The notes under the pieces were generated by a model. It did no database searches, had not been told where the DNA came from, and saw only the letters and a list, made by a program, of their open reading frames with translations. From Oleomonas cavernae (lineage in GTDB: Bacteria > Pseudomonadota > Alphaproteobacteria > Zavarziniales > Zavarziniaceae), in the NCBI RefSeq assembly GCF_003590945.1, contig NZ_QYUK01000011.1, forward strand, positions 1,206,001 through 1,270,000: a stretch of DNA of 64,000 bases, read 5' to 3'. Numbering within the stretch: the first letter of the stretch is position 1; each line of letters starts with the position of its first letter. Position numbers and translations under genes: made by a program. Of this stretch, positions 1 to 64,000 are shown piece after piece.

Positions 1-196
1 CGCATGGCTGACCGGCGCCCTCTATTACCTCTTGTGGATAATTGTCTTTCCCCGCATTCTCCCTCCGTTCACGTTTCGACGTGGGGCGACTTGTGCCGAC
101 GCTCTGTCCTCGGCCCCGATCCCTTCCCGACATTGAAATATGTTCCGTCCTGCGGATCCCCGCGGGATGACTGACGACACTGAAAGACTAATCGAC
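1..196 (+). promoter_or_regulatory. Leader region upstream of the cold shock gene
   Basis: No gene is supported here. The stretch lies directly upstream of the cold shock gene and probably holds its promoter and a long untranslated leader, as is usual for csp genes. An in-frame ATG at 140 would add 19 residues that do not resemble the family, so I treat 140-196 as leader. No consensus promoter was identified with confidence. Confidence 0.35.
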
Positions 197-403
197 ATGA
201 CGACCGGCACCGTTAAGTGGTTCAATTCCGTGAAGGGCTTCGGCTTTATCGTTCCCGACGACGGCTCGAAGGATGTCTTCGTGCATATCTCGGCGGTTGA
301 GCGTTCGACGCTCGGCAACCTTCAGGAAGGCCAGAAGATCAGCTTCGAGCTCGAGAAGGGCAAGCAGGGCAAGGTCTCGGCGGTAAACCTCCAGGCCGCC
401 TGA
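197..403 (+). CDS. Cold shock protein, CspA family
   Basis: A 68-residue single-domain OB-fold protein that binds single-stranded RNA/DNA and acts as an RNA chaperone in the cytoplasm. It starts [15 protein letters not shown] (RNP1-type KGFGFI motif) and continues with [10 protein letters not shown] (RNP2-type), both diagnostic of the family; length matches the usual 65-70 residues. I chose the ATG at 197 because the family begins at MxxGTVKWFN; the upstream ATG at 140 would give an atypical extension. A strong hairpin terminator follows 21 bases after the stop, so it is monocistronic. Which paralogue (cold-induced or constitutive) it is cannot be told. Confidence 0.95.
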
Positions 404-423
404 GCCCTCAGGGCTCGCGCTTC

Positions 424-455
424 AAAACCCCGCGACGGCGACGTCGCGGGGTTTT
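424..455 (+). terminator. Rho-independent terminator of the cold shock gene
   Basis: A 13-base arm AAAACCCCGCGAC (424-436) pairs perfectly with GTCGCGGGGTTTT (443-455) around a 6-base loop, followed by TGTTTGG. The stem is flanked by A and T runs so it could work in both directions. It also argues that the next gene starts at 545 and not at an alternative upstream start at 458. Confidence 0.85.
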
Positions 456-544
456 GTTTGGCTGCTCTGCGACAGGCGCTGTCGCCTCGACCGGCCTCCA
501 CGGCTATCGTGTGGCCGGCGACCGATTGGACAGAAAGCCCGCTG

Positions 545-976
545 ATGACCCGTCCTGTTTTCGAAGCGCGGACCGATGACGAGGTCCGTGCCCTGTTTCC
601 CGTCGTGGTGCAGTTGCGCCAGCACCTGACCGGCCCGGAAGACCTCGCCACGCGGGTCTCGGGCATGCGCGCCGGCGGTTTCCGCCTGGTCTGGACGGCG
701 GACGAGGCCGGGGTGCCGGTGGCGGTCGCCGGGTTCCGGGTTTACGAGACGCTCTATGCCGGGCTGAAGCTCTATGTCGACGATCTGGTGACCACCGAGG
801 CCCGGCGTGGCAAGGGCGACGGCACGGTCTTGATGGCCTGGCTGGTGGCAGAGGCCAGGCGCCTGGGGTGCAGCGAACTGGACCTCGATTCCGGGGTGCA
901 GCGGGCAGGGGCCCATGCCTTCTACTTCGCCCGCGGCATGCACGTGTCGAGCTTCCACTTCCGGCTGAAAGTCTAG
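545..976 (+). CDS. GNAT family N-acetyltransferase
   Basis: A 143-residue protein of the GCN5-related acetyltransferase fold, which moves an acetyl group from acetyl-CoA to an amine. The acetyl-CoA loop is seen as VTTEARRGKGDGTVLMAWL (motif A, R-x-x-G-x-G/A) around residues 84-102, followed by ARRLGCSELDLDSGVQR and a terminal AHAFYFARGMHVSSFHF, the usual motif B order. Substrate is unknown; the family includes antibiotic, protein and small-molecule acetylases. I prefer the ATG at 545 to a possible start at 458, which would abut the terminator stem. Stands alone between a terminator and a tRNA gene. Confidence 0.85.
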   Translation: MTRPVFEARTDDEVRALFPVVVQLRQHLTGPEDLATRVSGMRAGGFRLVWTADEAGVPVAVAGFRVYETLYAGLKLYVDDLVTTEARRGKGDGTVLMAWLVAEARRLGCSELDLDSGVQRAGAHAFYFARGMHVSSFHFRLKV

Positions 977-1028
977 CGCCCCACCTCGTTGACTTCACCG
1001 AACGGGGCAGCTAAACAAGGCGCCTTGC

Positions 1029-1121
1029 GGAGTCGTGGCCGAGCGGCTGAAGGCGGCGGTTTGCTAAACCGTTATAGGGGGTAAACCCCTATCGAGGGTT
1101 CGAATCCCTCCGACTCCGCCA
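1029..1121 (+). tRNA. tRNA-Ser (anticodon GCU)
   Basis: A 93-base class II tRNA. The acceptor stem GGAGTCG (1029-1035) pairs with CGACTCC (1111-1117), discriminator G, and the CCA end is encoded (1119-1121). The anticodon loop TTGCTAA (1061-1067) carries GCT at 1063-1065. A long variable arm (TATAGGGGGTAAACCCCTA) and the T-loop GGTTCGAATCC are both present, as expected for tRNA-Ser. Confidence 0.97.
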
Positions 1122-1201
1122 GATTTCCCGCCTTTTACAGTGTTCCTGGCCTGTGTTCGGCACCAGCGTGGTCCGACTGCGCTGTTGCCCGCATACCGGT
1201 C

Positions 1202-1501
1202 TTAGCCGTGAGCCGCCGTTTCCGTGTGGTGCAGCCAAGGAACGCAGCAAAAGGCCTCATTGGTTGCCGTTTCGACTGAGTCATAGATCCCGCAATAGGG
1301 TCCAGGTGGTCCCCATGCTTCTCCCGACCCCTCGCCAGCCGCGACAATTGGGCTGTCAGGGTCGTTGGTCTTCGCCGATGCCAGCCACTGCCTTCGGTAT
1401 GAAAAGGCGCCGTCCGGTCGCTGTACGATAAGGACGCTTTGCTCCCCATCCGGGCTCACGATGACAGTCAGGATGCGGTCGTCCTGGGTTCGATTGTTCA
1501 T
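1202..1501 (-). CDS. Hypothetical protein
   Basis: A small protein of about 99 residues with no family I can name. It has ordinary codon use for this genome and begins MNNRTQDDRILTVIVSPDG, then a WGPPGPYCGIYDS segment and a C-terminal AFCCVPWL with two adjacent cysteines. An upstream in-frame ATG would add 25 residues; I chose 1501 because the sequence looks protein-like from there. No signal peptide or membrane segment is visible. It lies between tRNA-Ser and a toxin-antitoxin pair, on the opposite strand, so it may be part of a small accessory insertion. Confidence 0.45.
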   Translation of the reverse strand: MNNRTQDDRILTVIVSPDGEQSVLIVQRPDGAFSYRRQWLASAKTNDPDSPIVAAGEGSGEAWGPPGPYCGIYDSVETATNEAFCCVPWLHHTETAAHG

Positions 1502-1646
1502 GCCGTAACCTGGGTCTGTCAGCCTGAAAAGCTGCATGATTGGCGCCACGCATGGTGGTGTGTGGCGTCCACACATGTTGCCACGGTAAACCCAATGCAG
1601 CCTCCTCGCATAATTGCTACCCGCCGGCGTAGCGCGGGTTCGGGCC

Positions 1647-1689
1647 GTAAGGTGATGCTTTACACCAATCTCGTAAGGTAATACCTTAC
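1647..1689 (+). promoter_or_regulatory. Tandem palindromic operators of higBA
   Basis: Two 17-base palindromes lie 26 bases apart just before higB. The second, GTAAGGTAATACCTTAC (1673-1689), is a perfect inverted repeat around a central A and ends 4 bases before the start codon. The first, GTAAGGTGATGCTTTAC (1647-1663), is a degenerate copy. Their position suggests autoregulation by the HigA helix-turn-helix protein. That HigA binds them is inference. Confidence 0.7.
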
Positions 1690-1693
1690 ATTC

Positions 1694-1966
1694 ATGATCA
1701 AGTCGTTTCGATCAAAACCCCTCGAAGCCTTTTGGGCCAAGGGAGTCGGCAGGAAGCTGCCGGTCCAAAACCACGCCCGGCTACGGCGCCTGTTGTTCGC
1801 CTTGGACGCCGCGACGAGGCCTGAGGATATGAACCTGCCTGGCATGAACTTTCACGCCCTTCAGCCCATCCCGAGCCGCTGGTCGGTATGGGTGACCGGC
1901 AATTACCGGCTCACCTGGGCTTGGGACGGCGGCGCCATCGATGTCGACATAGAGGACTATCACTGA
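1694..1966 (+). CDS. higB: HigB family toxin, RelE/ParE-like ribonuclease
   Basis: A 90-residue toxin of the HigB/RelE superfamily; members cut mRNA on the ribosome. Family features are visible: MIKSFRSKPLEAFW at the start, RLRRLLFALDAATRPEDMNLPGMN in the middle, and the conserved end of WSVWVTGNYRLTW followed by DVDIEDYH. The length is typical. The stop codon overlaps the antitoxin start by one base (TGATG), so the two are co-translated; toxin-first order is normal for higBA. Operator palindromes sit immediately upstream. Confidence 0.93.
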   Translation: MIKSFRSKPLEAFWAKGVGRKLPVQNHARLRRLLFALDAATRPEDMNLPGMNFHALQPIPSRWSVWVTGNYRLTWAWDGGAIDVDIEDYH

Positions 1967-2262
1967 TGACCACGAACCTTGCCCCGATGCACCCTGGCGA
2001 GCTGCTCCGTGAGGAAATCCTGCCCGCCACCGGCCTGTCCAAGACCGCGGTGGCGGCGCGGCTTCACATCTCCCGGCAGTCGCTCTACGACATTCTGCGA
2101 GAGAAGCAGCCCGTTACGTCGAACATCGCGCTGCGCCTGGGGCGCCTGTTCGACAATTCTCCGGCCTTCTGGCTGAACCTTCAGGCCAACTACGACGTGG
2201 CCGTGCTGGGGCAGCAGCTCAAGGACGAACTGGCCAAGATCGAGCCGTTGCGGGCGGCCTGA
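1966..2262 (+). CDS. higA: HigA family antitoxin, XRE-type DNA-binding protein
   Basis: A 98-residue antitoxin of the HigA/VapI group. The start MHPGELLREEILPATGLSK and a helix-turn-helix (TAVAARLHISRQSLYDILRE) are diagnostic, as is the family end PAFWLNLQANYDVAV. It should neutralise HigB and repress the operon through the palindromes at 1647-1689. The ATG at 1966 overlaps the higB stop by one base. Nothing is missing, so the pair is probably functional. Confidence 0.94.
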   Translation: MTTNLAPMHPGELLREEILPATGLSKTAVAARLHISRQSLYDILREKQPVTSNIALRLGRLFDNSPAFWLNLQANYDVAVLGQQLKDELAKIEPLRAA

Positions 2263-2293
2263 TGGCGGTGGCGGTTTTTCCGCACTGCTGCCA

Positions 2294-4276
2294 TCACCGT
2301 TGATCCTCGCCGCCCAGTACCGGGGTCGGCCCCGCGCCCTGGAAATCCGCGAACGGGATCCCGGCGGCGCGCAGGGCGGACTCCAACTGCTTGTAGGCGA
2401 GGGCGCGGACGTCGAACTGCTTGCCCGGCGCCGTCTCGAATTTGCAGCGGAAGATTTTGACGCCGGGGTCGATGCGATAGAGCTTGCCCTTCAAGGGCTC
2501 GCGGATCATCGGGCCGATCTCGGGATCGAGCAGCATGGTCTCGCCCACCTTCTTGATCAGCTTGCGCACCTTCTCGCTGTCGACGTCGAGCGGCAGGGGG
2601 ATGTTGAACTTGATGATCACCCAGTCGCGCGAGGTGTTGCGCACCGTGCCCAGGTCGCCGAAGGGCACGAAATGCAAGGGACCGTTGTGGTGGCGCAGGG
2701 CGACGGTGCGCAGGGTGATGCGCTCGACCGTGCCCTTGGTGGCGGCGCCGCTCTCGATATATTCGCCGATGCGGAAGACGTCCTCGGCCAGGTAGAAGAT
2801 GCCGGTGATGATGTCGCGCACCAGGGTCTGGGTGCCGAAGCCCAGCGCGATGCCGACGACGCCGGCACTGGCGAGCAGGGGGGTTACCTCGATCCCCAGC
2901 GCCCACATGGCGCTAAAGGCGAAGACGATGATCAGCACTACCGCCGCCGTGGTGCGCAGCAGCGGCAGCAGGGTGACCAGCCGGGCATTGGGGCCGACCT
3001 CGCCGGCATGGGGGTCGATCGGGCCGATCTGGGCCAGGCGATGGTCGATGGTCGACTTGGTCGCGATCCAGGCGAGGTCGGCCAGCAGGCCGAGGGCCAC
3101 CACGCCCAGGACGTTGAGCCCGAAGTCGAGCAGGGGGCTGCGTTCGCCGCGCATCGCCATGTCGGCCAGCGGCGAGGCCAGGGCCAGCGCCGCGACGCCC
3201 AGGCCCAGCAGCACCACCACGAGGCGGGCCACCGGTAACACCAGGGATGGCACCAGGGCCGGATCGGGCCGCCCCACCCGGTCGTCCGCGTCCATCAATG
3301 CCTCGGCCGCGATCTCCTCGCGCCAGAACGAGAACACGGCGTCGTGAAGCATCGTCTGCAGGGCCAGGATCACGGCGATGTCCGCCACGATCACGGCCGC
3401 GTCGCCGCTGCCCACCAGCCACAGGAGATAGACCAGCAGCACCAGGCAGGCGGCGAAGAAGGCGCGCGGGAAGCGCGGCAGGCGGCCGGCGCGCAGGCGG
3501 CTGCGCACCCGGTCGGCCGGCGCCAGGATGCCCAGGCACAGGCCCAGCAGCAGGAGCATGGTCGCCGTGGCGCAGAACAGGCTCAGCGTCGCGGCAAAAT
3601 GCGGCGCCTGCAGGGTGCGCTCGATCAGGCCGGGCAGGAAATGCCCGGTGACCAGCAGGCCTGCCACCGCCAGCGTCGCAACGGCGGCCGGCAGGACGGC
3701 CTGGGACTCGACCGGCACCAGGCGCAGGGCCGGGGCGCCCGGCGCCAGCAGCAGGTCGATGGCCAGCCACACGAGACGGATGGCGACCAGCATCAAGGTC
3801 ACGGTCACCACCGTATCCTCGACCCCGGGCGGCCAGGTGAGGGCGGCGGTGGTGCCCAGGATCGCCACGGTGAACACGACGAGGCCGAAGAACTTCAGCC
3901 ACAGCCGGCGCAGGCCCAGCAGCAGCACCCGGCGCGGCGATCCCGCCGGGGTCGCCTCCAGGGCGCGGCGGGCGGGGATCGCATAGGTCCAGTAGAGCCA
4001 TTCCAGGCCGCCGCCCACCACCAGCAGGATCAGCAGATAGGCGACCGCGCGCACCCCTTCGCCGCTCATCATCCCGGCGCTGACCTGGCCGCCCAGGCGC
4101 TGCCATTCGGCCGGCGCGGCGACCAGGTGCTCGATGATGGTCCACAGCCTGGCGCGCGCCTGTGCCAGCAGGTCCATGGTCATGTCGGGCATGGCGGCAC
4201 CGCCGGCCTGCGCTCGGGCCAGGCCGGGCAGCAGCACGGCGCCGGCAGCCGCAAGCAAGCGGGCGTGCCCTCTCAT
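2294..4276 (-). CDS. MscS family mechanosensitive ion channel (YbiO-like, large)
   Basis: A 660-residue inner-membrane channel that opens when membrane tension rises and releases solutes on osmotic downshock. It has an N-terminal signal sequence (LLAAAGAVLLPGLARAQA), a long set of membrane helices, and near residues 470-600 the MscS core: the pore helix GVVGIALGFGTQTLVRD, then DIITGIFYLAEDVFRIGEYI and the beta domain with VERITLRTVALR. The size fits the larger YbiO/YjeP-like members rather than the 286-residue MscS. Its ATG overlaps the stop of the upstream ferredoxin gene as ATGA, so the two are translationally coupled. Confidence 0.92.
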   Translation of the reverse strand: MRGHARLLAAAGAVLLPGLARAQAGGAAMPDMTMDLLAQARARLWTIIEHLVAAPAEWQRLGGQVSAGMMSGEGVRAVAYLLILLVVGGGLEWLYWTYAIPARRALEATPAGSPRRVLLLGLRRLWLKFFGLVVFTVAILGTTAALTWPPGVEDTVVTVTLMLVAIRLVWLAIDLLLAPGAPALRLVPVESQAVLPAAVATLAVAGLLVTGHFLPGLIERTLQAPHFAATLSLFCATATMLLLLGLCLGILAPADRVRSRLRAGRLPRFPRAFFAACLVLLVYLLWLVGSGDAAVIVADIAVILALQTMLHDAVFSFWREEIAAEALMDADDRVGRPDPALVPSLVLPVARLVVVLLGLGVAALALASPLADMAMRGERSPLLDFGLNVLGVVALGLLADLAWIATKSTIDHRLAQIGPIDPHAGEVGPNARLVTLLPLLRTTAAVVLIIVFAFSAMWALGIEVTPLLASAGVVGIALGFGTQTLVRDIITGIFYLAEDVFRIGEYIESGAATKGTVERITLRTVALRHHNGPLHFVPFGDLGTVRNTSRDWVIIKFNIPLPLDVDSEKVRKLIKKVGETMLLDPEIGPMIREPLKGKLYRIDPGVKIFRCKFETAPGKQFDVRALAYKQLESALRAAGIPFADFQGAGPTPVLGGEDQR

Positions 4277-5385
4277 TGGACGGGTTCCGCCGCGCCGCGC
4301 GGCGCCCAGTCTTCGGGCGCGCGGGCGGCCTCGGCCCCGACATAGGCCGGGAGCAGGCGGGTCACCGCGACATCGCCGTCCCGCAGCCGCGCCTGGCAGG
4401 CCAGGCGCACGCCGGCGCCGGCGTGCAGCAGGGCCAGCGCGTGCGCCTCGATCGCGCCCGGCGGCGACAGCGTGCCCTGGTCGAGCGTAATGCGACAGGT
4501 GCCGCAGCGGCCGCGTCCGGCGCAGACATGGGCATGGGGCACGGCGGCCAGGCGGCTGACCTCCAGCACGGTCAGGCCGCGCCGGCCCCTGGCCACGCGG
4601 CCGTCGTCATAGGTGACGTGCAGGGTGCGGAAGCGGCTGCGGAAGACGCGCCAGCCGACCAGGGCGAAGACCGCCAGGGCGATCGCCCAGTAGACGGTCA
4701 GGACCTGGGCCTGGACGGTATCGAGCTGCGGCTTCACCGCCGCCAGCCGGACCACGTTGGCGGTGACCGCGCCGTGGAATGCCTCATCCCCGGCAAAGCG
4801 GGCCAGGGCGGCCTTGCCCGCCTCGACGAAGCCCAGCAGGGCCAGGATCGGCACCGCGAAGAGCAGCGGCAGCACCACCCGGCCCAGCCGCGTCCAGGCG
4901 GGTTTCAGCACCATCCAGCCATAGAGGCCGATCGCGCCGTGGACCCAGACCAGCACCACCACCAGCAATTGCTGGATGGCATAGTCGGGGGCGAGGCGCC
5001 AATAGATCACCAGCATCAGGCCGTAGCTGATCTCGATGTCGGGCGCCAGGCCCAGGCTGAGCCGCGTCAACAGGACGTGGGCCAGCAGCAGGGGCGGGGT
5101 CAGCAGGCCCAGGATCATCTGCACCAGGTCGCTGCGGCTGAGCGCCAGGCTGCGCCGGCGGGCGATCGAATAGAGGCCCAGGCCGGCATGGGTGACGGCG
5201 GCAAACAGCAGCAGGGCGGTGCCCGGCAGGCTGGACCAGGGGCCCATCAGGGTGGCACGCCAGGCCTCCATGGCGGCCAGCGAGTCGAGACCCAGGGCGA
5301 GGGTGATCAGATGGGTGGCCACGAAGACGATCAGGATCAGTCCGGTGGCGAGCCGCAGATTCCGGACGATGATGGCGAAAGGCAT
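4273..5385 (-). CDS. Membrane-bound [2Fe-2S] ferredoxin-domain protein
   Basis: A 370-residue protein with about six hydrophobic helices (residues 1-260) followed by a plant-type [2Fe-2S] ferredoxin domain. The cluster motif is seen as HVCAGRGRCGTCRI with a fourth cysteine in VRLACQARL near residue 340. The layout resembles the N-terminal half of bacterial ferredoxin-linked adenylate/guanylate cyclases, but here the protein ends after the ferredoxin and no cyclase domain follows. It probably carries electrons at the membrane; partner unknown. The gene is coupled by a 4-base ATGA overlap to the downstream mechanosensitive channel, an unusual pairing. Confidence 0.75.
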   Translation of the reverse strand: MPFAIIVRNLRLATGLILIVFVATHLITLALGLDSLAAMEAWRATLMGPWSSLPGTALLLFAAVTHAGLGLYSIARRRSLALSRSDLVQMILGLLTPPLLLAHVLLTRLSLGLAPDIEISYGLMLVIYWRLAPDYAIQQLLVVVLVWVHGAIGLYGWMVLKPAWTRLGRVVLPLLFAVPILALLGFVEAGKAALARFAGDEAFHGAVTANVVRLAAVKPQLDTVQAQVLTVYWAIALAVFALVGWRVFRSRFRTLHVTYDDGRVARGRRGLTVLEVSRLAAVPHAHVCAGRGRCGTCRITLDQGTLSPPGAIEAHALALLHAGAGVRLACQARLRDGDVAVTRLLPAYVGAEAARAPEDWAPRGAAEPVQ

Positions 5386-5772
5386 CGACGAACGCTCCCC
5401 CAGCCGGTTCCCCCGGCTTCCGATGACGATCAGGCCGGAGCCTCCCGCCCGTCAAGCCCGCGTGACCGGCGCATGTTACACCGGGCCGGCCAGTGGTTGA
5501 AAGAGTATGCTGCAGTTGCGTAAAATATTTGCGTCAGCAGCATGAACGTCGATGGTCGAATTTGCAGTATTGATTCAGCCACTTATGCCGGGATTTTGAG
5601 TGGCTTGAAAAAACGCCGGAATTCTGTCTTTTGAGATAGTTGCCAAAAAGCGGGCGGTATCGCCATTTTTGGCATAAAAGGTCGTCGACCCGGTGAGCCA
5701 CTGGCCAAAGTCATCGTATAATCATCAAGTGCCGGGCTACGCTCGGCCGGTTCTCTGGGGGAGACACAAAAC
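5386..5772. other. Intergenic region between divergent genes
   Basis: A 387-base region, less GC-rich than its surroundings from about 5500 to 5720. It should hold the divergent promoters of the ferredoxin gene (leftward) and the RTX gene (rightward). The only clear structure is the hairpin at 5642-5673. No convincing gene is seen. Confidence 0.5.
5642..5673. repeat. Imperfect hairpin upstream of the RTX gene
   Basis: Outer arms GCCAAAAA (5642-5649) and TTTTTGGC (5666-5673) are perfectly complementary, with inner arms GGCG (5653-5656) and CGCC (5661-5664). It lies about 100 bases before the RTX start, within its likely leader. It could be an attenuator, a protein-binding site or a terminator relic; nothing decides between these. 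Confidence 0.5.
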
Positions 5773-6903
5773 ATGTCCAATCTGAGCGTTCGTACCCAAC
5801 TCGATATGAATGCCTGGGCGCTCTCGCTGATCTTCGGCGAGGCCGAGCCGGGCACGGCGACCAAGCTGCGCATCCGCATCGATGCCGACGATTATGTCGA
5901 CCTGATCGGCACCGGCTTCACCTATGACATCGATGGCACGCCGACCGGCGGCACGGTCAAATCGATGACCTCGGTGGTCGACGGCCTCGTCCAGTTCGTC
6001 CTGAACCAGTTCAGCGTGCCGGTGGTCGACATCATCGCCACGATCGAAGCCTTCGACGCGAATGCCTTCCTCGGCCTGTTCTTCGGCGGCAACGACCGCA
6101 TCACCGGCGATGACCTCGACGATGTCCTCTACGGCTTTGGCGGTTCGGATTCCATGACCGGCGGCCTGGGCAACGACGCGCTCTTCGGCGGTGACGGCAA
6201 CGACAAGTTCTATCTGCAGGACGGGGGTATTCACGATACCGCGTCCGGCGGCCTGGGCAACGACACCTACTACATCGATGGCGTCGACAGCATCACCGAG
6301 GCCGACGGCGAGGGCACGGACACCGCCAACATCAAGGGCGACTTCCTGCTCGACGAAGGCAATTCGATCGAGAACATGAACGCGGTGGGCAATGTCGATG
6401 GCGACATCACCGGCAACCAAGCGCGTAACAATATCAAGGGCGATGCCAGCGACAACGTCCTGTCCGGTGCGGGCGACCGCGATACCATCGCCGGCGGCAG
6501 CGGCATCGACACGATCAACGGCGGCGACGAATACGACCGCCTGTTCGGCGACGGCGGCAACGACAGCATCTTCGGCGACGACGGCACCGATCGTATCGAA
6601 GGCGGTACCGGCAACGACCTGCTCTATGGCGGCGGCGACGACAACGATCGCGATACCTTCATCTTCACGGTGTCGGATGTCAGCTTCGGCCGCGACACCA
6701 TCGTCGACTGGGAGGATGTAACCGACCGGATCCAGATCGAGGGTTATGCCTCGTTCGCCGCGGCGGTTGCCGACGGCATGACGATTTCCGAGGATGCGGG
6801 CGGCAACGCCATCATCAAGTTCACCACGCCGATCTCGACCATCACCTTGAGCGGGATCGATCAATCCCAGGTCACCTCGGCCGACTTCGTCTTCATCGCC
6901 TGA
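5773..6903 (+). CDS. RTX calcium-binding repeat protein, probably type I secreted
   Basis: A 376-residue secreted protein. Two blocks of RTX nonapeptides (GGxGxDxLx type) are seen near residues 110-160 (GGLGNDALFGGDGNDKF) and 235-290 (GDGGNDSIFGDDGTDRI, GGTGNDLLYGGGDDN); these form Ca2+-binding beta rolls outside the cell. The end (TITLSGIDQSQVTSADFVFIA) resembles the uncleaved C-terminal signal of ABC type I secretion. No N-terminal signal peptide and no enzymatic domain are recognised; residues 1-100 are of unknown role. No secretion genes lie next to it. An ATG at 5773 follows GGGGGAGACACAAAAC. A terminator follows. Confidence 0.88.
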   Translation: MSNLSVRTQLDMNAWALSLIFGEAEPGTATKLRIRIDADDYVDLIGTGFTYDIDGTPTGGTVKSMTSVVDGLVQFVLNQFSVPVVDIIATIEAFDANAFLGLFFGGNDRITGDDLDDVLYGFGGSDSMTGGLGNDALFGGDGNDKFYLQDGGIHDTASGGLGNDTYYIDGVDSITEADGEGTDTANIKGDFLLDEGNSIENMNAVGNVDGDITGNQARNNIKGDASDNVLSGAGDRDTIAGGSGIDTINGGDEYDRLFGDGGNDSIFGDDGTDRIEGGTGNDLLYGGGDDNDRDTFIFTVSDVSFGRDTIVDWEDVTDRIQIEGYASFAAAVADGMTISEDAGGNAIIKFTTPISTITLSGIDQSQVTSADFVFIA

Positions 6904-6916
6904 GATCCCGACGTGC

Positions 6917-6950
6917 AAGCCGGCCCGGCGCGAGCCTGGCCGGCTTTTCT
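6917..6950 (+). terminator. Rho-independent terminator of the RTX gene
   Basis: Arms AAGCCGGCC (6917-6925) and GGCCGGCTT (6938-6946) pair perfectly, followed by TTCTCTT. It begins 13 bases after the stop codon. Confidence 0.85.
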
Positions 6951-6993
6951 CTTGCTATGATCCCTGGTCGCCGATGCGACGGAGGCCGGAGAG

Positions 6994-7911
6994 ATGTTCG
7001 AGCGCCTGGTCCATTCGGATTGGAGCGTCGATGCGCGCAAGCGCTGGTGCGCGTCGGCGCGCCGGGCCGCGGGGCACTGGCGCGTTTCATGCCCGCGGCG
7101 GGTGCCGCCGCTCGAACAATTCGTCGATGAACTGTTCGATGGCCGCGTGCTGGCGGGCTTCGATTTCCCGATCGGCCTGCCGGCCGCCTACGGCGCCCGC
7201 ACCGGATTCGAGAGTTTTCGCGAAGCATTGAATGCTTTTGGTTCAGGGCCTTGGCATCAGTTCTTTGAGGTAGCGGATGATCCTGCCCAGATCAGCCTGC
7301 ACCGGCCCTTCTACCCCCGGCGTTCCACCACCGGTGCCAAACAGCCCCACCTGCTGGCGGCACACGGTGTCGCAGCACTCGACGCCCTGCATCGGCGCTG
7401 CGAACGCGCGACGGCCGAGCGCCGCGCCGCCAGCACCCTGTTCTGGACGTTGGGCGGCAACCAGGTCGGCAAGGCGGCGCTGACCGGCTGGCGCGGCGTG
7501 ATCCGCCCCGCACTGGCCCGGGGGGCCCGGCTGTGGCCGTTCGACGGCACCCTGGCGGCCCTGGCTGCGACCGGCGGCTGCGTCCTGTGCGAGACCTATC
7601 CGGGCGAGGCTTACGGACACGTCGGCGCCCGCTTTCGCTCGGGCGAGAGCAAGCGCCGGCAGGCCGATCGCCGGGCCAAGGCGGAAGCGATCATTGCCTG
7701 GACAGGCCGCCACGGTGTGATCTTCGAGGCTGCGGCACGGGCCGCGATCCTCGACGGCTTCGGCCCCTCCAACTCGGGCGAGGATCCGTTCGACGCCCTG
7801 ATCGGCCTGCTCGGCATGATCGAGGTGGTCGAGGGCCGGCGCACGCCGGGGCCGGAGCAGGACGATGAGATCAGGCGCTGGGAGGGCTGGATCCTGGGGC
7901 AGCAACTCTGA
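6994..7911 (+). CDS. DUF429-like protein (predicted RNase H-fold)
   Basis: A 305-residue cytoplasmic protein. Segments VLAGFDFPIGLPAAYG (residues 50-65), CETYPGEAYG (about 200) and SGEDPFDALIGLLG (about 272) match the order and character of conserved acidic motifs in DUF429-like families, which are predicted to share the RNase H-like fold. The reaction is unknown and I infer the family only from these motifs. A purine-rich GGCCGGAGAG precedes the ATG at 6994. It ends two bases before the convergent hicB gene. Confidence 0.6.
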   Translation: MFERLVHSDWSVDARKRWCASARRAAGHWRVSCPRRVPPLEQFVDELFDGRVLAGFDFPIGLPAAYGARTGFESFREALNAFGSGPWHQFFEVADDPAQISLHRPFYPRRSTTGAKQPHLLAAHGVAALDALHRRCERATAERRAASTLFWTLGGNQVGKAALTGWRGVIRPALARGARLWPFDGTLAALAATGGCVLCETYPGEAYGHVGARFRSGESKRRQADRRAKAEAIIAWTGRHGVIFEAAARAAILDGFGPSNSGEDPFDALIGLLGMIEVVEGRRTPGPEQDDEIRRWEGWILGQQL

Positions 7912-7912
7912 A

Positions 7913-8529
7913 TTACTTCTTCAGCGCTGGCTTCCTGGTCGTTTCACCGCTGATTTTGCCGCCCTTTGCCATACGAGCCTTCGCGGCAGGCCCATCCCTA
8001 ACCGCCGACGTCTTCGCCACCGCGTGCAGGGGTGCGTAGGATATGTCACTGGTCAGTGGAGTGGCCCCGGGCCTCGCACTGACAACTGGTGAAACGACGA
8101 GTGCTTTGCCAAGGGCGTCGAATGCGGCGTCAAACTGGTCGAGTTGGGTGGCGTGATCGAGCCGGAAAAGGCGATCGACCTGTTCCCTATGCCAATTCAG
8201 TTGGCGCGCCAGCCCCGCCCTTGTCATGCCGGCCACGCGCAGGGCCGACCACAGAGCAACCTTAATCGATGTTTGTGTGGGCAATTTGACCACGGCGGTA
8301 CTGCTGTCGCCCGCCGACGCCTTGAGGTCGTCGACAGACCCAAGAGCATCGGGGATCTCTTCCCCCTCGACATCCTGGCCGCAATGGCTTCCTCCATGGC
8401 ATCGCGAGCGTGCGCCAGGGCATCCTCCCGGTCATCACCAAAGGTGGTGAGTTCGGGAAAGGCGGGAGAGGTCACGAGCATCGTGCCGTTGTCGTCGGGT
8501 ACCAGGATCACAGGGTACAGGAGCATCAT
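7913..8529 (-). CDS. hicB: HicB family antitoxin, apparent frameshift
   Basis: The antitoxin of the hicAB pair, read in two frames. The N-terminal part (8529 leftwards) has the HicB fold: LYPVILVPDDNGTMLVTSPA, FPELTTFGDDREDALAHA, EEAIAARMSRG. The C-terminal part (to 7913) has TSIKVALWSALRVAGMTRA and GLARQLNWHREQVDRLF, the usual DNA-binding helix-turn-helix. Adding one C to the five-C run at 8362-8366 joins them through EEIPDALGSVDDLKA into one 205-residue protein. I infer a sequencing indel, though a real null mutation is possible. The start overlaps the hicA stop as ATGA. A basic C-terminal tail (about 60 residues) is longer than usual. Confidence 0.8.
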
Positions 8530-8714
8530 TTCAATCCCAGATCCTTGAGGATCTTGTTCACAAGGCCGGTGCCGAGTTCTTTGTTGGAGCCATGCATCGG
8601 CAATTGCGACGTGCGATCGCCACGACGAACCGTCACGTGGCCGCTGCCGCCCTTGTGGGCCTCGAAGGTGCAGCCGTTCTTTGAGAGAAGACGTCTGAGT
8701 TCGCTGGCATTCAT
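8526..8714 (-). CDS. hicA: HicA family toxin, mRNA interferase
   Basis: A 62-residue double-stranded-RNA-binding-fold toxin that cleaves mRNA. The family pattern is complete: start MNASELRRLLSKNGCTF, the GGSGHVTVRRGDR segment with the catalytic histidine of the GSGH motif, LPMHGSNKELGTGLVNKILK and the end DLGL. It precedes hicB with a 4-base overlap, the usual order. Two 17-base direct repeats lie just upstream. Confidence 0.94.
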   Translation of the reverse strand: MNASELRRLLSKNGCTFEAHKGGSGHVTVRRGDRTSQLPMHGSNKELGTGLVNKILKDLGLK

Positions 8715-8726
8715 GAGTATAGCGTG

Positions 8727-8761
8727 GTCAACAGATCTGTGGAAGTCAACAGAAATGTAGA
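8727..8761 (-). promoter_or_regulatory. Direct repeats upstream of hicA, candidate HicB operator
   Basis: GTCAACAGATCTGTGGA (8727-8743) and GTCAACAGAAATGTAGA (8745-8761) match at 14 of 17 positions with an 18-base period, and the first contains the palindrome CAGATCTG. They lie 12-47 bases upstream of hicA. Binding by HicB is inference from position and the autoregulation normal in this family. Confidence 0.5.
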
Positions 8762-9051
8762 GTCTCCTCGGCCGATCGATGACCTATCAGCCGTGGCGCT
8801 GGTACATTGGCGGATAATTTGACTTATCCCTTCGCATCTGCAATAAGACCTGCGTCGGTATCGCCGACATCAGGCGCTCCAGCCGCGTAAGGGACGTGTC
8901 CACGTCCATCCTGTTGAGCGCATCGAGTATTCCAACCATCCGACAGCCCAGGCACGCGGGGCATGTCTCCGCAGCTGCCTTTGCGGCAACGCTCGAGCCT
9001 TGTGTGGGCCAGGGGCGTGCCGATGGCTTGTTTTTGGGAAGTTTTTCCTCA
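8762..9051. other. Intergenic region, leader of the helicase gene
   Basis: A stretch of about 290 bases between the hicAB operator and the helicase start. The helicase frame stays open upstream to 8896, but the added 52 residues (serine- and alanine-rich, no motif) do not resemble the family, so I read this as promoter and leader. RhlE-type genes often have long leaders. No other gene is seen. Confidence 0.4.
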
Positions 9052-10356
9052 GTGACTCAGTTTACCGATCTCGGCCTGGCCGAGCCTATCCTCCGCGCCC
9101 TCAAGGACGAGGGTTACGACACGCCCACCCCGATCCAGGCGCGCGCCATTCCCTCCCTGCTCGAAGGCCGCGATATTCTGGGTATTGCCCAGACCGGCAC
9201 CGGCAAGACCGCGGCTTTCGCGCTCCCCATCCTCAATCGCCTGATCTCGGGCGGGACCAAGGCGCCGCCCAAGGCCGCCCGGGTCCTGATCATGGCACCC
9301 ACCCGTGAACTGGCCGCCCAGATCGGCGACAGCTTCCGCACCTATGGCCGCCACGCCAAGATCACCGTCGCGGTGGTCGTCGGCGGCGTCAGCCACAGCG
9401 GCCAGATCCGCGCCCTGTCGCGCGGCGTCGACGTCCTGGTCGCCACCCCCGGCCGCCTGCTCGACCATGTCGAAGGCGGCACCGCCCGTCTCGATCACTG
9501 CGAAGTGGTCGTGCTGGACGAGGCCGATCACATGCTGGACCTGGGCTTCGTGCTGCCGATCCGCAAGATCCTGAGCAAGGTGCCCAGCCGCCGGCAGAGC
9601 CTGTTCTTCTCGGCCACCATGCCGCGCGAGATCGCGACTCTGGCGGGCGAGATGCTGCGCGATCCGGTGCAGGTCGAAGTGACCCCGGTCGCCACCACGG
9701 CCGAGCGCGTCGCCCAGCAGGTCTATCTGATCGAGGCCGGCGGCAAGCGCAGCCTGCTGATCGAACTGCTCGGCAAGCCCGAGGCCAAGCGCGCCCTGGT
9801 CTTCACCCGCACCAAGCGCGGCGCCGACCGGGTGTGCGAATATCTCGAGGCGGCCGGCATCCCGGCCGCGGCGATCCACGGCAACAAGAGCCAGGGGCAG
9901 CGCGAGCGTGCCCTCGATGGTTTCAAGAGCGGGCGCTGCCGCGTCCTGGTCGCGACCGATATCGCGGCGCGCGGCATCGACGTCGACGGCATCACCCATG
10001 TCGTCAATTTCGAGCTGCCCAACGTGCCGGAAAGCTATGTCCACCGCATCGGCCGCACCGCGCGCGCCGGGGCGACCGGCATCGCCATCTCGTTCTGCGA
10101 CCGTGAGGAGCAGGCCTATCTGCGCGATATCGAGAAGGTCACGCGCCAGAAGCTGCCGGTGATCGATCGCCGGGTGAACCCCAACGCCGCTGCCGAATAT
10201 GCGGCACCGGCCTCGCGTCCGGCCCGGCCCCATGGCCATGGCGGCCGCCCGCAACAGAACCACGGCAGTGGCCGCCCGCAGCAGAACAATCGGGGCGGTC
10301 AGGGCCGCCCGAGCGGCCGGGCCCAGGGCGGCGATCGCCGCCAGGCCCGCGGCTGA
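9052..10356 (+). CDS. rhlE: DEAD-box ATP-dependent RNA helicase, RhlE-like
   Basis: A 434-residue helicase that unwinds short RNA duplexes with ATP, acting in ribosome assembly or RNA decay. All motifs are in order: Q motif TPTPIQARAIP, Walker A AQTGTGKTAAF, PTRELAAQ, TPGRLLDH, DEAD in VLDEADHMLDLGF, SAT in FFSATMP, then ARGIDVDGITHVVNFE and HRIGRTARAG in the second RecA domain. The C-terminus is a basic Gly/Gln/Arg-rich tail (GRPQQNNRGGQGRP), typical for RNA binding. I chose the GTG at 9052 (GTG ACT CAG TTT) because the family starts right at the Q-motif region and GGGAAG lies upstream; a longer start at 8896 is less likely. Confidence 0.93.
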   Translation: MTQFTDLGLAEPILRALKDEGYDTPTPIQARAIPSLLEGRDILGIAQTGTGKTAAFALPILNRLISGGTKAPPKAARVLIMAPTRELAAQIGDSFRTYGRHAKITVAVVVGGVSHSGQIRALSRGVDVLVATPGRLLDHVEGGTARLDHCEVVVLDEADHMLDLGFVLPIRKILSKVPSRRQSLFFSATMPREIATLAGEMLRDPVQVEVTPVATTAERVAQQVYLIEAGGKRSLLIELLGKPEAKRALVFTRTKRGADRVCEYLEAAGIPAAAIHGNKSQGQRERALDGFKSGRCRVLVATDIAARGIDVDGITHVVNFELPNVPESYVHRIGRTARAGATGIAISFCDREEQAYLRDIEKVTRQKLPVIDRRVNPNAAAEYAAPASRPARPHGHGGRPQQNHGSGRPQQNNRGGQGRPSGRAQGGDRRQARG

Positions 10357-10361
10357 ACGCT

Positions 10362-10490
10362 GTTTTCCCCCCTCCGCCCGCTTGCGGGGGGAGGGGTCGG
10401 GGAGGTGGGTCGGGCCGCTTCGAGATGCCGGTGACCTGTACCCACGACCTCCTCACCCAACCCTCTCCTCCCGCGGAGGAGAGGGCTTTC
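10362..10490. repeat. Bipartite intergenic REP-like repeat, also a convergent terminator
   Basis: Two hairpins fill the gap between convergent genes. The first joins CCCCCCTCCGC with GCGGGGGGAGGGG near 10368-10397; the second is a perfect 11-base stem CCCTCTCCTCC (10461-10471) / GGAGGAGAGGG (10475-10485) with a 3-base loop. The module CCTCACCCAACCCTCTCCTC recurs inverted at 33236-33327. It is a dispersed repeat of the kind common in alphaproteobacteria and can also end transcription from both sides. Confidence 0.75.
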
Positions 10491-10497
10491 GATGGCG

Positions 10498-12300
10498 TCA
10501 GGCCTTGATCTTCACGTAAGTCCCCGGCGCATCGTCCAGGACGCGCAGCTTGCCGTCGCCGGGGGTACGCGCGGCGATCTTGGCGCCCGACTTGGTGGAC
10601 ATCCAGCGGTCCCAATCCGGCCACCAACTGCCCTTGTGCTCGGTCGCCTTGGACAGCCAGTCCTCGAAGCTCTCGGCCCCGACCAGGTCGTCGTTGATCC
10701 AGTGCTGGTACTTGTTGGCTTCCGGCGGGTTGATCACGCCGGCGATGTGGCCCGAGCCGGCCAGCACCAGGCGGGCGTTGTTCTTGAAGATCCGCGCGCC
10801 CCGGAAGACCGAGCGGGCAGGGGCGATGTGATCCTCGCGGCTGGCCACGAAATAGAGCGGCACCTTCACCTTGTTCAGGTGGATCGGCACGTTGTTCATG
10901 GTGATGCCGCCGGGCTGCGACAGCTTGTTCTTCTGATAGCACTCGCGCAGGTAGAACATGTGCATGGCGATCGGCATGCGCGTCGCGTCCTGGTTCCAGA
11001 ACAACAGGTCGAACGGGAACGGGTCGCGGCCGAGGAGATAGTTGTTCACCACGAACGACCAGATCAGGTCGTTGGCGCGCAGCATGTTGAAGGTCTGCGC
11101 CATGTCGCCGCCTTCCAGATAGCCCTTCTCGGACATCCGGTCGGCCAGGAATTCGAGCTGGTCCTCGTCGACGAAGACCGACAGCTCGCCGGCCTCGGTA
11201 AAGTCGACCTGGGCGGCGAAGAAGGTGCAGGCGGCGATGCGCTTGTCGCCGATGGTCTGGAGATAGGCCAGGGTCGCCGCGGTCAGGGTGCCGCCGATGC
11301 AATAGCCGATGGCATTGACCTGGTGCTCGCCGGTCGCCTGCTCGACCGCGTCGAGCGCCGCCAGCAGGCCCTGGTTCATGTAGCCCTCGAAGCCGATCTG
11401 GGCGAGCTTGCTGTCCGGGTTGACCCAGGAGATGACGAACACGGTATAGCCGTGGTCGACCGCCCACTTGATGAACGAATTCTGCGGCTTCAGGTCCAGG
11501 ATGTAGAACTTGTTGATCCAGGGCGGGGTGATCAGCAGGGGCCGCTTGTAGACCTTCTCGGTCGCCGGCTCATACTGCAGCAACTCCATCAGGTCGTTGC
11601 GGAAAATCACCTTGCCCGGGGTGACGGCGATATTCCGGCCGACCTCGAAGGCATTGGGATCGGTCATGCGGATGTCGAGGCGGCCCTTGCCGCGCTCCAG
11701 GTCCTCGAGCACGTGGTCGAGGCCGCGCACCAGGTTCTCGCCGTTGCTCTCGATCGTGACCCGCAGCACTTCGGGGTTGGTCAGCACGAAGTTGGAGGGC
11801 GCGATCGCGTCCATGAACTGGCGGGTATAGAATTCGACCTTCTTCTTGGTCTTGGGGTCCATCCCCTCGACGTCGTGGACGGTGCTCTGGATCCAGCGGG
11901 CTGACAGCAGATAGGCCTGCTTGATGAAGTCGAAGGCCTGATTCTCTTCCCAGCTCGCGTCCTTGAAGCGTTTGTCGCCCTTGGCCGGCTCGATCACCGG
12001 CTGGGGCTTTTCGCCCAGCAGGCGTTTCGTCGCAGTCTGGAAAAGCGAGACATAGTCGCGCCACAGCCTGACCTGGGCATCCAGCAGCTGACCGGGGTTG
12101 GCGATGATCTTCGCCGTCATCTCCAGATAGGCGGAGGCCAGGTTCGACGGGTCGAAATTGACGTTCTTGCGGACGATGTCCTGCCGTTCCATGAACTCGG
12201 CCACCAGTTTCCGGCACCGCTTGGCGATTTCCACCATATTTCGGGCTAGAACGGCTGGATCTGGTATCGGCTGCTGGTCTTTGCCGTGTTGATCGGCCAT
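10498..12300 (-). CDS. phaC: Class I poly(3-hydroxyalkanoate) synthase
   Basis: A 600-residue enzyme that polymerises (R)-3-hydroxyacyl-CoA into PHA at the granule surface. The catalytic triad is visible: Cys334 in the lipase-like box GYCIGGT, the aspartate in REDHIAP and the histidine in GSGHIAG. The PHA_synth N-terminal region is recognisable (DPSNLASAYLEMTAKIIANP, NPEVLRVTIESNGENLVRGL), as are LLITPPWINKFYILDL and FDLLFWNQDATRMP. Length is normal for class I. No phaAB, phaP or phaR lies nearby, so its operon partners are elsewhere. A GTG/ATG start conflict is absent; ATG at 12300 follows AAGGAATGGCCG. Confidence 0.97.
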   Translation of the reverse strand: MADQHGKDQQPIPDPAVLARNMVEIAKRCRKLVAEFMERQDIVRKNVNFDPSNLASAYLEMTAKIIANPGQLLDAQVRLWRDYVSLFQTATKRLLGEKPQPVIEPAKGDKRFKDASWEENQAFDFIKQAYLLSARWIQSTVHDVEGMDPKTKKKVEFYTRQFMDAIAPSNFVLTNPEVLRVTIESNGENLVRGLDHVLEDLERGKGRLDIRMTDPNAFEVGRNIAVTPGKVIFRNDLMELLQYEPATEKVYKRPLLITPPWINKFYILDLKPQNSFIKWAVDHGYTVFVISWVNPDSKLAQIGFEGYMNQGLLAALDAVEQATGEHQVNAIGYCIGGTLTAATLAYLQTIGDKRIAACTFFAAQVDFTEAGELSVFVDEDQLEFLADRMSEKGYLEGGDMAQTFNMLRANDLIWSFVVNNYLLGRDPFPFDLLFWNQDATRMPIAMHMFYLRECYQKNKLSQPGGITMNNVPIHLNKVKVPLYFVASREDHIAPARSVFRGARIFKNNARLVLAGSGHIAGVINPPEANKYQHWINDDLVGAESFEDWLSKATEHKGSWWPDWDRWMSTKSGAKIAARTPGDGKLRVLDDAPGTYVKIKA

Positions 12301-12450
12301 CGGCCATTCCTTATTCTGGGCGTATCGAAAATAGGGTGGGCTTCCTCGCGGCGCGGAGTATATGTGCTTCGCCTTATGCGTTAAAGTCGACGAAGGCGAA
12401 CAAAGTGACGCGGCGCCTGCGCAGCCGCTTTAAGTTGGGGTTTGACAGAG

Positions 12451-14106
12451 ATGGTCGCAAAGGTCGTCCAGGGTGGGGATGCGTCGCCGCGTCTCGTGCC
12501 TTCGCTCGTGATCGCGGTGGGGCTCGCTTCGGCAAGCCTGGGTGCCGTGATGGCGACGAGCGCCGTGACGACCGCCCAGGAGGCGGCGACCGGCAATACC
12601 CCGGCCACCACGGTCGATCCCGACGCGGTTCGCCGCCCGGCCACCATCGAAGACAGCTTCCCCAACCTGGGCACCGTTCCCGGCCGGCCTAAGCCGTCGA
12701 TCTCGGCCACGGATCGCGCCGCGATCACCAACAGCCTGATCGGCGACCGCAACAATGCCCGCCATACCGCCGAGTCGCTGCGCGGGGGGCAGGAGGCTGC
12801 CGCGCCGCCGCCGCGCAGCCTGCCGCCGGTTGCTGCCAGCGAGATTCGCGATCCCAACGAGGAACGCCGCCGCCTCGCCGACGAGACCGGCCAGACCGCC
12901 TTCGGCAGCTATCAGCGGCGCGAGAACGGCGCCCAGGTGCCCCCGCCGTTGCCCGTGACGCCCGAGGCGCAGACCTACGCCACCCGTCCGGTGCCGGCAT
13001 CCTCCGCCGGTGGCATGGCGGCCGGCGTACCGCGGTCCGTGGCGCGTCCTTCAGCCGCAGCGGCGACCGAGACTGCCGCGGCGGTCCCTGAGTCGGCCGA
13101 CCCCGCCGCCCCGCGGACGGATGCCGTGCGGCCGCTTAAGGTGCCGCCGACCGTTGCCAGCCTGCCGGCCCCCGCCGGGCAGCCGCAGCGCGAGATCGCC
13201 GCCGGCCCGACGCCGCAGGTGATCGCCTCGATCAATTCGCCGCCCGCCGCGCGTCCGGCGGCGGCCCGCCCCGCGACAACCCGCCCGGCCGCAACCGCGG
13301 TTGCCGCAGCCGCCGCGCCCGCAGCCGGCAGCCGGTATGCGCCGCCGGCCGCAACCGCGTCGCAGCCGGCTCTGCGCGTTGCCGGCGGCGCCACGCCGGC
13401 CGTGGCGCCGCGCGGCTCGACCACCGTCGCCGCGGTCGAGGCCCGGCCGCTGACACCGTCGGTCGCCGGCGGTTCGCGCGAACTGGCCGTGCCCGCCAAC
13501 GCCCCGCCGGGCGTCGTCGTCAACGACGTCTATCTGCAGCAGCTCGCGGAAACCCGGCGCCCAACCAGCGTGCCCGTCTCGATGCCGCAGTTCGAGGTTT
13601 CCACCGCGCCCGCCCTCCCGGCCGGCGCCGCCGTGCCGATGTCGCCGGCCATGCAGGCCGCCCTGGGCAGCAGCGGTTCGACCCGCGCCCGTGCGCCGGT
13701 GCGCCTCGATATTCCGGCCGAAACCACCCGGCCGCGGGCCGCGGTGGCGCCGGCGCCCCGGCGTGCCACTGTTGCGGCCGATGGCAGCACGGTGATCGGC
13801 TTCGCCGCCGGCTCCATCGACCTCACGCCCGCCGCGCGCGAGAGCATTCGCCAGATGGCGGCCGCCCTGCACTCGGGCGTGTCGCAGGTGCGGATCGTCG
13901 GCTATGCCCGCTCGCGCGGCGACGCTGCCGATTCGATCGAGGCTTTCGGTCTGTCGATCGACCGGGCCAATGCCGTCGCTGCCGAATTGATGGCAGCCGG
14001 CGTGCCGCCGCGTGCCGTCAAGGTCGAGGCGATCGTCGCCGATGCCGGCGCCGCCACCGCCCGAGCTAGGGGCAAGGGACCGGAAGCGGTCGTCTTCGTC
14101 GAGTAA
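12451..14106 (+). CDS. Ala/Pro-rich protein with C-terminal OmpA-like domain
   Basis: A 551-residue envelope protein. A hydrophobic stretch near residues 15-40 (LVPSLVIAVGLASASLGAVM) suggests a membrane anchor or signal. Residues 50-440 are a long low-complexity Ala/Pro/Thr linker. The last 100 residues look like an OmpA/MotB-type peptidoglycan-binding domain: VIGFAAGSIDLTPAARESIR, then VRIVGYARSRGDAAD and IDRANAVAAELMAAGVPP. It may bridge the membrane and the cell wall. An upstream TTG at 12442 is also possible; I prefer the ATG. An inverted repeat TTCGCCTT/AAGGCGAA (12368-12400) lies in the upstream region shared with phaC. Confidence 0.7.
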   Translation: MVAKVVQGGDASPRLVPSLVIAVGLASASLGAVMATSAVTTAQEAATGNTPATTVDPDAVRRPATIEDSFPNLGTVPGRPKPSISATDRAAITNSLIGDRNNARHTAESLRGGQEAAAPPPRSLPPVAASEIRDPNEERRRLADETGQTAFGSYQRRENGAQVPPPLPVTPEAQTYATRPVPASSAGGMAAGVPRSVARPSAAAATETAAAVPESADPAAPRTDAVRPLKVPPTVASLPAPAGQPQREIAAGPTPQVIASINSPPAARPAAARPATTRPAATAVAAAAAPAAGSRYAPPAATASQPALRVAGGATPAVAPRGSTTVAAVEARPLTPSVAGGSRELAVPANAPPGVVVNDVYLQQLAETRRPTSVPVSMPQFEVSTAPALPAGAAVPMSPAMQAALGSSGSTRARAPVRLDIPAETTRPRAAVAPAPRRATVAADGSTVIGFAAGSIDLTPAARESIRQMAAALHSGVSQVRIVGYARSRGDAADSIEAFGLSIDRANAVAAELMAAGVPPRAVKVEAIVADAGAATARARGKGPEAVVFVE

Positions 14107-14162
14107 TAAACTCAACCTTTCAACGTCAACTATCCCTCATTCAAGGGTCATCAGGTCCGATC

Positions 14163-15395
14163 ATGGATCCCGAATTTCATCGCATCCGGCGGTTGCCGCC
14201 CTATGTCTTCGAACAGGTCAATTCGCTGAAGGCGAAAGCCCGCGCCCGCGGCGAGGACATCATCGACTTCGGGATGGGCAATCCCGACCTGCCGACGCCC
14301 AAGCACATCGTCGACAAGCTGGTCGAGACCGTGGCCGATCCGCGGACCCATCGCTATTCGACCTCGCGCGGGATACCGGGCCTGCGCCGGGCCCAGGCCG
14401 CCTATTACGCCCGCCGCTTCGGTGTCGAGCTGGATCCCGAGCGCGAGGTCATCGCGACCCTGGGGTCCAAGGAAGGCCTTGCCAACCTGGCCCAGGCGAT
14501 CACCGCGCCCGGCGACACCATCCTGGTGCCCAACCCGTCCTACCCGATTCACCCTTACGGCTTCATCATCGCGGGTGCGGCCATCCGCTCGCTGCCGACG
14601 GGTCCCGATATCGACTTTCTCAGCGTGCTGGAACGGGCGACGCGCCATTCGGTGCCGATGCCCACCGCCCTGGTGCTAAACTACCCGTCGAACCCGACGG
14701 CCGAGGTCCAAGGCCTGGACTTCTATGGCCCGATCGTCGAGTTCTGCCGGGCCAAGGGCATCTACATCCTGTCGGATCTCGCCTATTCGGAGATCTATTT
14801 CGACGGCAATCCGCCGCCCTCGATCCTCCAGGTGCCGGGCGCCAAGGAGATCGCGGTCGAATTCACCTCGATGTCCAAGACCTATTCCATGCCGGGCTGG
14901 CGCATGGGCTTTGCCGTCGGCAACCAGAAACTGGTGCAGGCCCTGGGCCGCATGAAGTCCTACCTGGACTACGGCGCCTTCACGCCGATCCAGGTGGCTT
15001 CCGCCGCCGCCCTGAACGGCCCGCAGGACTGTGTCGAGGAGATGCGCCAGATCTACAAGTCGCGCCGCGACGTGCTGATCAAGGGCTTGCAGGAAGCCGG
15101 CTGGAACGTACCGTCGCCGCCCGCGACCATGTTCGCCTGGGCGCCGATCCCGCCGGCCTTCGCCCACTTGGGCAGCCTCGAGTTTTCCAAGCTGATGCTG
15201 ACCGAGGCCAAGGTGGCCGTGGCGCCGGGTCTGGGCTTTGGCGAATACGGCGACGGCCATGTCCGCATCGCCCTGGTCGAGAACGAGCATCGCATCCGCC
15301 AGGCCGTGCGCAACATCAAGCGGTTCCTAGGGTCAGCCGACCCGCAGATGCCGGTGGGCGACAATCTGGCGGCGATGAAAAAGGTCGTGGCGTGA
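14163..15395 (+). CDS. alaC: Pyridoxal-phosphate aminotransferase, class I/II (AlaC-like)
   Basis: A 410-residue enzyme that transfers amino groups, probably between alanine or a related acid and a 2-oxoacid. The PLP lysine lies near residue 239 in SMSKTYSMPGWRMGF; IDFGMGNPDLPTP at the start, NYPSNPTAE and LSDLAYSEIYFDG are the other family motifs. These match AlaC/LL-diaminopimelate-type transaminases; which substrate is used cannot be decided from sequence. It overlaps the homoserine dehydrogenase gene by four bases (GTGA), so a role in aspartate-family amino-acid synthesis is likely. A good candidate annotation in related genomes is LL-diaminopimelate aminotransferase. Confidence 0.88.
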   Translation: MDPEFHRIRRLPPYVFEQVNSLKAKARARGEDIIDFGMGNPDLPTPKHIVDKLVETVADPRTHRYSTSRGIPGLRRAQAAYYARRFGVELDPEREVIATLGSKEGLANLAQAITAPGDTILVPNPSYPIHPYGFIIAGAAIRSLPTGPDIDFLSVLERATRHSVPMPTALVLNYPSNPTAEVQGLDFYGPIVEFCRAKGIYILSDLAYSEIYFDGNPPPSILQVPGAKEIAVEFTSMSKTYSMPGWRMGFAVGNQKLVQALGRMKSYLDYGAFTPIQVASAAALNGPQDCVEEMRQIYKSRRDVLIKGLQEAGWNVPSPPATMFAWAPIPPAFAHLGSLEFSKLMLTEAKVAVAPGLGFGEYGDGHVRIALVENEHRIRQAVRNIKRFLGSADPQMPVGDNLAAMKKVVA

Positions 15396-16696
15396 CGGAA
15401 CCGCTGCGTCTGGGCATCGCCGGCTTGGGGACTGTCGGCGGGGGGCTGGTTCGCCTGCTCGATGCCCATGGCGACCGGCTGGCCCTGCGTACCGGGCGGC
15501 GGATCGAGATCGCCGCCGTCTGTGCCCGCGACAAGACCAAGGATCGGGGTCTTGGCCATGCCCTCGACGGGGTGCGGTGGCACGACGACGCCGTGGCACT
15601 GGCGCGTGACGCGCAGGTCGACGTGCTGGTGGAATTGATCGGCGGCAACGGGGTGGCCAAGGACGCGGTCGAGGCGGCGCTGTCCCTGGGCAAGCCGGTG
15701 GTGACCGCGAACAAGGCCCTGCTCGCCCATGACGGCCTGGCGCTGGCCCGCGCGGCCGAGCGGGCAGGGGTGGCGCTGAACTTCGAGGCGGCGGTGGCCG
15801 GCGGCATCCCGGTGGTCAAGGCGTTGCGCGAAGGCTTTGCCGGCAACCGCATCAATGCCCTGTTCGGCATCCTCAACGGCACCTCGAACTATATCCTGAC
15901 CTCGATGGCGGCCACCGGGGCCTCGTTCGAGTCGGCGCTGGCGGAGGCGCAGGCGCTGGGCTATGCCGAGGCTGATCCCAGCTTCGACGTGGATGGCGTG
16001 GATGCCGCCCACAAGCTCAGCCTGCTGGCCAGCCTCGCCTTTGCGGCGCCGGTCGATTTCAGTGCCGTCTATGTCGAAGGGATCCGGCGGATTACCGCGC
16101 TCGACATTTCCTTCGCCCACGAACTGGGCTTCCGCATCAAGATCCTGGGGATCGCGCGGGCCACCGACCACGGCCTGGAGGTGCGGGTGCATCCGGCCAT
16201 GGTGCCCGAGGGGACGGCGCTCGCCCATGTCGACGGGGTCTACAACGGCGTGGTGATCGAGGGGGATTTCGTCGACCAGATGGTCTTCGAAGGCCGCGGC
16301 GCCGGCGCCGGCCCGACCGCCTCGGCGGTGATGGCCGACATCGTCGATATCGCCCTGGGCCTGAAGCTGCCGCTTTACGGCGTGCCGGTGGATCGCCTGG
16401 GCCAGATCGCCATGGCGTCGATCGATCGGCGCATCGGCGCCTGCTACCTGCGCCTGTCGGTGGTCGACCGGCCGGGGGTGATCGCCGACATCGCCGCGAT
16501 CCTGCGCGACGAGCAGGTTTCCATCGAATCGCTGCTGCAGCGGGGCCGCGCGCCCGGCGAAGCCGTGCCCGTGGTCATTGTGACCCATGAGGTGGAAGAG
16601 GCGGCGATGCGCCGGGCACTGGCGCGCATGGGCGCGCTGGCGACGGTGCTGGAACCGCCCACGATGATCAGAATTGAAGAGATCAAGCGCGCGTGA
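15392..16696 (+). CDS. hom: Homoserine dehydrogenase
   Basis: A 434-residue cytoplasmic enzyme that reduces aspartate semialdehyde to homoserine with NAD(P)H, the branch point to threonine and methionine. The Rossmann motif GIAGLGTVGGGL opens the protein; catalytic-domain signatures VVTANKALLAHDG, FGILNGTSNYILT and DVDGVDAAHKLSLL follow. The last 80 residues form an ACT domain (SVVDRPGVIADIAAILRDEQ), the usual site of threonine feedback. It starts with GTG inside the stop of the aminotransferase gene, showing coupling. The length is standard for the monofunctional type. Confidence 0.97.
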   Translation: MTEPLRLGIAGLGTVGGGLVRLLDAHGDRLALRTGRRIEIAAVCARDKTKDRGLGHALDGVRWHDDAVALARDAQVDVLVELIGGNGVAKDAVEAALSLGKPVVTANKALLAHDGLALARAAERAGVALNFEAAVAGGIPVVKALREGFAGNRINALFGILNGTSNYILTSMAATGASFESALAEAQALGYAEADPSFDVDGVDAAHKLSLLASLAFAAPVDFSAVYVEGIRRITALDISFAHELGFRIKILGIARATDHGLEVRVHPAMVPEGTALAHVDGVYNGVVIEGDFVDQMVFEGRGAGAGPTASAVMADIVDIALGLKLPLYGVPVDRLGQIAMASIDRRIGACYLRLSVVDRPGVIADIAAILRDEQVSIESLLQRGRAPGEAVPVVIVTHEVEEAAMRRALARMGALATVLEPPTMIRIEEIKRA

Positions 16697-16738
16697 GCGT
16701 GCCTCGATAGATGAACGGCAGATTTGAAGGAATTCGAC

Positions 16739-17743
16739 ATGGCCACGAAGAAGACGACCAAGGCGGTGGAACCGGTAGCGGGCGAAGCCGTAACCCCCGT
16801 CGACCGCGTGCTGGTGCTCGAACTCGTGCGGGTGACCGAGGCGGCGGCGATCTCGGCGGCCAAGCTGGCCGGTCGCGGCGATGAAAAGGCCGCCGACCAG
16901 GCGGCGGTCGATGCCATGCGCACGGCGCTGAACCAGATGGATATCCGCGGTACCGTGGTGATCGGCGAGGGCGAGCGCGACGAGGCGCCGATGCTCTTCA
17001 TCGGCGAGGAAGTGGGCAGCGGCAAGGGCCCGGCCATCGACATCGCGCTGGACCCGCTGGAGGGCACCACGCTGACCGCCAAGGCGGCGCCCAACGCACT
17101 GGCCGTGATCGCGCTGGCCGACCGGGGCAATTTCCTGCATGCACCCGACGTCTACATGGACAAGATCGCCGTCGGCGGCGGCCTGCCCGCCGGGATCGTC
17201 GATCTCGACCGCGACCCGATCGACAATGTGAAGGCCCTGGCCAAGCACAAGGGTGTCGGCCTCGAGGAAATCACCGCCTGCGTGCTCGACCGGCCCCGCC
17301 ACGCCGAGCTGATCGCCAAGCTGCGCGCGGCCGGCGTGCGCATCTACCTGATTCCCGATGGCGACGTCGCGGGTGTCATCGCCACGGCCGATCCCGATAC
17401 CGGCGTCGACATCTACATGGGTTCGGGCGGCGCGCCGGAAGGCGTGCTGGCCGCCGCCGCCCTGCGCTGCATCGGCGGGCAGATGCAGGGACGCCTGCTG
17501 TTCCGCAACGACGAGGAACGCGCGCGTGCCAAGAAGGTCGGCATCACCGACCTGAACAAGAAGTACGACCTGCTGGAACTGGCCCGCGGCAACGTCATCT
17601 TCGCGGCGACGGGCGTCACCTCGGGCTCGATGCTGGACGGCGTCAAGCAGACCGGCGGCGTCACCACCACCCATTCGATCGTGATGCGCTCGAAATCCGG
17701 CACGGTGCGCTGGGTCAAGGCCCGCCACGGCCACAACAAGTAG
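16739..17743 (+). CDS. glpX: Class II fructose-1,6-bisphosphatase, GlpX type
   Basis: A 334-residue metal-dependent phosphatase that makes fructose 6-phosphate in gluconeogenesis. The motifs VVIGEGERDEAPMLFIGEEV and IALDPLEGTTLTAKA carry the metal-binding acidic residues. YMGSGGAPEGVLAAAALRC and DGVKQTGGVTTTHSIVMRSK complete the family pattern. I chose the ATG at 16739 (MATKKTTK), preceded by GAAGGAATTCGAC; a TTG five codons upstream is less likely. It follows hom by 42 bases, and the aminotransferase-hom-glpX order recurs in alphaproteobacteria, so the three probably share a transcript. Confidence 0.96.
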   Translation: MATKKTTKAVEPVAGEAVTPVDRVLVLELVRVTEAAAISAAKLAGRGDEKAADQAAVDAMRTALNQMDIRGTVVIGEGERDEAPMLFIGEEVGSGKGPAIDIALDPLEGTTLTAKAAPNALAVIALADRGNFLHAPDVYMDKIAVGGGLPAGIVDLDRDPIDNVKALAKHKGVGLEEITACVLDRPRHAELIAKLRAAGVRIYLIPDGDVAGVIATADPDTGVDIYMGSGGAPEGVLAAAALRCIGGQMQGRLLFRNDEERARAKKVGITDLNKKYDLLELARGNVIFAATGVTSGSMLDGVKQTGGVTTTHSIVMRSKSGTVRWVKARHGHNK

Positions 17744-17747
17744 GTTT

Positions 17748-18986
17748 CTACCGGCTTTCCGCCAGCCAGGTGGCAACACCCTGGCCGGCGGCGCGGCCGG
17801 TGGCAAAGCAGGCGGTGAGCAGGTAGCCGCCGGTGGGGGCGTCCCAGTCGATCATCTCGCCGGCGCAGAAGGTGCCCGGCATCGCCCGCAGCATCCAGCG
17901 CTCGTCTAGGGCTTCGAGGCTGATGCCGCCCGCCGTCGAAATCGCCTCGTCGATCGGCCTCGGCGCGGTCAGGCACAGCGGCAGCGCCTTCAGGCGGCGG
18001 GCCAGGCGGCCCATGTCCTGCCGGTCCTCCGCCGTGGACAGTTCCCACACCAGGCCGGCGCGGACCCCCTCGATACTCAAGGTTCGGCGCAGGTGGTTGG
18101 CCAGCGAATGCCGCCCCTGCGGGCGCGACAGGGCGGCGGCGACGGCTTCGGCCGGGCGCTCGGGCAGCAGGTCGAGATCCACCACGGCGGGGCGGCCGGC
18201 GTCGAGTGCCTGCCGCAAGCCGGCCGCGAGGGCATAGATCGCACCGCCCTCGACGCCGCCGGCGGTAACCACGAATTCGCCCCGCAGGCGCTGGCCCTGG
18301 AACGTCAGGGCGACAGGCTTTACCGGCTGGCCGGCGAAACGCCCGCTGAAATGCTCGCTCCACCGCGTATCGAAGCCGCAGTTGGCGGCGGCAAAGGGCG
18401 TGGTCGCCACGCCGCGGTCCGTAACCGCCGCCGCCCACCGGCCGTCGCTGCCCAGCTTGGCCCAACTGGCCCCGCCCAGGGCGAGCAGAACCGCGCTGGC
18501 CTGTACCGCGACCGGGCCGGCCGGTGCGGCAAAGCACAGGCGGCCGTCCTCGGCCCAGCCGGTCCACCGGTGGCGGACCTTGACCAGCAGGCCCTTGGCG
18601 CGCAGGCGATGGAGCCAGCCGCGCAGCAGCGGCGCGGCCTTGAAGCCGACGGGAAAGATCCGGCCGGATGTTCCGGTGAAGGTTTCGATCCCCAGGTCGT
18701 GGGCGAAAGCCTCGATCTGCGCCGGGCCGAAGGCGCGGATCGCGGCTTCCAGGCGGGCGCGGGCGGGGCCATAGCGATCGAGCAGCCGGTCGATGGGTTC
18801 GCCATGAGTGATGTTCAGCCCGCTTTTGCCGGCCATCAGGAACTTGCGCCCCAGGGAGGGCATGGCGTCGTAGAGCGTCACGGGGTAACCCGCGTCCAGG
18901 ATGGTCTCGGCCGCCATCAGGCCGGCCGGGCCGCCGCCGATGACGACGGCATGGGGGGCGGTGTGGGGAGGGAGGGCACCAATCAT
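17748..18986 (-). CDS. HI0933/BaiN-family FAD-dependent oxidoreductase
   Basis: A 412-residue flavoprotein. The N-terminal dinucleotide-binding motif AVVIGGGPAGLMAAE is followed by MPSLGRKFLMAGKSGLNITH, which is characteristic of the HI0933/YhiN/BaiN group. Near the C-terminus AMPGTFCAGEMIDWDAPTGG and YLLTACFATGRAAG form the second FAD contact. The natural substrate of this family is uncertain; some members act in bile-acid or cysteine-linked redox. It is convergent with glpX, only four bases apart, and divergent from the following gene. Confidence 0.88.
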   Translation of the reverse strand: MIGALPPHTAPHAVVIGGGPAGLMAAETILDAGYPVTLYDAMPSLGRKFLMAGKSGLNITHGEPIDRLLDRYGPARARLEAAIRAFGPAQIEAFAHDLGIETFTGTSGRIFPVGFKAAPLLRGWLHRLRAKGLLVKVRHRWTGWAEDGRLCFAAPAGPVAVQASAVLLALGGASWAKLGSDGRWAAAVTDRGVATTPFAAANCGFDTRWSEHFSGRFAGQPVKPVALTFQGQRLRGEFVVTAGGVEGGAIYALAAGLRQALDAGRPAVVDLDLLPERPAEAVAAALSRPQGRHSLANHLRRTLSIEGVRAGLVWELSTAEDRQDMGRLARRLKALPLCLTAPRPIDEAISTAGGISLEALDERWMLRAMPGTFCAGEMIDWDAPTGGYLLTACFATGRAAGQGVATWLAESR

Positions 18987-19103
18987 TTGTTAACCGGAAA
19001 TCCGCCTTATGACTCTCTGTCGTGGGCCTCGATGCTGTGCCACGGGTTGCGGTTGCCCGGCGACCGCGCCATCAATGACCATATCAACCGGAGCGGCAAG
19101 GGC

Positions 19104-20926
19104 ATGAGTCGGTCAATCATCTCCCGCCTGCTGCCATTCCTGTTCGTTGTTCTCGCCTTGCTGCTGCACTGGCGCTTGGCGATGGGGCCGGACGGGCCGA
19201 TCGCCGCCCATCGCCTGCTCGACACCGACAGCTATGCCCGGCTGATGCGGGTGGAACAATTATGGGCGGGCAAGGGCTGGTACGACAGCACCCTCGACCG
19301 CCTGGGCGCCCCCGAAGGCATGCCGATCCATTGGACGCGGCCGCTCGACCTGCTGATTCTGGGACCGGCCGTTGCAGCCCATGCCGTGGGTGTGCCGATC
19401 GACCGGGCCATCTGGTGGTCGGGCATGTGGGTCTGCCCCCTGCTGCATGTTCTGGCCTGCTTGATCATCGTCTGGGGTGCCCGCGCGCTCGTAATGCGCG
19501 AGGTGGCTTGGTTCGCCGGCCTGGCCATGCTGGCGCAGCCCGCCGTGGCCTCCTACGGCGGGGTCGGCAGGGCCGACCATCACGTGCTGATCCTGCTGTG
19601 CGTCGCCGCCTGTCTTTCGGCCGGCCTGTGGGCGGCGAAAGACCTGCACAACCGCCGGGCCGCACTGATCGCGGGCCTGAGCGGCGGCGCAGGGGTGTGG
19701 ATCGGGCCTGAGGCCCAGCTTGTCGTCATGCCGCTCCTGGCCGGTTTCGGGCTGCTGTGGGTCTTCGGGGCCGGGACGGCCCGGCCATCGCCCGTCAGGG
19801 CCTGTACAGTGCCCTGGGCTTTGCCCTGGGTATCCTCGTCGGCGTCGGCGTGGATGTTCCGCTCGGCGATTGGCTGGTGACGGCCTATGACCGGATTTCC
19901 ATCCTTCACGTTGCGACGGCCCTGCTCCTGGTGGCCGTCTTCGCGCTCGCCCTGTGGCTGGGCGGCGGGACCGAGGGGCGCCGGGGCGTGTGGCGGCGGT
20001 TGCTGCTGGGGCTCGCCCTGTCCCTGGCCGCGGTGGCCGTGCTGGGCGTGGTTTTCCCGGGTTTCTATCGGTCGACCCTGGCGACGGACGATCCCGTGAT
20101 TCAATCCCTGGTCTCCCAGGTGCGCGAGATGCAGCCGATCCGCTTCTGGACCCGCGCCGGGCTGAGCGACCTGCTCATCGATATCGGCGGCACCCTCCTG
20201 GCCCTGCCGTTCGTGCCGCTTGTGCTGTGGGGCGCGCCCGACGGGGCGACGCGGCGCCTGGCCGTGGTGTGGACCGTGACCCTTCTGGCGACCTTGGCCG
20301 CGGCCTTGGCCTATTTGCGGTTCGTGGTCGAGTTCGCCGCGCCCGGCGCCATCGGCGTCGCCGGCTTGATGGCCGTCGCCGCCGCCGCCTTGTCGGCGGT
20401 TCGGCCGGTGGTCCGGGTCGCGGCCTTGTTGCTGGTCGCGCTGCTGGGCACGGTGGGGCTGCCGGCAATCGGCCTTCAACTGAAGGCCTCGCTGGACAAG
20501 GCAGAGGGATGCGACGCTGCCGACCTGTCGGCCTATCTACGGGTGACGCCGCCGGTATCGGCGCCGCCGGGCGGCCCCGATCCGATCGTGATGCTGAACA
20601 ATTTCAACCTGACGCCGCGGCTGGCCTATGAGACGCCGTTCCGCTTCGTTGCCGCCTCCTACCACCGCGGGGCCGCGGCCATTCGGGATGCGATGGTGTT
20701 CTTCATGGCGACCGACGATGCGGCGGCGCAGTCGATTCTCGGCCGCCGGGAGGTCGCGCTCGTCATCCTCTGCCGCAGCGGCATGGCGCCTCAGCCGCCC
20801 GAACAGCCGCCGGGTAACCTCGAGGGGCGCCTGCTCTCGGGCGAAGGAGTGCCCGCCTTCCTGGCGCAGCTGCCGCTGCCCGAGAGACTGGGCAGGGACT
20901 TCGTGGCCTACACGGTGAAGCGGTGA
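19104..20926 (+). CDS. STT3-like polytopic membrane protein, apparent frameshift
   Basis: A predicted 607-residue membrane protein with about twelve helices, broken by one apparent base loss in GGG at 19773-19775. The first part has an acidic loop DTDSYARLMRVEQLW, then RLGAPEGMPIHWTRPLDLL and GVGRADHHVLILL; the second, read in another frame, runs from QGLYSALGFALG to the end. Such DxD and DHH motifs between early helices resemble oligosaccharyltransferase (STT3/PglB-like) and other GT-C glycosyltransferases that use lipid-linked sugars. The enzymatic role is inference. A soluble C-terminal part (DPIVMLNNFNLTPRLAYETP) follows the helices. ATG at 19104 is preceded by AGCGGCAAGGGC. Confidence 0.7.
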
Positions 20927-20942
20927 CGCGAATGACCGCCCG

Positions 20943-21554
20943 TCAGGCTCTCGTCAGGCGGGCGATGAAATGAAGCCCGCGGCTAAAGAGCAGCGAGGCG
21001 GGGAAGGGATAGAGCGGGATCTTCTCGATCAGTGTGTCGATCTTCAGCCCTGCGGCGGCGAAACCGGCCAGCCACTGCGCCCGCGTCCAGTAATTGTAGG
21101 GCAGGACTACCCCGTGGCCGGCATTGCCGACCCAATCCATGAAGCGCAGGGTAGGCCCGGCGGCCAGCCCTTCGAGGAAATGGTCCTTGATGATTACAGC
21201 GGGCGCCACGCGCGCCGCCTCCTTCAGGAGGACGAGGGCATCGTCGGTGTGATGCAGAACATCGACGAAAAGCACGGCATCCGCGCCACCGTCCGCCGCC
21301 GGCAAGGTCCGGCCGTCATAGGGGCGAACCGGGATATGGGTGACCGGGCGGACCATGACATCGATGCCCGTGATTTCGACCTTTCGCCCATCCGCCTTTG
21401 CCTGGCGCATGATCAACGCGTCGATCGTGCCGTCGCCGCAGCCGACGTCGAGCACCCGGCCTGCCGGCAACAGGGGGGTGATCGCCTCGGCCAACACGCG
21501 GGTACGCCGGTTGAAGACGAGGCTGTGATGCAGGCCGGTCAGAACGTCGCTCAT
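20943..21554 (-). CDS. Class I SAM-dependent methyltransferase
   Basis: A 203-residue enzyme of the Rossmann-fold methyltransferase group. Motif I is VLDVGCGDGTIDALI (residues 35-49), preceded by NRRTRVLAEAI; the acidic loop GADAVLFVDVLHHTDDA is a strong motif IV, and VIIKDHFLEGLAAGPTLRFMDW follows. The methyl acceptor is unknown; UbiE/COQ5-like and small-molecule types share these motifs. It ends 16 bases from the convergent STT3-like gene. No signal peptide. Confidence 0.85.
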   Translation of the reverse strand: MSDVLTGLHHSLVFNRRTRVLAEAITPLLPAGRVLDVGCGDGTIDALIMRQAKADGRKVEITGIDVMVRPVTHIPVRPYDGRTLPAADGGADAVLFVDVLHHTDDALVLLKEAARVAPAVIIKDHFLEGLAAGPTLRFMDWVGNAGHGVVLPYNYWTRAQWLAGFAAAGLKIDTLIEKIPLYPFPASLLFSRGLHFIARLTRA

Positions 21555-21798
21555 TCATCTTCCTGCGTGTAGGCTCGAGGCCAGTGGGTCATCTGGGTTC
21601 GCTTTTGTCAATCCGGCCGGCCGGGCGCCCGCGAAACTGCCGTTCATCGGAGGCGGTAGTAGTTAAGCCGTCTCAACGATCTGTTTACTTCTTGCGCTGA
21701 TACTGTGTCTCAACGGCGAACTGGTTGAACGATGCCGTCGATGTGGTAACAGTTCCACGAGATCGGCCCTAGGCCGACGCTGCCTATGGAGAAAATAA

Positions 21799-21972
21799 AT
21801 GTTGCGCAATCTCTTTGTCCGTTTCGCCATGGCCCGCTCCGATGAGCGTGGCGCCACCGCGATTGAGTACGCCCTGATCGCCGCTCTGATCGCCGTGGCC
21901 GCCATCGTCGGCATGGAATTGGTCGGCACCGAGGTCAATGCCACATTCCAGAACGTTGCCAACAAGCTCTAA
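21799..21972 (+). CDS. Flp/Fap pilin component, type IVb pilin
   Basis: A 57-residue pilin with the Flp family pattern: a short basic leader ending DERG followed by ATAIEYALIAALIAVAAIVG, the hydrophobic helix with the conserved Glu-Tyr pair after the prepilin cleavage site. TadV-type prepilin peptidase would cleave before the ATAIEY segment. Length is normal. A second, more divergent Flp gene follows 107 bases later. No cpa/tad assembly genes lie in the window, so these pilins depend on genes elsewhere. ATG at 21799 follows a GGAG five to six bases upstream (TATGGAGAAAATAA). Confidence 0.93.
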   Translation: MLRNLFVRFAMARSDERGATAIEYALIAALIAVAAIVGMELVGTEVNATFQNVANKL

Positions 21973-22079
21973 CTGGCGGGCCGCGGCGATTGATCGCCTG
22001 TGGCCGGATACTAGTTCCTGCTTAATCGCGGTATCTGTCGCCGCTTGGCGGCGGATACCGCCTTACATGGCGGTGGCCC

Positions 22080-22289
22080 ATGGCATCGGTTGATCGGTCG
22101 ATGCGGGTGATTCCCGAGCGGTCCGTCGCAAGACCGGGCCAGTGCCGTGCTGCGCGTGAGGCCGGCGCGACCGCGATCGAATATGCTGCCATTGCGGCGC
22201 TCATTTCGATCGCCGGCATTGCCGGCATGACATTGATCGGCGAGGACGTGATCGCGTTCTTCGATTCGATCTTCAATGCGTTTCCGTGA
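22080..22289 (+). CDS. Flp/Fap pilin component, second copy
   Basis: A 69-residue paralogue of the preceding pilin. EAGATAIEYAAIAALISIAG is the cleavage-site helix with the Glu-Tyr pair, and the mature end EDVIAFFDSIFNAFP differs from the first copy. The leader is longer than usual (about 29 residues from ATG 22080); the ATG at 22101 (MRVIPERS) would give a more typical length. The two pilins probably serve the same tight-adherence pilus. A strong terminator follows the stop. Confidence 0.85.
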   Translation: MASVDRSMRVIPERSVARPGQCRAAREAGATAIEYAAIAALISIAGIAGMTLIGEDVIAFFDSIFNAFP

Positions 22290-22311
22290 CGCGAGACAGG
22301 ACACGCAGATA

Positions 22312-22338
22312 AAAGGCCGGGGTTTCCCGGCCTTTTTC
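22312..22338 (+). terminator. Rho-independent terminator of the Flp pilin genes
   Basis: AAAAGGCCGGG (22312-22322) pairs with CCCGGCCTTTT (22327-22337) around GTTT and is followed by TCTTTG. The A-rich left arm would also serve a leftward transcript, but the convergent lipoprotein gene ends 24 bases further on. Confidence 0.9.
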
Positions 22339-22361
22339 TTTGTGGGCAAGATCCCGCCGGG

Positions 22362-23120
22362 TCAGGGCGGGGTAATGACCTTGATGCTGCGCGCGGGTTG
22401 GGCCGGCTGGGCATTGGGGCCCGTGGCCGCCGGTGCCGCGCTCGTGCCATCGGGGCTCGCCGCCCCTTCGGCAGGGGCCGCCGGTGGCGTCCCGGTGGTT
22501 TCGGTGCCGGTGGGGGCCGGGTTGCCGCCCGTGCTGATGGTGCGGATACTCCTGGCCGGTTGCGGCGCCGCATCGGGCGTCGCTGCTTCCGTCGGTGCTG
22601 CGGCAGGAGCAGGGGCGGCGGGCGGCGTGGCGGCACCCGGCTCGATGACCGTGGGGCCGGCGGCTGGGACCGGGGCTGGGGCTGGTGAGGGTGCTCCCTG
22701 GGTAGCATCGTAGATGATCGTTGCCCCGGCCGCGGGGTCGGCATCGGCGGGCGCCGCGCTCTCGACGGGACCGACCGGCGCGGCCTGCGGGGCGGGCGGC
22801 GCCTCGGCCGCAGCCGGCGGTGTGCCCTGGGTGGCATCATAAATGATCGTCGCGCCTGCGGCCGGGTCGGTGTCGGCCGGCGGGGGCGGCGCGCTCTCGG
22901 CCGCGGCGGGGGAAGTCTCCGGCGCCGGCGGCGTTGCGGCCTCCGGCGTCGGTTCGGGCGCGGCGACGGGGGCCTGTTCCGTTGCCGCCGGCGCGGCTTG
23001 CGCGGCGGGGGCGGTCTGATACTGCGCCGGGAACACGGCGCGCTTGGAAATCCGCGAACACCCACCGACAGCGACGCTCACGCAAACGGTAACGATCACG
23101 AGACGTGCGATCTGCTGCAT
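22362..23120 (-). CDS. Ala/Pro-rich lipoprotein with short repeats
   Basis: A 252-residue predicted lipoprotein of no known family. The signal peptide MQQIARLVIVTVCVSVAVGGC ends in a lipobox (VGG-Cys). The mature part is mostly Ala/Pro/Glu-rich, with two exact copies of DPAAGATIIYDATQG and, near the end, related RSIRTIS and RSIKVIT motifs. The low-complexity body suggests an extended envelope or cell-wall-spanning protein. I start it at 23120, where the signal peptide begins, rather than at 23165. It is convergent with the pilin genes, so a link to pili is possible but not shown. Confidence 0.7.
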   Translation of the reverse strand: MQQIARLVIVTVCVSVAVGGCSRISKRAVFPAQYQTAPAAQAAPAATEQAPVAAPEPTPEAATPPAPETSPAAAESAPPPPADTDPAAGATIIYDATQGTPPAAAEAPPAPQAAPVGPVESAAPADADPAAGATIIYDATQGAPSPAPAPVPAAGPTVIEPGAATPPAAPAPAAAPTEAATPDAAPQPARSIRTISTGGNPAPTGTETTGTPPAAPAEGAASPDGTSAAPAATGPNAQPAQPARSIKVITPP

Positions 23121-23347
23121 GCCTTTGGACTCCTGTCCTAAATCCCTGGCAATGCCTTGGAACACCCTGAGGCCAGCGTCAAGGTCGGGCGCTGTCGTTG
23201 GGCGAACAATTGACGCCGAAATGGTGCCAGCGCAGGGCTCGTATTCTGCGGCGGCGTGCCCGCCGGCTCTCGACCTTGGGCGCGAATGGCCCTAGCTTCT
23301 CGGGCGATAATAAGCGCGTTGCCGCGTAGCAGTGAGGGAGAGGTACC

Positions 23348-24776
23348 ATGAAAGAGTATCTGCGTTTCTATATCGACGGTGCCTGGGTCGATCCGGTCAG
23401 CCCAAAGACGCTCGATGTCATCAATCCCGCCAATGAAGAGGCCTTCGCCCGCATCTCGCTGGGTTCCGCGGCCGATGTCGACAAGGCCGTGAAGGCCGCC
23501 CAGGCTGCGTTCGAGAGCTTCTCGCGCACCACCAAGGCCGAACGAATCGACCTGCTGCAGTCGATCCTGGGTGTCTACCAGAAGCGCTACGCCGATTTCG
23601 TCGAGGCGATCTCGACCGAGATGGGCGCCCCGCAGTCGCTGTCCCAGGCCGCCCAGGCGGCGACCGGTGTCGCCCACCTCGCCAAGCTGATCGAAGTCCT
23701 CCAGGGCTTCGAGTTCCAGGAAGTGCGCGGCACCACCGCCATTTCCAAGGAGCCGGTCGGCGTGTGTGGTTTCATCACGCCGTGGAACTGGCCGATCAAC
23801 CAGATCGTCTGCAAGGTCGCCCCGGCGCTCGCGGCCGGTTGCACCATGGTGCTGAAGCCCTCGGAAATCGCACCGGTCAACGGCCTGCTGTTCGCCGAAG
23901 TGCTGCACGAGGCGGGCGTGCCCAAGGGCGTGTTCAACCTGGTCAACGGCGACGGCCCCGGCGTCGGCCAGCCGCTGTCGTCCCATCCCGGCGTCGACAT
24001 GGTCTCCTTCACCGGCTCGACCCGCGCCGGCGTGCTGGTGGCCAAGGCGGCCGCCGACACGGTCAAGCGCGTACACCAGGAACTGGGCGGCAAGTCGGCC
24101 AACATCATCCTCGATGATGCCGATCTGAAGAAGGCCGTGGTCGGCGGCGTGCGCGGCGTCATGGGCAATTCCGGCCAGTCGTGCAATGCGCCCACCCGCA
24201 TGTTCGTGCCCGCCGCCAAGCATGACGAAGCTGCCGCCATCGCCAAGGCCGCGGCCGAGCAGGTGAAGGTCGGCGATCCCTTCGCGGCCGACACCACCAT
24301 GGGCCCGGTCGTCTCGGACGTGCATTTCAAGAAGATCCAGGGCCTGATTGCCAAGGGGATCGAGGAAGGCGCCACCCTGGTCACCGGCGGCCTGGGCCTG
24401 CCCGAGGCCTGAACAAAGGCTACTACGTGCGCCCCACCATTTTCGCCAATGTCACCAACGACATGACCATCGCCCGGGAAGAGATCTTCGGGCCAGTCCT
24501 GGCGATCCTGCCCTACAAGACCGAGGAAGAGGCCATCGCCATGGCCAATGACACGGTCTATGGCCTCTCGGGTTATGTCCAGTCGGGCGACATCGACCAT
24601 GCCCGCAAGGTCGCCGGGCGCCTGCGTACCGGCAATGTCCACCTCAACGGGGCGGGCCCGACTTCGCCGCGCCCTTCGGCGGCTTCAAACAGTCGGGCAA
24701 TGGCCGCGAGTGGGGCGAGTTCGGCCTCGAGGAATTCCTCGAGATCAAGGCCGTGCTGGGCTGGCAGGCCGCCTGA
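23348..24776 (+). CDS. Aldehyde dehydrogenase family protein, two apparent frameshifts
   Basis: A predicted 476-residue NAD(P)-dependent enzyme that oxidises an aldehyde to the acid. The first frame runs to 24412 with the cofactor site [28 protein letters not shown], the catalytic glutamate in [13 protein letters not shown] and the catalytic cysteine in [12 protein letters not shown]. Adding a G at 24406-24407 restores [15 protein letters not shown], and adding one at 24660 restores [16 protein letters not shown] before the normal end. Both breaks fit single-base losses. SD GAGGGAGAGGTACC precedes ATG 23348. The substrate is unknown. A strong terminator follows. Confidence 0.88.
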
Positions 24777-24803
24777 TCGTCATCTGATCCACGCATTTCA
24801 GGG

Positions 24804-24832
24804 AACGCCCGCCGGTTTCGGCGGGCGTTTTT
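24804..24832 (+). terminator. Rho-independent terminator of the aldehyde dehydrogenase gene
   Basis: AACGCCCGCCG (24804-24814) pairs with CGGCGGGCGTT (24819-24829) around GTTT, then TTTCTTTG. It begins 28 bases after the restored stop codon, which supports the frameshift reading of that gene. Confidence 0.92.
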
Positions 24833-24922
24833 CTTTGTCCCCAGGGCGGCACAAATCCGAGTTGCCGCCCCGCATAATATGATCTACCCGTCGGTATAAC
24901 TAAATAACACGGGGAGGGTCTC

Positions 24923-26254
24923 ATGTTTGCGCCGTCACTGGTGCCCGGCAAATCGTCCGGGCCGTCACGCTGTCCGACTTGAACTATTTCGGCACCAACT
25001 GGAACTACAAGCCCGAGGCGCCGGTCGGCGGCGGCTACGCGGTGGCGCGCGCGCAGAGCGACGCCTCGACCGGCTTCGCCGGCGGCGTGATCGAGAAGCG
25101 CGACGCGGCCGGCAAGGTCACCGATGTCATCATCACCTACCGCGGCACCGACCATGATTCGGTGGAGCGGCCGCTCGATCCCTTCGCGCTGTTCGAGTCG
25201 ATCCGCGACGCGCTCGAAGACGCTGTCTTCTTCAAGGGCGGCGTATCGGGGCCCAGGCCCGCCAGGCGACGGAACTGTTCGAGGCGGCCTATGCCAACCC
25301 GGCCTATGCCGATGCCCAGTTTCATTTCACTGGCCAGTCGCTGGGCGGGGCCTGGCGCAGTATGCCCTGGCCCATGCCATGGCGACGCATCCAGCCGACG
25401 CGGACAGATTCGAGGCGACCAGCTTCGCCGCGCCCAGCACCTCGGCGGCCATCGCCCATGACTACGGCCTGACGCCGCAGGACCTCGAGGGGCATGCCAC
25501 CAACTACTATCTGCAGAACGATATCTTCATGGGCAGAACGGCACGTTCAGCTTCGATGATATCGGCACCCAATACGAACTGGCGCCTGCCCACCCCAACA
25601 AGGAGACTGTGAACCTCCTCGGGCTGTCGGTGACCGACCCTGTTGCCGTGCTGCTGAACCGCCTCGATGCCCATTTCCCGGCCAAGGAGGGTAGCGTCTA
25701 CAATCAGGCCTTTGGCCTGCCCGATTGGGCCAAGCCATTGCTGGCCCAGAATCCGCCCGCCGACTGGACCGGCGACATCAAGCTTGCGACCCTCGCCGGG
25801 GCTTTGGGATCCCAGTATCACGTGATCGGGCCTTACGGCTCGCCCGGCAATGTCTCGGTCAGCGTACGCGGCGATGGTGCCGACAACGAGCTGTGGGCAG
25901 CAACCGGGCCGACCGGCTCGATGGCCATGGCGGCGACGACCTGCTGCACGGCGCGGCCGGGCCGACCTGTTCGTCTTCAGCGCGCTCGACGAGATCGCCG
26001 GCGACCGTATCGCCGACTTCCGCCACCTCCAGGGGGACCGGATCGATCTGTCGGCGCTCGACCCCCTGGGCGCGGCGGACAGCCTGCGTTTCATCGGCGG
26101 GCGCGGGTTCGGCGGCCATGCGGGCGAGTTGCACGTCGAGAAGGCAGGGGGCGACACCCTGGTCAGCGGCGACCTGGACGGCGACCGCGCCGCGGACTTC
26201 CACCTGGTGCTCACCGGCAATGTGTATCTGGTGGCTGCCGATTTCCTGCTCTAG
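24923..26254 (+). pseudogene. Lipase-like protein with RTX-type C-terminus, about six apparent frameshifts
   Basis: Reading across frames gives about 445 residues. An alpha/beta hydrolase core has DVIITYRGTDHDS, the nucleophile elbow FHFTGQSLGG (G-x-S-x-G) and ATSFAAPSTSAAIAHDYG. The C-terminal part reads LDGHGGDDLLHGAAG and DLFVFSALDEI, like the end of RTX/serralysin-type secreted enzymes, so type I export is likely. Breaks lie between 24923 and 24979 and at G runs 25248-25251, 25348-25351, 25531-25533, 25894-25896 and 25959-25961; one extra G repairs each of the five. A strong GGGGAGGG precedes ATG 24923. It may be a real pseudogene, but the pattern matches the errors elsewhere in the window. 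Confidence 0.7.
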
Positions 26255-26910
26255 CGGAAACACCAGACGGCGGTTCGCTTGACCTCGGCGTCTTCCAGCG
26301 CCCGGGAAACCGGGACCTGGTATTCGGCCAGCTTTTCCAGGCGGTCCCGCGGCAGATAGGAACGGCCGGGATCACCGATCAGGACCAGCTTGCCCGCGGC
26401 GGCGAGCTGGGCCAGCCAGTCGGTGACCCGGTCGGACATGGGCTTCTCGTAGCAGACGTCGCCGGCCAGGACGACCTCCTGCTCCAGGTCGAGACGCCCG
26501 ATGGCGTCGCCCGAGGTGATGGTGAGGTCGACCTTGTTCAGCCCGGCGTTGAGCCCGATGGCGGCCAAAGCGAATTCGTCGATCTCGGTCGCGGTGACGG
26601 CGCTGGCGCCCGCCATCATGGCGGCGATGGCGACGACGCCCGAGCCGGATGCGAAGTCATAGACCCGCTTGCCGGCAACCAGGGCCGGGTTGTCCAGGAT
26701 GTAGCGGGCCAGGGCCTGGCCACCGGCCCAGGCGAAGGCCCAGAAGGGCGGCGGCAGGCCCAGGCGGTCCAGCTCGTCCTCGGTCTTCTGCCACAGGTCC
26801 ATGGCCTCGTCGGCCAGGTAGAGGCGAATCTCCGGCGTATGCGGCGGGGCAAGGGCGCGCGTGTTGCCTTCGATGAAGGCGCGGCGGTCGACGACGGGCA
26901 GGATTTCCAT
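26251..26910 (-). CDS. EtfB-type protein lysine methyltransferase (METTL20-like)
   Basis: A 219-residue class I methyltransferase. Motif I is RVYDFASGSGVVAIAAM (residues 84-100) with the acidic ATEIDEFALAAI behind it, and the loop VVLAGDVCYEKPMSDRV is motif IV. The C-terminus DPGRSYLPRDRLEKLAEYQV, then LEDAEVKRTAVWCF, follows the pattern of bacterial homologues of METTL20, which methylate lysines of the electron-transfer flavoprotein beta subunit or of ribosomal protein L7/L12. The substrate here is inference. It is convergent with the lipase gene, overlapping its stop by four bases, and is well translated in one frame. Confidence 0.8.
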   Translation of the reverse strand: MEILPVVDRRAFIEGNTRALAPPHTPEIRLYLADEAMDLWQKTEDELDRLGLPPPFWAFAWAGGQALARYILDNPALVAGKRVYDFASGSGVVAIAAMMAGASAVTATEIDEFALAAIGLNAGLNKVDLTITSGDAIGRLDLEQEVVLAGDVCYEKPMSDRVTDWLAQLAAAGKLVLIGDPGRSYLPRDRLEKLAEYQVPVSRALEDAEVKRTAVWCFR

Positions 26911-26973
26911 GTCCGCGCAAGGTGGCCCGGCGCGCAGGGCACATCAAGCGGCAATACCGTGGGGCAAACGAGA

Positions 26974-27002
26974 ACAGCCCGACTGCGGGGCAATCGGGCT
27001 GT
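26974..27002. terminator. Hairpin between zinc-ribbon gene and methyltransferase gene
   Basis: ACAGCCCGA (26974-26982) pairs with TCGGGCTGT (26994-27002), an 9-base stem with an 11-base loop. It lies between two genes transcribed leftward and has no T tract, so it may end the upstream transcript inefficiently or stabilise RNA ends. Confidence 0.55.
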
Positions 27003-27046
27003 CTGGAACCGCCGGCCGTGGCCGACCGGCGATCGCCTGGCCGAAA

Positions 27047-27292
27047 TCAGGCGCGGAAATAACCGCCGCAGGCGCCGCAGACGATGTCCACGTAGTAGTT
27101 GGTGTCGAGGCCGACGGTCCAGCCGACATGGCCGCACCACGGGCACTGGGTATAGCCGCTGTACATGGCCTGGCCTTCGGTCTCGGTCTGCGGCGGCTTG
27201 GCCAGCAGAATGCCCAGCTTGCTCTTGTCGATCTTGGCGACGTCGGCCGGATCGGTCTTGGTGCCGCGCTTAATGCTCAGTTCGTTGCTCAT
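27047..27292 (-). CDS. Small zinc-ribbon-like protein (CPWCGH family)
   Basis: An 81-residue protein of unknown function. The second half has two Cys pairs, QCPWCGHVG and VCGACGGYFRA, spaced like a zinc ribbon, between them GLDTNYYVDI. The first half (TKTDPADVAKIDKSKLGILL) is helical and charged. A close paralogue lies at 53729-53992 with the same pattern and C-terminus, so this is a real small family and not chance. Start at 27292 follows AAGGGGATGCACC. No membrane segment; probably cytoplasmic and metal- or nucleic-acid-binding by inference only. Confidence 0.75.
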   Translation of the reverse strand: MSNELSIKRGTKTDPADVAKIDKSKLGILLAKPPQTETEGQAMYSGYTQCPWCGHVGWTVGLDTNYYVDIVCGACGGYFRA

Positions 27293-27899
27293 GGTGCATC
27301 CCCTTGGAGAAGAGTTCGGCGGTCTGGACGGTTTCACCGCCGACCTGTGGGGACTGTAGCCGCGGGCACTTGTTAACGAAGTGAGCAAGCTCACACAATT
27401 GACAGGTATAGGGCGCGGCTTTGGGGAGAGCGGGGCGCCGACCGATGCAGTTTTGCACCGCACCGCGATTTTCGGTCCGGCAAGCGCCGTGAATACCGCA
27501 CCCGCAAAACGGATGGAAGCAAAAACAAATACCATTTTTAGTAGTATTGTTACGGCGAAAAGCTTGGTCTCAAGCAATTATGGTTAACGGCTGCTTCAAA
27601 TTGCACTGAAACAGCAACATCCCACCAGTTTGGTGCAAGCAACCCGTAGTTCTTTTCATTCCGGCGGCGTCCTTGATCGCGCTTCTCGCCCGCCCCGGCC
27701 AAGATCAGTTCATGAACTCGGTTAATCCTGAATTGGAACAACTGAGGTCTTGGCAGATGCACCGCACAGGTGTCTCGGTCGATGCATCGGATATGACGGC
27801 AATAGCATCCATTTTGGGAGCGGCCGTCTTTGACGCTCGCCGGGCATTGGTGCACTGCAAAGACAGTTTTCTACACTGTGTTCATGAGCGGGGCTCCTT
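27293..27899. other. Intergenic region without a supported gene
   Basis: A 607-base region, visibly more AT-rich than its flanks (27480-27620). Short open frames exist on both strands but none has a convincing start, codon bias or homology I recognise. It should carry the promoter and leader of the large repetitive surface protein and the promoter of the zinc-ribbon gene. Confidence 0.5.
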
Positions 27900-30800
27900 A
27901 TGGAAGACAAGATTCGCCAGCCGGGCAGGACCTCGGTTGCCAAGGGATTGCGGGTGATTCTGTCATCCACGGCCCTCGTATCGACACTGGCTGTCGCCTC
28001 CCTGGCAACCTCGCAGGATGCGGTCCCCGTATCGAGCGATCAGTTCGGTTACGGCACCAAGGCCGTCGCCGAGGCCAACTTCAAGTTCGACGTCTTCGGC
28101 GGCGGGGACGAGAACGGCGGCATGTTCGGCGGTGCGCCGAGCTTCACCATTCCCCTGGGCGACCAGATGGGCCTGCAGGTCGACGGTATCGCCGGCTTTG
28201 CGGCCGACGAGGCCGGCTTTGCCGGCGGTGCCGCGCAACTGTTCTACCGCGATCCGCAGACCATGGCGCTGGGCCTGGCCGGCGGCGGCTACTATGTCGA
28301 AGGCGACGCGCAATATGCGGTGGCCGCGATCGGCCAATTCTATCTCGATAATGTGACGCTGGAGGCCCTGGCCGGCTACCAGGACGGCGATATCGTCGAC
28401 GGTTCCTTCTACGGCCGCCTCGGCGCCTCGATCTACCTCAACCCGAACCTGCGCATCGGCGCCGGCGTCGGCTATGCCGAGGAAACCGAATTCGCCGGCG
28501 ACATCCAGATCGAAGCGCTGCTGGCCGATGTCCCGGGCATGGCCCTGTTCGCGACCGGCACCTACGACAGCGAAGGCGTGATGGGCTTCGGCGGCGTCCG
28601 CTTCTTCCTGAACAGCGGTACCTCGCTGATCTCCAACGATCGCACCAAGCAGGCCGGCGTACCGACCCTGATCGAGATGCAGCGTAACCTGACGCTGCCG
28701 AACTTCTTCACCGGCTACCCGACCGGCTTCGGCCTGCGCCAGATCAGCCTGCGCGGCGGCGGCGAACTGGGTGATGACGACGACAACCCCACCTGCACCC
28801 AGGCGCCTTGCCCGCCGGGCCCGCCGCCGCCTCCGGGTCCGCCCCCTCCGCCGCCGCCTCCGGGCGCGGGCGGCAGCTCGGGCCTGATCGATCTGGTTCA
28901 GGACGTGGTCGGCGATCTGACCGGCGGCACGCCGCTCAGCCCGGTCGGCGATCTGGTCGACACCCTGGTCGATCCCGTTACCGGTGCCCTGTCGCCGCTG
29001 ACCGATCCGCTGAACGACGTCACCACGGTCGACAACCCCGCCACGCCGGTCGATGAGACCGCGCCGCTGGGCCCGCTGACCGACGTGGTCGACACCCTGG
29101 CCGGTGGCGACGGCGTTCTCGGGCCGGTGCTGGACGGTGTCCAGGACCTGGTCAGCCAGAATGCCGATAGCTCGAACGTCTCGGGCGGCCTGATCGACGA
29201 GGTCCAAGGTGTTGTCGGCAACCTGCTCGACGGCACCCCGGCGGCGCCGCTGGCCGACGGCATCGACACGCTGGTCGATCCGATTACCGGTGCCCTGGCC
29301 CCGCTGACCGGCCCGCTCAACGACGTCACCGACGTGCCCAGCAATGCCCCGCTGGCCGCGGTGACGGAGATCGTCGATGCGCTCGCCGGCGCCCCAGGCG
29401 GCGAACTCGACCCGACCACTGACAGCGTGCAGGACCTGCTGAGCCAGAACGCCGACAGTTCGACCGTCGACGCTGGTCTGATCGACGAGGTTCAGGGGAT
29501 TGTCGGCAACCTGCTCGACACCACCCCGCTGGCACCGCTGGCCGACGGGATCGACACCCTGGTCGACCCGGAGACGGGTGCGCTGGCCCCGTTGACCGGT
29601 CCGCTCAACGACGCGTCCGATATCGTGACCAATGCCCCCTTGGCGCCGTTGACCGAAACGGTCGATGCCCTGGCCGGTCCGGCCAATGGCACGCTCGACC
29701 CGACTCTCGACGCGGTCAGCGACCTCTTGTCCTTCGACGCCTTGCCGATCCCCGGTGCCTCGGGTGGCGACAATCCGTTGGCGGGCATTCCGGTCCTGGG
29801 CGACCTGCTGGGTGGCCTGCCGATCCCGGGTGCGACCGGTGGCGACAACCCGCTGGCCAGCATTCCGGTGGTGGGCGACCTGCTGGGCGGCCTGCCGATC
29901 CCTGGTGCCTCGGGCGGCGACAGCCCGCTGGCCGGCATCCCGGTCCTGGGTGATCTCCTCGGCGGTCTGCCGATCCCGGGCGCCGGCGGTGGTACGCCGA
30001 TCACGGGTGGCCTGATCGATACCGTGCAGGGTACGGTCGACAATCTGCTGGTCGGCACCCCTCTTGAGCCGGTAGCCGACGGCGTGACCACCCTGGTCGA
30101 TCCGGCCACGGGTGCCCTGGCGCCGCTGACCGACCCCATCAACGATGCAACCGATGTCCTGACCGGGCCCGGCGCACCGTTGACCGAGCTGGTCGATACT
30201 CTGGTCGGTGCGCAGAACGGCGCGCTCGATCCGGTGCTCGACGGTGTCCAGGATCTGCTGAGCGGTGAGATCCCGTCGATCCCGGGCCTGCCCGGTGCCG
30301 GCGGTGGCGACAACCCGCTGGCCGGTATTCCGGTGGTGGGTGACCTGCTGGGCGGCTTGCCGCTGCCGGGTGCCGGTGGCGGCGGCGACAGCCCGCTGGC
30401 TGGCATCCCGGTTCTGGGTGACCTCCTGGGTGGCTTGCCGATCCCGGGGACCGGTGGCGGCGTGCCGATCACCGGCGGCCTGATCGATACGGTTCAGGGC
30501 ACGGTCGACAACCTTCTGGTCGCCACCCCGCTCGAGCCGGTGGCCGACGGGGTGACCACCCTGGTCGATCCGGCCACGGGTGCGCTGGCCCCGCTGACCG
30601 ATCCGATCAACGATGCGACCGACGTCCTGACCGGACCCGGTGCGCCGCTGACCGAATTGGCCGACAGCCTGGTCGGCGCACAGAACGGCGCGCTCGATCC
30701 GGTGCTCGATGCGGTCCAGGACCTGCTGAGCGGTGACATCCCCTCGCTCCCGGGCCTGCCCGGCGCTGGCGGGGACAGCCCCTTGGCTGGCATCCCGGTT

Positions 30801-30944
30801 CTGGGTGATCTGCTCGGCGGTGGTCTTCCCGGCCTGCCGGGCGCTGGTGGCGACAATCCCCTGGCCGGCATCCCGGTCCTGGGCGATTTGATCGGCACCT
30901 TGACCGGCAGCCTCGATCCTTCGGCCAACCCGCTGGGGCACTGA
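27900..30944 (+). CDS. Large repetitive surface protein with N-terminal barrel-like domain
   Basis: A 1014-residue protein I cannot assign to a family. A signal peptide (KGLRVILSSTALVSTLAVAS) is followed by residues 50-290 with alternating polar/hydrophobic strands and aromatic residues, like a small outer-membrane barrel (GLGAGVGYAEETEF-like segments, ending GVRFFLN). A poly-proline linker (about 305-320) joins a C-terminal region of tandem modules. Five modules begin GLIDxVQxxV and contain TLVDPxTGALAPLTxPLND; they start near residues 326, 429, 525, 702 and 859. Between them lie repeats of NPLAGIPVLGDLLGGLPIPG. The layout (barrel first, passenger last) suggests an adhesin-like or surface-anchored fibre, but that is inference. 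Confidence 0.75.
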   Translation: MEDKIRQPGRTSVAKGLRVILSSTALVSTLAVASLATSQDAVPVSSDQFGYGTKAVAEANFKFDVFGGGDENGGMFGGAPSFTIPLGDQMGLQVDGIAGFAADEAGFAGGAAQLFYRDPQTMALGLAGGGYYVEGDAQYAVAAIGQFYLDNVTLEALAGYQDGDIVDGSFYGRLGASIYLNPNLRIGAGVGYAEETEFAGDIQIEALLADVPGMALFATGTYDSEGVMGFGGVRFFLNSGTSLISNDRTKQAGVPTLIEMQRNLTLPNFFTGYPTGFGLRQISLRGGGELGDDDDNPTCTQAPCPPGPPPPPGPPPPPPPPGAGGSSGLIDLVQDVVGDLTGGTPLSPVGDLVDTLVDPVTGALSPLTDPLNDVTTVDNPATPVDETAPLGPLTDVVDTLAGGDGVLGPVLDGVQDLVSQNADSSNVSGGLIDEVQGVVGNLLDGTPAAPLADGIDTLVDPITGALAPLTGPLNDVTDVPSNAPLAAVTEIVDALAGAPGGELDPTTDSVQDLLSQNADSSTVDAGLIDEVQGIVGNLLDTTPLAPLADGIDTLVDPETGALAPLTGPLNDASDIVTNAPLAPLTETVDALAGPANGTLDPTLDAVSDLLSFDALPIPGASGGDNPLAGIPVLGDLLGGLPIPGATGGDNPLASIPVVGDLLGGLPIPGASGGDSPLAGIPVLGDLLGGLPIPGAGGGTPITGGLIDTVQGTVDNLLVGTPLEPVADGVTTLVDPATGALAPLTDPINDATDVLTGPGAPLTELVDTLVGAQNGALDPVLDGVQDLLSGEIPSIPGLPGAGGGDNPLAGIPVVGDLLGGLPLPGAGGGGDSPLAGIPVLGDLLGGLPIPGTGGGVPITGGLIDTVQGTVDNLLVATPLEPVADGVTTLVDPATGALAPLTDPINDATDVLTGPGAPLTELADSLVGAQNGALDPVLDAVQDLLSGDIPSLPGLPGAGGDSPLAGIPVLGDLLGGGLPGLPGAGGDNPLAGIPVLGDLIGTLTGSLDPSANPLGH

Positions 30945-30992
30945 CGGGCTTGCTGCCGGTCTGACCGGCCAGGACGACAGTCTTATCAAGAC

Positions 30993-31027
30993 GAAGGGCC
31001 GCGGAAATCCGCGGCCCTTCTTCGTTT
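30993..31027 (+). terminator. Rho-independent terminator of the repetitive surface protein gene
   Basis: GAAGGGCCGCGGA (30993-31005) pairs with TCCGCGGCCCTTC (31008-31020), a 13-base stem closed over two bases, followed by TTCGTTT. Confidence 0.92.
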
Positions 31028-31102
31028 GATGACGGCGAGATTGCAACCCCGCCGCCATGGCGCCACCTTGGTACGGTCAGCGACAAGGGCAAGGGGCGGG
31101 CG

Positions 31103-32602
31103 ATGTTCGAAAGTGCCGAGATCGGCAACCGGCTGCAGCGCGAAGTCTACGACCGTGAAATGCCCCGGTTGCGTGCCCGCCTGATCGAACTGCAGGGGCG
31201 GCTCCTGGCGCGCCGCAAGACCGAGGTCGTCATCGTGCTGGCGGGCGCCGACGGCGCCGGGCGCAGCGAAACCGCCCGGGTTCTGAGCGAATGGTTCGAT
31301 CCGCGCCATGTCGAGGTCCGGCCCGACGAAGCGCCCAATTGCGAAGCGGCGGCCCGGCCGCCGATGTGGCGGTACTGGCAGGGGCTGCCGGCCAAGGGCA
31401 AGATCGGTATCTTCTTCACCGGCTGGTACAGCGCCGCGATCCAGGCACGCATGGCCAGGCGCGAGGATCTGGTCCATTTCGACGCCGACCTCGAATCGAT
31501 CAAGCGCTTCGAGAGCATGCTGGTCGAGGAAGGCGCTCTGGTCGTGAAATTCTGGTTCCACTTGGCGCGCAAGGATCAGAAGGAACGCCTCCAGGCCCTC
31601 GAGTCGAACCCCGAAACCGCTTGGCGGATCACCAAGGCCGACTGGAAACGCCACCGGCACTACAAGCGCCTGCGCAATATCGGCGAACGGGTGGTGCGTG
31701 AAACCTCGACCGGCGTCGGCCCCTGGTTCGTGGTCGAGGGCCTGGACCGCGACTACTGCGAGGTTACCGTCGCCCAGATCCTGGTCGACGAGATCTCGCG
31801 CCAGTTCGACCGCCAGGACGCGGAAGGCCGGGCAAAGCTCAAGCGGCGGGCGACCGACCAGCCCACGCCGACGACCCGGGTCCGTGGCACGACCAACGTC
31901 CTCAGCGCCCTCGACCTGAAGCAGCCGCTGGACAAGGACGCCTACCGCAGCGAGCTGGCCCAATGGCAGGGGTGCCTGGCCAAGCTGTCGAGAAGCAAGG
32001 GCTTCCACAAGCGCGGCGCGCTCGCCGTCTTCGAGGGCTACGACGCCGCGGGCAAGGGGGGCGCCATCCGCCGGGTCGCCGAGGCGCTGGATCCGCGCTT
32101 CTATCAGATTGTGCCGATCGCCGCGCCTACGGAAGAGGAGCGGGCGCATCCCTACCTGTGGCGCTTCTGGCGCCATGTGCCGGCACACGGGCGGCTGGTG
32201 ATGTTCGATCGGTCGTGGTACGGCCGGGTCCTGGTCGAGCGGGTGGACGGCTTCGTCCCCGAACCGGTGTGGCGGCGCGCCTATGCGGAAATCAACGAAT
32301 TCGAACAGGAACTGGTCGACTTCGGCATCGTCATGGCCAAGTTCATGCTGGTGGTCTCGCCCAGGGAGCAGTTGCACCGCTTCAAGGAGCGCGAGAAAAC
32401 CGACTTCAAGCGTTACAAGATCACGCCCGACGACTGGCACAACCGGGAAATGCGCCCGGCCTATGACGAGGCGGTGGTCGAAATGATGCAGCGCACCTCG
32501 ACCGAAATCGCGCCCTGGACGCTGATCGAGGCCGACAACAAATACCACGCCCGAATCAAGGTGCTGCGCACCCTGGTGGAAACCATCGAACAGGCGGGTT
32601 GA
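31103..32602 (+). CDS. pap: Polyphosphate:AMP phosphotransferase (two PPK2 domains)
   Basis: A 499-residue cytoplasmic enzyme that transfers phosphate from polyphosphate to AMP, making ADP. Two tandem PPK2 domains are visible. The first (about 40-240) has a degenerate P-loop VLAGADGAGRSETARVL; the second (about 285-495) has the active P-loop VFEGYDAAGKGGAIRRV, the lid RFWRHVPAHGRLVMFDRSW and YGRVLVERVDGF. Two-domain PPK2 proteins are mainly class II AMP phosphorylases, and the degenerate first loop fits them. It is a possible way to recover nucleotides from stored polyphosphate. ATG 31103 follows AAGGGGCGGGCG. Single gene, terminator upstream. Confidence 0.92.
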   Translation: MFESAEIGNRLQREVYDREMPRLRARLIELQGRLLARRKTEVVIVLAGADGAGRSETARVLSEWFDPRHVEVRPDEAPNCEAAARPPMWRYWQGLPAKGKIGIFFTGWYSAAIQARMARREDLVHFDADLESIKRFESMLVEEGALVVKFWFHLARKDQKERLQALESNPETAWRITKADWKRHRHYKRLRNIGERVVRETSTGVGPWFVVEGLDRDYCEVTVAQILVDEISRQFDRQDAEGRAKLKRRATDQPTPTTRVRGTTNVLSALDLKQPLDKDAYRSELAQWQGCLAKLSRSKGFHKRGALAVFEGYDAAGKGGAIRRVAEALDPRFYQIVPIAAPTEEERAHPYLWRFWRHVPAHGRLVMFDRSWYGRVLVERVDGFVPEPVWRRAYAEINEFEQELVDFGIVMAKFMLVVSPREQLHRFKEREKTDFKRYKITPDDWHNREMRPAYDEAVVEMMQRTSTEIAPWTLIEADNKYHARIKVLRTLVETIEQAG

Positions 32603-32629
32603 CCGCCCGTTCGATGGCGCCGTTTCGAG

Positions 32630-33121
32630 TCAGCGCGCGGCGATCGTCGAGGGGATCGAATCGAACGCCGTGGCGGCGAGGGACTTGCAGGCCAGGGCCA
32701 TGTCGCCGGCGGTGGCCGGGTTGACCTGGAAGACCCGCGATTCGAGGCCGCGGCGGACACGCACGGCCATGGCAGCGACAGTCTGCGCCGAGGCATCGGC
32801 CATGCCGGCCTCGCGCAGGCCTTCGATCAGAAGGGCATCGGCGCGGGCCGCGGTTGCCTCGAGGTGCTGCGCGAGGCCTTCGTACTGGACCTGTGCGACC
32901 TGGCGGCTGAGGCTCCAGGGCATGTCGGGCTCGGTCGCGGCAATGGTCGCCTCGCGGCACATCAGATGCGCGGCACCCACCGCGACCTTGTCATTGGTCA
33001 CGTCCAGGCCCAGCAGTTCGGCATGACCCAGGGTGTCGAAGGGGCCCGTGTTGCCGGCGAAGACCGGGGTGGCAAAGGACACGGCCGCAGCAACAGCGGC
33101 TCCCAAAGCAAAACGCAACAT
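32630..33121 (-). CDS. Hypothetical periplasmic protein
   Basis: A 163-residue secreted protein of unknown family. MLRFALGAAVAAAVSFATPVFAGN is a clear signal peptide with an AFA-type cleavage site. The mature part is mostly helical (ATAARADALLIEGLREAG) with two lone cysteines (HLMCREATIAAT and MALACKSLAAT) that could form a disulfide. I chose 33121, where the signal peptide begins; a longer start at 33202 adds non-typical residues. It is convergent with the polyphosphate gene. Confidence 0.7.
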   Translation of the reverse strand: MLRFALGAAVAAAVSFATPVFAGNTGPFDTLGHAELLGLDVTNDKVAVGAAHLMCREATIAATEPDMPWSLSRQVAQVQYEGLAQHLEATAARADALLIEGLREAGMADASAQTVAAMAVRVRRGLESRVFQVNPATAGDMALACKSLAATAFDSIPSTIAAR

Positions 33122-33235
33122 GGTTGACCTCGCCTGATATCGGTGGCGAGATATTGCACTGCAACTGTTGGCATCATGCACTGCAATATGAGCAAGGCTC
33201 ACATGCGAGGGCCGCTTGCTGGTCTATGGTGCGGC

Positions 33236-33327
33236 TGACCCCCCTCCCCAACCCCTCCGCCCTGAAGGGCAGAGGGGGGTTACAGAGCCCTCTCCTCTGA
33301 GAGGAGAGGGTTGGGTGAGGAGGGGTG
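33236..33327. repeat. Bipartite intergenic REP-like repeat, second copy
   Basis: The same bipartite repeat as at 10362-10490, here in the opposite orientation. CCCTCTCCTC (33288-33297) and GAGGAGAGGG (33301-33310) form the hairpin, followed by TTGGGTGAGGAGG, the reverse complement of the CCTCACCCAA module at 10450. It lies between two leftward genes and downstream of acs. Confidence 0.75.
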
Positions 33328-33334
33328 CTAGGTC

Positions 33335-35304
<1,970 letters not shown>

Positions 35305-35356
35305 GGAACACTCCGTTAGGTCAGGCTAGGAACGCTCGGCATTCCTTGGAAAGAAG

Positions 35357-35380
35357 CCGGCGACGCTCGCGCGTCGCCGG
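35357..35380 (-). terminator. Hairpin between the symporter and acs genes
   Basis: A perfect 10-base stem CCGGCGACGC (35357-35366) / GCGTCGCCGG (35371-35380) with loop TCGC, followed on the minus strand by CTTCTTTCC. It begins 14 bases after the symporter stop and so acts as a terminator or, if the genes form one operon, as a read-through attenuator that lowers acs levels. Confidence 0.75.
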
Positions 35381-35393
35381 ATCCGGTCACCGA

Positions 35394-37049
35394 CTATTCG
35401 GTGATGCTGTTGTTCTTGGTCTCGCGGACGAAGACCATGCCGATCACGAAAGTCATCGAGGCGATGATGATCGGGTACCACAGGCCATCGTAGATATCGC
35501 CGGTGGCGGCGACGATAGCGAAGGAGGTCGTCGGCAGGAAGCCGCCGAACCAGCCGTTGCCGATGTGATAGGGCAGCGACATCGAGGTGTAGCGAATGCG
35601 GGTCGGGAACATTTCGACCAGCATGGCCGCGATCGGGCCATAAACCATGGTGACGTAGATCACCAGGATGAACAGCATGATCAGGACCATGAAATGGTTG
35701 ATCTGCGCCGGATCGGCCTTGGCGGGGTAGCCCGCGTCGGCCAGGGCCTTGGAAACCGCGGCGTCGAAAGCCGCGCCCTGCGTCTTGGCATCGGCAGCGG
35801 TGCCGTCGTAACTGGCGACGACCACCGAGCCGACCTTGATCTGCGTGACCGTGCCCGCCGGTGCCGCTTCGTTGGCATAAGGCGTGCCGCGCTTCACCAG
35901 GGCGCTCTTGGCGACGTCGCAGCTCGTGGTGAACTTGGACGTGCCAACCGGGTTGAACTGGAACGAGCATTCGGCGGGGTCGGCGACCACGACGACCGGC
36001 GAATTGGCCACCGCCGCCTCGAGCGCGGGGTTGGCATAGTGGGTGATGGCCTTGAAGATCGGGAAGAAGGTCAAGGCGGCGATCAGGCAACCGGCCATGA
36101 TGATCGGCTTGCGGCCGATACGGTCGGAAAGGGCGCCGAACACGATGAAGAAGGGCGTGCCGATCAGCAGCGAGCCGGCGATCAGCAGGTTCGCGGTCTG
36201 GGCATCGACCTTCAGCGTCTGGGTCAGGAAGAACAGGGCGTAGAACTGCCCGGTGTACCAGACCACGGCCTGGCCGGCGGTCAGGCCGAGCAGGGCGATG
36301 ATGACGATCTTGAGGTTACCCCAGCGGGCGAAGCTCTCGGTCAGCGGCGCCTTCGACTGCTTGCCCTCGGCCTTCATCTTCTGGAACATCGGCGATTCGT
36401 TCAGCTTCAGCCGGATCCAGACGGACACGCCCAGAAGCAGGATCGAGACCAGGAACGGAATGCGCCAGCCCCAGGCCTCGAAGTCGTCGTTCGACATCGA
36501 CAGGCGCGTGGACAGGATCACGAGCAGCGAGAGGAACAGGCCGATGGTGGCCGTGGTCTGGATCCACGAGGTGTAGATGCCGCGCTTGTTGGCCGGGGCA
36601 TGCTCGGCGACATAGGTCGCTGCGCCGCCGTATTCGCCGCCGAGGGCCAGGCCCTGGGCCAGGCGCAGGACGACGAGGATGATCGGTGCCGCGATGCCGA
36701 TCGAGGCATAGTTGGGCAGGACGCCGACGACGAAGGTCGACGAACCCATCAGCAGGATGGTAATCAGGAAGGTGTATTTGCGACCGACGAGGTCACCCAG
36801 GCGGCCGAACACGACGGCGCCGAAGGGCCGCACGGCAAAGCCCGCGGCGAAGGCCATCAGGGCGAAGATGAAGGCAGCCGCCGGGTTGACGCCCGAGAAG
36901 AACTGCTTGGAAATCACCGCGGCGAGCGAGCCGTAGAGATAGAAGTCGTACCATTCGAAAACGGTGCCGAGCGAGGAGGCAAAAACCACCTTTCGCTTTT
37001 CGGCGGGCGACGCGTCTTCGCCGACGCGACTCACGGGTATGCTGACCAT
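35394..37049 (-). CDS. MHS family MFS transporter (metabolite:H+ symporter)
   Basis: A 551-residue inner-membrane transporter with about twelve helices, of the metabolite:H+ symporter (ProP/ShiA/KgtP) subfamily. Seen motifs: SLGTVFEWYDFYLYGSL, RPFGAVVFGRLGDLVGRKY (the family loop 2-3 motif), VLRLAQGLALGGEYGGAATY and RIGRKPIIMAGCLI. A long soluble insertion with two cysteines (residues about 340-440, CSFQFNPVG to TQIKVGSVVVASYDG) lies in the second half and is unusual. Placement upstream of acs suggests it brings in a carboxylate such as acetate, propionate or another monocarboxylate, but the substrate is inference. Confidence 0.85.
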   Translation of the reverse strand: MVSIPVSRVGEDASPAEKRKVVFASSLGTVFEWYDFYLYGSLAAVISKQFFSGVNPAAAFIFALMAFAAGFAVRPFGAVVFGRLGDLVGRKYTFLITILLMGSSTFVVGVLPNYASIGIAAPIILVVLRLAQGLALGGEYGGAATYVAEHAPANKRGIYTSWIQTTATIGLFLSLLVILSTRLSMSNDDFEAWGWRIPFLVSILLLGVSVWIRLKLNESPMFQKMKAEGKQSKAPLTESFARWGNLKIVIIALLGLTAGQAVVWYTGQFYALFFLTQTLKVDAQTANLLIAGSLLIGTPFFIVFGALSDRIGRKPIIMAGCLIAALTFFPIFKAITHYANPALEAAVANSPVVVVADPAECSFQFNPVGTSKFTTSCDVAKSALVKRGTPYANEAAPAGTVTQIKVGSVVVASYDGTAADAKTQGAAFDAAVSKALADAGYPAKADPAQINHFMVLIMLFILVIYVTMVYGPIAAMLVEMFPTRIRYTSMSLPYHIGNGWFGGFLPTTSFAIVAATGDIYDGLWYPIIIASMTFVIGMVFVRETKNNSITE

Positions 37050-37183
37050 AGTGTAACCTCCCTTGGCGGTTATCCGCCCGTTGCCTCCGGACCGGCGCGG
37101 TCGCAGCCGTCGCCTTTATCGGTGTCAACAGTGGTACCGGAGGCCATGCAAAAGGAGAGCCCCGACGTTGGTCGAATCCGGGC

Positions 37184-37199
37184 TTGACTTTAGTATTAG
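37184..37199. promoter_or_regulatory. Candidate CrbR-like operator (TACTAAAGTC motif)
   Basis: In reverse orientation TACTAAAGTCAAG (37183-37195) is present. The intergenic region between the symporter and the sensor kinase contains this core, and a TACTTAAGTC core occurs at 41544-41553 between the regulator gene and the liv genes. Both sites flank the two-component pair. Shared binding by that regulator is inference; the motif is short and needs more sites. Confidence 0.35.
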
Positions 37200-37345
37200 A
37201 TGCGGCGCAGGGGATCAATGCTGCATTGCAACAGAAAAGAGGGGCCGAGGTTGGCACGGCGCGGGCTTGAATATTACAGGGTGTCGGCTCTAGTTTGAGG
37301 ACAAGTGCCTGCGCGGCCGGGGAGGCTCGCGAATGAAAGGTCACA

Positions 37346-40300
37346 ATGATGCTGCAGGACTGGGCGATCCTGCTCTTGTCGCTGGTCTATATCGGTAGCT
37401 TGTTCGCCATCGCCTATGCCGGCGACTGGCGCCCGCGGCAGGCTGCCACGTCGCAGCACCTGATCTATGCCCTTTCGCTCGCGATCTACTGCACATCCTG
37501 GACCTTCTACGGCAGCGTCGGCCGCGCGTCGGCCACCGGCTGGGATTTCTTCCTGATCTTCCTGGGGCCCATCCTCGTGATGTTGTTCGGGTATCGGCTG
37601 CTCGCCCGCATGATCTTGATCGCGCGCAATCAGAACATCACCTCGATCGCGGATTTCATCGGCTCGCGCTACGGCAAGAGCCGGGCGGTCTCGGCCATCA
37701 TCGCGGTGATCGCGATCGTCGGCGTGCTGCCCTATGTCGCGCTGCAGTTGAAGGCCGTGTCCGACAGCTTCGATGCCCTGGTCGGCCTGCCTCTCCACAG
37801 CAAGGCCGGCGACTATGACGCCTGGCGCGATACGGCCCTGATCGTCGCCGTGATGATGGCGGCCTTCACCATGCTGTTCGGCATCCGCCGGGCCCAGGCG
37901 ACCGAGCAGCATCGCGGCATGATGCTGGCGATCGCCTTCGAATCCCTGGTCAAGCTCGCGGCCTTCCTGGCCGTCGGCCTCTATGCCACGATCGAGATTT
38001 TTGGCGGTTTCGGCGGCCTGTTCGAACGCTTGAGGGACGACCCCGCCTTTGTCCAATTCGTCTCGCCGCGCGTCGATTTCAGTTGGGTGACGCTGACCGT
38101 GCTTTCGGCCTGCGGCTTCCTGTGCCTGCCGCGGCAGTTTCATGTCGCGGTGGTCGAACACGGCCCCGGCAGCCACCTGGGAACGGCGCGCTGGCTGTTC
38201 CCGCTCTACCTGGTGGTGATCAACCTGCTGGTCGTGCCGATCGCCATGGCGGGCATGGCCACGGCACCGGCCGGTACCAATCCCGACATGTACGTGCTCT
38301 CGGTGCCGATCATGCGCGGCGACGATCTGGTCTCGACCTTCGCCTTCATCGGCGGGTTGTCGGCGGCGACGTCGATGGTCATCGTCGCCTGCCTCGCCCT
38401 GTCGATCATGGCATCGAACGAGATTGCCATGCCCTTCCTGCTGCGCTGGCGCCGGCTGGAACGGCACGACAGCGGCCGGGTGGTGGTCGTCACCCGCCGG
38501 ATTGCCGTCGTCGTTGTCCTGCTGCTCGCCTATCTCTACGAGCGCGCGATGGTGGGTAGCCTGACCCTGGTGTCGATCGGCCTGATTTCCTTTGCCGCCG
38601 TGGCGCAGTTCGCGCCCGCCCTGGTCGTCGGCCTGCTGTGGCGGGGGGCTCATCGCAACGGCGCCGTGGCGGGGCTGACCGGCGGCGCGCTGGTCTGGCT
38701 GCTGACCCTGTTCCTGCCGTCGATCGTCGAGGGGGTGACCGGGGTCGTGCCCCTGCTGTCGATTCTGCCGGCCCCGCTCTCGGGCCTCGACCCGCTCAGC
38801 CAGGGTGTCTTCCTCAGCTTGGGGACCAACCTGCTCCTGCTGGTGGTGGTGTCGCTGTTCTCCCAGTCGCGCCAGCGCGATGTCGAGCAGGCCGAGGCCT
38901 TCGTCGCGCCCAGCGTCATCCTCGATCCCGAAACCGTCCAGCGGGCCGGCGGGTCGCTGTCGATCGCCGAGCTCAAGGACCTGTCCGCCCGCTTCATCGG
39001 CGCCGAGCAGGCCGAGCAGGCCTTCGCCGGGATCGAACGCACCGGCGTCAACCTGGCGGCCTTCACCGAGCGCCTGCTCTCGGGCGTGATCGGCGCCGCT
39101 TCGGCCCGCGTCGTGCTGGCCAGCGCCCGCCAGGGCTCCCGGCTGTCGGGCCGGGCCATGCGCGCCGTGCTGGGCGAAGCGTCCGAGGCGATCAGGCAGA
39201 ATTTCGCCCTGCTGCGCACCACGCTCGACCATGTCAGCCAAGGCATCGTGGTGTTCGACCACGAGAGCCGGCTGGCCACCTGGAACGAGCGCTTCTTCGA
39301 CATGCTCTGGCTGCCCAAGGAACAGGCCCGCGTGGGCGCGCAGACGAGCGAACTGGTGGCGATGGCCAGGCTTCACCAGTTGGGCAGCGTGCTGGCCAAG
39401 CCGGCCGACGGCCTCGCCGCCCTGCGCCAGGTCCAGCGCCCCGACGGCGCCCGGATCGAGCTGCGCTTCGATCCCATGCCCGGCGGCGGCTTTTCGATCA
39501 TGGTGACGGACGTCACCGAACGCTATGTCGCCGAGGCCGCGCTGAAACTGGCCAACGAAAGCCTGGAGCGCCGCGTGGGCGAGCGCACCGCCGACCTGAC
39601 CCGCGTGATCGCGGAACTGGACAAGGCCCGCGCCGGCGCCGAGGAGGCCAACCTGGGCAAGACCAAGTTCCTGGCCGCCGCCAGCCACGACCTGTTGCAG
39701 CCCCTGCACGCGGCGCGCCTGTTCGCCTCGGCCCTGGCCGACCGTCATCCCGACGAACCGCTGGTGGGCAAGGTCGACCAGGGGCTCGGTGCCGTCGAAG
39801 CACTGCTGGATGCCCTGCTCGACATCGCGCGCTTCGACCAGGGAGTCATGAATCCGGACTGGCAATCGGTCGCGGTCGGTCCGCTGATGGAAATGACCGC
39901 GGCGTCGCTGGCGCCGCTCGCCTCGCGGCGGGGGGTCGAGCTGGTGGTGGTGCCGTCGGGCCTGGCGGTCCGCACCGATCCGCAATTGCTGCGCCGGGTG
40001 GTGCAGAACTTCCTGTCGAACGCCATTCGCTACAGCGACCCCGCCCGGCCCCATTGCCGGGTTCTGGTCGGGGTCCGGCGGCGCGGCGACAAGGCAGTGA
40101 TCGAAGTGTGGGACAGCGGGCCCGGCATTCCCCTGGACCAGCAGGAGAATGTCTTTGGCGAATTCGTCCGGCTGGGGGCCAAGAGCGATGAATTCGGGGG
40201 CAGGGGCCTGGGCCTGGGCCTGGCCATCGTCGATCGCATCTGCCGCATCCTCGACCACCCCGTCGGGCTGCACTCGATCCTCGGGCGCGGCTCGGTGTTC

Positions 40301-40774
40301 TCCGTCGAAGTGCAGATCGCCGGCGAGGCGGTGGCGGTGCGCAAGGAGGTGGTGCTGCCGCGGCCGGTCGAAGTGCCGTCGACACGCTTGTTCGTCGTTG
40401 CCGTCGACGACGAGGCCACGATTCGCGAGGCGGTGACGGCGCTTCTCGAAGGCTGGCATTGCGATGTCGTGACGGCGGCCTCGCTCGAGGAGGCGCGCGG
40501 CGTCATTCGTGATGCACAGCGACTCCCTGACGTGCTGCTGGTCGACTACCACCTGGGCGGCAGCGCCAGCGGCCTGGCAGTGATCACCGCCCTGCGCCAG
40601 CAGGCCGGCCAGTTGCTGCCCGCAGCCCTGATTACAGCCGATCGCGAGCCGCGCCTGCGCCAGGAAGCCAAGCGCCACCAGGTCGAACTGCTGCCCAAGC
40701 CGGTGAAGCCCGCGGCCCTCCGCGCCTACCTCGATCACTTGCGCAAGATGAAGGGCCTGGCCGCGGCGAGCTGA
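37346..40774 (+). CDS. Hybrid sensor histidine kinase with SSS-type N-terminus, CrbS-like
   Basis: An 1142-residue membrane kinase. Residues 1-500 form about thirteen helices of the sodium/solute symporter (SSS) family, starting MMLQDWAILLLSLVYIGSLF. A PAS domain follows (TLDHVSQGIVVFDHESRLAT, about 630-750), then the dimerisation histidine in KFLAAASHDLLQPLHAARL (about residue 781), the ATPase N box RRVVQNFLSNAIRYSD, G1 VWDSGPGIPLD and G2 GRGLGLGLAIVDRI. A C-terminal receiver domain has VVAVDDEATIREAVTAL and the phosphorylated aspartate in VLLVDYHLGG near 1065. The layout matches CrbS/MxtR kinases, which with CrbR activate acetate utilisation. Adjacent acs supports this reading. Confidence 0.9.
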   Translation: MMLQDWAILLLSLVYIGSLFAIAYAGDWRPRQAATSQHLIYALSLAIYCTSWTFYGSVGRASATGWDFFLIFLGPILVMLFGYRLLARMILIARNQNITSIADFIGSRYGKSRAVSAIIAVIAIVGVLPYVALQLKAVSDSFDALVGLPLHSKAGDYDAWRDTALIVAVMMAAFTMLFGIRRAQATEQHRGMMLAIAFESLVKLAAFLAVGLYATIEIFGGFGGLFERLRDDPAFVQFVSPRVDFSWVTLTVLSACGFLCLPRQFHVAVVEHGPGSHLGTARWLFPLYLVVINLLVVPIAMAGMATAPAGTNPDMYVLSVPIMRGDDLVSTFAFIGGLSAATSMVIVACLALSIMASNEIAMPFLLRWRRLERHDSGRVVVVTRRIAVVVVLLLAYLYERAMVGSLTLVSIGLISFAAVAQFAPALVVGLLWRGAHRNGAVAGLTGGALVWLLTLFLPSIVEGVTGVVPLLSILPAPLSGLDPLSQGVFLSLGTNLLLLVVVSLFSQSRQRDVEQAEAFVAPSVILDPETVQRAGGSLSIAELKDLSARFIGAEQAEQAFAGIERTGVNLAAFTERLLSGVIGAASARVVLASARQGSRLSGRAMRAVLGEASEAIRQNFALLRTTLDHVSQGIVVFDHESRLATWNERFFDMLWLPKEQARVGAQTSELVAMARLHQLGSVLAKPADGLAALRQVQRPDGARIELRFDPMPGGGFSIMVTDVTERYVAEAALKLANESLERRVGERTADLTRVIAELDKARAGAEEANLGKTKFLAAASHDLLQPLHAARLFASALADRHPDEPLVGKVDQGLGAVEALLDALLDIARFDQGVMNPDWQSVAVGPLMEMTAASLAPLASRRGVELVVVPSGLAVRTDPQLLRRVVQNFLSNAIRYSDPARPHCRVLVGVRRRGDKAVIEVWDSGPGIPLDQQENVFGEFVRLGAKSDEFGGRGLGLGLAIVDRICRILDHPVGLHSILGRGSVFSVEVQIAGEAVAVRKEVVLPRPVEVPSTRLFVVAVDDEATIREAVTALLEGWHCDVVTAASLEEARGVIRDAQRLPDVLLVDYHLGGSASGLAVITALRQQAGQLLPAALITADREPRLRQEAKRHQVELLPKPVKPAALRAYLDHLRKMKGLAAAS

Positions 40775-40777
40775 GGT

Positions 40778-41465
40778 CTATTCGGCGGTCTTCATGTCCA
40801 GCAGCCGGGCGGCGATCACCGCCTGGGTGCGGCTGTGCACGCCCAGCTTTTTCAGGATGGCGGTAACGTGGGCCTTCACCGTCGCCTCGCCCACGGTCAA
40901 CTCGAAGGCGATCTGCTTGTTCAGCAGGCCCTGGGACATCATCGACAGGACCTTGAGCTGCTGCGGCGTCAACTCGCGCAGGCGCTTGGCGATTTCCTGC
41001 CGGCTGGTGCCGGCCTCGGTCCCGCCATAGACCGCGGCCGGGGGCAGCCAGACCTGGCCCTCCAGGATCTGGCCGATCGCCTCGGCGATGGTCTCGAGCG
41101 GGGCTGACTTAGGGATAAAGCCGGCCGCGCCGAATTCGATCGCCCGGCGCATCACCGTCTCGTCCGTGGTCGCCGAGACCATGGCGACCGGTACCAGGGG
41201 ATGGGCGGCCCGCATGGCGGCGAGGCCGGTGAAACCGTTCATGCCGGGCATGTTGAGGTCGAGGATGACGAGATCGGCCGTCCCCAGCCGATCGACCACG
41301 ACCTTGGCCTCGTCGAAACTGGCGGCATCGATGATCGTGACATTGGGCAAGCTTTGGGTCAGGGCATGCCGCATGGCATCCCTTACCAAAGGGTGATCGT
41401 CGGCTATGACGACGGTCCAGCCGGTATCAGTACCTTCCGTGGTCGAAATCGTTTGTTTCCCCCAT
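40778..41465 (-). CDS. LuxR-family response regulator, CrbR-like; start region unclear
   Basis: A response regulator of about 228 residues. The receiver domain needs VVIADDHPLVRDAMRHA, the phosphorylated aspartate in DLVILDLNMPGMNG and the AAGFIPKSAP switch region; a helix-turn-helix LTPQQLKVLSMMSQGLLNKQ follows. The only in-frame start inside the open frame (a TTG at 41389) would cut off the acidic pocket, so the real start must be further up. An ATG at 41465 is one frame away, with a five-C run (41459-41463) in between; four Cs would join them. I annotate from 41465. Its partner is the adjacent hybrid kinase. Confidence 0.8.
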
Positions 41466-41540
41466 TTTGTCTAGCCTAGCCGGGCTTGTCGGGTAAAGGC
41501 AACGCCTGCGATCAGGAGTCGCGGAACACAATAATAACCC

Positions 41541-41556
41541 TTAGACTTAAGTAGGG
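41541..41556. promoter_or_regulatory. Candidate CrbR-like operator (TACTTAAGTC motif)
   Basis: The palindromic core ACTTAAGT lies at 41545-41552, within TTAGACTTAAGTAGGG. It resembles the reverse TACTAAAGTC site at 37184-37195 (9 of 10 core bases). It is in the divergent region between the response-regulator and livG genes. Regulator binding is inference. Confidence 0.35.
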
Positions 41557-41700
41557 GATGGCCTTGCGCGGAGCGAGCCGGTAAAGGGAAGGAACAGGGC
41601 GCGACGGACGCCAAAAAAAAGCGAGCGAGAGGACACCCGACGTTCCGGAAGATCGCGATCAACGCGGCGCCGGCGCGTCATATGAAGGACGGGGGGCGCA

Positions 41701-42444
41701 TTGACTGACCTGGTTCTCGAAACCGAGGGCTTGACCAAGGAGTTTCGCGGTTTCCTTGCGGTCAAGGACGTGAACCTCAAGGTTCGCCGCGGCAGCATCC
41801 ATGCATTGATCGGCCCCAACGGTGCAGGCAAGACCACTGTTTTCAATCTGTTGACCAAGTTCCTGCAGCCGTCGGGGGCCATGTGCGCTTCAACGGTCAC
41901 GACATCACCCGTGCCAAGCCCGCCGACATCGCCAAGAAGGGCGTGGTCCGCTCGTTCCAGATCTCGGCCGTGTTTCCGCATCTCACCGTCATCGAAAATG
42001 TCCGCGTCGCCCTGCAGGCGACGAGCCCCATGGTGTTTCATTTCTGGCGTTCGACCCGTGAACTCGACCACCTGAACGAGCGGGCGCTCGAACTGGTCGA
42101 GGCGGTAGGCCTGTCGCCCTATGCCCGCACCCTGGCCGTCGAGCTGTCCTATGGTCGCAAGCGCGCGCTCGAGATTGCCACCACCCTGGCGCTGGACCCG
42201 GAACTGATGCTGCTGGACGAACCGACCCAGGGCATGGGCCATGAGGACGTCGGCCGTATCATCGACCTGATTCGCCGCATCCGCGAAGGCCGGACCATTC
42301 TGATGGTCGAACACAACATGTCCGTTGTGGCCGACCTCTCCGATACCATCACCGTGCTGCAGCGCGGCCAGATCCTGGCCGAGGGACCCTATGCCACCGT
42401 GTCCAAGGATCCCGCGGTGATCGAAGCCTATATGGGGACCGACC

Positions 42445-42452
<8 letters not shown>
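41701..42452 (+). CDS. livG: Branched-chain amino acid ABC transporter ATP-binding protein, LivG-type, apparent frameshift
   Basis: A predicted 250-residue ATPase of the LivG type, read in two frames. Walker A GPNGAGKTTVFNLLT is in the first frame; the second holds NGHDITRAKPADIAKKGVVR, the signature ELSYGRKRALEIA and Walker B LMLLDEPTQGMGHED with MVEHNMSVV. A signature serine-glycine pattern (SYGRK) replaces the usual SGGQ. One G missing from five at 41874-41878 links them through SGGHVRFN. Start is TTG at 41701, close to GGGGGG. It is first in a livG-livF-livJ-livH-livM-like cluster that feeds branched-chain or related amino acids. Confidence 0.88.
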
Positions 42453-43178
<726 letters not shown>

Positions 43179-43213
43179 CTTATCACATATCTGGACTTCC
43201 TGGGGAGGATGAC

Positions 43214-44421
43214 ATGTTCAAGAAGGCATTGCTTGCGGGCGTTGCGCTGTCGGCGTTCCTGACCGGCTCGGCCATGGCGGCCGGGGTCTCCGGCGACAAG
43301 GTGGTGATCGGTGTCCTGACCGACCTGTCGGGCGTCTACACCGATATTTCGGGCAAGGGCTCGATCCTGGCGGCCGAAATGGCGGTTGCCGAATTCGGCG
43401 GCAAGGTGCTCGACAAGCCGATCGAAATCCTCAGCGCCGACCATCAGAACAAGGCCGACATCGCCGCCAACGTGGCGCGCGAGTGGATCGACACCAAGGG
43501 TGCCGACGTCATGGTCGACCTGGTCAACTCGGCCGCCGGCTTGGCGGTACAGGGCGTGGGCAAGGAAAAGGGCATCGTCACCATCAATACCGGTGCCGCT
43601 TCCGTCCGCCTGACCCAGAAGGAATGCTCGCCGACCGGCTTCCACTGGATCTACGACACCTATGCGCTGGCCCATGTGACGCCGCCGGTAATCATTGCCG
43701 AAGGCGGCAACACCTGGTTCATCATGACCGCCGACTACGCCTTCGGTCACAGCCTCGAGGCCGACGCCATGGCCGTGGTCAAGGAACTGGGTGGTACGGT
43801 GGTCGGCTCGGTCCGCCACCCGTTCCCGTCGTCCGACCTCTCCTCGTTCCTGCTCCAGGCGCAGGCGTCGGGCGCCAAGGTGATCGCGCTCGCCAATGCC
43901 GGCCAGGACACCATCAACTCGGTGAAGCAGGCGGCTGAATTCGGCATCGTCTCGGGTGGCCAGAAGCTCGTCGCGCTGCTCGCCTTCGACACCGACATTC
44001 ATTCGCTGGGCCTGGAACTGGGCCAGGGCCTGACCGTCACCACCGGCTTCTACTGGGACCTGGACGACGAGACCCGCGCCTTCTCCAAGAAGTTTTTCGA
44101 CAAGTTCGGCAAGATGCCGACCATGGTCCAGGCGGCGGTCTATTCCGGCACCCTGCACTACCTCAATGCGGTCAAGGCCAGCGGTACCGACGAAGGTGCC
44201 GTGGTTGCGGCCAAGATGCGGGAAACCCGGTGAAGGACGCCGTCATCCACGACGGCAAGATCAGCGCCAACGGCAGCGTGATTCACGACATGTACCTGAT
44301 GGAAGTGAAGAAGCCGTCCGAGTCGACCGGCGAATGGGACATCTACAAGCTGGTCAAGACGGTCCCGGGCGCCCAGGCGTTCCAGGATCCGGCGAAGTCC
44401 GGCTGCCCGCTCGTACAGTAA
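43214..44421 (+). CDS. livJ: Branched-chain amino acid ABC transporter substrate-binding protein, apparent frameshift
   Basis: A predicted 402-residue periplasmic protein of the LivJ/LivK (Leu/Ile/Val-binding) type. The signal peptide MFKKALLAGVALSAFLTGSA is followed by VVIGVLTDLSGVYTDISGKG, IEILSADHQNKADIAANVAR and WFIMTADYAFGHSLEADA. One C missing at 44226-44228 restores MRETPVKDAVIHDG and a normal C-terminus ending in QDPAKSGCPLVQ. The ligand may be an amino acid or an amide; no residue set decides it. SD CTGGGGAGGATGAC precedes ATG 43214. Confidence 0.9.
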
Positions 44422-44461
44422 CCAGCGAGGTGAAACGCCCGACGACGACGGAACGAAACGC

Positions 44462-45348
44462 ATGTTCGACCTGATCGGTGTTCCCCCCAGGCCTTGTTCG
44501 GCCAGCTTCTGCTGGGGCTCATCAATGGCTCCTTCTACGCCCTGCTGAGCCTCGGGCTTGCCGTGATCTTCGGTATGCTGAACGTGATCAATTTCGCCCA
44601 CGGCGCCCTTTATATGGTCGGGGCGTTCGTGGCCTGGTTCCTGCTGAACAAGCTGGGCCTGGGCTACTGGTGGGCGTTGATCATCACCCCCGTCGTCGTC
44701 GGTGCCTTCGGGATGCTGATCGAGAAGACCATGCTGTCGCGCCTCTACAAGCTCGACCATCTCTACGGCCTGCTCCTGACTTTCGGCCTGGCCCTGCTGC
44801 TGGAAGGGGCCTTCCGCCACCAATTCGGCGTCTCGGGCCTGCCCTATGCGACGCCGGCGGAACTGGCGGGCGGCACCAATCTCGGCTTCATGTTCCTGCC
44901 GTTCTACCGCGGCTGGGTCGTGCTGCTGTCGATCGTCGTGTGCCTTGCCACCTGGTTCGCCATCGAGAAGACCAGGCTGGGCTCCTATCTGCGCGCGGCG
45001 ACCGAAAACCCCCGGCTGGTCCAGGCCTTCGGCATCAACGTGCCGGCCATGATCACCCTGACCTATGGCGCCGGCGTGGCCCTGGCGGGGCTTGCCGGGG
45101 TGATGGCGGCGCCGATCTATTCGGTCAACCCGCTGATGGGCTCCAACCTGATCATCGTGGTCTTTGCCGTGGTCGTGATCGGCGGCATGGGCTCGATCTT
45201 CGGCGCGGTGGTGTCCGGCTACATGCTGGGCATTTTTGAAGGCCTGACCAAGGTATTCCTGCCCGAAGCGTCCAATATCGTGGTCTTCGTCATCATGGTC
45301 GTCGTCTTGTTGCTGCGCCCGGCGGGCCTGTTCGGGCGGGAGCGTTGA
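44462..45348 (+). CDS. livH: Branched-chain amino acid ABC transporter permease, LivH-type, apparent frameshift
   Basis: A predicted 295-residue inner-membrane permease with about eight helices. After the start ATG at 44462 (MFDLIGVPPQALFG after correction) it reads GLINGSFYALLSLGLAVIFG, NVINFAHGALYMVGAF and, near the end, VVVIGGMGSIFGAVVSGYML, the family signature. One C missing from the six-base run at 44483-44488 explains why the ATG and the rest lie in different frames; without it the open frame begins at an internal start at 44494. It follows livJ by 40 bases. Confidence 0.88.
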
Positions 45349-45350
45349 GC

Positions 45351-46280
45351 ATGTCGAAGAACACCACCCTCACCATCACCGTCGTCCTGGTCGGCCTGCT
45401 GCTGATCGCGCCCTTTGGCCTGTACCCCGCCTTCGTGATGAAGGCGCTGTGCTTTGCCCTGTTCGCCTGCGCCTTCAACCTGATGCTGGGCTTTGTCGGC
45501 CTGCTGTCCTTCGGCCATGCCGCGTTCTTCGGGGCCGCGGCCTATGCCACCGGCTATGCCGCCAAGTTCTGGGGCTTCACGCCAGAGCTGGCGATCCTGT
45601 TCGGCGGCCTGGTGGGAGGTGCGCTGGGCCTGATCGTCGGTTGGGTGGCGATCCGCCGCCAGGGCATCTACTTCGCCATGATCACCCTGGCGATCGCCCA
45701 GATGATCTTCTTCGTCGCGATCCAGGCGGGCTCCATCACCGGCGGCGAAGACGGCCTCCAGGGCGTGCCGCGCGGCCATCTCTTCGGCCTGATCAGCCTG
45801 GAAGAACCGCTGGTCATGTATTACTTCGTGCTGGCGGTGTTCCTGCTGTGCTTTGCCCTGATCTGGCGCATCGTCCATTCGCCCTTCGGCAACGTGCTGA
45901 AGGCGATCCGCGAGAACGAGCCCAGGGCGATTTCGCTGGGCTACAAGGTCGAACGCTTCAAGCTCTTCGCCTTCGGCCTGTCGGCGGCCCTGGCCGGCGT
46001 CGCCGGCGGCACCAAGGCGATCTCGGTCCAGCTCGCCTCGCTGACCGACGTGACCTGGCAGATGTCGGGCGAGGTCATCCTGATGACCCTGCTGGGCGGC
46101 GTCGGCACCCTGGTTGGCCCGGCCGTGGGCGGTGCCCTGGTGGTGACGCTGGAGCATTTCCTCGCCACCTCGGGCCTGCCGGTCACCATGATCATCGGCG
46201 CGATCTTCGTGGTCTGCGTGCTGGCCTTCCGGCGCGGCATCGTCGGCGAGGTCAATGCCCTGCTGACACGCAAGCGGTAG
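45351..46280 (+). CDS. livM: Branched-chain amino acid ABC transporter permease, LivM-type
   Basis: A 309-residue inner-membrane permease, intact in one frame. Features: MLGFVGLLSFGHAAFFGAAA, the GGEDGLQGVPRG region and VKAIRENEPRAISLGY-like coupling loop (seen as LKAIRENEPRAISLGYKVER), and GGVGTLVGPAVGGALV at the end. LivM-type proteins carry the extra family loops. It starts at ATG 45351 (MSKNTTLTIT); a TTG two codons upstream overlaps the livH stop. It is convergent with the cyclase gene, four bases apart. Confidence 0.9.
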   Translation: MSKNTTLTITVVLVGLLLIAPFGLYPAFVMKALCFALFACAFNLMLGFVGLLSFGHAAFFGAAAYATGYAAKFWGFTPELAILFGGLVGGALGLIVGWVAIRRQGIYFAMITLAIAQMIFFVAIQAGSITGGEDGLQGVPRGHLFGLISLEEPLVMYYFVLAVFLLCFALIWRIVHSPFGNVLKAIRENEPRAISLGYKVERFKLFAFGLSAALAGVAGGTKAISVQLASLTDVTWQMSGEVILMTLLGGVGTLVGPAVGGALVVTLEHFLATSGLPVTMIIGAIFVVCVLAFRRGIVGEVNALLTRKR

Positions 46281-46283
46281 TCG

Positions 46284-48137
46284 TCACCGCCGGCGGCGAA
46301 GCAGGTACATCGGCATGCGGCCGAACTGTTTCGCCGTCGGGATGGTGCCGACATATTCCGAACTGAAATCGCGCGAGGTCAGCGCCAGTTCGGCGGCGAA
46401 GGCTTCCGAGACGAAGACCTTGCCGGTGAAGGCGATCGGCTCGATGCGGGCGCAACGGGTTACCTGGGCGCCGAAGAAGGTCTCCTCCTCCAGCACATTG
46501 TCCCAGCCCGAATAGATCGGCCCCATGTGACCGCCCACGCGCAGGGCCAGGCCCTCGGGCAGGCCGTGCTTGGCCAGGTCGATCCTGCCCATCTCGTCCT
46601 GGAAATCCAGGGCCAGGGCCGCGGCCGAGGGGGCGTCGCGCATCACGGTGTGGATGGCATCGCCCCAGGTATTCTTGAACAGCACGCCATTGTCGTGGCG
46701 CTTGGTCGCCCGGGCCAGCTTGCCCATCACTTCCCGGAAGAAGGCGGGGATGGTCACGTCGTTCAGCTTCGAGAAACCCTTGACGTCGCAGAACAGCAGG
46801 GCGCGGAGCACGCGCGACGGCACCCGCGCGCCAGGCTCCACCACCGACTGGGCCGGCACGGCGGCGACGCCGTTGGCCGCCGGGGCGCAGGCCTCGGCGG
46901 TCAGCATCTGGGCGGCCCCGGCGACCTCGCCCGGCCAGATGACGTCGCAGTCGCGCCCCAGTTCGTCGCGCCAGAAGGCGACATCGGCCGCCGTACCCGC
47001 CGGCCCGGCCGATGCGACGCCGTCCCACACCGCCAGTTGCACCGCCGGCCCGCCCAGCATGTCGGCCCGCATCACGGCAAGGCCCATGGCATAGCGCGCG
47101 GCATAACCGAAAATATCGTCGTCGCCCAGGAACGGGTCGAAGGTCGCCAGGCTCACCCGGATGCGCGGGTGATGGATCAGCCGTTCGAAGCGTTCGACCC
47201 AGGCGGGGCCGGAATCGGCGACCGAGGTACGGACGAAGTCCTCGTAGGCGAAGGGCAGGACCACATGCACCTCGCCGCCGGCCTCGATGATCGCCTCGGC
47301 GAACAGGATGTCGGCGCCCGAGGCCAGCGAGCCGTAACCGGCCTTGACCTTGTAGCGCGCCACCGCGTCGCGGATACCCGCGGCAACCGCTGCCTCCATG
47401 GCGGCGGGGAAGCGGCCGGGCCGGCCCCAGGGGGTCAGGCGATGGCCGGTGAAATGGGCGACCGCCGGGGGCGTCATCGGCGCCAGGATCGCCTTGTCCA
47501 GGCCGCGCGCGCCGATCACCAGGCGCAATTGCCGCCTGGTCGAGGCGATCTCGGTCAGGTCCAGGTCGGGCAGGGTCATGGCCTGGGCCACGGCGTCGCC
47601 GGCGGTTGCGGTATCGCCCAGGATCAGCGCCGCCTCGGCGGTGGTTGCCAGTTCCCAGAAGTTGAGCGGCCGGGCAGGGGCATCGGCCGCGGGCTTCAGG
47701 TGGCGCTGGGCCAGTTCGGCAAAGCCCTTGGCATTCACCTCGTCGCCGGCCAGCAGGTACAAGGTCGCCGCATTGATCGCCGGGTAGTAGTCGGGATAGC
47801 GGACATAGGCCGCGCGGTAGGAGGAGGCCGCCTCGTGCAGCTTCAGCCGCCGCTCCTCGCCGGTCAGGGCCAGGGCCTCGTCCTTCAGGATGCGGCCGAT
47901 CAGGGTGGCATAGTCGAGTCCCAAGTCCGGGTTGAGGCCGTATTCCTCGTAGCGGCGGTGGGCCAGTTCGCTGGCCCCGGCGCGGGCGAGGCACAGCACC
48001 GCCTCGAAGGCGAGGCGGGAGTCGAAGCCATGCTCATCGATCGCGGTGCGGGCGAGATCGAAGGCCTCGAACAGTTCGCCCCGCTTGCGGGCGGCGCGCA
48101 CGGCACGCAGGACATCGTCGACAGCCTCGGCAGACAT
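46284..48137 (-). CDS. TPR/TRAF-binding-like protein with adenylate/guanylate cyclase-homology domain
   Basis: A 617-residue cytoplasmic protein. The N-terminal half (to about 400) is helical and repeat-like (LFEAFDLARTAIDEHGFDSR, AFEAVLCLARAGASELAHRR), like the TPR/TRAF-binding regions fused to cyclases. The C-terminal 200 residues are a class III cyclase homology domain: metal aspartates in ALLFCDVKGFSKLND and NTWGDAIHTVM are kept. The transition-state asparagine is replaced by threonine in GAQVTRCARIEP. Nucleotide cyclase activity is thus uncertain. It lies 21 bases downstream of a Crp-type gene on the same strand. Start at ATG 48137 fits better than TTG 48152. Confidence 0.82.
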   Translation of the reverse strand: MSAEAVDDVLRAVRAARKRGELFEAFDLARTAIDEHGFDSRLAFEAVLCLARAGASELAHRRYEEYGLNPDLGLDYATLIGRILKDEALALTGEERRLKLHEAASSYRAAYVRYPDYYPAINAATLYLLAGDEVNAKGFAELAQRHLKPAADAPARPLNFWELATTAEAALILGDTATAGDAVAQAMTLPDLDLTEIASTRRQLRLVIGARGLDKAILAPMTPPAVAHFTGHRLTPWGRPGRFPAAMEAAVAAGIRDAVARYKVKAGYGSLASGADILFAEAIIEAGGEVHVVLPFAYEDFVRTSVADSGPAWVERFERLIHHPRIRVSLATFDPFLGDDDIFGYAARYAMGLAVMRADMLGGPAVQLAVWDGVASAGPAGTAADVAFWRDELGRDCDVIWPGEVAGAAQMLTAEACAPAANGVAAVPAQSVVEPGARVPSRVLRALLFCDVKGFSKLNDVTIPAFFREVMGKLARATKRHDNGVLFKNTWGDAIHTVMRDAPSAAALALDFQDEMGRIDLAKHGLPEGLALRVGGHMGPIYSGWDNVLEEETFFGAQVTRCARIEPIAFTGKVFVSEAFAAELALTSRDFSSEYVGTIPTAKQFGRMPMYLLRRRR

Positions 48138-48158
48138 TCGTTCAGGTCCCAAATCCTC

Positions 48159-48866
48159 TCAGGCGAGATCGACGATCGCCCGCATATCATTGGGCGCGTT
48201 CAAGACGATCGTGCCCTTGTCCATGCTGATCAGGCCGGCATCGCGCCAGGTCGCGAACTGCTTGTTCACGGCCTCGCGGGATGTGCCCACCAGCGCCCCC
48301 AACTCGCGCTGGGACAATTTCAGGCGCAGGCGCAGCGCGCCGCTTTCGAGTTTTTCGGCCGAGCTTTCCGCCAGGCTGACCAGCCATTTGGCCAGCCGCG
48401 CCTCGAGCGGCAGGAAGGCGCGATCCTCGATCACGCTGCTGGTCCAGCGCACGCGGGCGCACAGGATTTCCAGCAGGGAGAAGCACAGGTCGGGATTGGC
48501 GTGCATATAGGGCACGAACTGCCGCCGCGGGATATGGAGCAGGGTGGTCGGCCCCATGGCGGCGGCATCGGCCGAACGCGCCTTGCCGTCGATCAGGGCG
48601 ATTTCGCCGAACAGGTCGCCGCCTTCCAGCAGGTTCAAGGTGATCTCCCGCCCCTCGGCATCGCCGGCGAAGATGCGCACCTGGCCTTCGAGAATGCCAT
48701 AGAGGCCGTCGCCGTCGTCGCCCTTGGCGAAAATCAGCTCGTCGTCGCCGAAGCGGCGGATCGTGGAAAATCCGATCAGATCGTCCAGCACCTTTTCGGG
48801 TACATCACGCAACAGGAAGTGACGCGCCAAAAGCGTGCGTCGCTTCGCTCTTTCTTGCTCGTTCAT
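48159..48866 (-). CDS. Crp/Fnr family transcriptional regulator
   Basis: A 235-residue regulator. The N-terminal cyclic-nucleotide domain keeps the phosphate-binding cassette LFGEIALIDGKARSADAAA, typical of cAMP binders. The C-terminal helix-turn-helix is LSQRELGALVGTSREAVNKQ. No FNR-type cysteines are visible, so it is not an oxygen sensor. The start at 48866 (MNEQERAKRR) gives a normal length; a longer start at 48929 adds residues that do not fit. The gene is directly upstream of a cyclase-homology gene, suggesting a local cyclic-nucleotide circuit. Confidence 0.9.
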   Translation of the reverse strand: MNEQERAKRRTLLARHFLLRDVPEKVLDDLIGFSTIRRFGDDELIFAKGDDGDGLYGILEGQVRIFAGDAEGREITLNLLEGGDLFGEIALIDGKARSADAAAMGPTTLLHIPRRQFVPYMHANPDLCFSLLEILCARVRWTSSVIEDRAFLPLEARLAKWLVSLAESSAEKLESGALRLRLKLSQRELGALVGTSREAVNKQFATWRDAGLISMDKGTIVLNAPNDMRAIVDLA

Positions 48867-48970
48867 GCCCCCGTCCTTGGCGCAATGCCATCCGATGGGC
48901 ATATTGAGGCCTGTCGCGCCCAGGGCCAAGCCCGAAGCACCTTAAGGTTGGGCATAGCTCCCAGCCGCTG

Positions 48971-49909
48971 ATGAGGTTGTTCATGTCCGCCACCGCCGCC
49001 GATCCCGAACTCAGCCCCCTGGAAGCTATGGTCGCCCAGGCCAAGATCGAACTGGAGAAGGCGCCCGATGCCGCCGTCGCGGCGCGGCTGCTGGACGGCA
49101 GCCGCCGGCTGGTAGATGCCCTGATGTCGAGGCGGCTGGCAACCGAGGCCGCCGCCGTGCTCGATGAGGTGTGGGATCTGCCGGGTCTGGCCGATTTCGG
49201 CATCGAATCGGCGATCCTGGGCTTCCTCTCGGTACGTGTGCTCCAAGCCTCCAACCGGCACGAGGAAGCAATCGACCGGGCGATTGCCGCCTCGGCCCGG
49301 ATCGCCGCGACCAAGGGCGACGGTCGTGGCCTGGGGGCGCCGCTGCAGGCCGATCTGGCGCAAGCCCGTGCCGCCTCCTACGAGACCCTGGGCAGGCGGG
49401 AAGAGGCGCGCGACGCACAGGGCGAGGCGGTTGCCCGCCGCGCCGGCCTGATCGGCCGCAACGACCTGCCGGATCAGCGGGCGGGCCTCGCTTCGGCCCG
49501 CAATGCCCTGGGTCGCCTGCACCTGAGCTTGGGCAATCCGGATGCCGCGGTGGCGGAACTGGAAACCTGCCTAGCCGAACTGCACGAGATCGCCCAGGCG
49601 ACCGACGGCAACCTGCCGCCCATGCTGTTCAACGTCCACGCCGCCGCCTCCAACCGGCTGGGCCGGGCGCTGGTCGTGTCCGGCAAACCCTACGAGGCGC
49701 ATCCCCATCTGGTGACCTCGGTCGAGGCCATGCGCAGCCTGGTCAACGAGACGCGGAACCTAGGCCTGGTCGAGGATTTCCTGACCGCCCTGGGCGACCT
49801 GGAAAAGGCCGAACGCGAGATGGGCAACGACCGCGTCGCCGCCAACCTCGCCGCCGAGGCGGTGCGCTGGCGCGACCATGTAAAGGCCCAGCAGCAAGCG
49901 GGGCGGTAG
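48971..49909 (+). CDS. Helical repeat (TPR-like) protein
   Basis: A 312-residue cytoplasmic protein made of helix pairs resembling TPR repeats (SNRHEEAIDRAIAASARIAA, AASYETLGRREEARDAQGEA, ASARNALGRLHLSLGNPDAA). No catalytic domain or signal peptide. ATG at 48971 or 48983 is equally possible. It is divergent from the Crp gene (104 bases apart) and may be co-regulated. Role unknown, probably protein-protein binding. Confidence 0.75.
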   Translation: MRLFMSATAADPELSPLEAMVAQAKIELEKAPDAAVAARLLDGSRRLVDALMSRRLATEAAAVLDEVWDLPGLADFGIESAILGFLSVRVLQASNRHEEAIDRAIAASARIAATKGDGRGLGAPLQADLAQARAASYETLGRREEARDAQGEAVARRAGLIGRNDLPDQRAGLASARNALGRLHLSLGNPDAAVAELETCLAELHEIAQATDGNLPPMLFNVHAAASNRLGRALVVSGKPYEAHPHLVTSVEAMRSLVNETRNLGLVEDFLTALGDLEKAEREMGNDRVAANLAAEAVRWRDHVKAQQQAGR

Positions 49910-49915
49910 ACCCCA

Positions 49916-50003
49916 CAGGTGTCATCCCGGCGAAGGCCGGGATCCATTCTGGGCCAGCACGCGATGTCGCAATGGATCCCGGCCTTCGCCGGGATGACAC
50001 CTG
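49916..50003. repeat. Large perfect inverted repeat
   Basis: Two 33-base arms (49916-49948 and 49971-50003) are perfectly complementary, with AGGTGTCATCCCGGCGAAGG at the left end. A 22-base spacer lies between them. This motif (CATCCCGGCGAAGGCCGGGA) is a widely dispersed palindrome in alphaproteobacteria. It separates the convergent genes and will also form a strong transcript hairpin. Confidence 0.9.
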
Positions 50004-50022
50004 AGTGTAGTGGCCGTTCGCC

Positions 50023-52154
50023 TCACATCTTGCCTCCCATCGGCGGGGCCAGCTTCGGCGTCGGGCTGCTCTTGGCGATGTCGGGCAGGGGCACGCGCTC
50101 GATGTCCAGGTGCTCGGTCGAGGTGGCGCGGCGGCGGGCGTCGACGAAGCGGGCGAACAGGTTGCCGCCCTGGGCGAGCAGGGCCTGGGGCGAGCCGGTC
50201 GCGACAAAGCCGCCGTTCTCGATGCACACCACCTCGTCGGCCACGGCCGTGACGAAGTCCACGTCATGTTCCACCATGATGATGGTGACGTCGCGCGCCA
50301 GCTCCTTCAGCACCGAGACCAGGCGCGAGGTGGATTCCACATCGACGCCGGTGGATGGTTCGTCCAGCAGCAGGATCGCCGGGTTGAGGACCAGGGCGCG
50401 AGCCAAGGCCACCAGGCGGCGCTGGCCGCCCGACAGGGTGCCGGTGCCGGCCGCCTGGGTCACCGGGATCTCCAGTGGGTTGCCCTGGATCTTCACCAGG
50501 GCGTCCCACACGCCGACCCGGCGCAGGGCGGCGGTGATCTCGTCATCGGTGATGTCGGCCTTCACCAGCTCGAAATTCTTGCGCAGCGAGCCCAGCAGCA
50601 TCAGCGGAAACTGGGACAGGGTGACGACCTGGCGGCGCAGGGATTCGAGCGTATAGGCCGCGACCGGCTGGCCGCCGAGCATGACATCGCCGTTCTGCGG
50701 GTCGTAGAGCCGCACCAGCAGGCGCATGATCGAACTCTTGCCCGAGCCCGAGCCGCCGACGATGGCGGTGATGGCGTCGGCCCGGAACTTGTGGCTGACC
50801 CCGTTCAGGATGATCGGCGTCTTGGCCGGCGGGTAGCCGAAGATCACATTCTTCAGCTCGGCCGAGCGTTGCGTGATGGCGATATCCCGGGCAGCGGCGG
50901 CATCCTCGATTTCCGGCTTGGCGTCGATGATCTCGCCCACCGGGCGGATCATCGGCCAGTTCACCGACAGGCCGGTGAAGAACGTCACCAGTTCCTGGAT
51001 CGGCCCGACCACCAGCGGCACCATCAAGATCAGGCCCAGCAGGGCGCCGACCGGCGTCGAGGCATCGAAGGAGAAGGCGGCATAGATCAGGATGACCGTG
51101 GTCAGGATGGTCGACATCGAGCCCTGGAACTGCTGGGCCGCCTCGCGTCGCAGGGTCGCCCGCAGTTTCGCCCGCATGACCGAGGTCAGGCGCTCGGCGA
51201 TCGAGCGCGAGCGCTGGGCATGGGCACGCATCAACTGCACTTCCAGCGGCTGGGCGGTCGAATTGCCCAGCTCGTCGGCGAAGGCCGCCTCCTCGGCGCG
51301 GACCTGCTCGAAGGCGCGGCCGACCACGCCCGACAGCTTCCAGCCGATCAGCGGGATGATCACCACCAGGGCCAGCAGGACCCAGCGCATGAACGGCGGA
51401 ATGCCGGCGAAGGCGGCCAGGTTGTCGGCCAGGAAGACCCCGGCGGTCACCAGGCCGACGCCGCGGGTCAAGGGATAGGCCAGGATCTCGCGCAGGGTGA
51501 ACTGCGCGCCGGCCGAGAAATTGTTGATGATCTGGACCAGTTGCGGGCCGGTCACCTTGCCGTGGAAGATCGGCCCCAGCAGCAGCATGCGGTCGTGGAG
51601 CAGGCCGCGCAGGGTGACCAACATGCGTTCGTTCGACCAGGTGGTGATCAGCTTGCTGGCCATGGAGAGCAGGATCACCACCACCGCCAGCACGGCATAG
51701 AGCAGGGCCATCATGCGCGGGTCGACGATATTGCCGCCGGGCCCCGGCTTGCCTTCCAGGGCCGAGGTCAGCGACACCAGCACCTGTTGGGTATAGGGGG
51801 TGAGGCCGTTCACCAGGGCGCCGATGCCGACCGAGAGCAGGAACGGCAAGGGGCCGAGCGCGCCAGCATCAAGGCCCAGCGCACCAGCTTGCCAAAGTTC
51901 ATCGGCGTCGGCGGGAAGGGCAGGCCCGGAAAGCCCCCCATCGGCCCCTTCATGCCGCCGGCCGGCGGCATGCCCTTCATGGCACCCGGCGGCGGCATGG
52001 CCCCGGGCGGGGCACCTTTGGGCGCGCCGGCCAGGGGCAGGGGAATGCCCTGTGGACCCGGACCCGGGCCGGGCGTCGGCCCGCCCTTCAGGACGGCACC
52101 TGGCGGGATCTCGCCCTTGAGGGCTCCGGGCGGCGGATTGTCAATCGATGCCAT
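50023..52154 (-). CDS. ABC exporter (permease-ATPase fusion) with Pro/Gly-rich N-terminus, apparent frameshift
   Basis: A predicted 710-residue half-transporter. An N-terminal extension of about 90 residues is Pro/Gly/Met-rich (GAPPGAMPPPGAMKGMPP) and unlike standard exporters. A membrane domain of about six helices follows, then an ATPase: Walker A GGSGSGKSSIM, signature TLSGGQRRLVALA, Walker B ILLLDEPSTGVDVES and IMVEHDVDFV. One G missing at 51850-51853 joins the two frames. It overlaps the subtilase stop by 14 bases. No C39 peptidase domain is present, so the adjacent subtilase may do the processing. The cargo is unknown. Confidence 0.85.
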
Positions 52155-52917
52155 CGGCGCGCGCCTTCAGGATGGTTTTCAGTTCGAACTGACGCAATTC
52201 CGGCCAGCGCCCCAGGAACAGGCAGCACATGGCGCAGACCGTGGGGGTGGCAAAGCTGGTCCCGGTCTTCACCGTATAGCCGCCGCCCGGCGCCGGCACG
52301 GTCAACTCGTTGCCCAGGGCGGCGAATTCGATCAGGCCCTGGCCGATGAAATCGACCTCGTAGGACGAGGGCAGATCGTGATTGTCGACCGAGATCACAC
52401 TGGAGAATTCCGCCGGCAGGCCTTCGTCGGTGACCGGCACGTTGCGCTTGGCCGCGACCACCACCTGGTTGCGCTGATAGGCGCTTTCGCACAGCTTGTA
52501 GAGCGGCTCGCGCTGCGAGGCCGGGATGGCCAGGCTCATGTTCACCAGGCGCAGGCGCTGGGCCAGGATGTGGCGGAAGGCGACCAGCGAGGCGGTGGGA
52601 TCGCCCTTGTTGCGGGCGTCGAGCACGCGAATGTCGTGAATCCGGGCATTGGGCGCCATGCGCGCGATGATGCCGGCGACCGCGGTGCCGTGGCCGAAAG
52701 TGTCGTTGTTGATCCCCGTGCCCAGGGGCTGCACGGCAAGCTGGCCCACATCGCCTTCCACGGTCCATTGACTGACCACCCGGCCGGCCAGGTCGGGATG
52801 GGTGGCATCCACCCCTGAATCGATGACGGCAACCTCCACCGGCTCGAGCTCTCGGGTAGCCAGATCGCGGAAGTCGATCGCGGATGCTTCAAGAAGGAAC
52901 CGAGGCGGCATGTTCAT
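52141..52917 (-). CDS. S8 (subtilisin-like) serine peptidase, no signal peptide
   Basis: A 258-residue compact subtilase. The catalytic triad is complete: Asp in VAVIDSGVDATHPDLAG, His in DTFGHGTAVAGIIARM and Ser in TGTSFATPTVCAM. The oxyanion asparagine lies in VVAAKRNVPV. There is no signal peptide, no prodomain of the usual kind and no transmembrane segment, so it probably works in the cytoplasm. It lies between a GAF gene (6 bases upstream) and an ABC exporter gene (14-base overlap), which suggests it trims a peptide before export. Substrate unknown. Confidence 0.88.
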   Translation of the reverse strand: MNMPPRFLLEASAIDFRDLATRELEPVEVAVIDSGVDATHPDLAGRVVSQWTVEGDVGQLAVQPLGTGINNDTFGHGTAVAGIIARMAPNARIHDIRVLDARNKGDPTASLVAFRHILAQRLRLVNMSLAIPASQREPLYKLCESAYQRNQVVVAAKRNVPVTDEGLPAEFSSVISVDNHDLPSSYEVDFIGQGLIEFAALGNELTVPAPGGGYTVKTGTSFATPTVCAMCCLFLGRWPELRQFELKTILKARADGID

Positions 52918-52923
52918 GCGGCC

Positions 52924-53574
52924 TCAGGACGCGATGTCGACCATCTGCTCGAACAATTGGGCGAGGCGGGGCAGCCGGTCGGGCCGGGTCCGGGCCACCG
53001 TGCCCAGGGCGTTGAGGATGCGGGCTTCCTCGGGACCATAGCCGCCGGCGGTGGTGAGTTCGCCGCCGCGGTCGCCGGTCATGCTGCGCAGGCGGTTGTG
53101 CTGGTCCAGCATCAGGGCGGCGACGGTGGCGAAATTGCCATAGGCGCGGCCGTCGTCGGTGGTGAAGCGGTGGCCGCTCTTGAAGCGCACCGCCGTCAGC
53201 ACGCCGATCAGGGTGTCGCCCGAAACCATGGGGGCGGCGATGACCGCGCTGGGCTCGCCCTCGACGCCGGTCGCCTTGTTGGCATCGTCCACGGTCTTGA
53301 AGGTCGGCGCGCCGATCTGCACTTCGTGGGTCAGGGCGGCGAGGCCGGTCAGGCCGGCGCCGATCGGCACGCGCTGGCCGATCAGCGAGCCGGGGCCGTT
53401 GGCGACCATCACGAAGCGCAGGTCATTGGCATCGTGGTCATAGGCCAGGACCGAGCCTTCGGCGGCATCGACCGTGCGAATCGCCGTCTCGAGCAGCAGG
53501 CGCAGCACGCCTTCCTCGCGCGTGGACGGCGCGATGCCCAGATAGTGGCTCAACAGCGAACGGTCGGTGGTCAT
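52924..53574 (-). CDS. GAF-domain protein
   Basis: A 216-residue protein dominated by one GAF domain: LLETAIRTVDAAEGSVLAYD, NGPGSLIGQRVPIGAGLTGL and APMVSGDTLIGVLTAVRFKS. GAF domains bind small ligands such as cyclic nucleotides or nitrogen compounds. A short C-terminal helical tail (TVARTRPDRLPRLAQLFEQM) follows. It is first in the GAF-subtilase-ABC operon and could be its sensor, but has no output domain (no HTH, kinase or cyclase). Ligand unknown. Confidence 0.85.
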   Translation of the reverse strand: MTTDRSLLSHYLGIAPSTREEGVLRLLLETAIRTVDAAEGSVLAYDHDANDLRFVMVANGPGSLIGQRVPIGAGLTGLAALTHEVQIGAPTFKTVDDANKATGVEGEPSAVIAAPMVSGDTLIGVLTAVRFKSGHRFTTDDGRAYGNFATVAALMLDQHNRLRSMTGDRGGELTTAGGYGPEEARILNALGTVARTRPDRLPRLAQLFEQMVDIAS

Positions 53575-53728
53575 TGAGTTTCCCCCTTATTGACGGGCCG
53601 GAGTGTAGCAGCGTGATCGGCAAACTGCGACAGACGCCGGCCTGTTGGCTGTGAGCGAATTCATAGCGCGAAGCCGCGCGGCACGGCATGCTGGTTTCGT
53701 CTATCGACGGGCGGGAGGCCCCCGGGAC

Positions 53729-53992
53729 ATGGCGACGAGCGAATCGGGCGGCGGCACCACAATCCGGCGCGGGGTGAAAATCGATCCTGTGGACGAAGGC
53801 GCCATCGACATGGCCCGCCTGGGGCTCCTGCTGTCGCGCCCGCGCCCGATCGACGGCGTCGAACTCCAGGACTGGTACAGCGACTATGTCCAATGCCCCT
53901 GGTGCGGCCATGTCGGCCGGACCATGGGCCTGAACACCGACTTCTATGTCGACGTCGTCTGCGGCAGTTGCGGGGCGTATTTCAGGGCGTAG
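53729..53992 (+). CDS. Small zinc-ribbon-like protein (CPWCGH family), second copy
   Basis: An 87-residue paralogue of the protein at 27047-27292. The pattern QCPWCGHVGRTMGLNTDFYV, then VVCGSCGAYFRA is shared nearly residue by residue. The first 45 residues (TTIRRGVKIDPVDEGAIDMA) are similar in pattern but diverged. ATG at 53729 follows GGGAGGCCCCCGGGAC. It lies divergently from the GAF operon with about 150 bases between. Function unknown. Confidence 0.75.
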   Translation: MATSESGGGTTIRRGVKIDPVDEGAIDMARLGLLLSRPRPIDGVELQDWYSDYVQCPWCGHVGRTMGLNTDFYVDVVCGSCGAYFRA

Positions 53993-53996
53993 CGCG

Positions 53997-54179
53997 CTAC
54001 TTGTGGCAGCGGGGAACTTCGGTTTCGGCGTCGGTGCCCCAACTGTCCAGCCAGGTTTCGATTTCCTGCTGTGTCAGGTGAAGGCCGGTCTCCTGGTATT
54101 CGGCCCAGGCAGCGGCGGCCTCGTCTGCAAAGCTCACCCGTTGGGACATGTCCAGGATCTTGGGATCGGTCGTCGGCAT
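53997..54179 (-). CDS. Small antitoxin-like protein, orphan
   Basis: A 60-residue protein. The segment FADEAAAAWAEYQETGLHLT, followed by QQEIETWLDSWGTD and a terminal PRCHK, resembles small COG3905-type antitoxins whose partner is usually a ParE-like toxin. No toxin gene lies next to it on either side (the convergent zinc-ribbon gene starts where the toxin would be). It may be an orphan, or a regulator unrelated to toxins. Annotation rests on pattern only. Confidence 0.5.
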   Translation of the reverse strand: MPTTDPKILDMSQRVSFADEAAAAWAEYQETGLHLTQQEIETWLDSWGTDAETEVPRCHK

Positions 54180-54563
54180 TTCCGTATGTCCGGGATTTGA
54201 GGCTTCAGAGCATTACATTGGCGCCTGAACACCGCCACCCCTACCGTCATGGCCGGGCGAAGTCCCGGCCATCCACGTCGCCACGCAGCCTATGCCTTCG
54301 ACGGACTTGACTCAGCCGCCCGGACGACCGCGGGCTCGTGTGGCATCGAGACCGGCGCCGGTGCGCTTTTGGATGAAACCGCGCTCGAATTCTCCAAGAG
54401 CGCCGATGATTCCGAGCCCCTACAGCCATTCCTGAAAAGCGTTGACCTACGTCGCCCCAACGCGTCGCCTCTCGGAGACAACCAAGCGACGAATCTCCTC
54501 GACAGAATCAACGAATAGTATAGAATCTCCTGGTTTGGCAATGCGTCTTTTTTGGGGGTGGCT
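54180..54563. other. Intergenic region with a short palindrome
   Basis: A 384-base region. It contains ATGGCCGGG (54249-54257) / CCCGGCCAT (54264-54272), a dispersed palindrome related to the repeats elsewhere. Some open frames exist but none with a convincing start or family. The last 100 bases are more AT-rich and should hold the promoter of the CARDB gene; GGGGGTGGCT precedes its start. Confidence 0.5.
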
Positions 54564-57500
54564 ATGCCCGACCTTGACGTGCAGAACGCCGGCGACTCCT
54601 ATCCGCCGACCCTCAGCGCCTCCAGCATCGTCGCGGGCGGCAGCGTCACGCTCACCTACCGTCTCAGCAACTTCGGCCTCGACAGCGCACCGTCCTCGGT
54701 GACCGGCATCTACCGGTCGAGCGACAGCACCATTTCAACCAGCGACACACGGGTCGGCACCGACTCGAACGGGTCACTCGCCGCCAATACCGGCCGGACC
54801 GAGACTTTCACCGTCGACACCACCGGTTGGGCTGCCGGCAGCTATTACATCGGCGCGGTGGCGGACTACGCCAACGCCATCTCCGAGTCCAACGAGAGCA
54901 ACAACCCTCCAGCGGCGTCTGGCTGACCGTGACGGCGCCGCCTGTGCAGCTTCCCGACCTTGACGTGCAGAACGCCGGCGACTCCTATCCGCCGACCCTC
55001 AGCGCCTCCAGCGTCGTCGCGGGCGGCAGCGTCACGCTCACCTATCGTCTCAGCAACTTCGGCACGGGCAGCGCCCCGTCCTCGGTGACTGGCATCTACC
55101 GGTCGACCGACGGCACGATATCCACTGGCGACACACGGATCGGCACCGACTCGAACGGGTCACTCGCCGCCAATAGCGGCAGCACCGAGACGTTCACGAT
55201 CGACACTTCGGGCTGGACACCGGGGAGTTACTACATCGGCGCGGTGGCGGACTACAACAACGCCATCTCCGAGTCCAACGAGGGCAACAACCCCTCCAGC
55301 GGCGTCTGGCTGACCGTGACGGCGCCGCCTGTGCAGCTTCCCGACCTTGACGTACAGAACGCCGGCGACTCCTATCCGCCGACCCTCAGCGCCTCCAGCA
55401 TCGTCGCGGGCGGCAGCGTCACGCTCACCTACCGTCTCAGCAATTTCGGCACGGGCAGCGCCCCGTCCTCGGTGACCGGCATCTACCGGTCGAGCGACAG
55501 CACCATTTCGACCAGCGACACACGGGTCGGCACCGACTCGAACGGGTCACTCGCCGCCGATACCGGCCGGACCGAGACGTTCACCGTCGACACCACCGGT
55601 TGGGCTGCCGGCAGCTATTACATCGGCGCGGTGGCGGACTACAACAACGCCATCTCCGAGTCCAACGAGAGCAACAACCCCTCCAGCGGCGTCTGGCTGA
55701 CCGTGACGGCGCCGCCTGTGCAGCTTCCCGACCTTGACGTGCAGAACGCCGGCGACTCCTATCCGCCGACCCTCAGCGCCTCCAGCGTCGTCGCGGGCGG
55801 CAGCGTCACGCTCACCTACCGTCTCAGCAACTTCGGCACGGGCAGCGCCCCGTCCTCGGTGACAGGCATCTATCGGTCGACTGACGGCGCCATATCCACT
55901 GGCGACACGCGGATCGGCACCGACTCGAACGCGTCGCTCGCCGCCAATACCGGCCGGACCGAGACTTTCACCGTCGACACCACCGGGTGGGCTGCCGGCA
56001 GCTACTACATCGGCGCAGTGGCGGACTACGCCAACGCCATCTCCGAGTCCAACGAGAGCAACAACCCCTCCAGCGGCGTCTGGCTGACCGTAACGGCGCC
56101 GCCTGTGCAGCTTCCCGACCTTGACGTACAGAACGCCGGCGACTCCTATCCGCCGACCCTCAGCGCCTCCAGCGTCGTCGCGGGCGGCGGCGTCACGCTC
56201 ACCTACCGTCTCAGCAACTTCGGCACGGGCAGCGCCCCGTCCTCGGTGACAGGCATCTACCGGTCGAGCGACAGCACCATTTCGACCAGCGACACACGGG
56301 TCGGCACCGACTCGAACGGGTCACTCGCCGCCAATACCGGCCGGACCGAGACGTTCACGATCGACACCACCGGGTGGGCTGCCGGCAGCTATTACATCGG
56401 CGCGGTGGCGGACTACAACAAGGCCATCTCCGAGTCCAACGAGAGCAACAATCCCTCCAGTGGCGTCCGGCTGACCGTAACGGCGGCGCCTACGACGCCC
56501 GAGGTGACGGTTCTGGGCAATGCGGTGAGCATTGCCGATGGGGACACGACGCCGGTCGCCACCGATCACACCAACTTCGGCAGCGTCGAGGTCGGCAGCG
56601 CGGGCGTGACGCGGACCTTCACCGTGCGCAATGATGGCGGCGGCACGCTCAACCTGTCGAACCTGACGCTTCCCACAGGCTTCACCCTCGTCAACGGTCT
56701 GGTGACCTCGCTGGCCCCCGGCGCCACGGACACGTTCCGGGTGCGGATGGACGCAGCGACAGCCGGGACCAAGACCGGACAGATCACGTTCGCCAGCAAC
56801 GATCCCAACGAAAGCGCGTTCAACTTCGTCGTCACCGGGACGGTGACCGGAATGACGACGGACGCGGGCAACACGTTGGCGACGGCGACCGACTTGACAC
56901 TGGGCAATACGGTCTTGCAATCGGTCGGCAGCAGTCCGGACTCCAACGACTTCTTCCACTTCACGGCGGCCAGCAGCGGCCACGTTACGGCGAATCTGAC
57001 CGGACTGTCGGCAGACCTCGATATTCGGGCGCTGAACAGCAGCGGGACTCAGATCGTAGCGGGCGAACTGGAGGGCAATTCCAGCGAGTCGATCTCGTTC
57101 AATGTTACCGCCGGGCAGGTCTACTACTTGCACGTCGATCCCTTCGGCGTGGCGTCGTCCAACTACAGACTGGCTACGACGTTCATCAGTGGAGCGGCGT
57201 CTGCTACTGAAATGCTTGCGGAAGCTCGCAGTCACCTCGGGGAAGACTATTACTGGAGGTACCGTCTGAATGCGGATGGTTCTAGAACTTATACGACGTT
57301 CAATTCAACAACTATAAATGATGCCGACTTCTCAGGGCCTTGGGATTGCGCGGAGTTTGTCAGTTATTGCATCTATCAAGAGACTGGAAATAGGATCGGC
57401 CTCGCAGACCCAAGTAATCCCAGCTCATTTGAGTTCTCGTCCGCTGGATGGAAGTATGCCATTGCGAATGAACTTGGTGTTACCCAAGTCACTCTGCAGA

Positions 57501-57820
57501 CCGCTTTGGAAACTGTTGGCGCCGTAATCTGGATTGAAGAGCACGTTATGATGTCGGTAGGCAACGGTTATCAGATCATCGAAGCGAGTGCGCGGAAGTC
57601 TAGCGGAAAGTACTTTAGCGACGATCGCACGGTGTATTATGACCCATTGAACAAGTCGGCCACCCCAGGAGTTGTTTGGGATACAAATGATACAGCGTCC
57701 GTTTCTGATGATACTCCGATGGGAGTCGACATTGGGGATGTAACGTACCATGATTATACTGCATCGGAATTGGAGCATTTGCATGCAACCGCAGGTGTCG
57801 TTGATGCATTCTTGATTTGA
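54564..57820 (+). CDS. CARDB-repeat protein with ASH, PPC and NlpC/P60-like domains, apparent frameshift
   Basis: A predicted 1085-residue surface or secreted protein. Five CARDB modules (129 residues each) carry LDVQNAGDSYPPTLSASS, VTLTYRLSNFG and GSYYIGAVADYNNAISESN. Next come an ASH-like Ig domain (NFGSVEVGSAGVTRTFTVRN), a bacterial pre-peptidase C-terminal (PPC) domain (DSNDFFHFTAASSGHVTANL) and a catalytic-type region with GPWDCAEFVSYCIYQETG and HVMMSVGNGYQIIEASA, like NlpC/P60 or CHAP peptidoglycan hydrolases (Cys-His). One C missing from 54905-54907 breaks module 1. No signal peptide is seen. From about 57200 the DNA is clearly more AT-rich, suggesting a foreign 3' end. Confidence 0.8.
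54567..56500 (+). repeat. Five tandem coding repeats (CARDB modules)
   Basis: Repeat starts (CCCGACCTTGACG) are at 54567, 54953, 55340, 55727 and 56114. The last four are spaced by 387 bases exactly; the first by 386, showing a single lost base in copy 1. Copies are nearly identical in DNA, implying recent duplication or ongoing recombination. Confidence 0.95.
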
Positions 57821-58220
57821 CACAACCTATGCCTTGAAGTTGGAGCTACCTGTGGTGGCTCGCAACCATCGGCGCTTCGGTGCAAGATCATGACGGGTTT
57901 CGGCTCGAACTAGCTGAGACTATTGCGGCCTATTGGCTCAGATTGTTTGAGACTCGGCGCAACTTGAGCGAGACGAGCGTGAGATTATCGCCGCCAGCTC
58001 ACATTCGATAAGGCGTCTCGCGTTGCCATAGGGATTCACCGTTTCCCTAGAGGCCATCCGTGAGCGCGCCAAATCCGCAGCAAACTCGCGCAGTACCTGT
58101 ATTCGTCCCGACGTGGATGCCCGGCACAAGGCCGGGCATGACGATAAAAAGTGGTTCCCAAGCCAGCCTCCAAATTCTGGACATTCGTGTGTCTGCCCAG
58201 GGGTGAGGCCGAAATGGTGC
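57821..58220. other. Intergenic region without a supported gene
   Basis: A 400-base region of mixed composition. It holds a palindrome ATGCCCGGC (58117-58125) / GCCGGGCAT (58131-58139) of the dispersed type. No gene, RNA or clear terminator is seen. It separates the convergent CARDB and cysNC genes. Confidence 0.5.
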
Positions 58221-60119
58221 TCAGATCACCCCGGCTTCCTTCAGCCGCGCCACGATCGCCTCGGCGGCGGCTTCGGAGCTGAGGCTGGTGGTGTCGAGGT
58301 GGATTTCCGGGTGTTCCGGTGCTTCGTAGGGGCTGGAAATGCCGGTGAAGTTCTTGATCTCGCCGCGCCGGGCCTTCTTGTAGAGGCCCTTCACGTCGCG
58401 CTCCTCGGCCACCGCCAGGGGCGTGTCGACGAAGACTTCGAAGAACTCGCCCACCTCGACCATGTCGCGGGCCATGCGCCGTTCCGCCCGGAAGGGCGAG
58501 ATGAACGAGACCAGGACGATCATGCCGGCATCGACCATCAGCTTGGAGACCTCGGCGACGCGGCGGATGTTCTCCACGCGGTCGGCATCGGTGAAGCCCA
58601 GGTCCTTGTTCAGGCCGTGGCGGACGTTGTCGCCGTCCAGCAGATAGGTGTGGTGCCCCAGGGTGTAGAGGCGCTTTTCGACCAGGTTGGCGATGGTCGA
58701 TTTGCCCGCACCCGACAGGCCGGTGAACCACAGGATGCAGGATTTCTGGTTCTTGAGCTGGGCGCGCTCCTTCTTGGCCACGTCCAGCGCCTGCCAGTGG
58801 ATGTTCTCCGAGCGGCGCAGGGCGAAGTGGATCAGGCCAGCGCCCACCGTGTTGTTGGTCAGCCGGTCGATCAGGACGAAGCCGCCGGTGTCGTGGTTCT
58901 CGGCGTAGGGGTCGAAGGCCACCGGCTGGTCGGTCGCGATGTTGCACACGCCGATCTCGTTGAGTTCCAGCTTCTTGGCCGCCAGGTGCTCCAGCGTGTT
59001 GACGTTCACCTTGTACTTGGGCTCGGTGATCGAGGCGGTGACGGTCTTGGCGCCCAGCTTCAGCAGGTAGGGCCGGCCCGGCAGCATGGGCTGGTCGTGC
59101 ATCCAGACCACCGTCGCCTCGAACTGGTCGGCGACATGGGCGGGGCTGTCCTTGTGGGCGATGACGTCGCCGCGCGAGATGTCGATCTCGTCGGCCAGGG
59201 TCAGGGTGACCGACTGGCCGGCCACGGCCACGTCGAGATCGCCGCCTTGCGTGACGATGCGGGTCACCGTCGAGGTCTTGCCCGAGGGGGCGACGCGGAT
59301 GGCATCGCCCGGGCGGATCTCACCGCCGGTGATGACGCCCGAGAAGCCGCGGAAATCGAGATTGGGCCGGTTCACCCACTGCACGGGCAGGCGGAACGGC
59401 GCGCCCCGTGTGGCATCCGCCACCTCGACCGTTTCCAGGTAACCCATCAGGGTGGGGCCGTGGTACCAGGGCGTGGCAGGACTGGGTTCCAGCATGTTGT
59501 CGCCCTTGAGGGCCGACAACGGGATCGCGGTGATGTCGCTCAGGCCGATCTGGGCGGCAAAGGCCGTGTAATCGCCCAGGATGCGGTCGAAGGTGGCATG
59601 GTCGTAATCGACCAGGTCCATCTTGTTGATGGCCAGGATCACCTTGCGGATGCCGATCAGCGAGACCAGGTACGAGTGCCGCCGGGTCTGGGTCAGCACG
59701 CCCTTGCGCGCGTCGATCAGGATCACGGCGACGTCGGCGGTCGAGGCGCCGGTGACCATGTTGCGGGTGTACTGCTCGTGGCCCGGGGTATCGGCGACGA
59801 TGAACTTGCGCCGCTCGGTCGAGAAGAAGCGATAGGCGACGTCGATGGTGATGCCCTGCTCGCGCTCGGCCGCCAGGCCGTCGACCAGCAGGGCGAAATC
59901 GATCTCGCCGCCCTGGGTGCCGACCTTCTTGGAGTCGGCTTCCAAGGCCGCCATCTGATCCTCGAAGATCATCTTCGAATCATAGAGCAGGCGGCCGATC
60001 AGGGTCGACTTGCCGTCGTCGACCGAGCCGCAGGTGATGAAGCGCAGCAGGCTCTTGCGCTCGTGGACCTTGAGGTATTCGTCGATGTCGGTGGCGATGA
60101 GGTCGGAGACGTGGGCCAT
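58221..60119 (-). CDS. cysN: Bifunctional sulfate adenylyltransferase subunit 1 / adenylylsulfate kinase
   Basis: A 632-residue CysN-CysC fusion (NodQ type). The N-terminal GTPase has [34 protein letters not shown] and [14 protein letters not shown]. From about residue 450 the APS kinase domain follows with [19 protein letters not shown] and [14 protein letters not shown]. It activates sulfate to APS and then phosphorylates it to PAPS. The start overlaps the cysD stop by one base (TGATG). The fusion is common in alphaproteobacteria and also serves sulfation of glycans. Length is standard. Confidence 0.97.
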
Positions 60120-61027
60120 CAGAAGTACCCCTCCTGCTTCTTCTTTTCCATCGAGCCCGACTGATCGTGATCGATCACCCGGCCCTGGCGTTCGGAGGTC
60201 GTGGTCAGCAGCATTTCCTGGATGATCGCGGTCAGCGTGTCGGCCTCCGACTCGATCGCCCCGGTCAGCGGGTAGCAGCCCAGGGTGCGGAACCGCACCT
60301 TCTTCATCTGCGGCTTCTCGCCCGGGCGCATGGGCATGCGGTCGTCGTCGACCATGATCAGGGTGCCGTCACGCTCCACCACCGGGCGTTCCGCGGCGAA
60401 ATACAGCGGCACGATGGGGATCTTCTCCAGGTGGATATATTGCCAGATGTCGAGCTCGGTCCAGTTCGACAGCGGGAAGACGCGGATCGACTCGCCCTTG
60501 TTCTTGCGCGTGTTGTAGAGGCGCCAGAGCTCGGGCCGCTGGCTCTTGGGGTCCCAGCGGTGCTGGGTCGAGCGGAAGGAGAAGATGCGCTCCTTGGCGC
60601 GGCTCTTTTCCTCGTCCCGCCGGGCGCCGCCGAAGGCCGCGTCGAAGCCGTACTTGTCCAGGGCCTGCTTCAAGCCCTGGGTCTTCATGATGTCGGTATG
60701 CAGGGCCGAGCCGTGGATGAAGGGGTTGATGCCCATCTCCACGCCCTCCGGGTTGGTGTGCACCAGCAGGTCGAGGCCAAGGCTGGCCGCCATCTGGTCG
60801 CGGAAGGCGATCATTTCCTTGAACTTCCAGGTCGTGTCGACATGGAGCAGGGGGAAGGGCGGCTTGGACGGGTAGAAGGCCTTCATGGCCAGGTGCAGCA
60901 TCACCGCGCTGTCCTTGCCGATCGAATAGAGCATCACCGGATGCTCGGTCTCGGACACCACCTCGCGCATGATGTGGATGCTCTCGGCTTCGAGCCGTTG
61001 CAGGTGGGTCAGGCTGTCAGTGGACAC
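60119..61027 (-). CDS. cysD: Sulfate adenylyltransferase subunit 2
   Basis: A 302-residue ATP sulfurylase catalytic subunit of the PP-loop (PAPS reductase-like) family. The PP-loop region is [39 protein letters not shown] and [11 protein letters not shown] follow. With CysN it makes APS from sulfate and ATP. A GTG start at 61027 ([16 protein letters not shown]) gives the full length. Upstream is an inverted repeat at 61059-61074 that may be an operator. Confidence 0.97.
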
Positions 61028-61058
61028 GAGCTTTGCTTCCCGACGATCGACGTAAATG

Positions 61059-61074
61059 GAAAATTGTCATTTTC
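61059..61074. promoter_or_regulatory. Inverted repeat upstream of cysD
   Basis: GAAAAT (61059-61064) TGTC ATTTTC (61069-61074) is a 16-base inverted repeat in the short gap between cysD and the moaE gene, 31-47 bases before the cysD start. It could be a binding site for a sulfur regulator, but the factor is not known. Confidence 0.4.
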
Positions 61075-61145
61075 TAAACGCTTGAGCACAAGAACGCCGC
61101 GGGCGATTTCTGTCAAGTCCCGGGCGAGGCAGAAGGGCGAAGTTT

Positions 61146-61595
61146 TCACCGCCAACGGTCTGTGGCCGCGTCGTCGCTGGCTTTCGACGCGACCCAGGCG
61201 GCCTTGCCATCGGCGGTGATCTCCCGTTTCCAGAACGGTGCGCCGGTCTTTAGCCAGTCGATCAGGAAGGCGCAAGCCTCAAGGGCGGCGGCGCGATGGG
61301 GCGAGGCGGTGGCGACCAGCACAATGCGGGCGCCGAGCGTGAGGCGGCCGACCCGGTGGATGATCAGGCTGTCGGTCAGGGGGAAGCGGCTGCGCGCCTC
61401 GGCCTCGATCGCTTCGAGCGCCTTTTGCGTCATGCCGGGATAGTGCTCGAGTTCGATGGCGGTGACGTCGTCGTGGTCGCCGCGCGCCCGCACCAGGCCG
61501 ACGAAGGAGGCGACGGCGCCGACGTCGGCCGACCCGCCCAGCCTGTCCAGCTCGGCGCCAGTATCGAAATCCTCTTGCTGAATACGTACTGCCAC
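61146..61595 (-). CDS. moaE: Molybdopterin synthase catalytic subunit
   Basis: A 149-residue enzyme that, with thiocarboxylated MoaD, puts two sulfurs onto precursor Z to make molybdopterin. Features: AVASFVGLVRARGDHDD, IELEHYPGMTQKALEAIEAE, VGRLTLGARIVLVATASPHR and the active-site lysine region LKTGAPFWKRE near the end. Length is typical. moaD is not adjacent. The gene is upstream of cysD on the same strand with about 118 bases between, so it may be separately transcribed. Confidence 0.95.
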   Translation of the reverse strand: MAVRIQQEDFDTGAELDRLGGSADVGAVASFVGLVRARGDHDDVTAIELEHYPGMTQKALEAIEAEARSRFPLTDSLIIHRVGRLTLGARIVLVATASPHRAAALEACAFLIDWLKTGAPFWKREITADGKAAWVASKASDDAATDRWR

Positions 61596-61677
61596 AGCCG
61601 ATCCGCCCGATTTGCCTGAAGAGCGCAGGCTTCTCCCGTCACCACGGCGGCGTCAAGCCCTGTCTCGGAGAAGCCTC

Positions 61678-62718
61678 TCAGGGCACCGCAGGGACCATGG
61701 CGATGCCGGGCGGCAGGACCGGGCTTTCGCGCAGCAGGGTGATGGTGATGCGCCGGTTGGCCGGGTCGAGGGGATTGTCGGGGATCAGGGGCTCGGACGC
61801 CGCCTTGCCCGAGATCTGGTAGATCCGCGCCGGGCGCACGCCGGATTCGGTCAGCACCCGGCGGCTGGAATTGGCCCGGTCAGCCGACAGTTCCCAGTTG
61901 GAATAGCCGTTGGTGGTGCGATAGGGAGCGGCGTCGGTGTGGCCGGCGATCGCGATCCGGTTGGGCAGGCGGGTGATCACGCCGGCGATCTTGCCGAGCA
62001 GGGCCACCATCTCGTCGGACATGCGCGACGAACCGGTCTGGAACATCGGCTTGCCCTCGGCATCGACCAGTTGGATCCGCATGCCCTCCGGGGTGATGTC
62101 GATCAGCACCTGTTTTGCCGCCTCGCGCAGTTCGGGCGATGCCTGCAGCGCCTGGCGCAGGCTTTCGGCCGTCGCGCTGAAGCGCTGCTGTTCGGCGCGC
62201 GCCTGGGCGTTGGTCTGGGCGATCGTTTCGGCCGATTGCGGGCTTGGCGGCGCGGCGCTGGCAGCGCCGGGGATCGGTGCTGCGATCGCCGAACTCATGA
62301 GCCCGCCGTTGGCGGACTGGGTGCTGTCGGCGGGGCCGTTCTGGGCCAGGCCGCTCAAGGGCAGGGGCTGGTCGGTTTCCTCCTGGTCGGTCGTCTCGCT
62401 GTCGGGTTCGATCTGGGTGACGAGGCCGGTGGGGCTGCCGCCGTCGTTGCGGTTGCTGTCCTGCGTGATGGTCTGGCCACCCAGCACGCCGCCGGCGCCC
62501 GAGGTGGTTTCGCTGACGCTGACCGGGTCGAAATAGTCGGCGATGCCCTGCTTCTGCGCTTCCGAGGTGGCGTTCAGCAGCCATAGCAGCAGGAAGAAGG
62601 CCATCATCGCGGTCACGAAGTCGGCATAGGCGACCTTCCAGGCACCGCCGTGGTGGCCGCCCTCGACCTTCTTGACCCGTTTGATGATGATCGGACGGAG
62701 ATCGTTCTGGCCAGCCAT
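61678..62718 (-). CDS. motB: Flagellar motor protein MotB
   Basis: A 346-residue stator protein. The single membrane helix carries the proton-binding aspartate in KVAYADFVTAMMAFFLLLWL. The C-terminal OmpA-like peptidoglycan-binding domain has IAIAGHTDAAPYRTTNGYSN and WELSADRANSSRRVL. The linker (about 80-200) is Ser/Ala/Pro-rich and longer than in E. coli. It starts 5 bases after the motA stop, and the two form the torque-generating stator. Confidence 0.96.
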   Translation of the reverse strand: MAGQNDLRPIIIKRVKKVEGGHHGGAWKVAYADFVTAMMAFFLLLWLLNATSEAQKQGIADYFDPVSVSETTSGAGGVLGGQTITQDSNRNDGGSPTGLVTQIEPDSETTDQEETDQPLPLSGLAQNGPADSTQSANGGLMSSAIAAPIPGAASAAPPSPQSAETIAQTNAQARAEQQRFSATAESLRQALQASPELREAAKQVLIDITPEGMRIQLVDAEGKPMFQTGSSRMSDEMVALLGKIAGVITRLPNRIAIAGHTDAAPYRTTNGYSNWELSADRANSSRRVLTESGVRPARIYQISGKAASEPLIPDNPLDPANRRITITLLRESPVLPPGIAMVPAVP

Positions 62719-62723
62719 GGCGG

Positions 62724-63583
62724 TTACACCGGCTGCAGCTTCTGGGTCGATTCCTCGACCTCGTAGAAGGTCGGGCGAACGTGGCTTTGCAGGGCCTTGC
62801 GGGCGAATTCGATCGAGACCGCGGGGGATAGCCTTGGAGGTGGGCGAGCAGGCCGGCCTTGATGCAGTGGAGGTAGCGCATCTCGGACTCGTGGGTCGAC
62901 TTGATCGAGTTGGCGATGGGGGCGATGAAGCCGTAGGAGGTCCAGACGCCGACGAAGGTGCCGACCAGGGCGCCGCCGATCAGGTGGCCCAGCACCTCGG
63001 GCGGCTCGGTGATCGAGCCCATAGTGTGGATGACGCCCAGCACCGCGGCGACGATGCCCAGGGCCGGCATGCCGTCGGCCATGTTCTGGATCGCGTGGCT
63101 GACCTGGTGTTCCTCCTGGGCGTGGGTATCCAGTTCCTCGTCGATCAGCGCTTCCATTTCGTGACTGTTCTCGGTGCCCAGCGTCATCAGGCGCAGGTAG
63201 TCGCACAGGAAGGTCATCGCATGATGATCCTTGGCGAAGATCGGGAACTGGTTGAACAGGGCGCTGTCGTGCGGGTTCTCGACATGCTGCTCCAGCGCCA
63301 GCATGCCCTTGGTCTTGGCCAGCTTGAAGACCGAGTAGAGCAGGGACAACAGTTCGAGGAAGGCTTCCTTCTTGTAGCGCGGGCCCTTCATCGCCGAGGC
63401 CACGGCACCGCCGGTCTTCTTCAGCACGGTGATCGGGTTGCCGATAATGTAGGCGCCGCCCGCCGCCCCGAAGATGATCAGGAATTCATAGGGCTGCCAC
63501 AAGACCTCGACATGCCCGCCGGCCAGGACATAGCCGCCGATGACACAGCCGAGCACGACGACGAATCCGACAATCAGCAGCAT
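62724..63583 (-). CDS. motA: Flagellar motor protein MotA, apparent frameshift
   Basis: A predicted 286-residue stator protein with four helices. Features: MLLIVGFVVVLGCVIGGYVL, the cytoplasmic loop with charged residues (ENSHEMEALIDEELDTHAQE) and MPALGIVAAVLGVIHTMGSI near the third helix. One G missing from the five-base run at 62823-62827 breaks the frame near the end; repair restores YPPAVSIEFARKALQSHVRP and EEVEESTQKL-like C-terminus seen as YEVEESTQKLQPV. With MotB it forms the proton channel. No other flagellar genes are in the window. Confidence 0.95.
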
Positions 63584-63749
63584 GGGGTGACCAGGATTTC
63601 CAGGGCGACGAATACCTTGAGACTTTGCCCCCTGGTGGTTAACAAGCGCTTATCCCGGCGCGTGATCATAGGGTTGCATACCGCGCAGATACTGATAATC
63701 ATTCGCGCTCCCGACACCCCCGGCTGCGTCTCATCAGGACTTGGTTCCC

Positions 63750-64000
63750 TTGGCCCTTTCGGATCTCCGCCCGTCGGCGGGCTTTCCCTGGTCGCGCAAC
63801 CGCCGGCCGTTCAACGGCTGGGCGCTGCTGGCCTGGGCTGTTGCGATCCTGTTCGCGCTGCCGGTGATAACCGTCGCCTCGGCCGCGCTGACCCCGGCCG
63901 GCGAGATGTGGCTGCACCTGAGCGAAACCGTGCTGCCGCGCTACATTACCAACAGCCTTCTGCTGATGGCCGGCGTCGGCGTCGGCACCGCAGTGATCGG
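63750..64000 (+). CDS. ABC transporter permease, iron(III)-type (FbpB-like), partial
   Basis: The start of a gene cut by the window end; 83 residues are seen. A hydrophobic helix LLAWAVAILFALPVITVASA is followed by WLHLSETVLPRYITNSLLLM and AGVGVGTAVIG, the usual start of FbpB/AfuB-type permeases. I start it at the TTG at 63750, because AGGAC lies at a proper distance; TTG 63741 is also possible and no ATG is available. It is divergent from motA. Substrate iron or a related metal complex is inference from family. Confidence 0.75.
   Translation, partial: MALSDLRPSAGFPWSRNRRPFNGWALLAWAVAILFALPVITVASAALTPAGEMWLHLSETVLPRYITNSLLLMAGVGVGTAVI

What the first reader, a model, noticed from the sequence alone, without database searches (positions are those of the whole stretch)
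50023..53574. GAF - cytoplasmic subtilase - ABC exporter operon of unknown purpose
Three genes are packed with a 6-base gap and a 14-base overlap: a GAF-only protein, a signal-less S8 peptidase with full triad, and an ABC exporter with a Pro/Gly/Met-rich N-terminal extension. Subtilases next to exporters are known in some peptide (cyanobactin-like) pathways, but no precursor gene, cyclodehydratase or C39 domain is seen here and the GAF protein has no output domain. It may be a sensing, trimming and export unit; I know of no named system with this order.
Basis: partly seen in the sequence, partly recalled or inferred. Interest (0 to 1): 0.6.

Follow-up and report, generated by a model that had tools for sequence, protein, structure and literature searches.

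The report
GAF-gated cytosolic protease and exporter module
Three neighbouring bacterial genes (a small sensor protein, a protease that stays inside the cell and a membrane exporter) are inherited together across one bacterial family, Zavarziniaceae, and recur beside a second-messenger enzyme in one distant sulfate reducer, so they probably form an undescribed unit that cuts and exports a peptide on command; its cargo is unknown.

Summary
One base is missing relative to relatives whose frame is intact, so the Pro/Gly/Met-rich N-terminus and the exporter lie in different frames here. An assembly indel is likely.

The trio (GAF, S8, ABC) is not accidental. It stays together in the Zavarziniaceae genomes held (G000-G006), while both flanks vary. 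The S8 was not found elsewhere in 385 alphaproteobacterial genomes. One distant copy exists, in a Desulfovibrio MAG. There a RyR/TPR-S/nucleotide-cyclase gene is followed directly by GAF (50% identical), S8 (50%), a lipoprotein prolyl oligopeptidase and an ABC exporter. That exporter's membrane domain belongs to the same subfamily (107 bits against 23.5 for the best solved exporter) and carries a 175-residue Pro/Gly-rich tail.

Best reading (inferred): a QhpE/QhpF-like protease-exporter pair whose prodomain-less cytosolic subtilase is controlled by the co-encoded GAF protein, probably in response to a nucleotide second messenger, and which processes an unknown peptide for export. It is not QHNDH biogenesis: QhpC is absent, with positive controls. 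No precursor gene is conserved nearby.

New variant of a known kind; moderate interest. Substrate and signal are untested.

The parts
52924..53574 (-). GAF-domain protein, 216 aa, no output domain, conserved C-terminal helical tail, no Cys; first gene of the unit
   Evidence: PF13185 39.9 bits; 70-92% identical in six Zavarziniaceae, 50% in Desulfovibrio MAG G387; profile's best solved matches are cyclic-nucleotide GAFs 1ykd, 5w10, 2zmf
52141..52917 (-). S8 subtilase, 258 aa, no signal peptide, no prodomain; Asp33/His76/Ser221 triad and Asn159 intact
   Evidence: PF00082 73.7 bits; alignment A1; AlphaFold model pLDDT 74 matches subtilisin BPN'
51856..52154 (-). Pro/Gly/Met-rich N-terminal extension of the exporter (about 90 aa) plus the start of TM1, read from ATG 52154, overlapping the S8 stop by 14 bases
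   Evidence: 63-77% Pro+Gly+Met+Ala in five Zavarzinia genomes, 175 aa and 66% in L024
51850..51855 (-). single-base deletion (frameshift) relative to relatives, within GGCCCC; separates the extension from the exporter frame
   Evidence: DNA alignment with L020-L026
50023..51849 (-). ABC exporter core (membrane domain plus ATPase domain); conserved C-tail RRRATSTxHLDIERVPLP
   Evidence: PF00005 96.9 bits, PF00664 weak; NBD motifs; membrane domain 107 bits to the L024 exporter, 23.5 bits to the best PDB exporter
48971..49909 (+). TPR protein, convergent with the exporter; adjacent also in G001, G002 and G006 (38.6% identical there), absent from the L020 locus
48159..48929 (-). Crp/Fnr-type regulator next to the cyclase
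   Evidence: PF00027 and PF13545
46284..48152 (-). TPR-S + class III nucleotide cyclase, 622 aa; its Desulfovibrio homologue (33% over full length) lies directly upstream of GAF. Linkage in Zavarzinia is loose: other contigs in G004 and G005, not found in G006
   Evidence: PF20308 and PF00211; blastp

Best explanation
This is a conserved, signal-controlled protease-exporter unit. A prodomain-less subtilase stays in the cytoplasm as a complex with, or under the control of, the GAF protein encoded just before it. When the GAF domain binds its ligand (most likely a nucleotide second messenger such as that made by the TPR-S cyclase), the subtilase cuts an unknown peptide or protein substrate. The dedicated ABC exporter, whose disordered Pro/Gly/Met-rich cytosolic N-tail takes the place of a C39 peptidase domain as docking or capture region, moves the product across the inner membrane, as QhpE/QhpF do for QhpC. 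Shown: the three genes form one co-inherited, operon-like unit under purifying selection; the active-site residues and NBD motifs are intact; the protease lacks a signal peptide; the same exporter subfamily recurs with the same GAF and S8 in a MAG of a second phylum, where a cyclase sits at the head of the operon. Inferred: GAF control of the protease, the ligand, the peptide substrate, the export direction and the role of the N-tail.
For: S8 in all 7 Zavarziniaceae genomes held; trio linked wherever the contig extends, with conserved gap and overlap, while both flanks vary. Purifying selection: dN/dS 0.07-0.27 among Zavarzinia species for all three genes. Desulfovibrio MAG G387: GAF (50%), S8 (50%) and a TMD-subfamily exporter with a Pro/Gly-rich tail; contigs C233 and C382 join through a 124-bp end overlap with 1 mismatch, giving the order cyclase-GAF-S8-POP-ABC. 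The TMD subfamily is found in only 1 of 395 genomes of that phylum, the same one that has S8 and GAF. Specific TMD kinship: 107 bits against 23.5 bits for the best solved exporter. GAF profile matches cNMP-binding GAFs first. S8 triad intact, no signal. Precedent: QhpE trims QhpC in the cytoplasm before export through the ABC transporter QhpF (PMC7876137).
Against: No precursor or substrate gene is conserved beside the unit. The NKFDE signature of cNMP GAFs is incomplete: F-x3-D is present, NK absent. The matches to cNMP GAFs are modest (per-domain E about 1e-5 at best), and solved GAFs are biased towards phosphodiesterases. In Zavarzinia the cyclase is on other contigs in two species and was not found in G006. 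PDB matches do not separate peptide exporters from drug or lipid exporters. The Desulfovibrio evidence rests on one MAG.
Confidence: 0.42

Rival explanations
1. Proteolytic activation of the exporter itself: the GAF-controlled subtilase cuts the exporter's own disordered cytosolic N-tail, switching transport of a small molecule or lipid on or off. No separate peptide cargo exists.
For: No precursor gene is conserved nearby. The tail is low-complexity, variable in length and located just before TM1, so it should be cytosolic and accessible to the protease. It is present on exporters in both phyla, with a 14-base translational overlap to S8 in Zavarzinia.
Against: The tail is short and atypical in the G006 copy (about 30-35 aa), and no conserved cleavage motif was seen. 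No direct evidence of cleavage.
Confidence: 0.2
2. Second-messenger defence or stress module: the RyR/TPR-S cyclase senses a threat and makes a nucleotide signal, the GAF protein passes it to the subtilase, and the subtilase acts as a toxic effector; the exporter is accessory.
For: TPR-S and RyR with a cyclase directly upstream of GAF-S8 in G387. NTP-dependent conflict systems use cNMP cyclases, GAF domains and peptidases, including one class with S8 (PMC7159879). Patchy distribution across phyla.
Against: Present in every Zavarziniaceae genome held, under purifying selection, unlike variable defence islands. PADLOC gives only generic S8 and ABC matches. A dedicated exporter is not expected of an abortive effector.
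Confidence: 0.17
3. A diverged QHNDH maturation pair (QhpE/QhpF) that lost its operon, still processing a cross-linked protein.
For: S8 matches NF049966 QhpE at 87.1 bits and the QhpE-then-QhpF logic is the same.
Against: The score is far below the curated cut-off of 165, and mycosin scores equally well. QhpC (PF08992) is absent from all Zavarziniaceae held while the same search finds it in G033, G056 and G084. The S8 match about 3 kb from qhpC in G056 is only 33 bits.
Confidence: 0.05
4. Housekeeping peptide turnover: S8 degrades peptides and the exporter disposes of fragments or toxic compounds, with GAF as a redox or metabolite sensor.
For: Generic domains; the closest solved relatives of the exporter are multidrug exporters.
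Against: In the samples searched, confined to one family plus one distant genome, which is unexpected for housekeeping; conserved specific TMD.
Confidence: 0.12

Closest known systems
QhpE/QhpF of the quinohemoprotein amine dehydrogenase (qhp) operon
   Same: Signal-less cytosolic subtilase that trims a peptide before export through an ABC transporter encoded in the same operon (PMC7876137)
   Different: No qhpC in Zavarziniaceae; S8 scores 87 against a cut-off of 165; here a GAF gene precedes the protease, and the exporter has a Pro/Gly/Met-rich tail
RiPP leader proteases with exporters (cyanobactin PatA/PatG, LanP/LanT, NHLP/C39 peptide exporters)
   Same: Subtilase and/or ABC exporter near each other; the S8 model also matches lanthipeptide protease 4zoq at lower rank
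   Different: PatA/G 20.5 bits against a cut-off of 421; no C39, no modifying enzyme seen, no precursor gene conserved
NTP-dependent conflict systems with cNMP cyclases, GAF and peptidases (PMC7159879)
   Same: Shared domain vocabulary: TPR/cyclase, GAF, S8; cyclase directly upstream in G387
   Different: No MoxR, vWA, EAD or NucA components seen; a dedicated exporter; conserved family-wide rather than variable; no specific PADLOC match
IetAS and other subtilase-containing defence systems (PADLOC)
   Same: S8 domain
   Different: Only weak or generic matches (IetS 19.9 bits; 'subtilase' 67 bits); no AAA ATPase partner

Membership tests
QHNDH (qhp) maturation operon | qhpC gamma-subunit gene (PF08992) in the genome | tested here: not met
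   0 matches in G000-G006; same search positive in G033, G056, G084
QHNDH (qhp) maturation operon | protease reaches the QhpE model cut-off | tested here: not met
   87.1 bits against 165
QHNDH (qhp) maturation operon | cytosolic subtilase encoded next to an ABC exporter | tested here: met
C39 bacteriocin / peptidase-containing exporters | N-terminal C39 peptidase domain on the exporter | tested here: not met
   Pfam scan of exporter and extension; NHLP and bacteriocin models far below cut-off
RiPP cluster with subtilase leader protease | precursor peptide gene conserved beside the protease | tested here: not met
   small-ORF conservation scan across seven loci found no conserved candidate beside the trio: the conserved small ORFs overlap or run antisense to larger genes; a precursor elsewhere in the genome was not tested
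Subtilase (S8) active enzyme | Asp-His-Ser triad and oxyanion Asn | tested here: met
   D33, H76, S221, N159 invariant in 8 orthologues; subtilisin fold; activity itself not testable here
Cyclic-nucleotide-binding GAF | NK(X)nFX3DE signature | tested here: inconclusive
   F-x3-D kept, NK absent; best solved matches are cNMP GAFs; GAF model too poor to use (pLDDT 49.5)
Cyclase-GAF-S8-ABC operon as one system | cyclase linked to the trio | tested here: inconclusive
   adjacent in G387, about 2-2.5 kb past the exporter in G000, G001, G002, on other contigs in G004 and G005, not found in G006
Known anti-phage defence system | match to a system-specific PADLOC model with its partners | tested here: not met
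   only generic S8 and ABC matches

The most novel reading that the evidence does not exclude
A cyclic-nucleotide-gated cytosolic subtilase: the nucleotide made by a TPR-S (RyR) cyclase binds a stand-alone GAF protein that switches on a prodomain-less subtilase, which matures a peptide (or the exporter's own disordered tail) for export. This would be a second-messenger-controlled proteolysis-and-export pathway not described before.
Probability: 0.2. Interest if true: 0.75.

Novelty: new variant of a known kind. Interest (0 to 1): 0.45.

Why it matters
Cytosolic subtilases that feed a dedicated exporter are known mainly from QHNDH maturation and RiPP pathways. A version with a stand-alone GAF protein and, in one lineage, a second-messenger cyclase would be a genetically simple case of signal-gated intracellular proteolysis coupled to export. 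It occurs in cultured Zavarzinia species (Z. aquatilis, Z. marina), where deletion and peptidomics should be feasible.

Tried and rejected
Chance adjacency: rejected by linkage across the family and recurrence in a second phylum. QHNDH maturation: rejected for lack of QhpC, with positive controls. Hidden precursor peptide beside the unit: only ORFs antisense to or overlapping larger genes are conserved. Plasmid carriage: no match for GAF, exporter membrane domain or cyclase in 72,556 plasmids, and only generic S8 at 36% or less. Viral carriage: no relative of S8 in IMG/VR. PADLOC: only generic hits. GAF structure: model unusable, so no fold search was run. G431 S8 copy: lacks its N-terminal part, joined to a CHASE2-like fragment, no GAF match in that genome; treated as a remnant. 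Weaker S8 hits (83 bits or less in the alphaproteobacterial sample, about 95 bits elsewhere) in larger proteins were treated as generic subtilases. An earlier QhpC search in the own genome alone was uninformative because no control rang. Laying the whole genome in the script box was not available. I took part of the cyclase to be a SLOG-like domain from memory; Pfam gave no match, so this is not claimed.

Full report
What is there. On the minus strand the window carries, in order, a GAF-only protein (52924-53574, 216 aa), a signal-less S8 subtilase (52141-52917, 258 aa) and an ABC exporter (50023 to about 52154). One thing was missed. The ORF that starts at 52154 with the Pro/Gly/Met-rich segment ends at 51810 in a different frame from the exporter, which is open only from TTG 51849. 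Alignment with relatives shows one base missing at about 51850-51855; L020, L021, L023 and L025 read through in one frame. The exporter part is under the same constraint as in the relatives (dN/dS 0.22-0.25). A neighbouring repeat gene shows a typical C-run contraction. I therefore think the frameshift is an assembly indel, but this cannot be settled without reads.

Is it a unit? All seven Zavarziniaceae genomes held encode the S8 (66-86% identical outside the window), and wherever the contig extends the trio is present in the same order, with a 10-12 base GAF-S8 gap and, in the Zavarzinia loci with both starts mapped, about a 14-base S8-ABC overlap. Genes on both sides change between species: L023 has the TPR, Crp and cyclase genes downstream, L020 and L021 have other genes there, and upstream most species have a repeat protein that lies elsewhere in this window. 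dN/dS between Zavarzinia species is 0.07-0.27 for all three genes. In 385 alphaproteobacterial genomes no other S8 comes near this subfamily (83 bits or less against 450-520), and a broader sample of 398 Pseudomonadota agrees.

A distant copy. A MAG labelled Desulfovibrio sp. (G387; L024, L044) encodes an S8 of 50% identity, a GAF protein of 50% identity (E = 3e-59) and, downstream, an ABC exporter with a 175-residue Pro/Gly-rich N-terminus. The two contigs overlap at their ends by 124 bases with one mismatch. This joins them in the order cyclase (RyR + TPR-S + class III cyclase, 842 aa), GAF, S8, a prolyl oligopeptidase with a lipoprotein-like signal, ABC. The exporter's membrane domain is specifically related to the Zavarzinia one: 107 bits, against 23.5 bits for the best of all solved exporters. 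In 395 genomes of that phylum the membrane-domain subfamily occurs only in this MAG. GAF, S8 and exporter therefore travel together across phyla. Caution: this is one MAG, and its taxonomic label was not verified; the distribution of the membrane-domain subfamily in alphaproteobacteria was not searched. A second S8 copy (G431) is truncated and lacks a GAF partner.

Parts. The S8 has an intact triad (Asp33, His76, Ser221) and oxyanion Asn159, all invariant in eight orthologues, and neither prodomain nor signal. Its model matches subtilisin. The GAF profile's best solved matches are cyclic-nucleotide GAFs (adenylate cyclase GAF 1ykd, PDE 5w10, PDE10A 2zmf), but the NKFDE signature is incomplete and the GAF model was too poor to use. 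The exporter has complete NBD motifs and no C39 domain. The N-terminal extension is 63-77% Pro+Gly+Met+Ala in Zavarzinia. From the known topology of such exporters it should lie in the cytoplasm, next to TM1. In G006 it is much shorter.

The cyclase link. In this window a TPR-S cyclase (46284-48152) with a Crp-type regulator lies 1.9 kb beyond the exporter's 3' end, past the convergent TPR gene. The arrangement is the same in G001 and G002. In G004 and G005 the cyclase is on a different contig, in G006 it was not found, and related cyclases occur in other alphaproteobacteria without the S8. The link in Zavarzinia is thus loose; the direct adjacency in G387 is what makes it interesting.

Mechanism. 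The closest precedent is QhpE/QhpF, where a cytosolic subtilase trims QhpC before ABC export (PMC7876137). I infer the same logic here, with GAF control added: ligand binding to GAF permits S8 to cut a substrate, and the exporter removes the product. Two rivals remain serious: the exporter's own tail is the S8 substrate, or the module is a second-messenger stress/defence device of the type surveyed in PMC7159879. Membership in the qhp operon was tested and failed, as was membership in C39 exporters and known defence systems. A conserved precursor gene beside the unit was sought and not found.

Verdict. A real, conserved and, as far as my limited literature searches showed, undescribed protease-exporter unit: a new variant of a known kind. 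The substrate, the signal and the GAF-S8 coupling are inferences that simple biochemistry could test.

Noticed in passing
window 54552-57820: Tandem-repeat gene (CARDB-like by eye) is frameshifted: the repeat at 54894 reads CAACCCTCC where sister copies at 55280, 55667 and 56054 read CAACCCCTCC; probably an assembly indel.
   Followed up: partly
L025:11118-14264 (-), L020:4281-7187 (+); window homologue 27900-30944 (+): A 970-1050 aa protein with a signal-like N-terminus, a barrel-like N-terminal region and roughly 110-aa Leu/Gly/Asn-rich tandem repeats lies just upstream of GAF on the same strand in several Zavarzinia genomes, but about 22 kb away in this window.
   Followed up: partly
L044:3348-5876 (+): An 842 aa bacterial protein combining RyR (PF02026), TPR-S (PF20308) and a class III nucleotide cyclase, in a MAG labelled Desulfovibrio.
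   Followed up: partly
L045:8727-9606 (+): In genome G431 (same phylum as G387) a CHASE2-like fragment is joined to an S8 gene lacking its N-terminal part; looks like a recombination remnant.
   Followed up: no
window 49920-50003: Inverted repeat (GTCATCCCGGCGAAGGCCGGGATCCATT ... CCCGGCCTTCGCCGGGATGACA) between the convergent TPR and exporter genes, probably a dispersed repeat or terminator.
   Followed up: no
window 53729-53992 (+): Small gene encoding an 87 aa protein with a CPWC...CGSC motif, divergent from GAF; 49% identical copy at the same place in L025, not seen in the other loci.
   Followed up: partly
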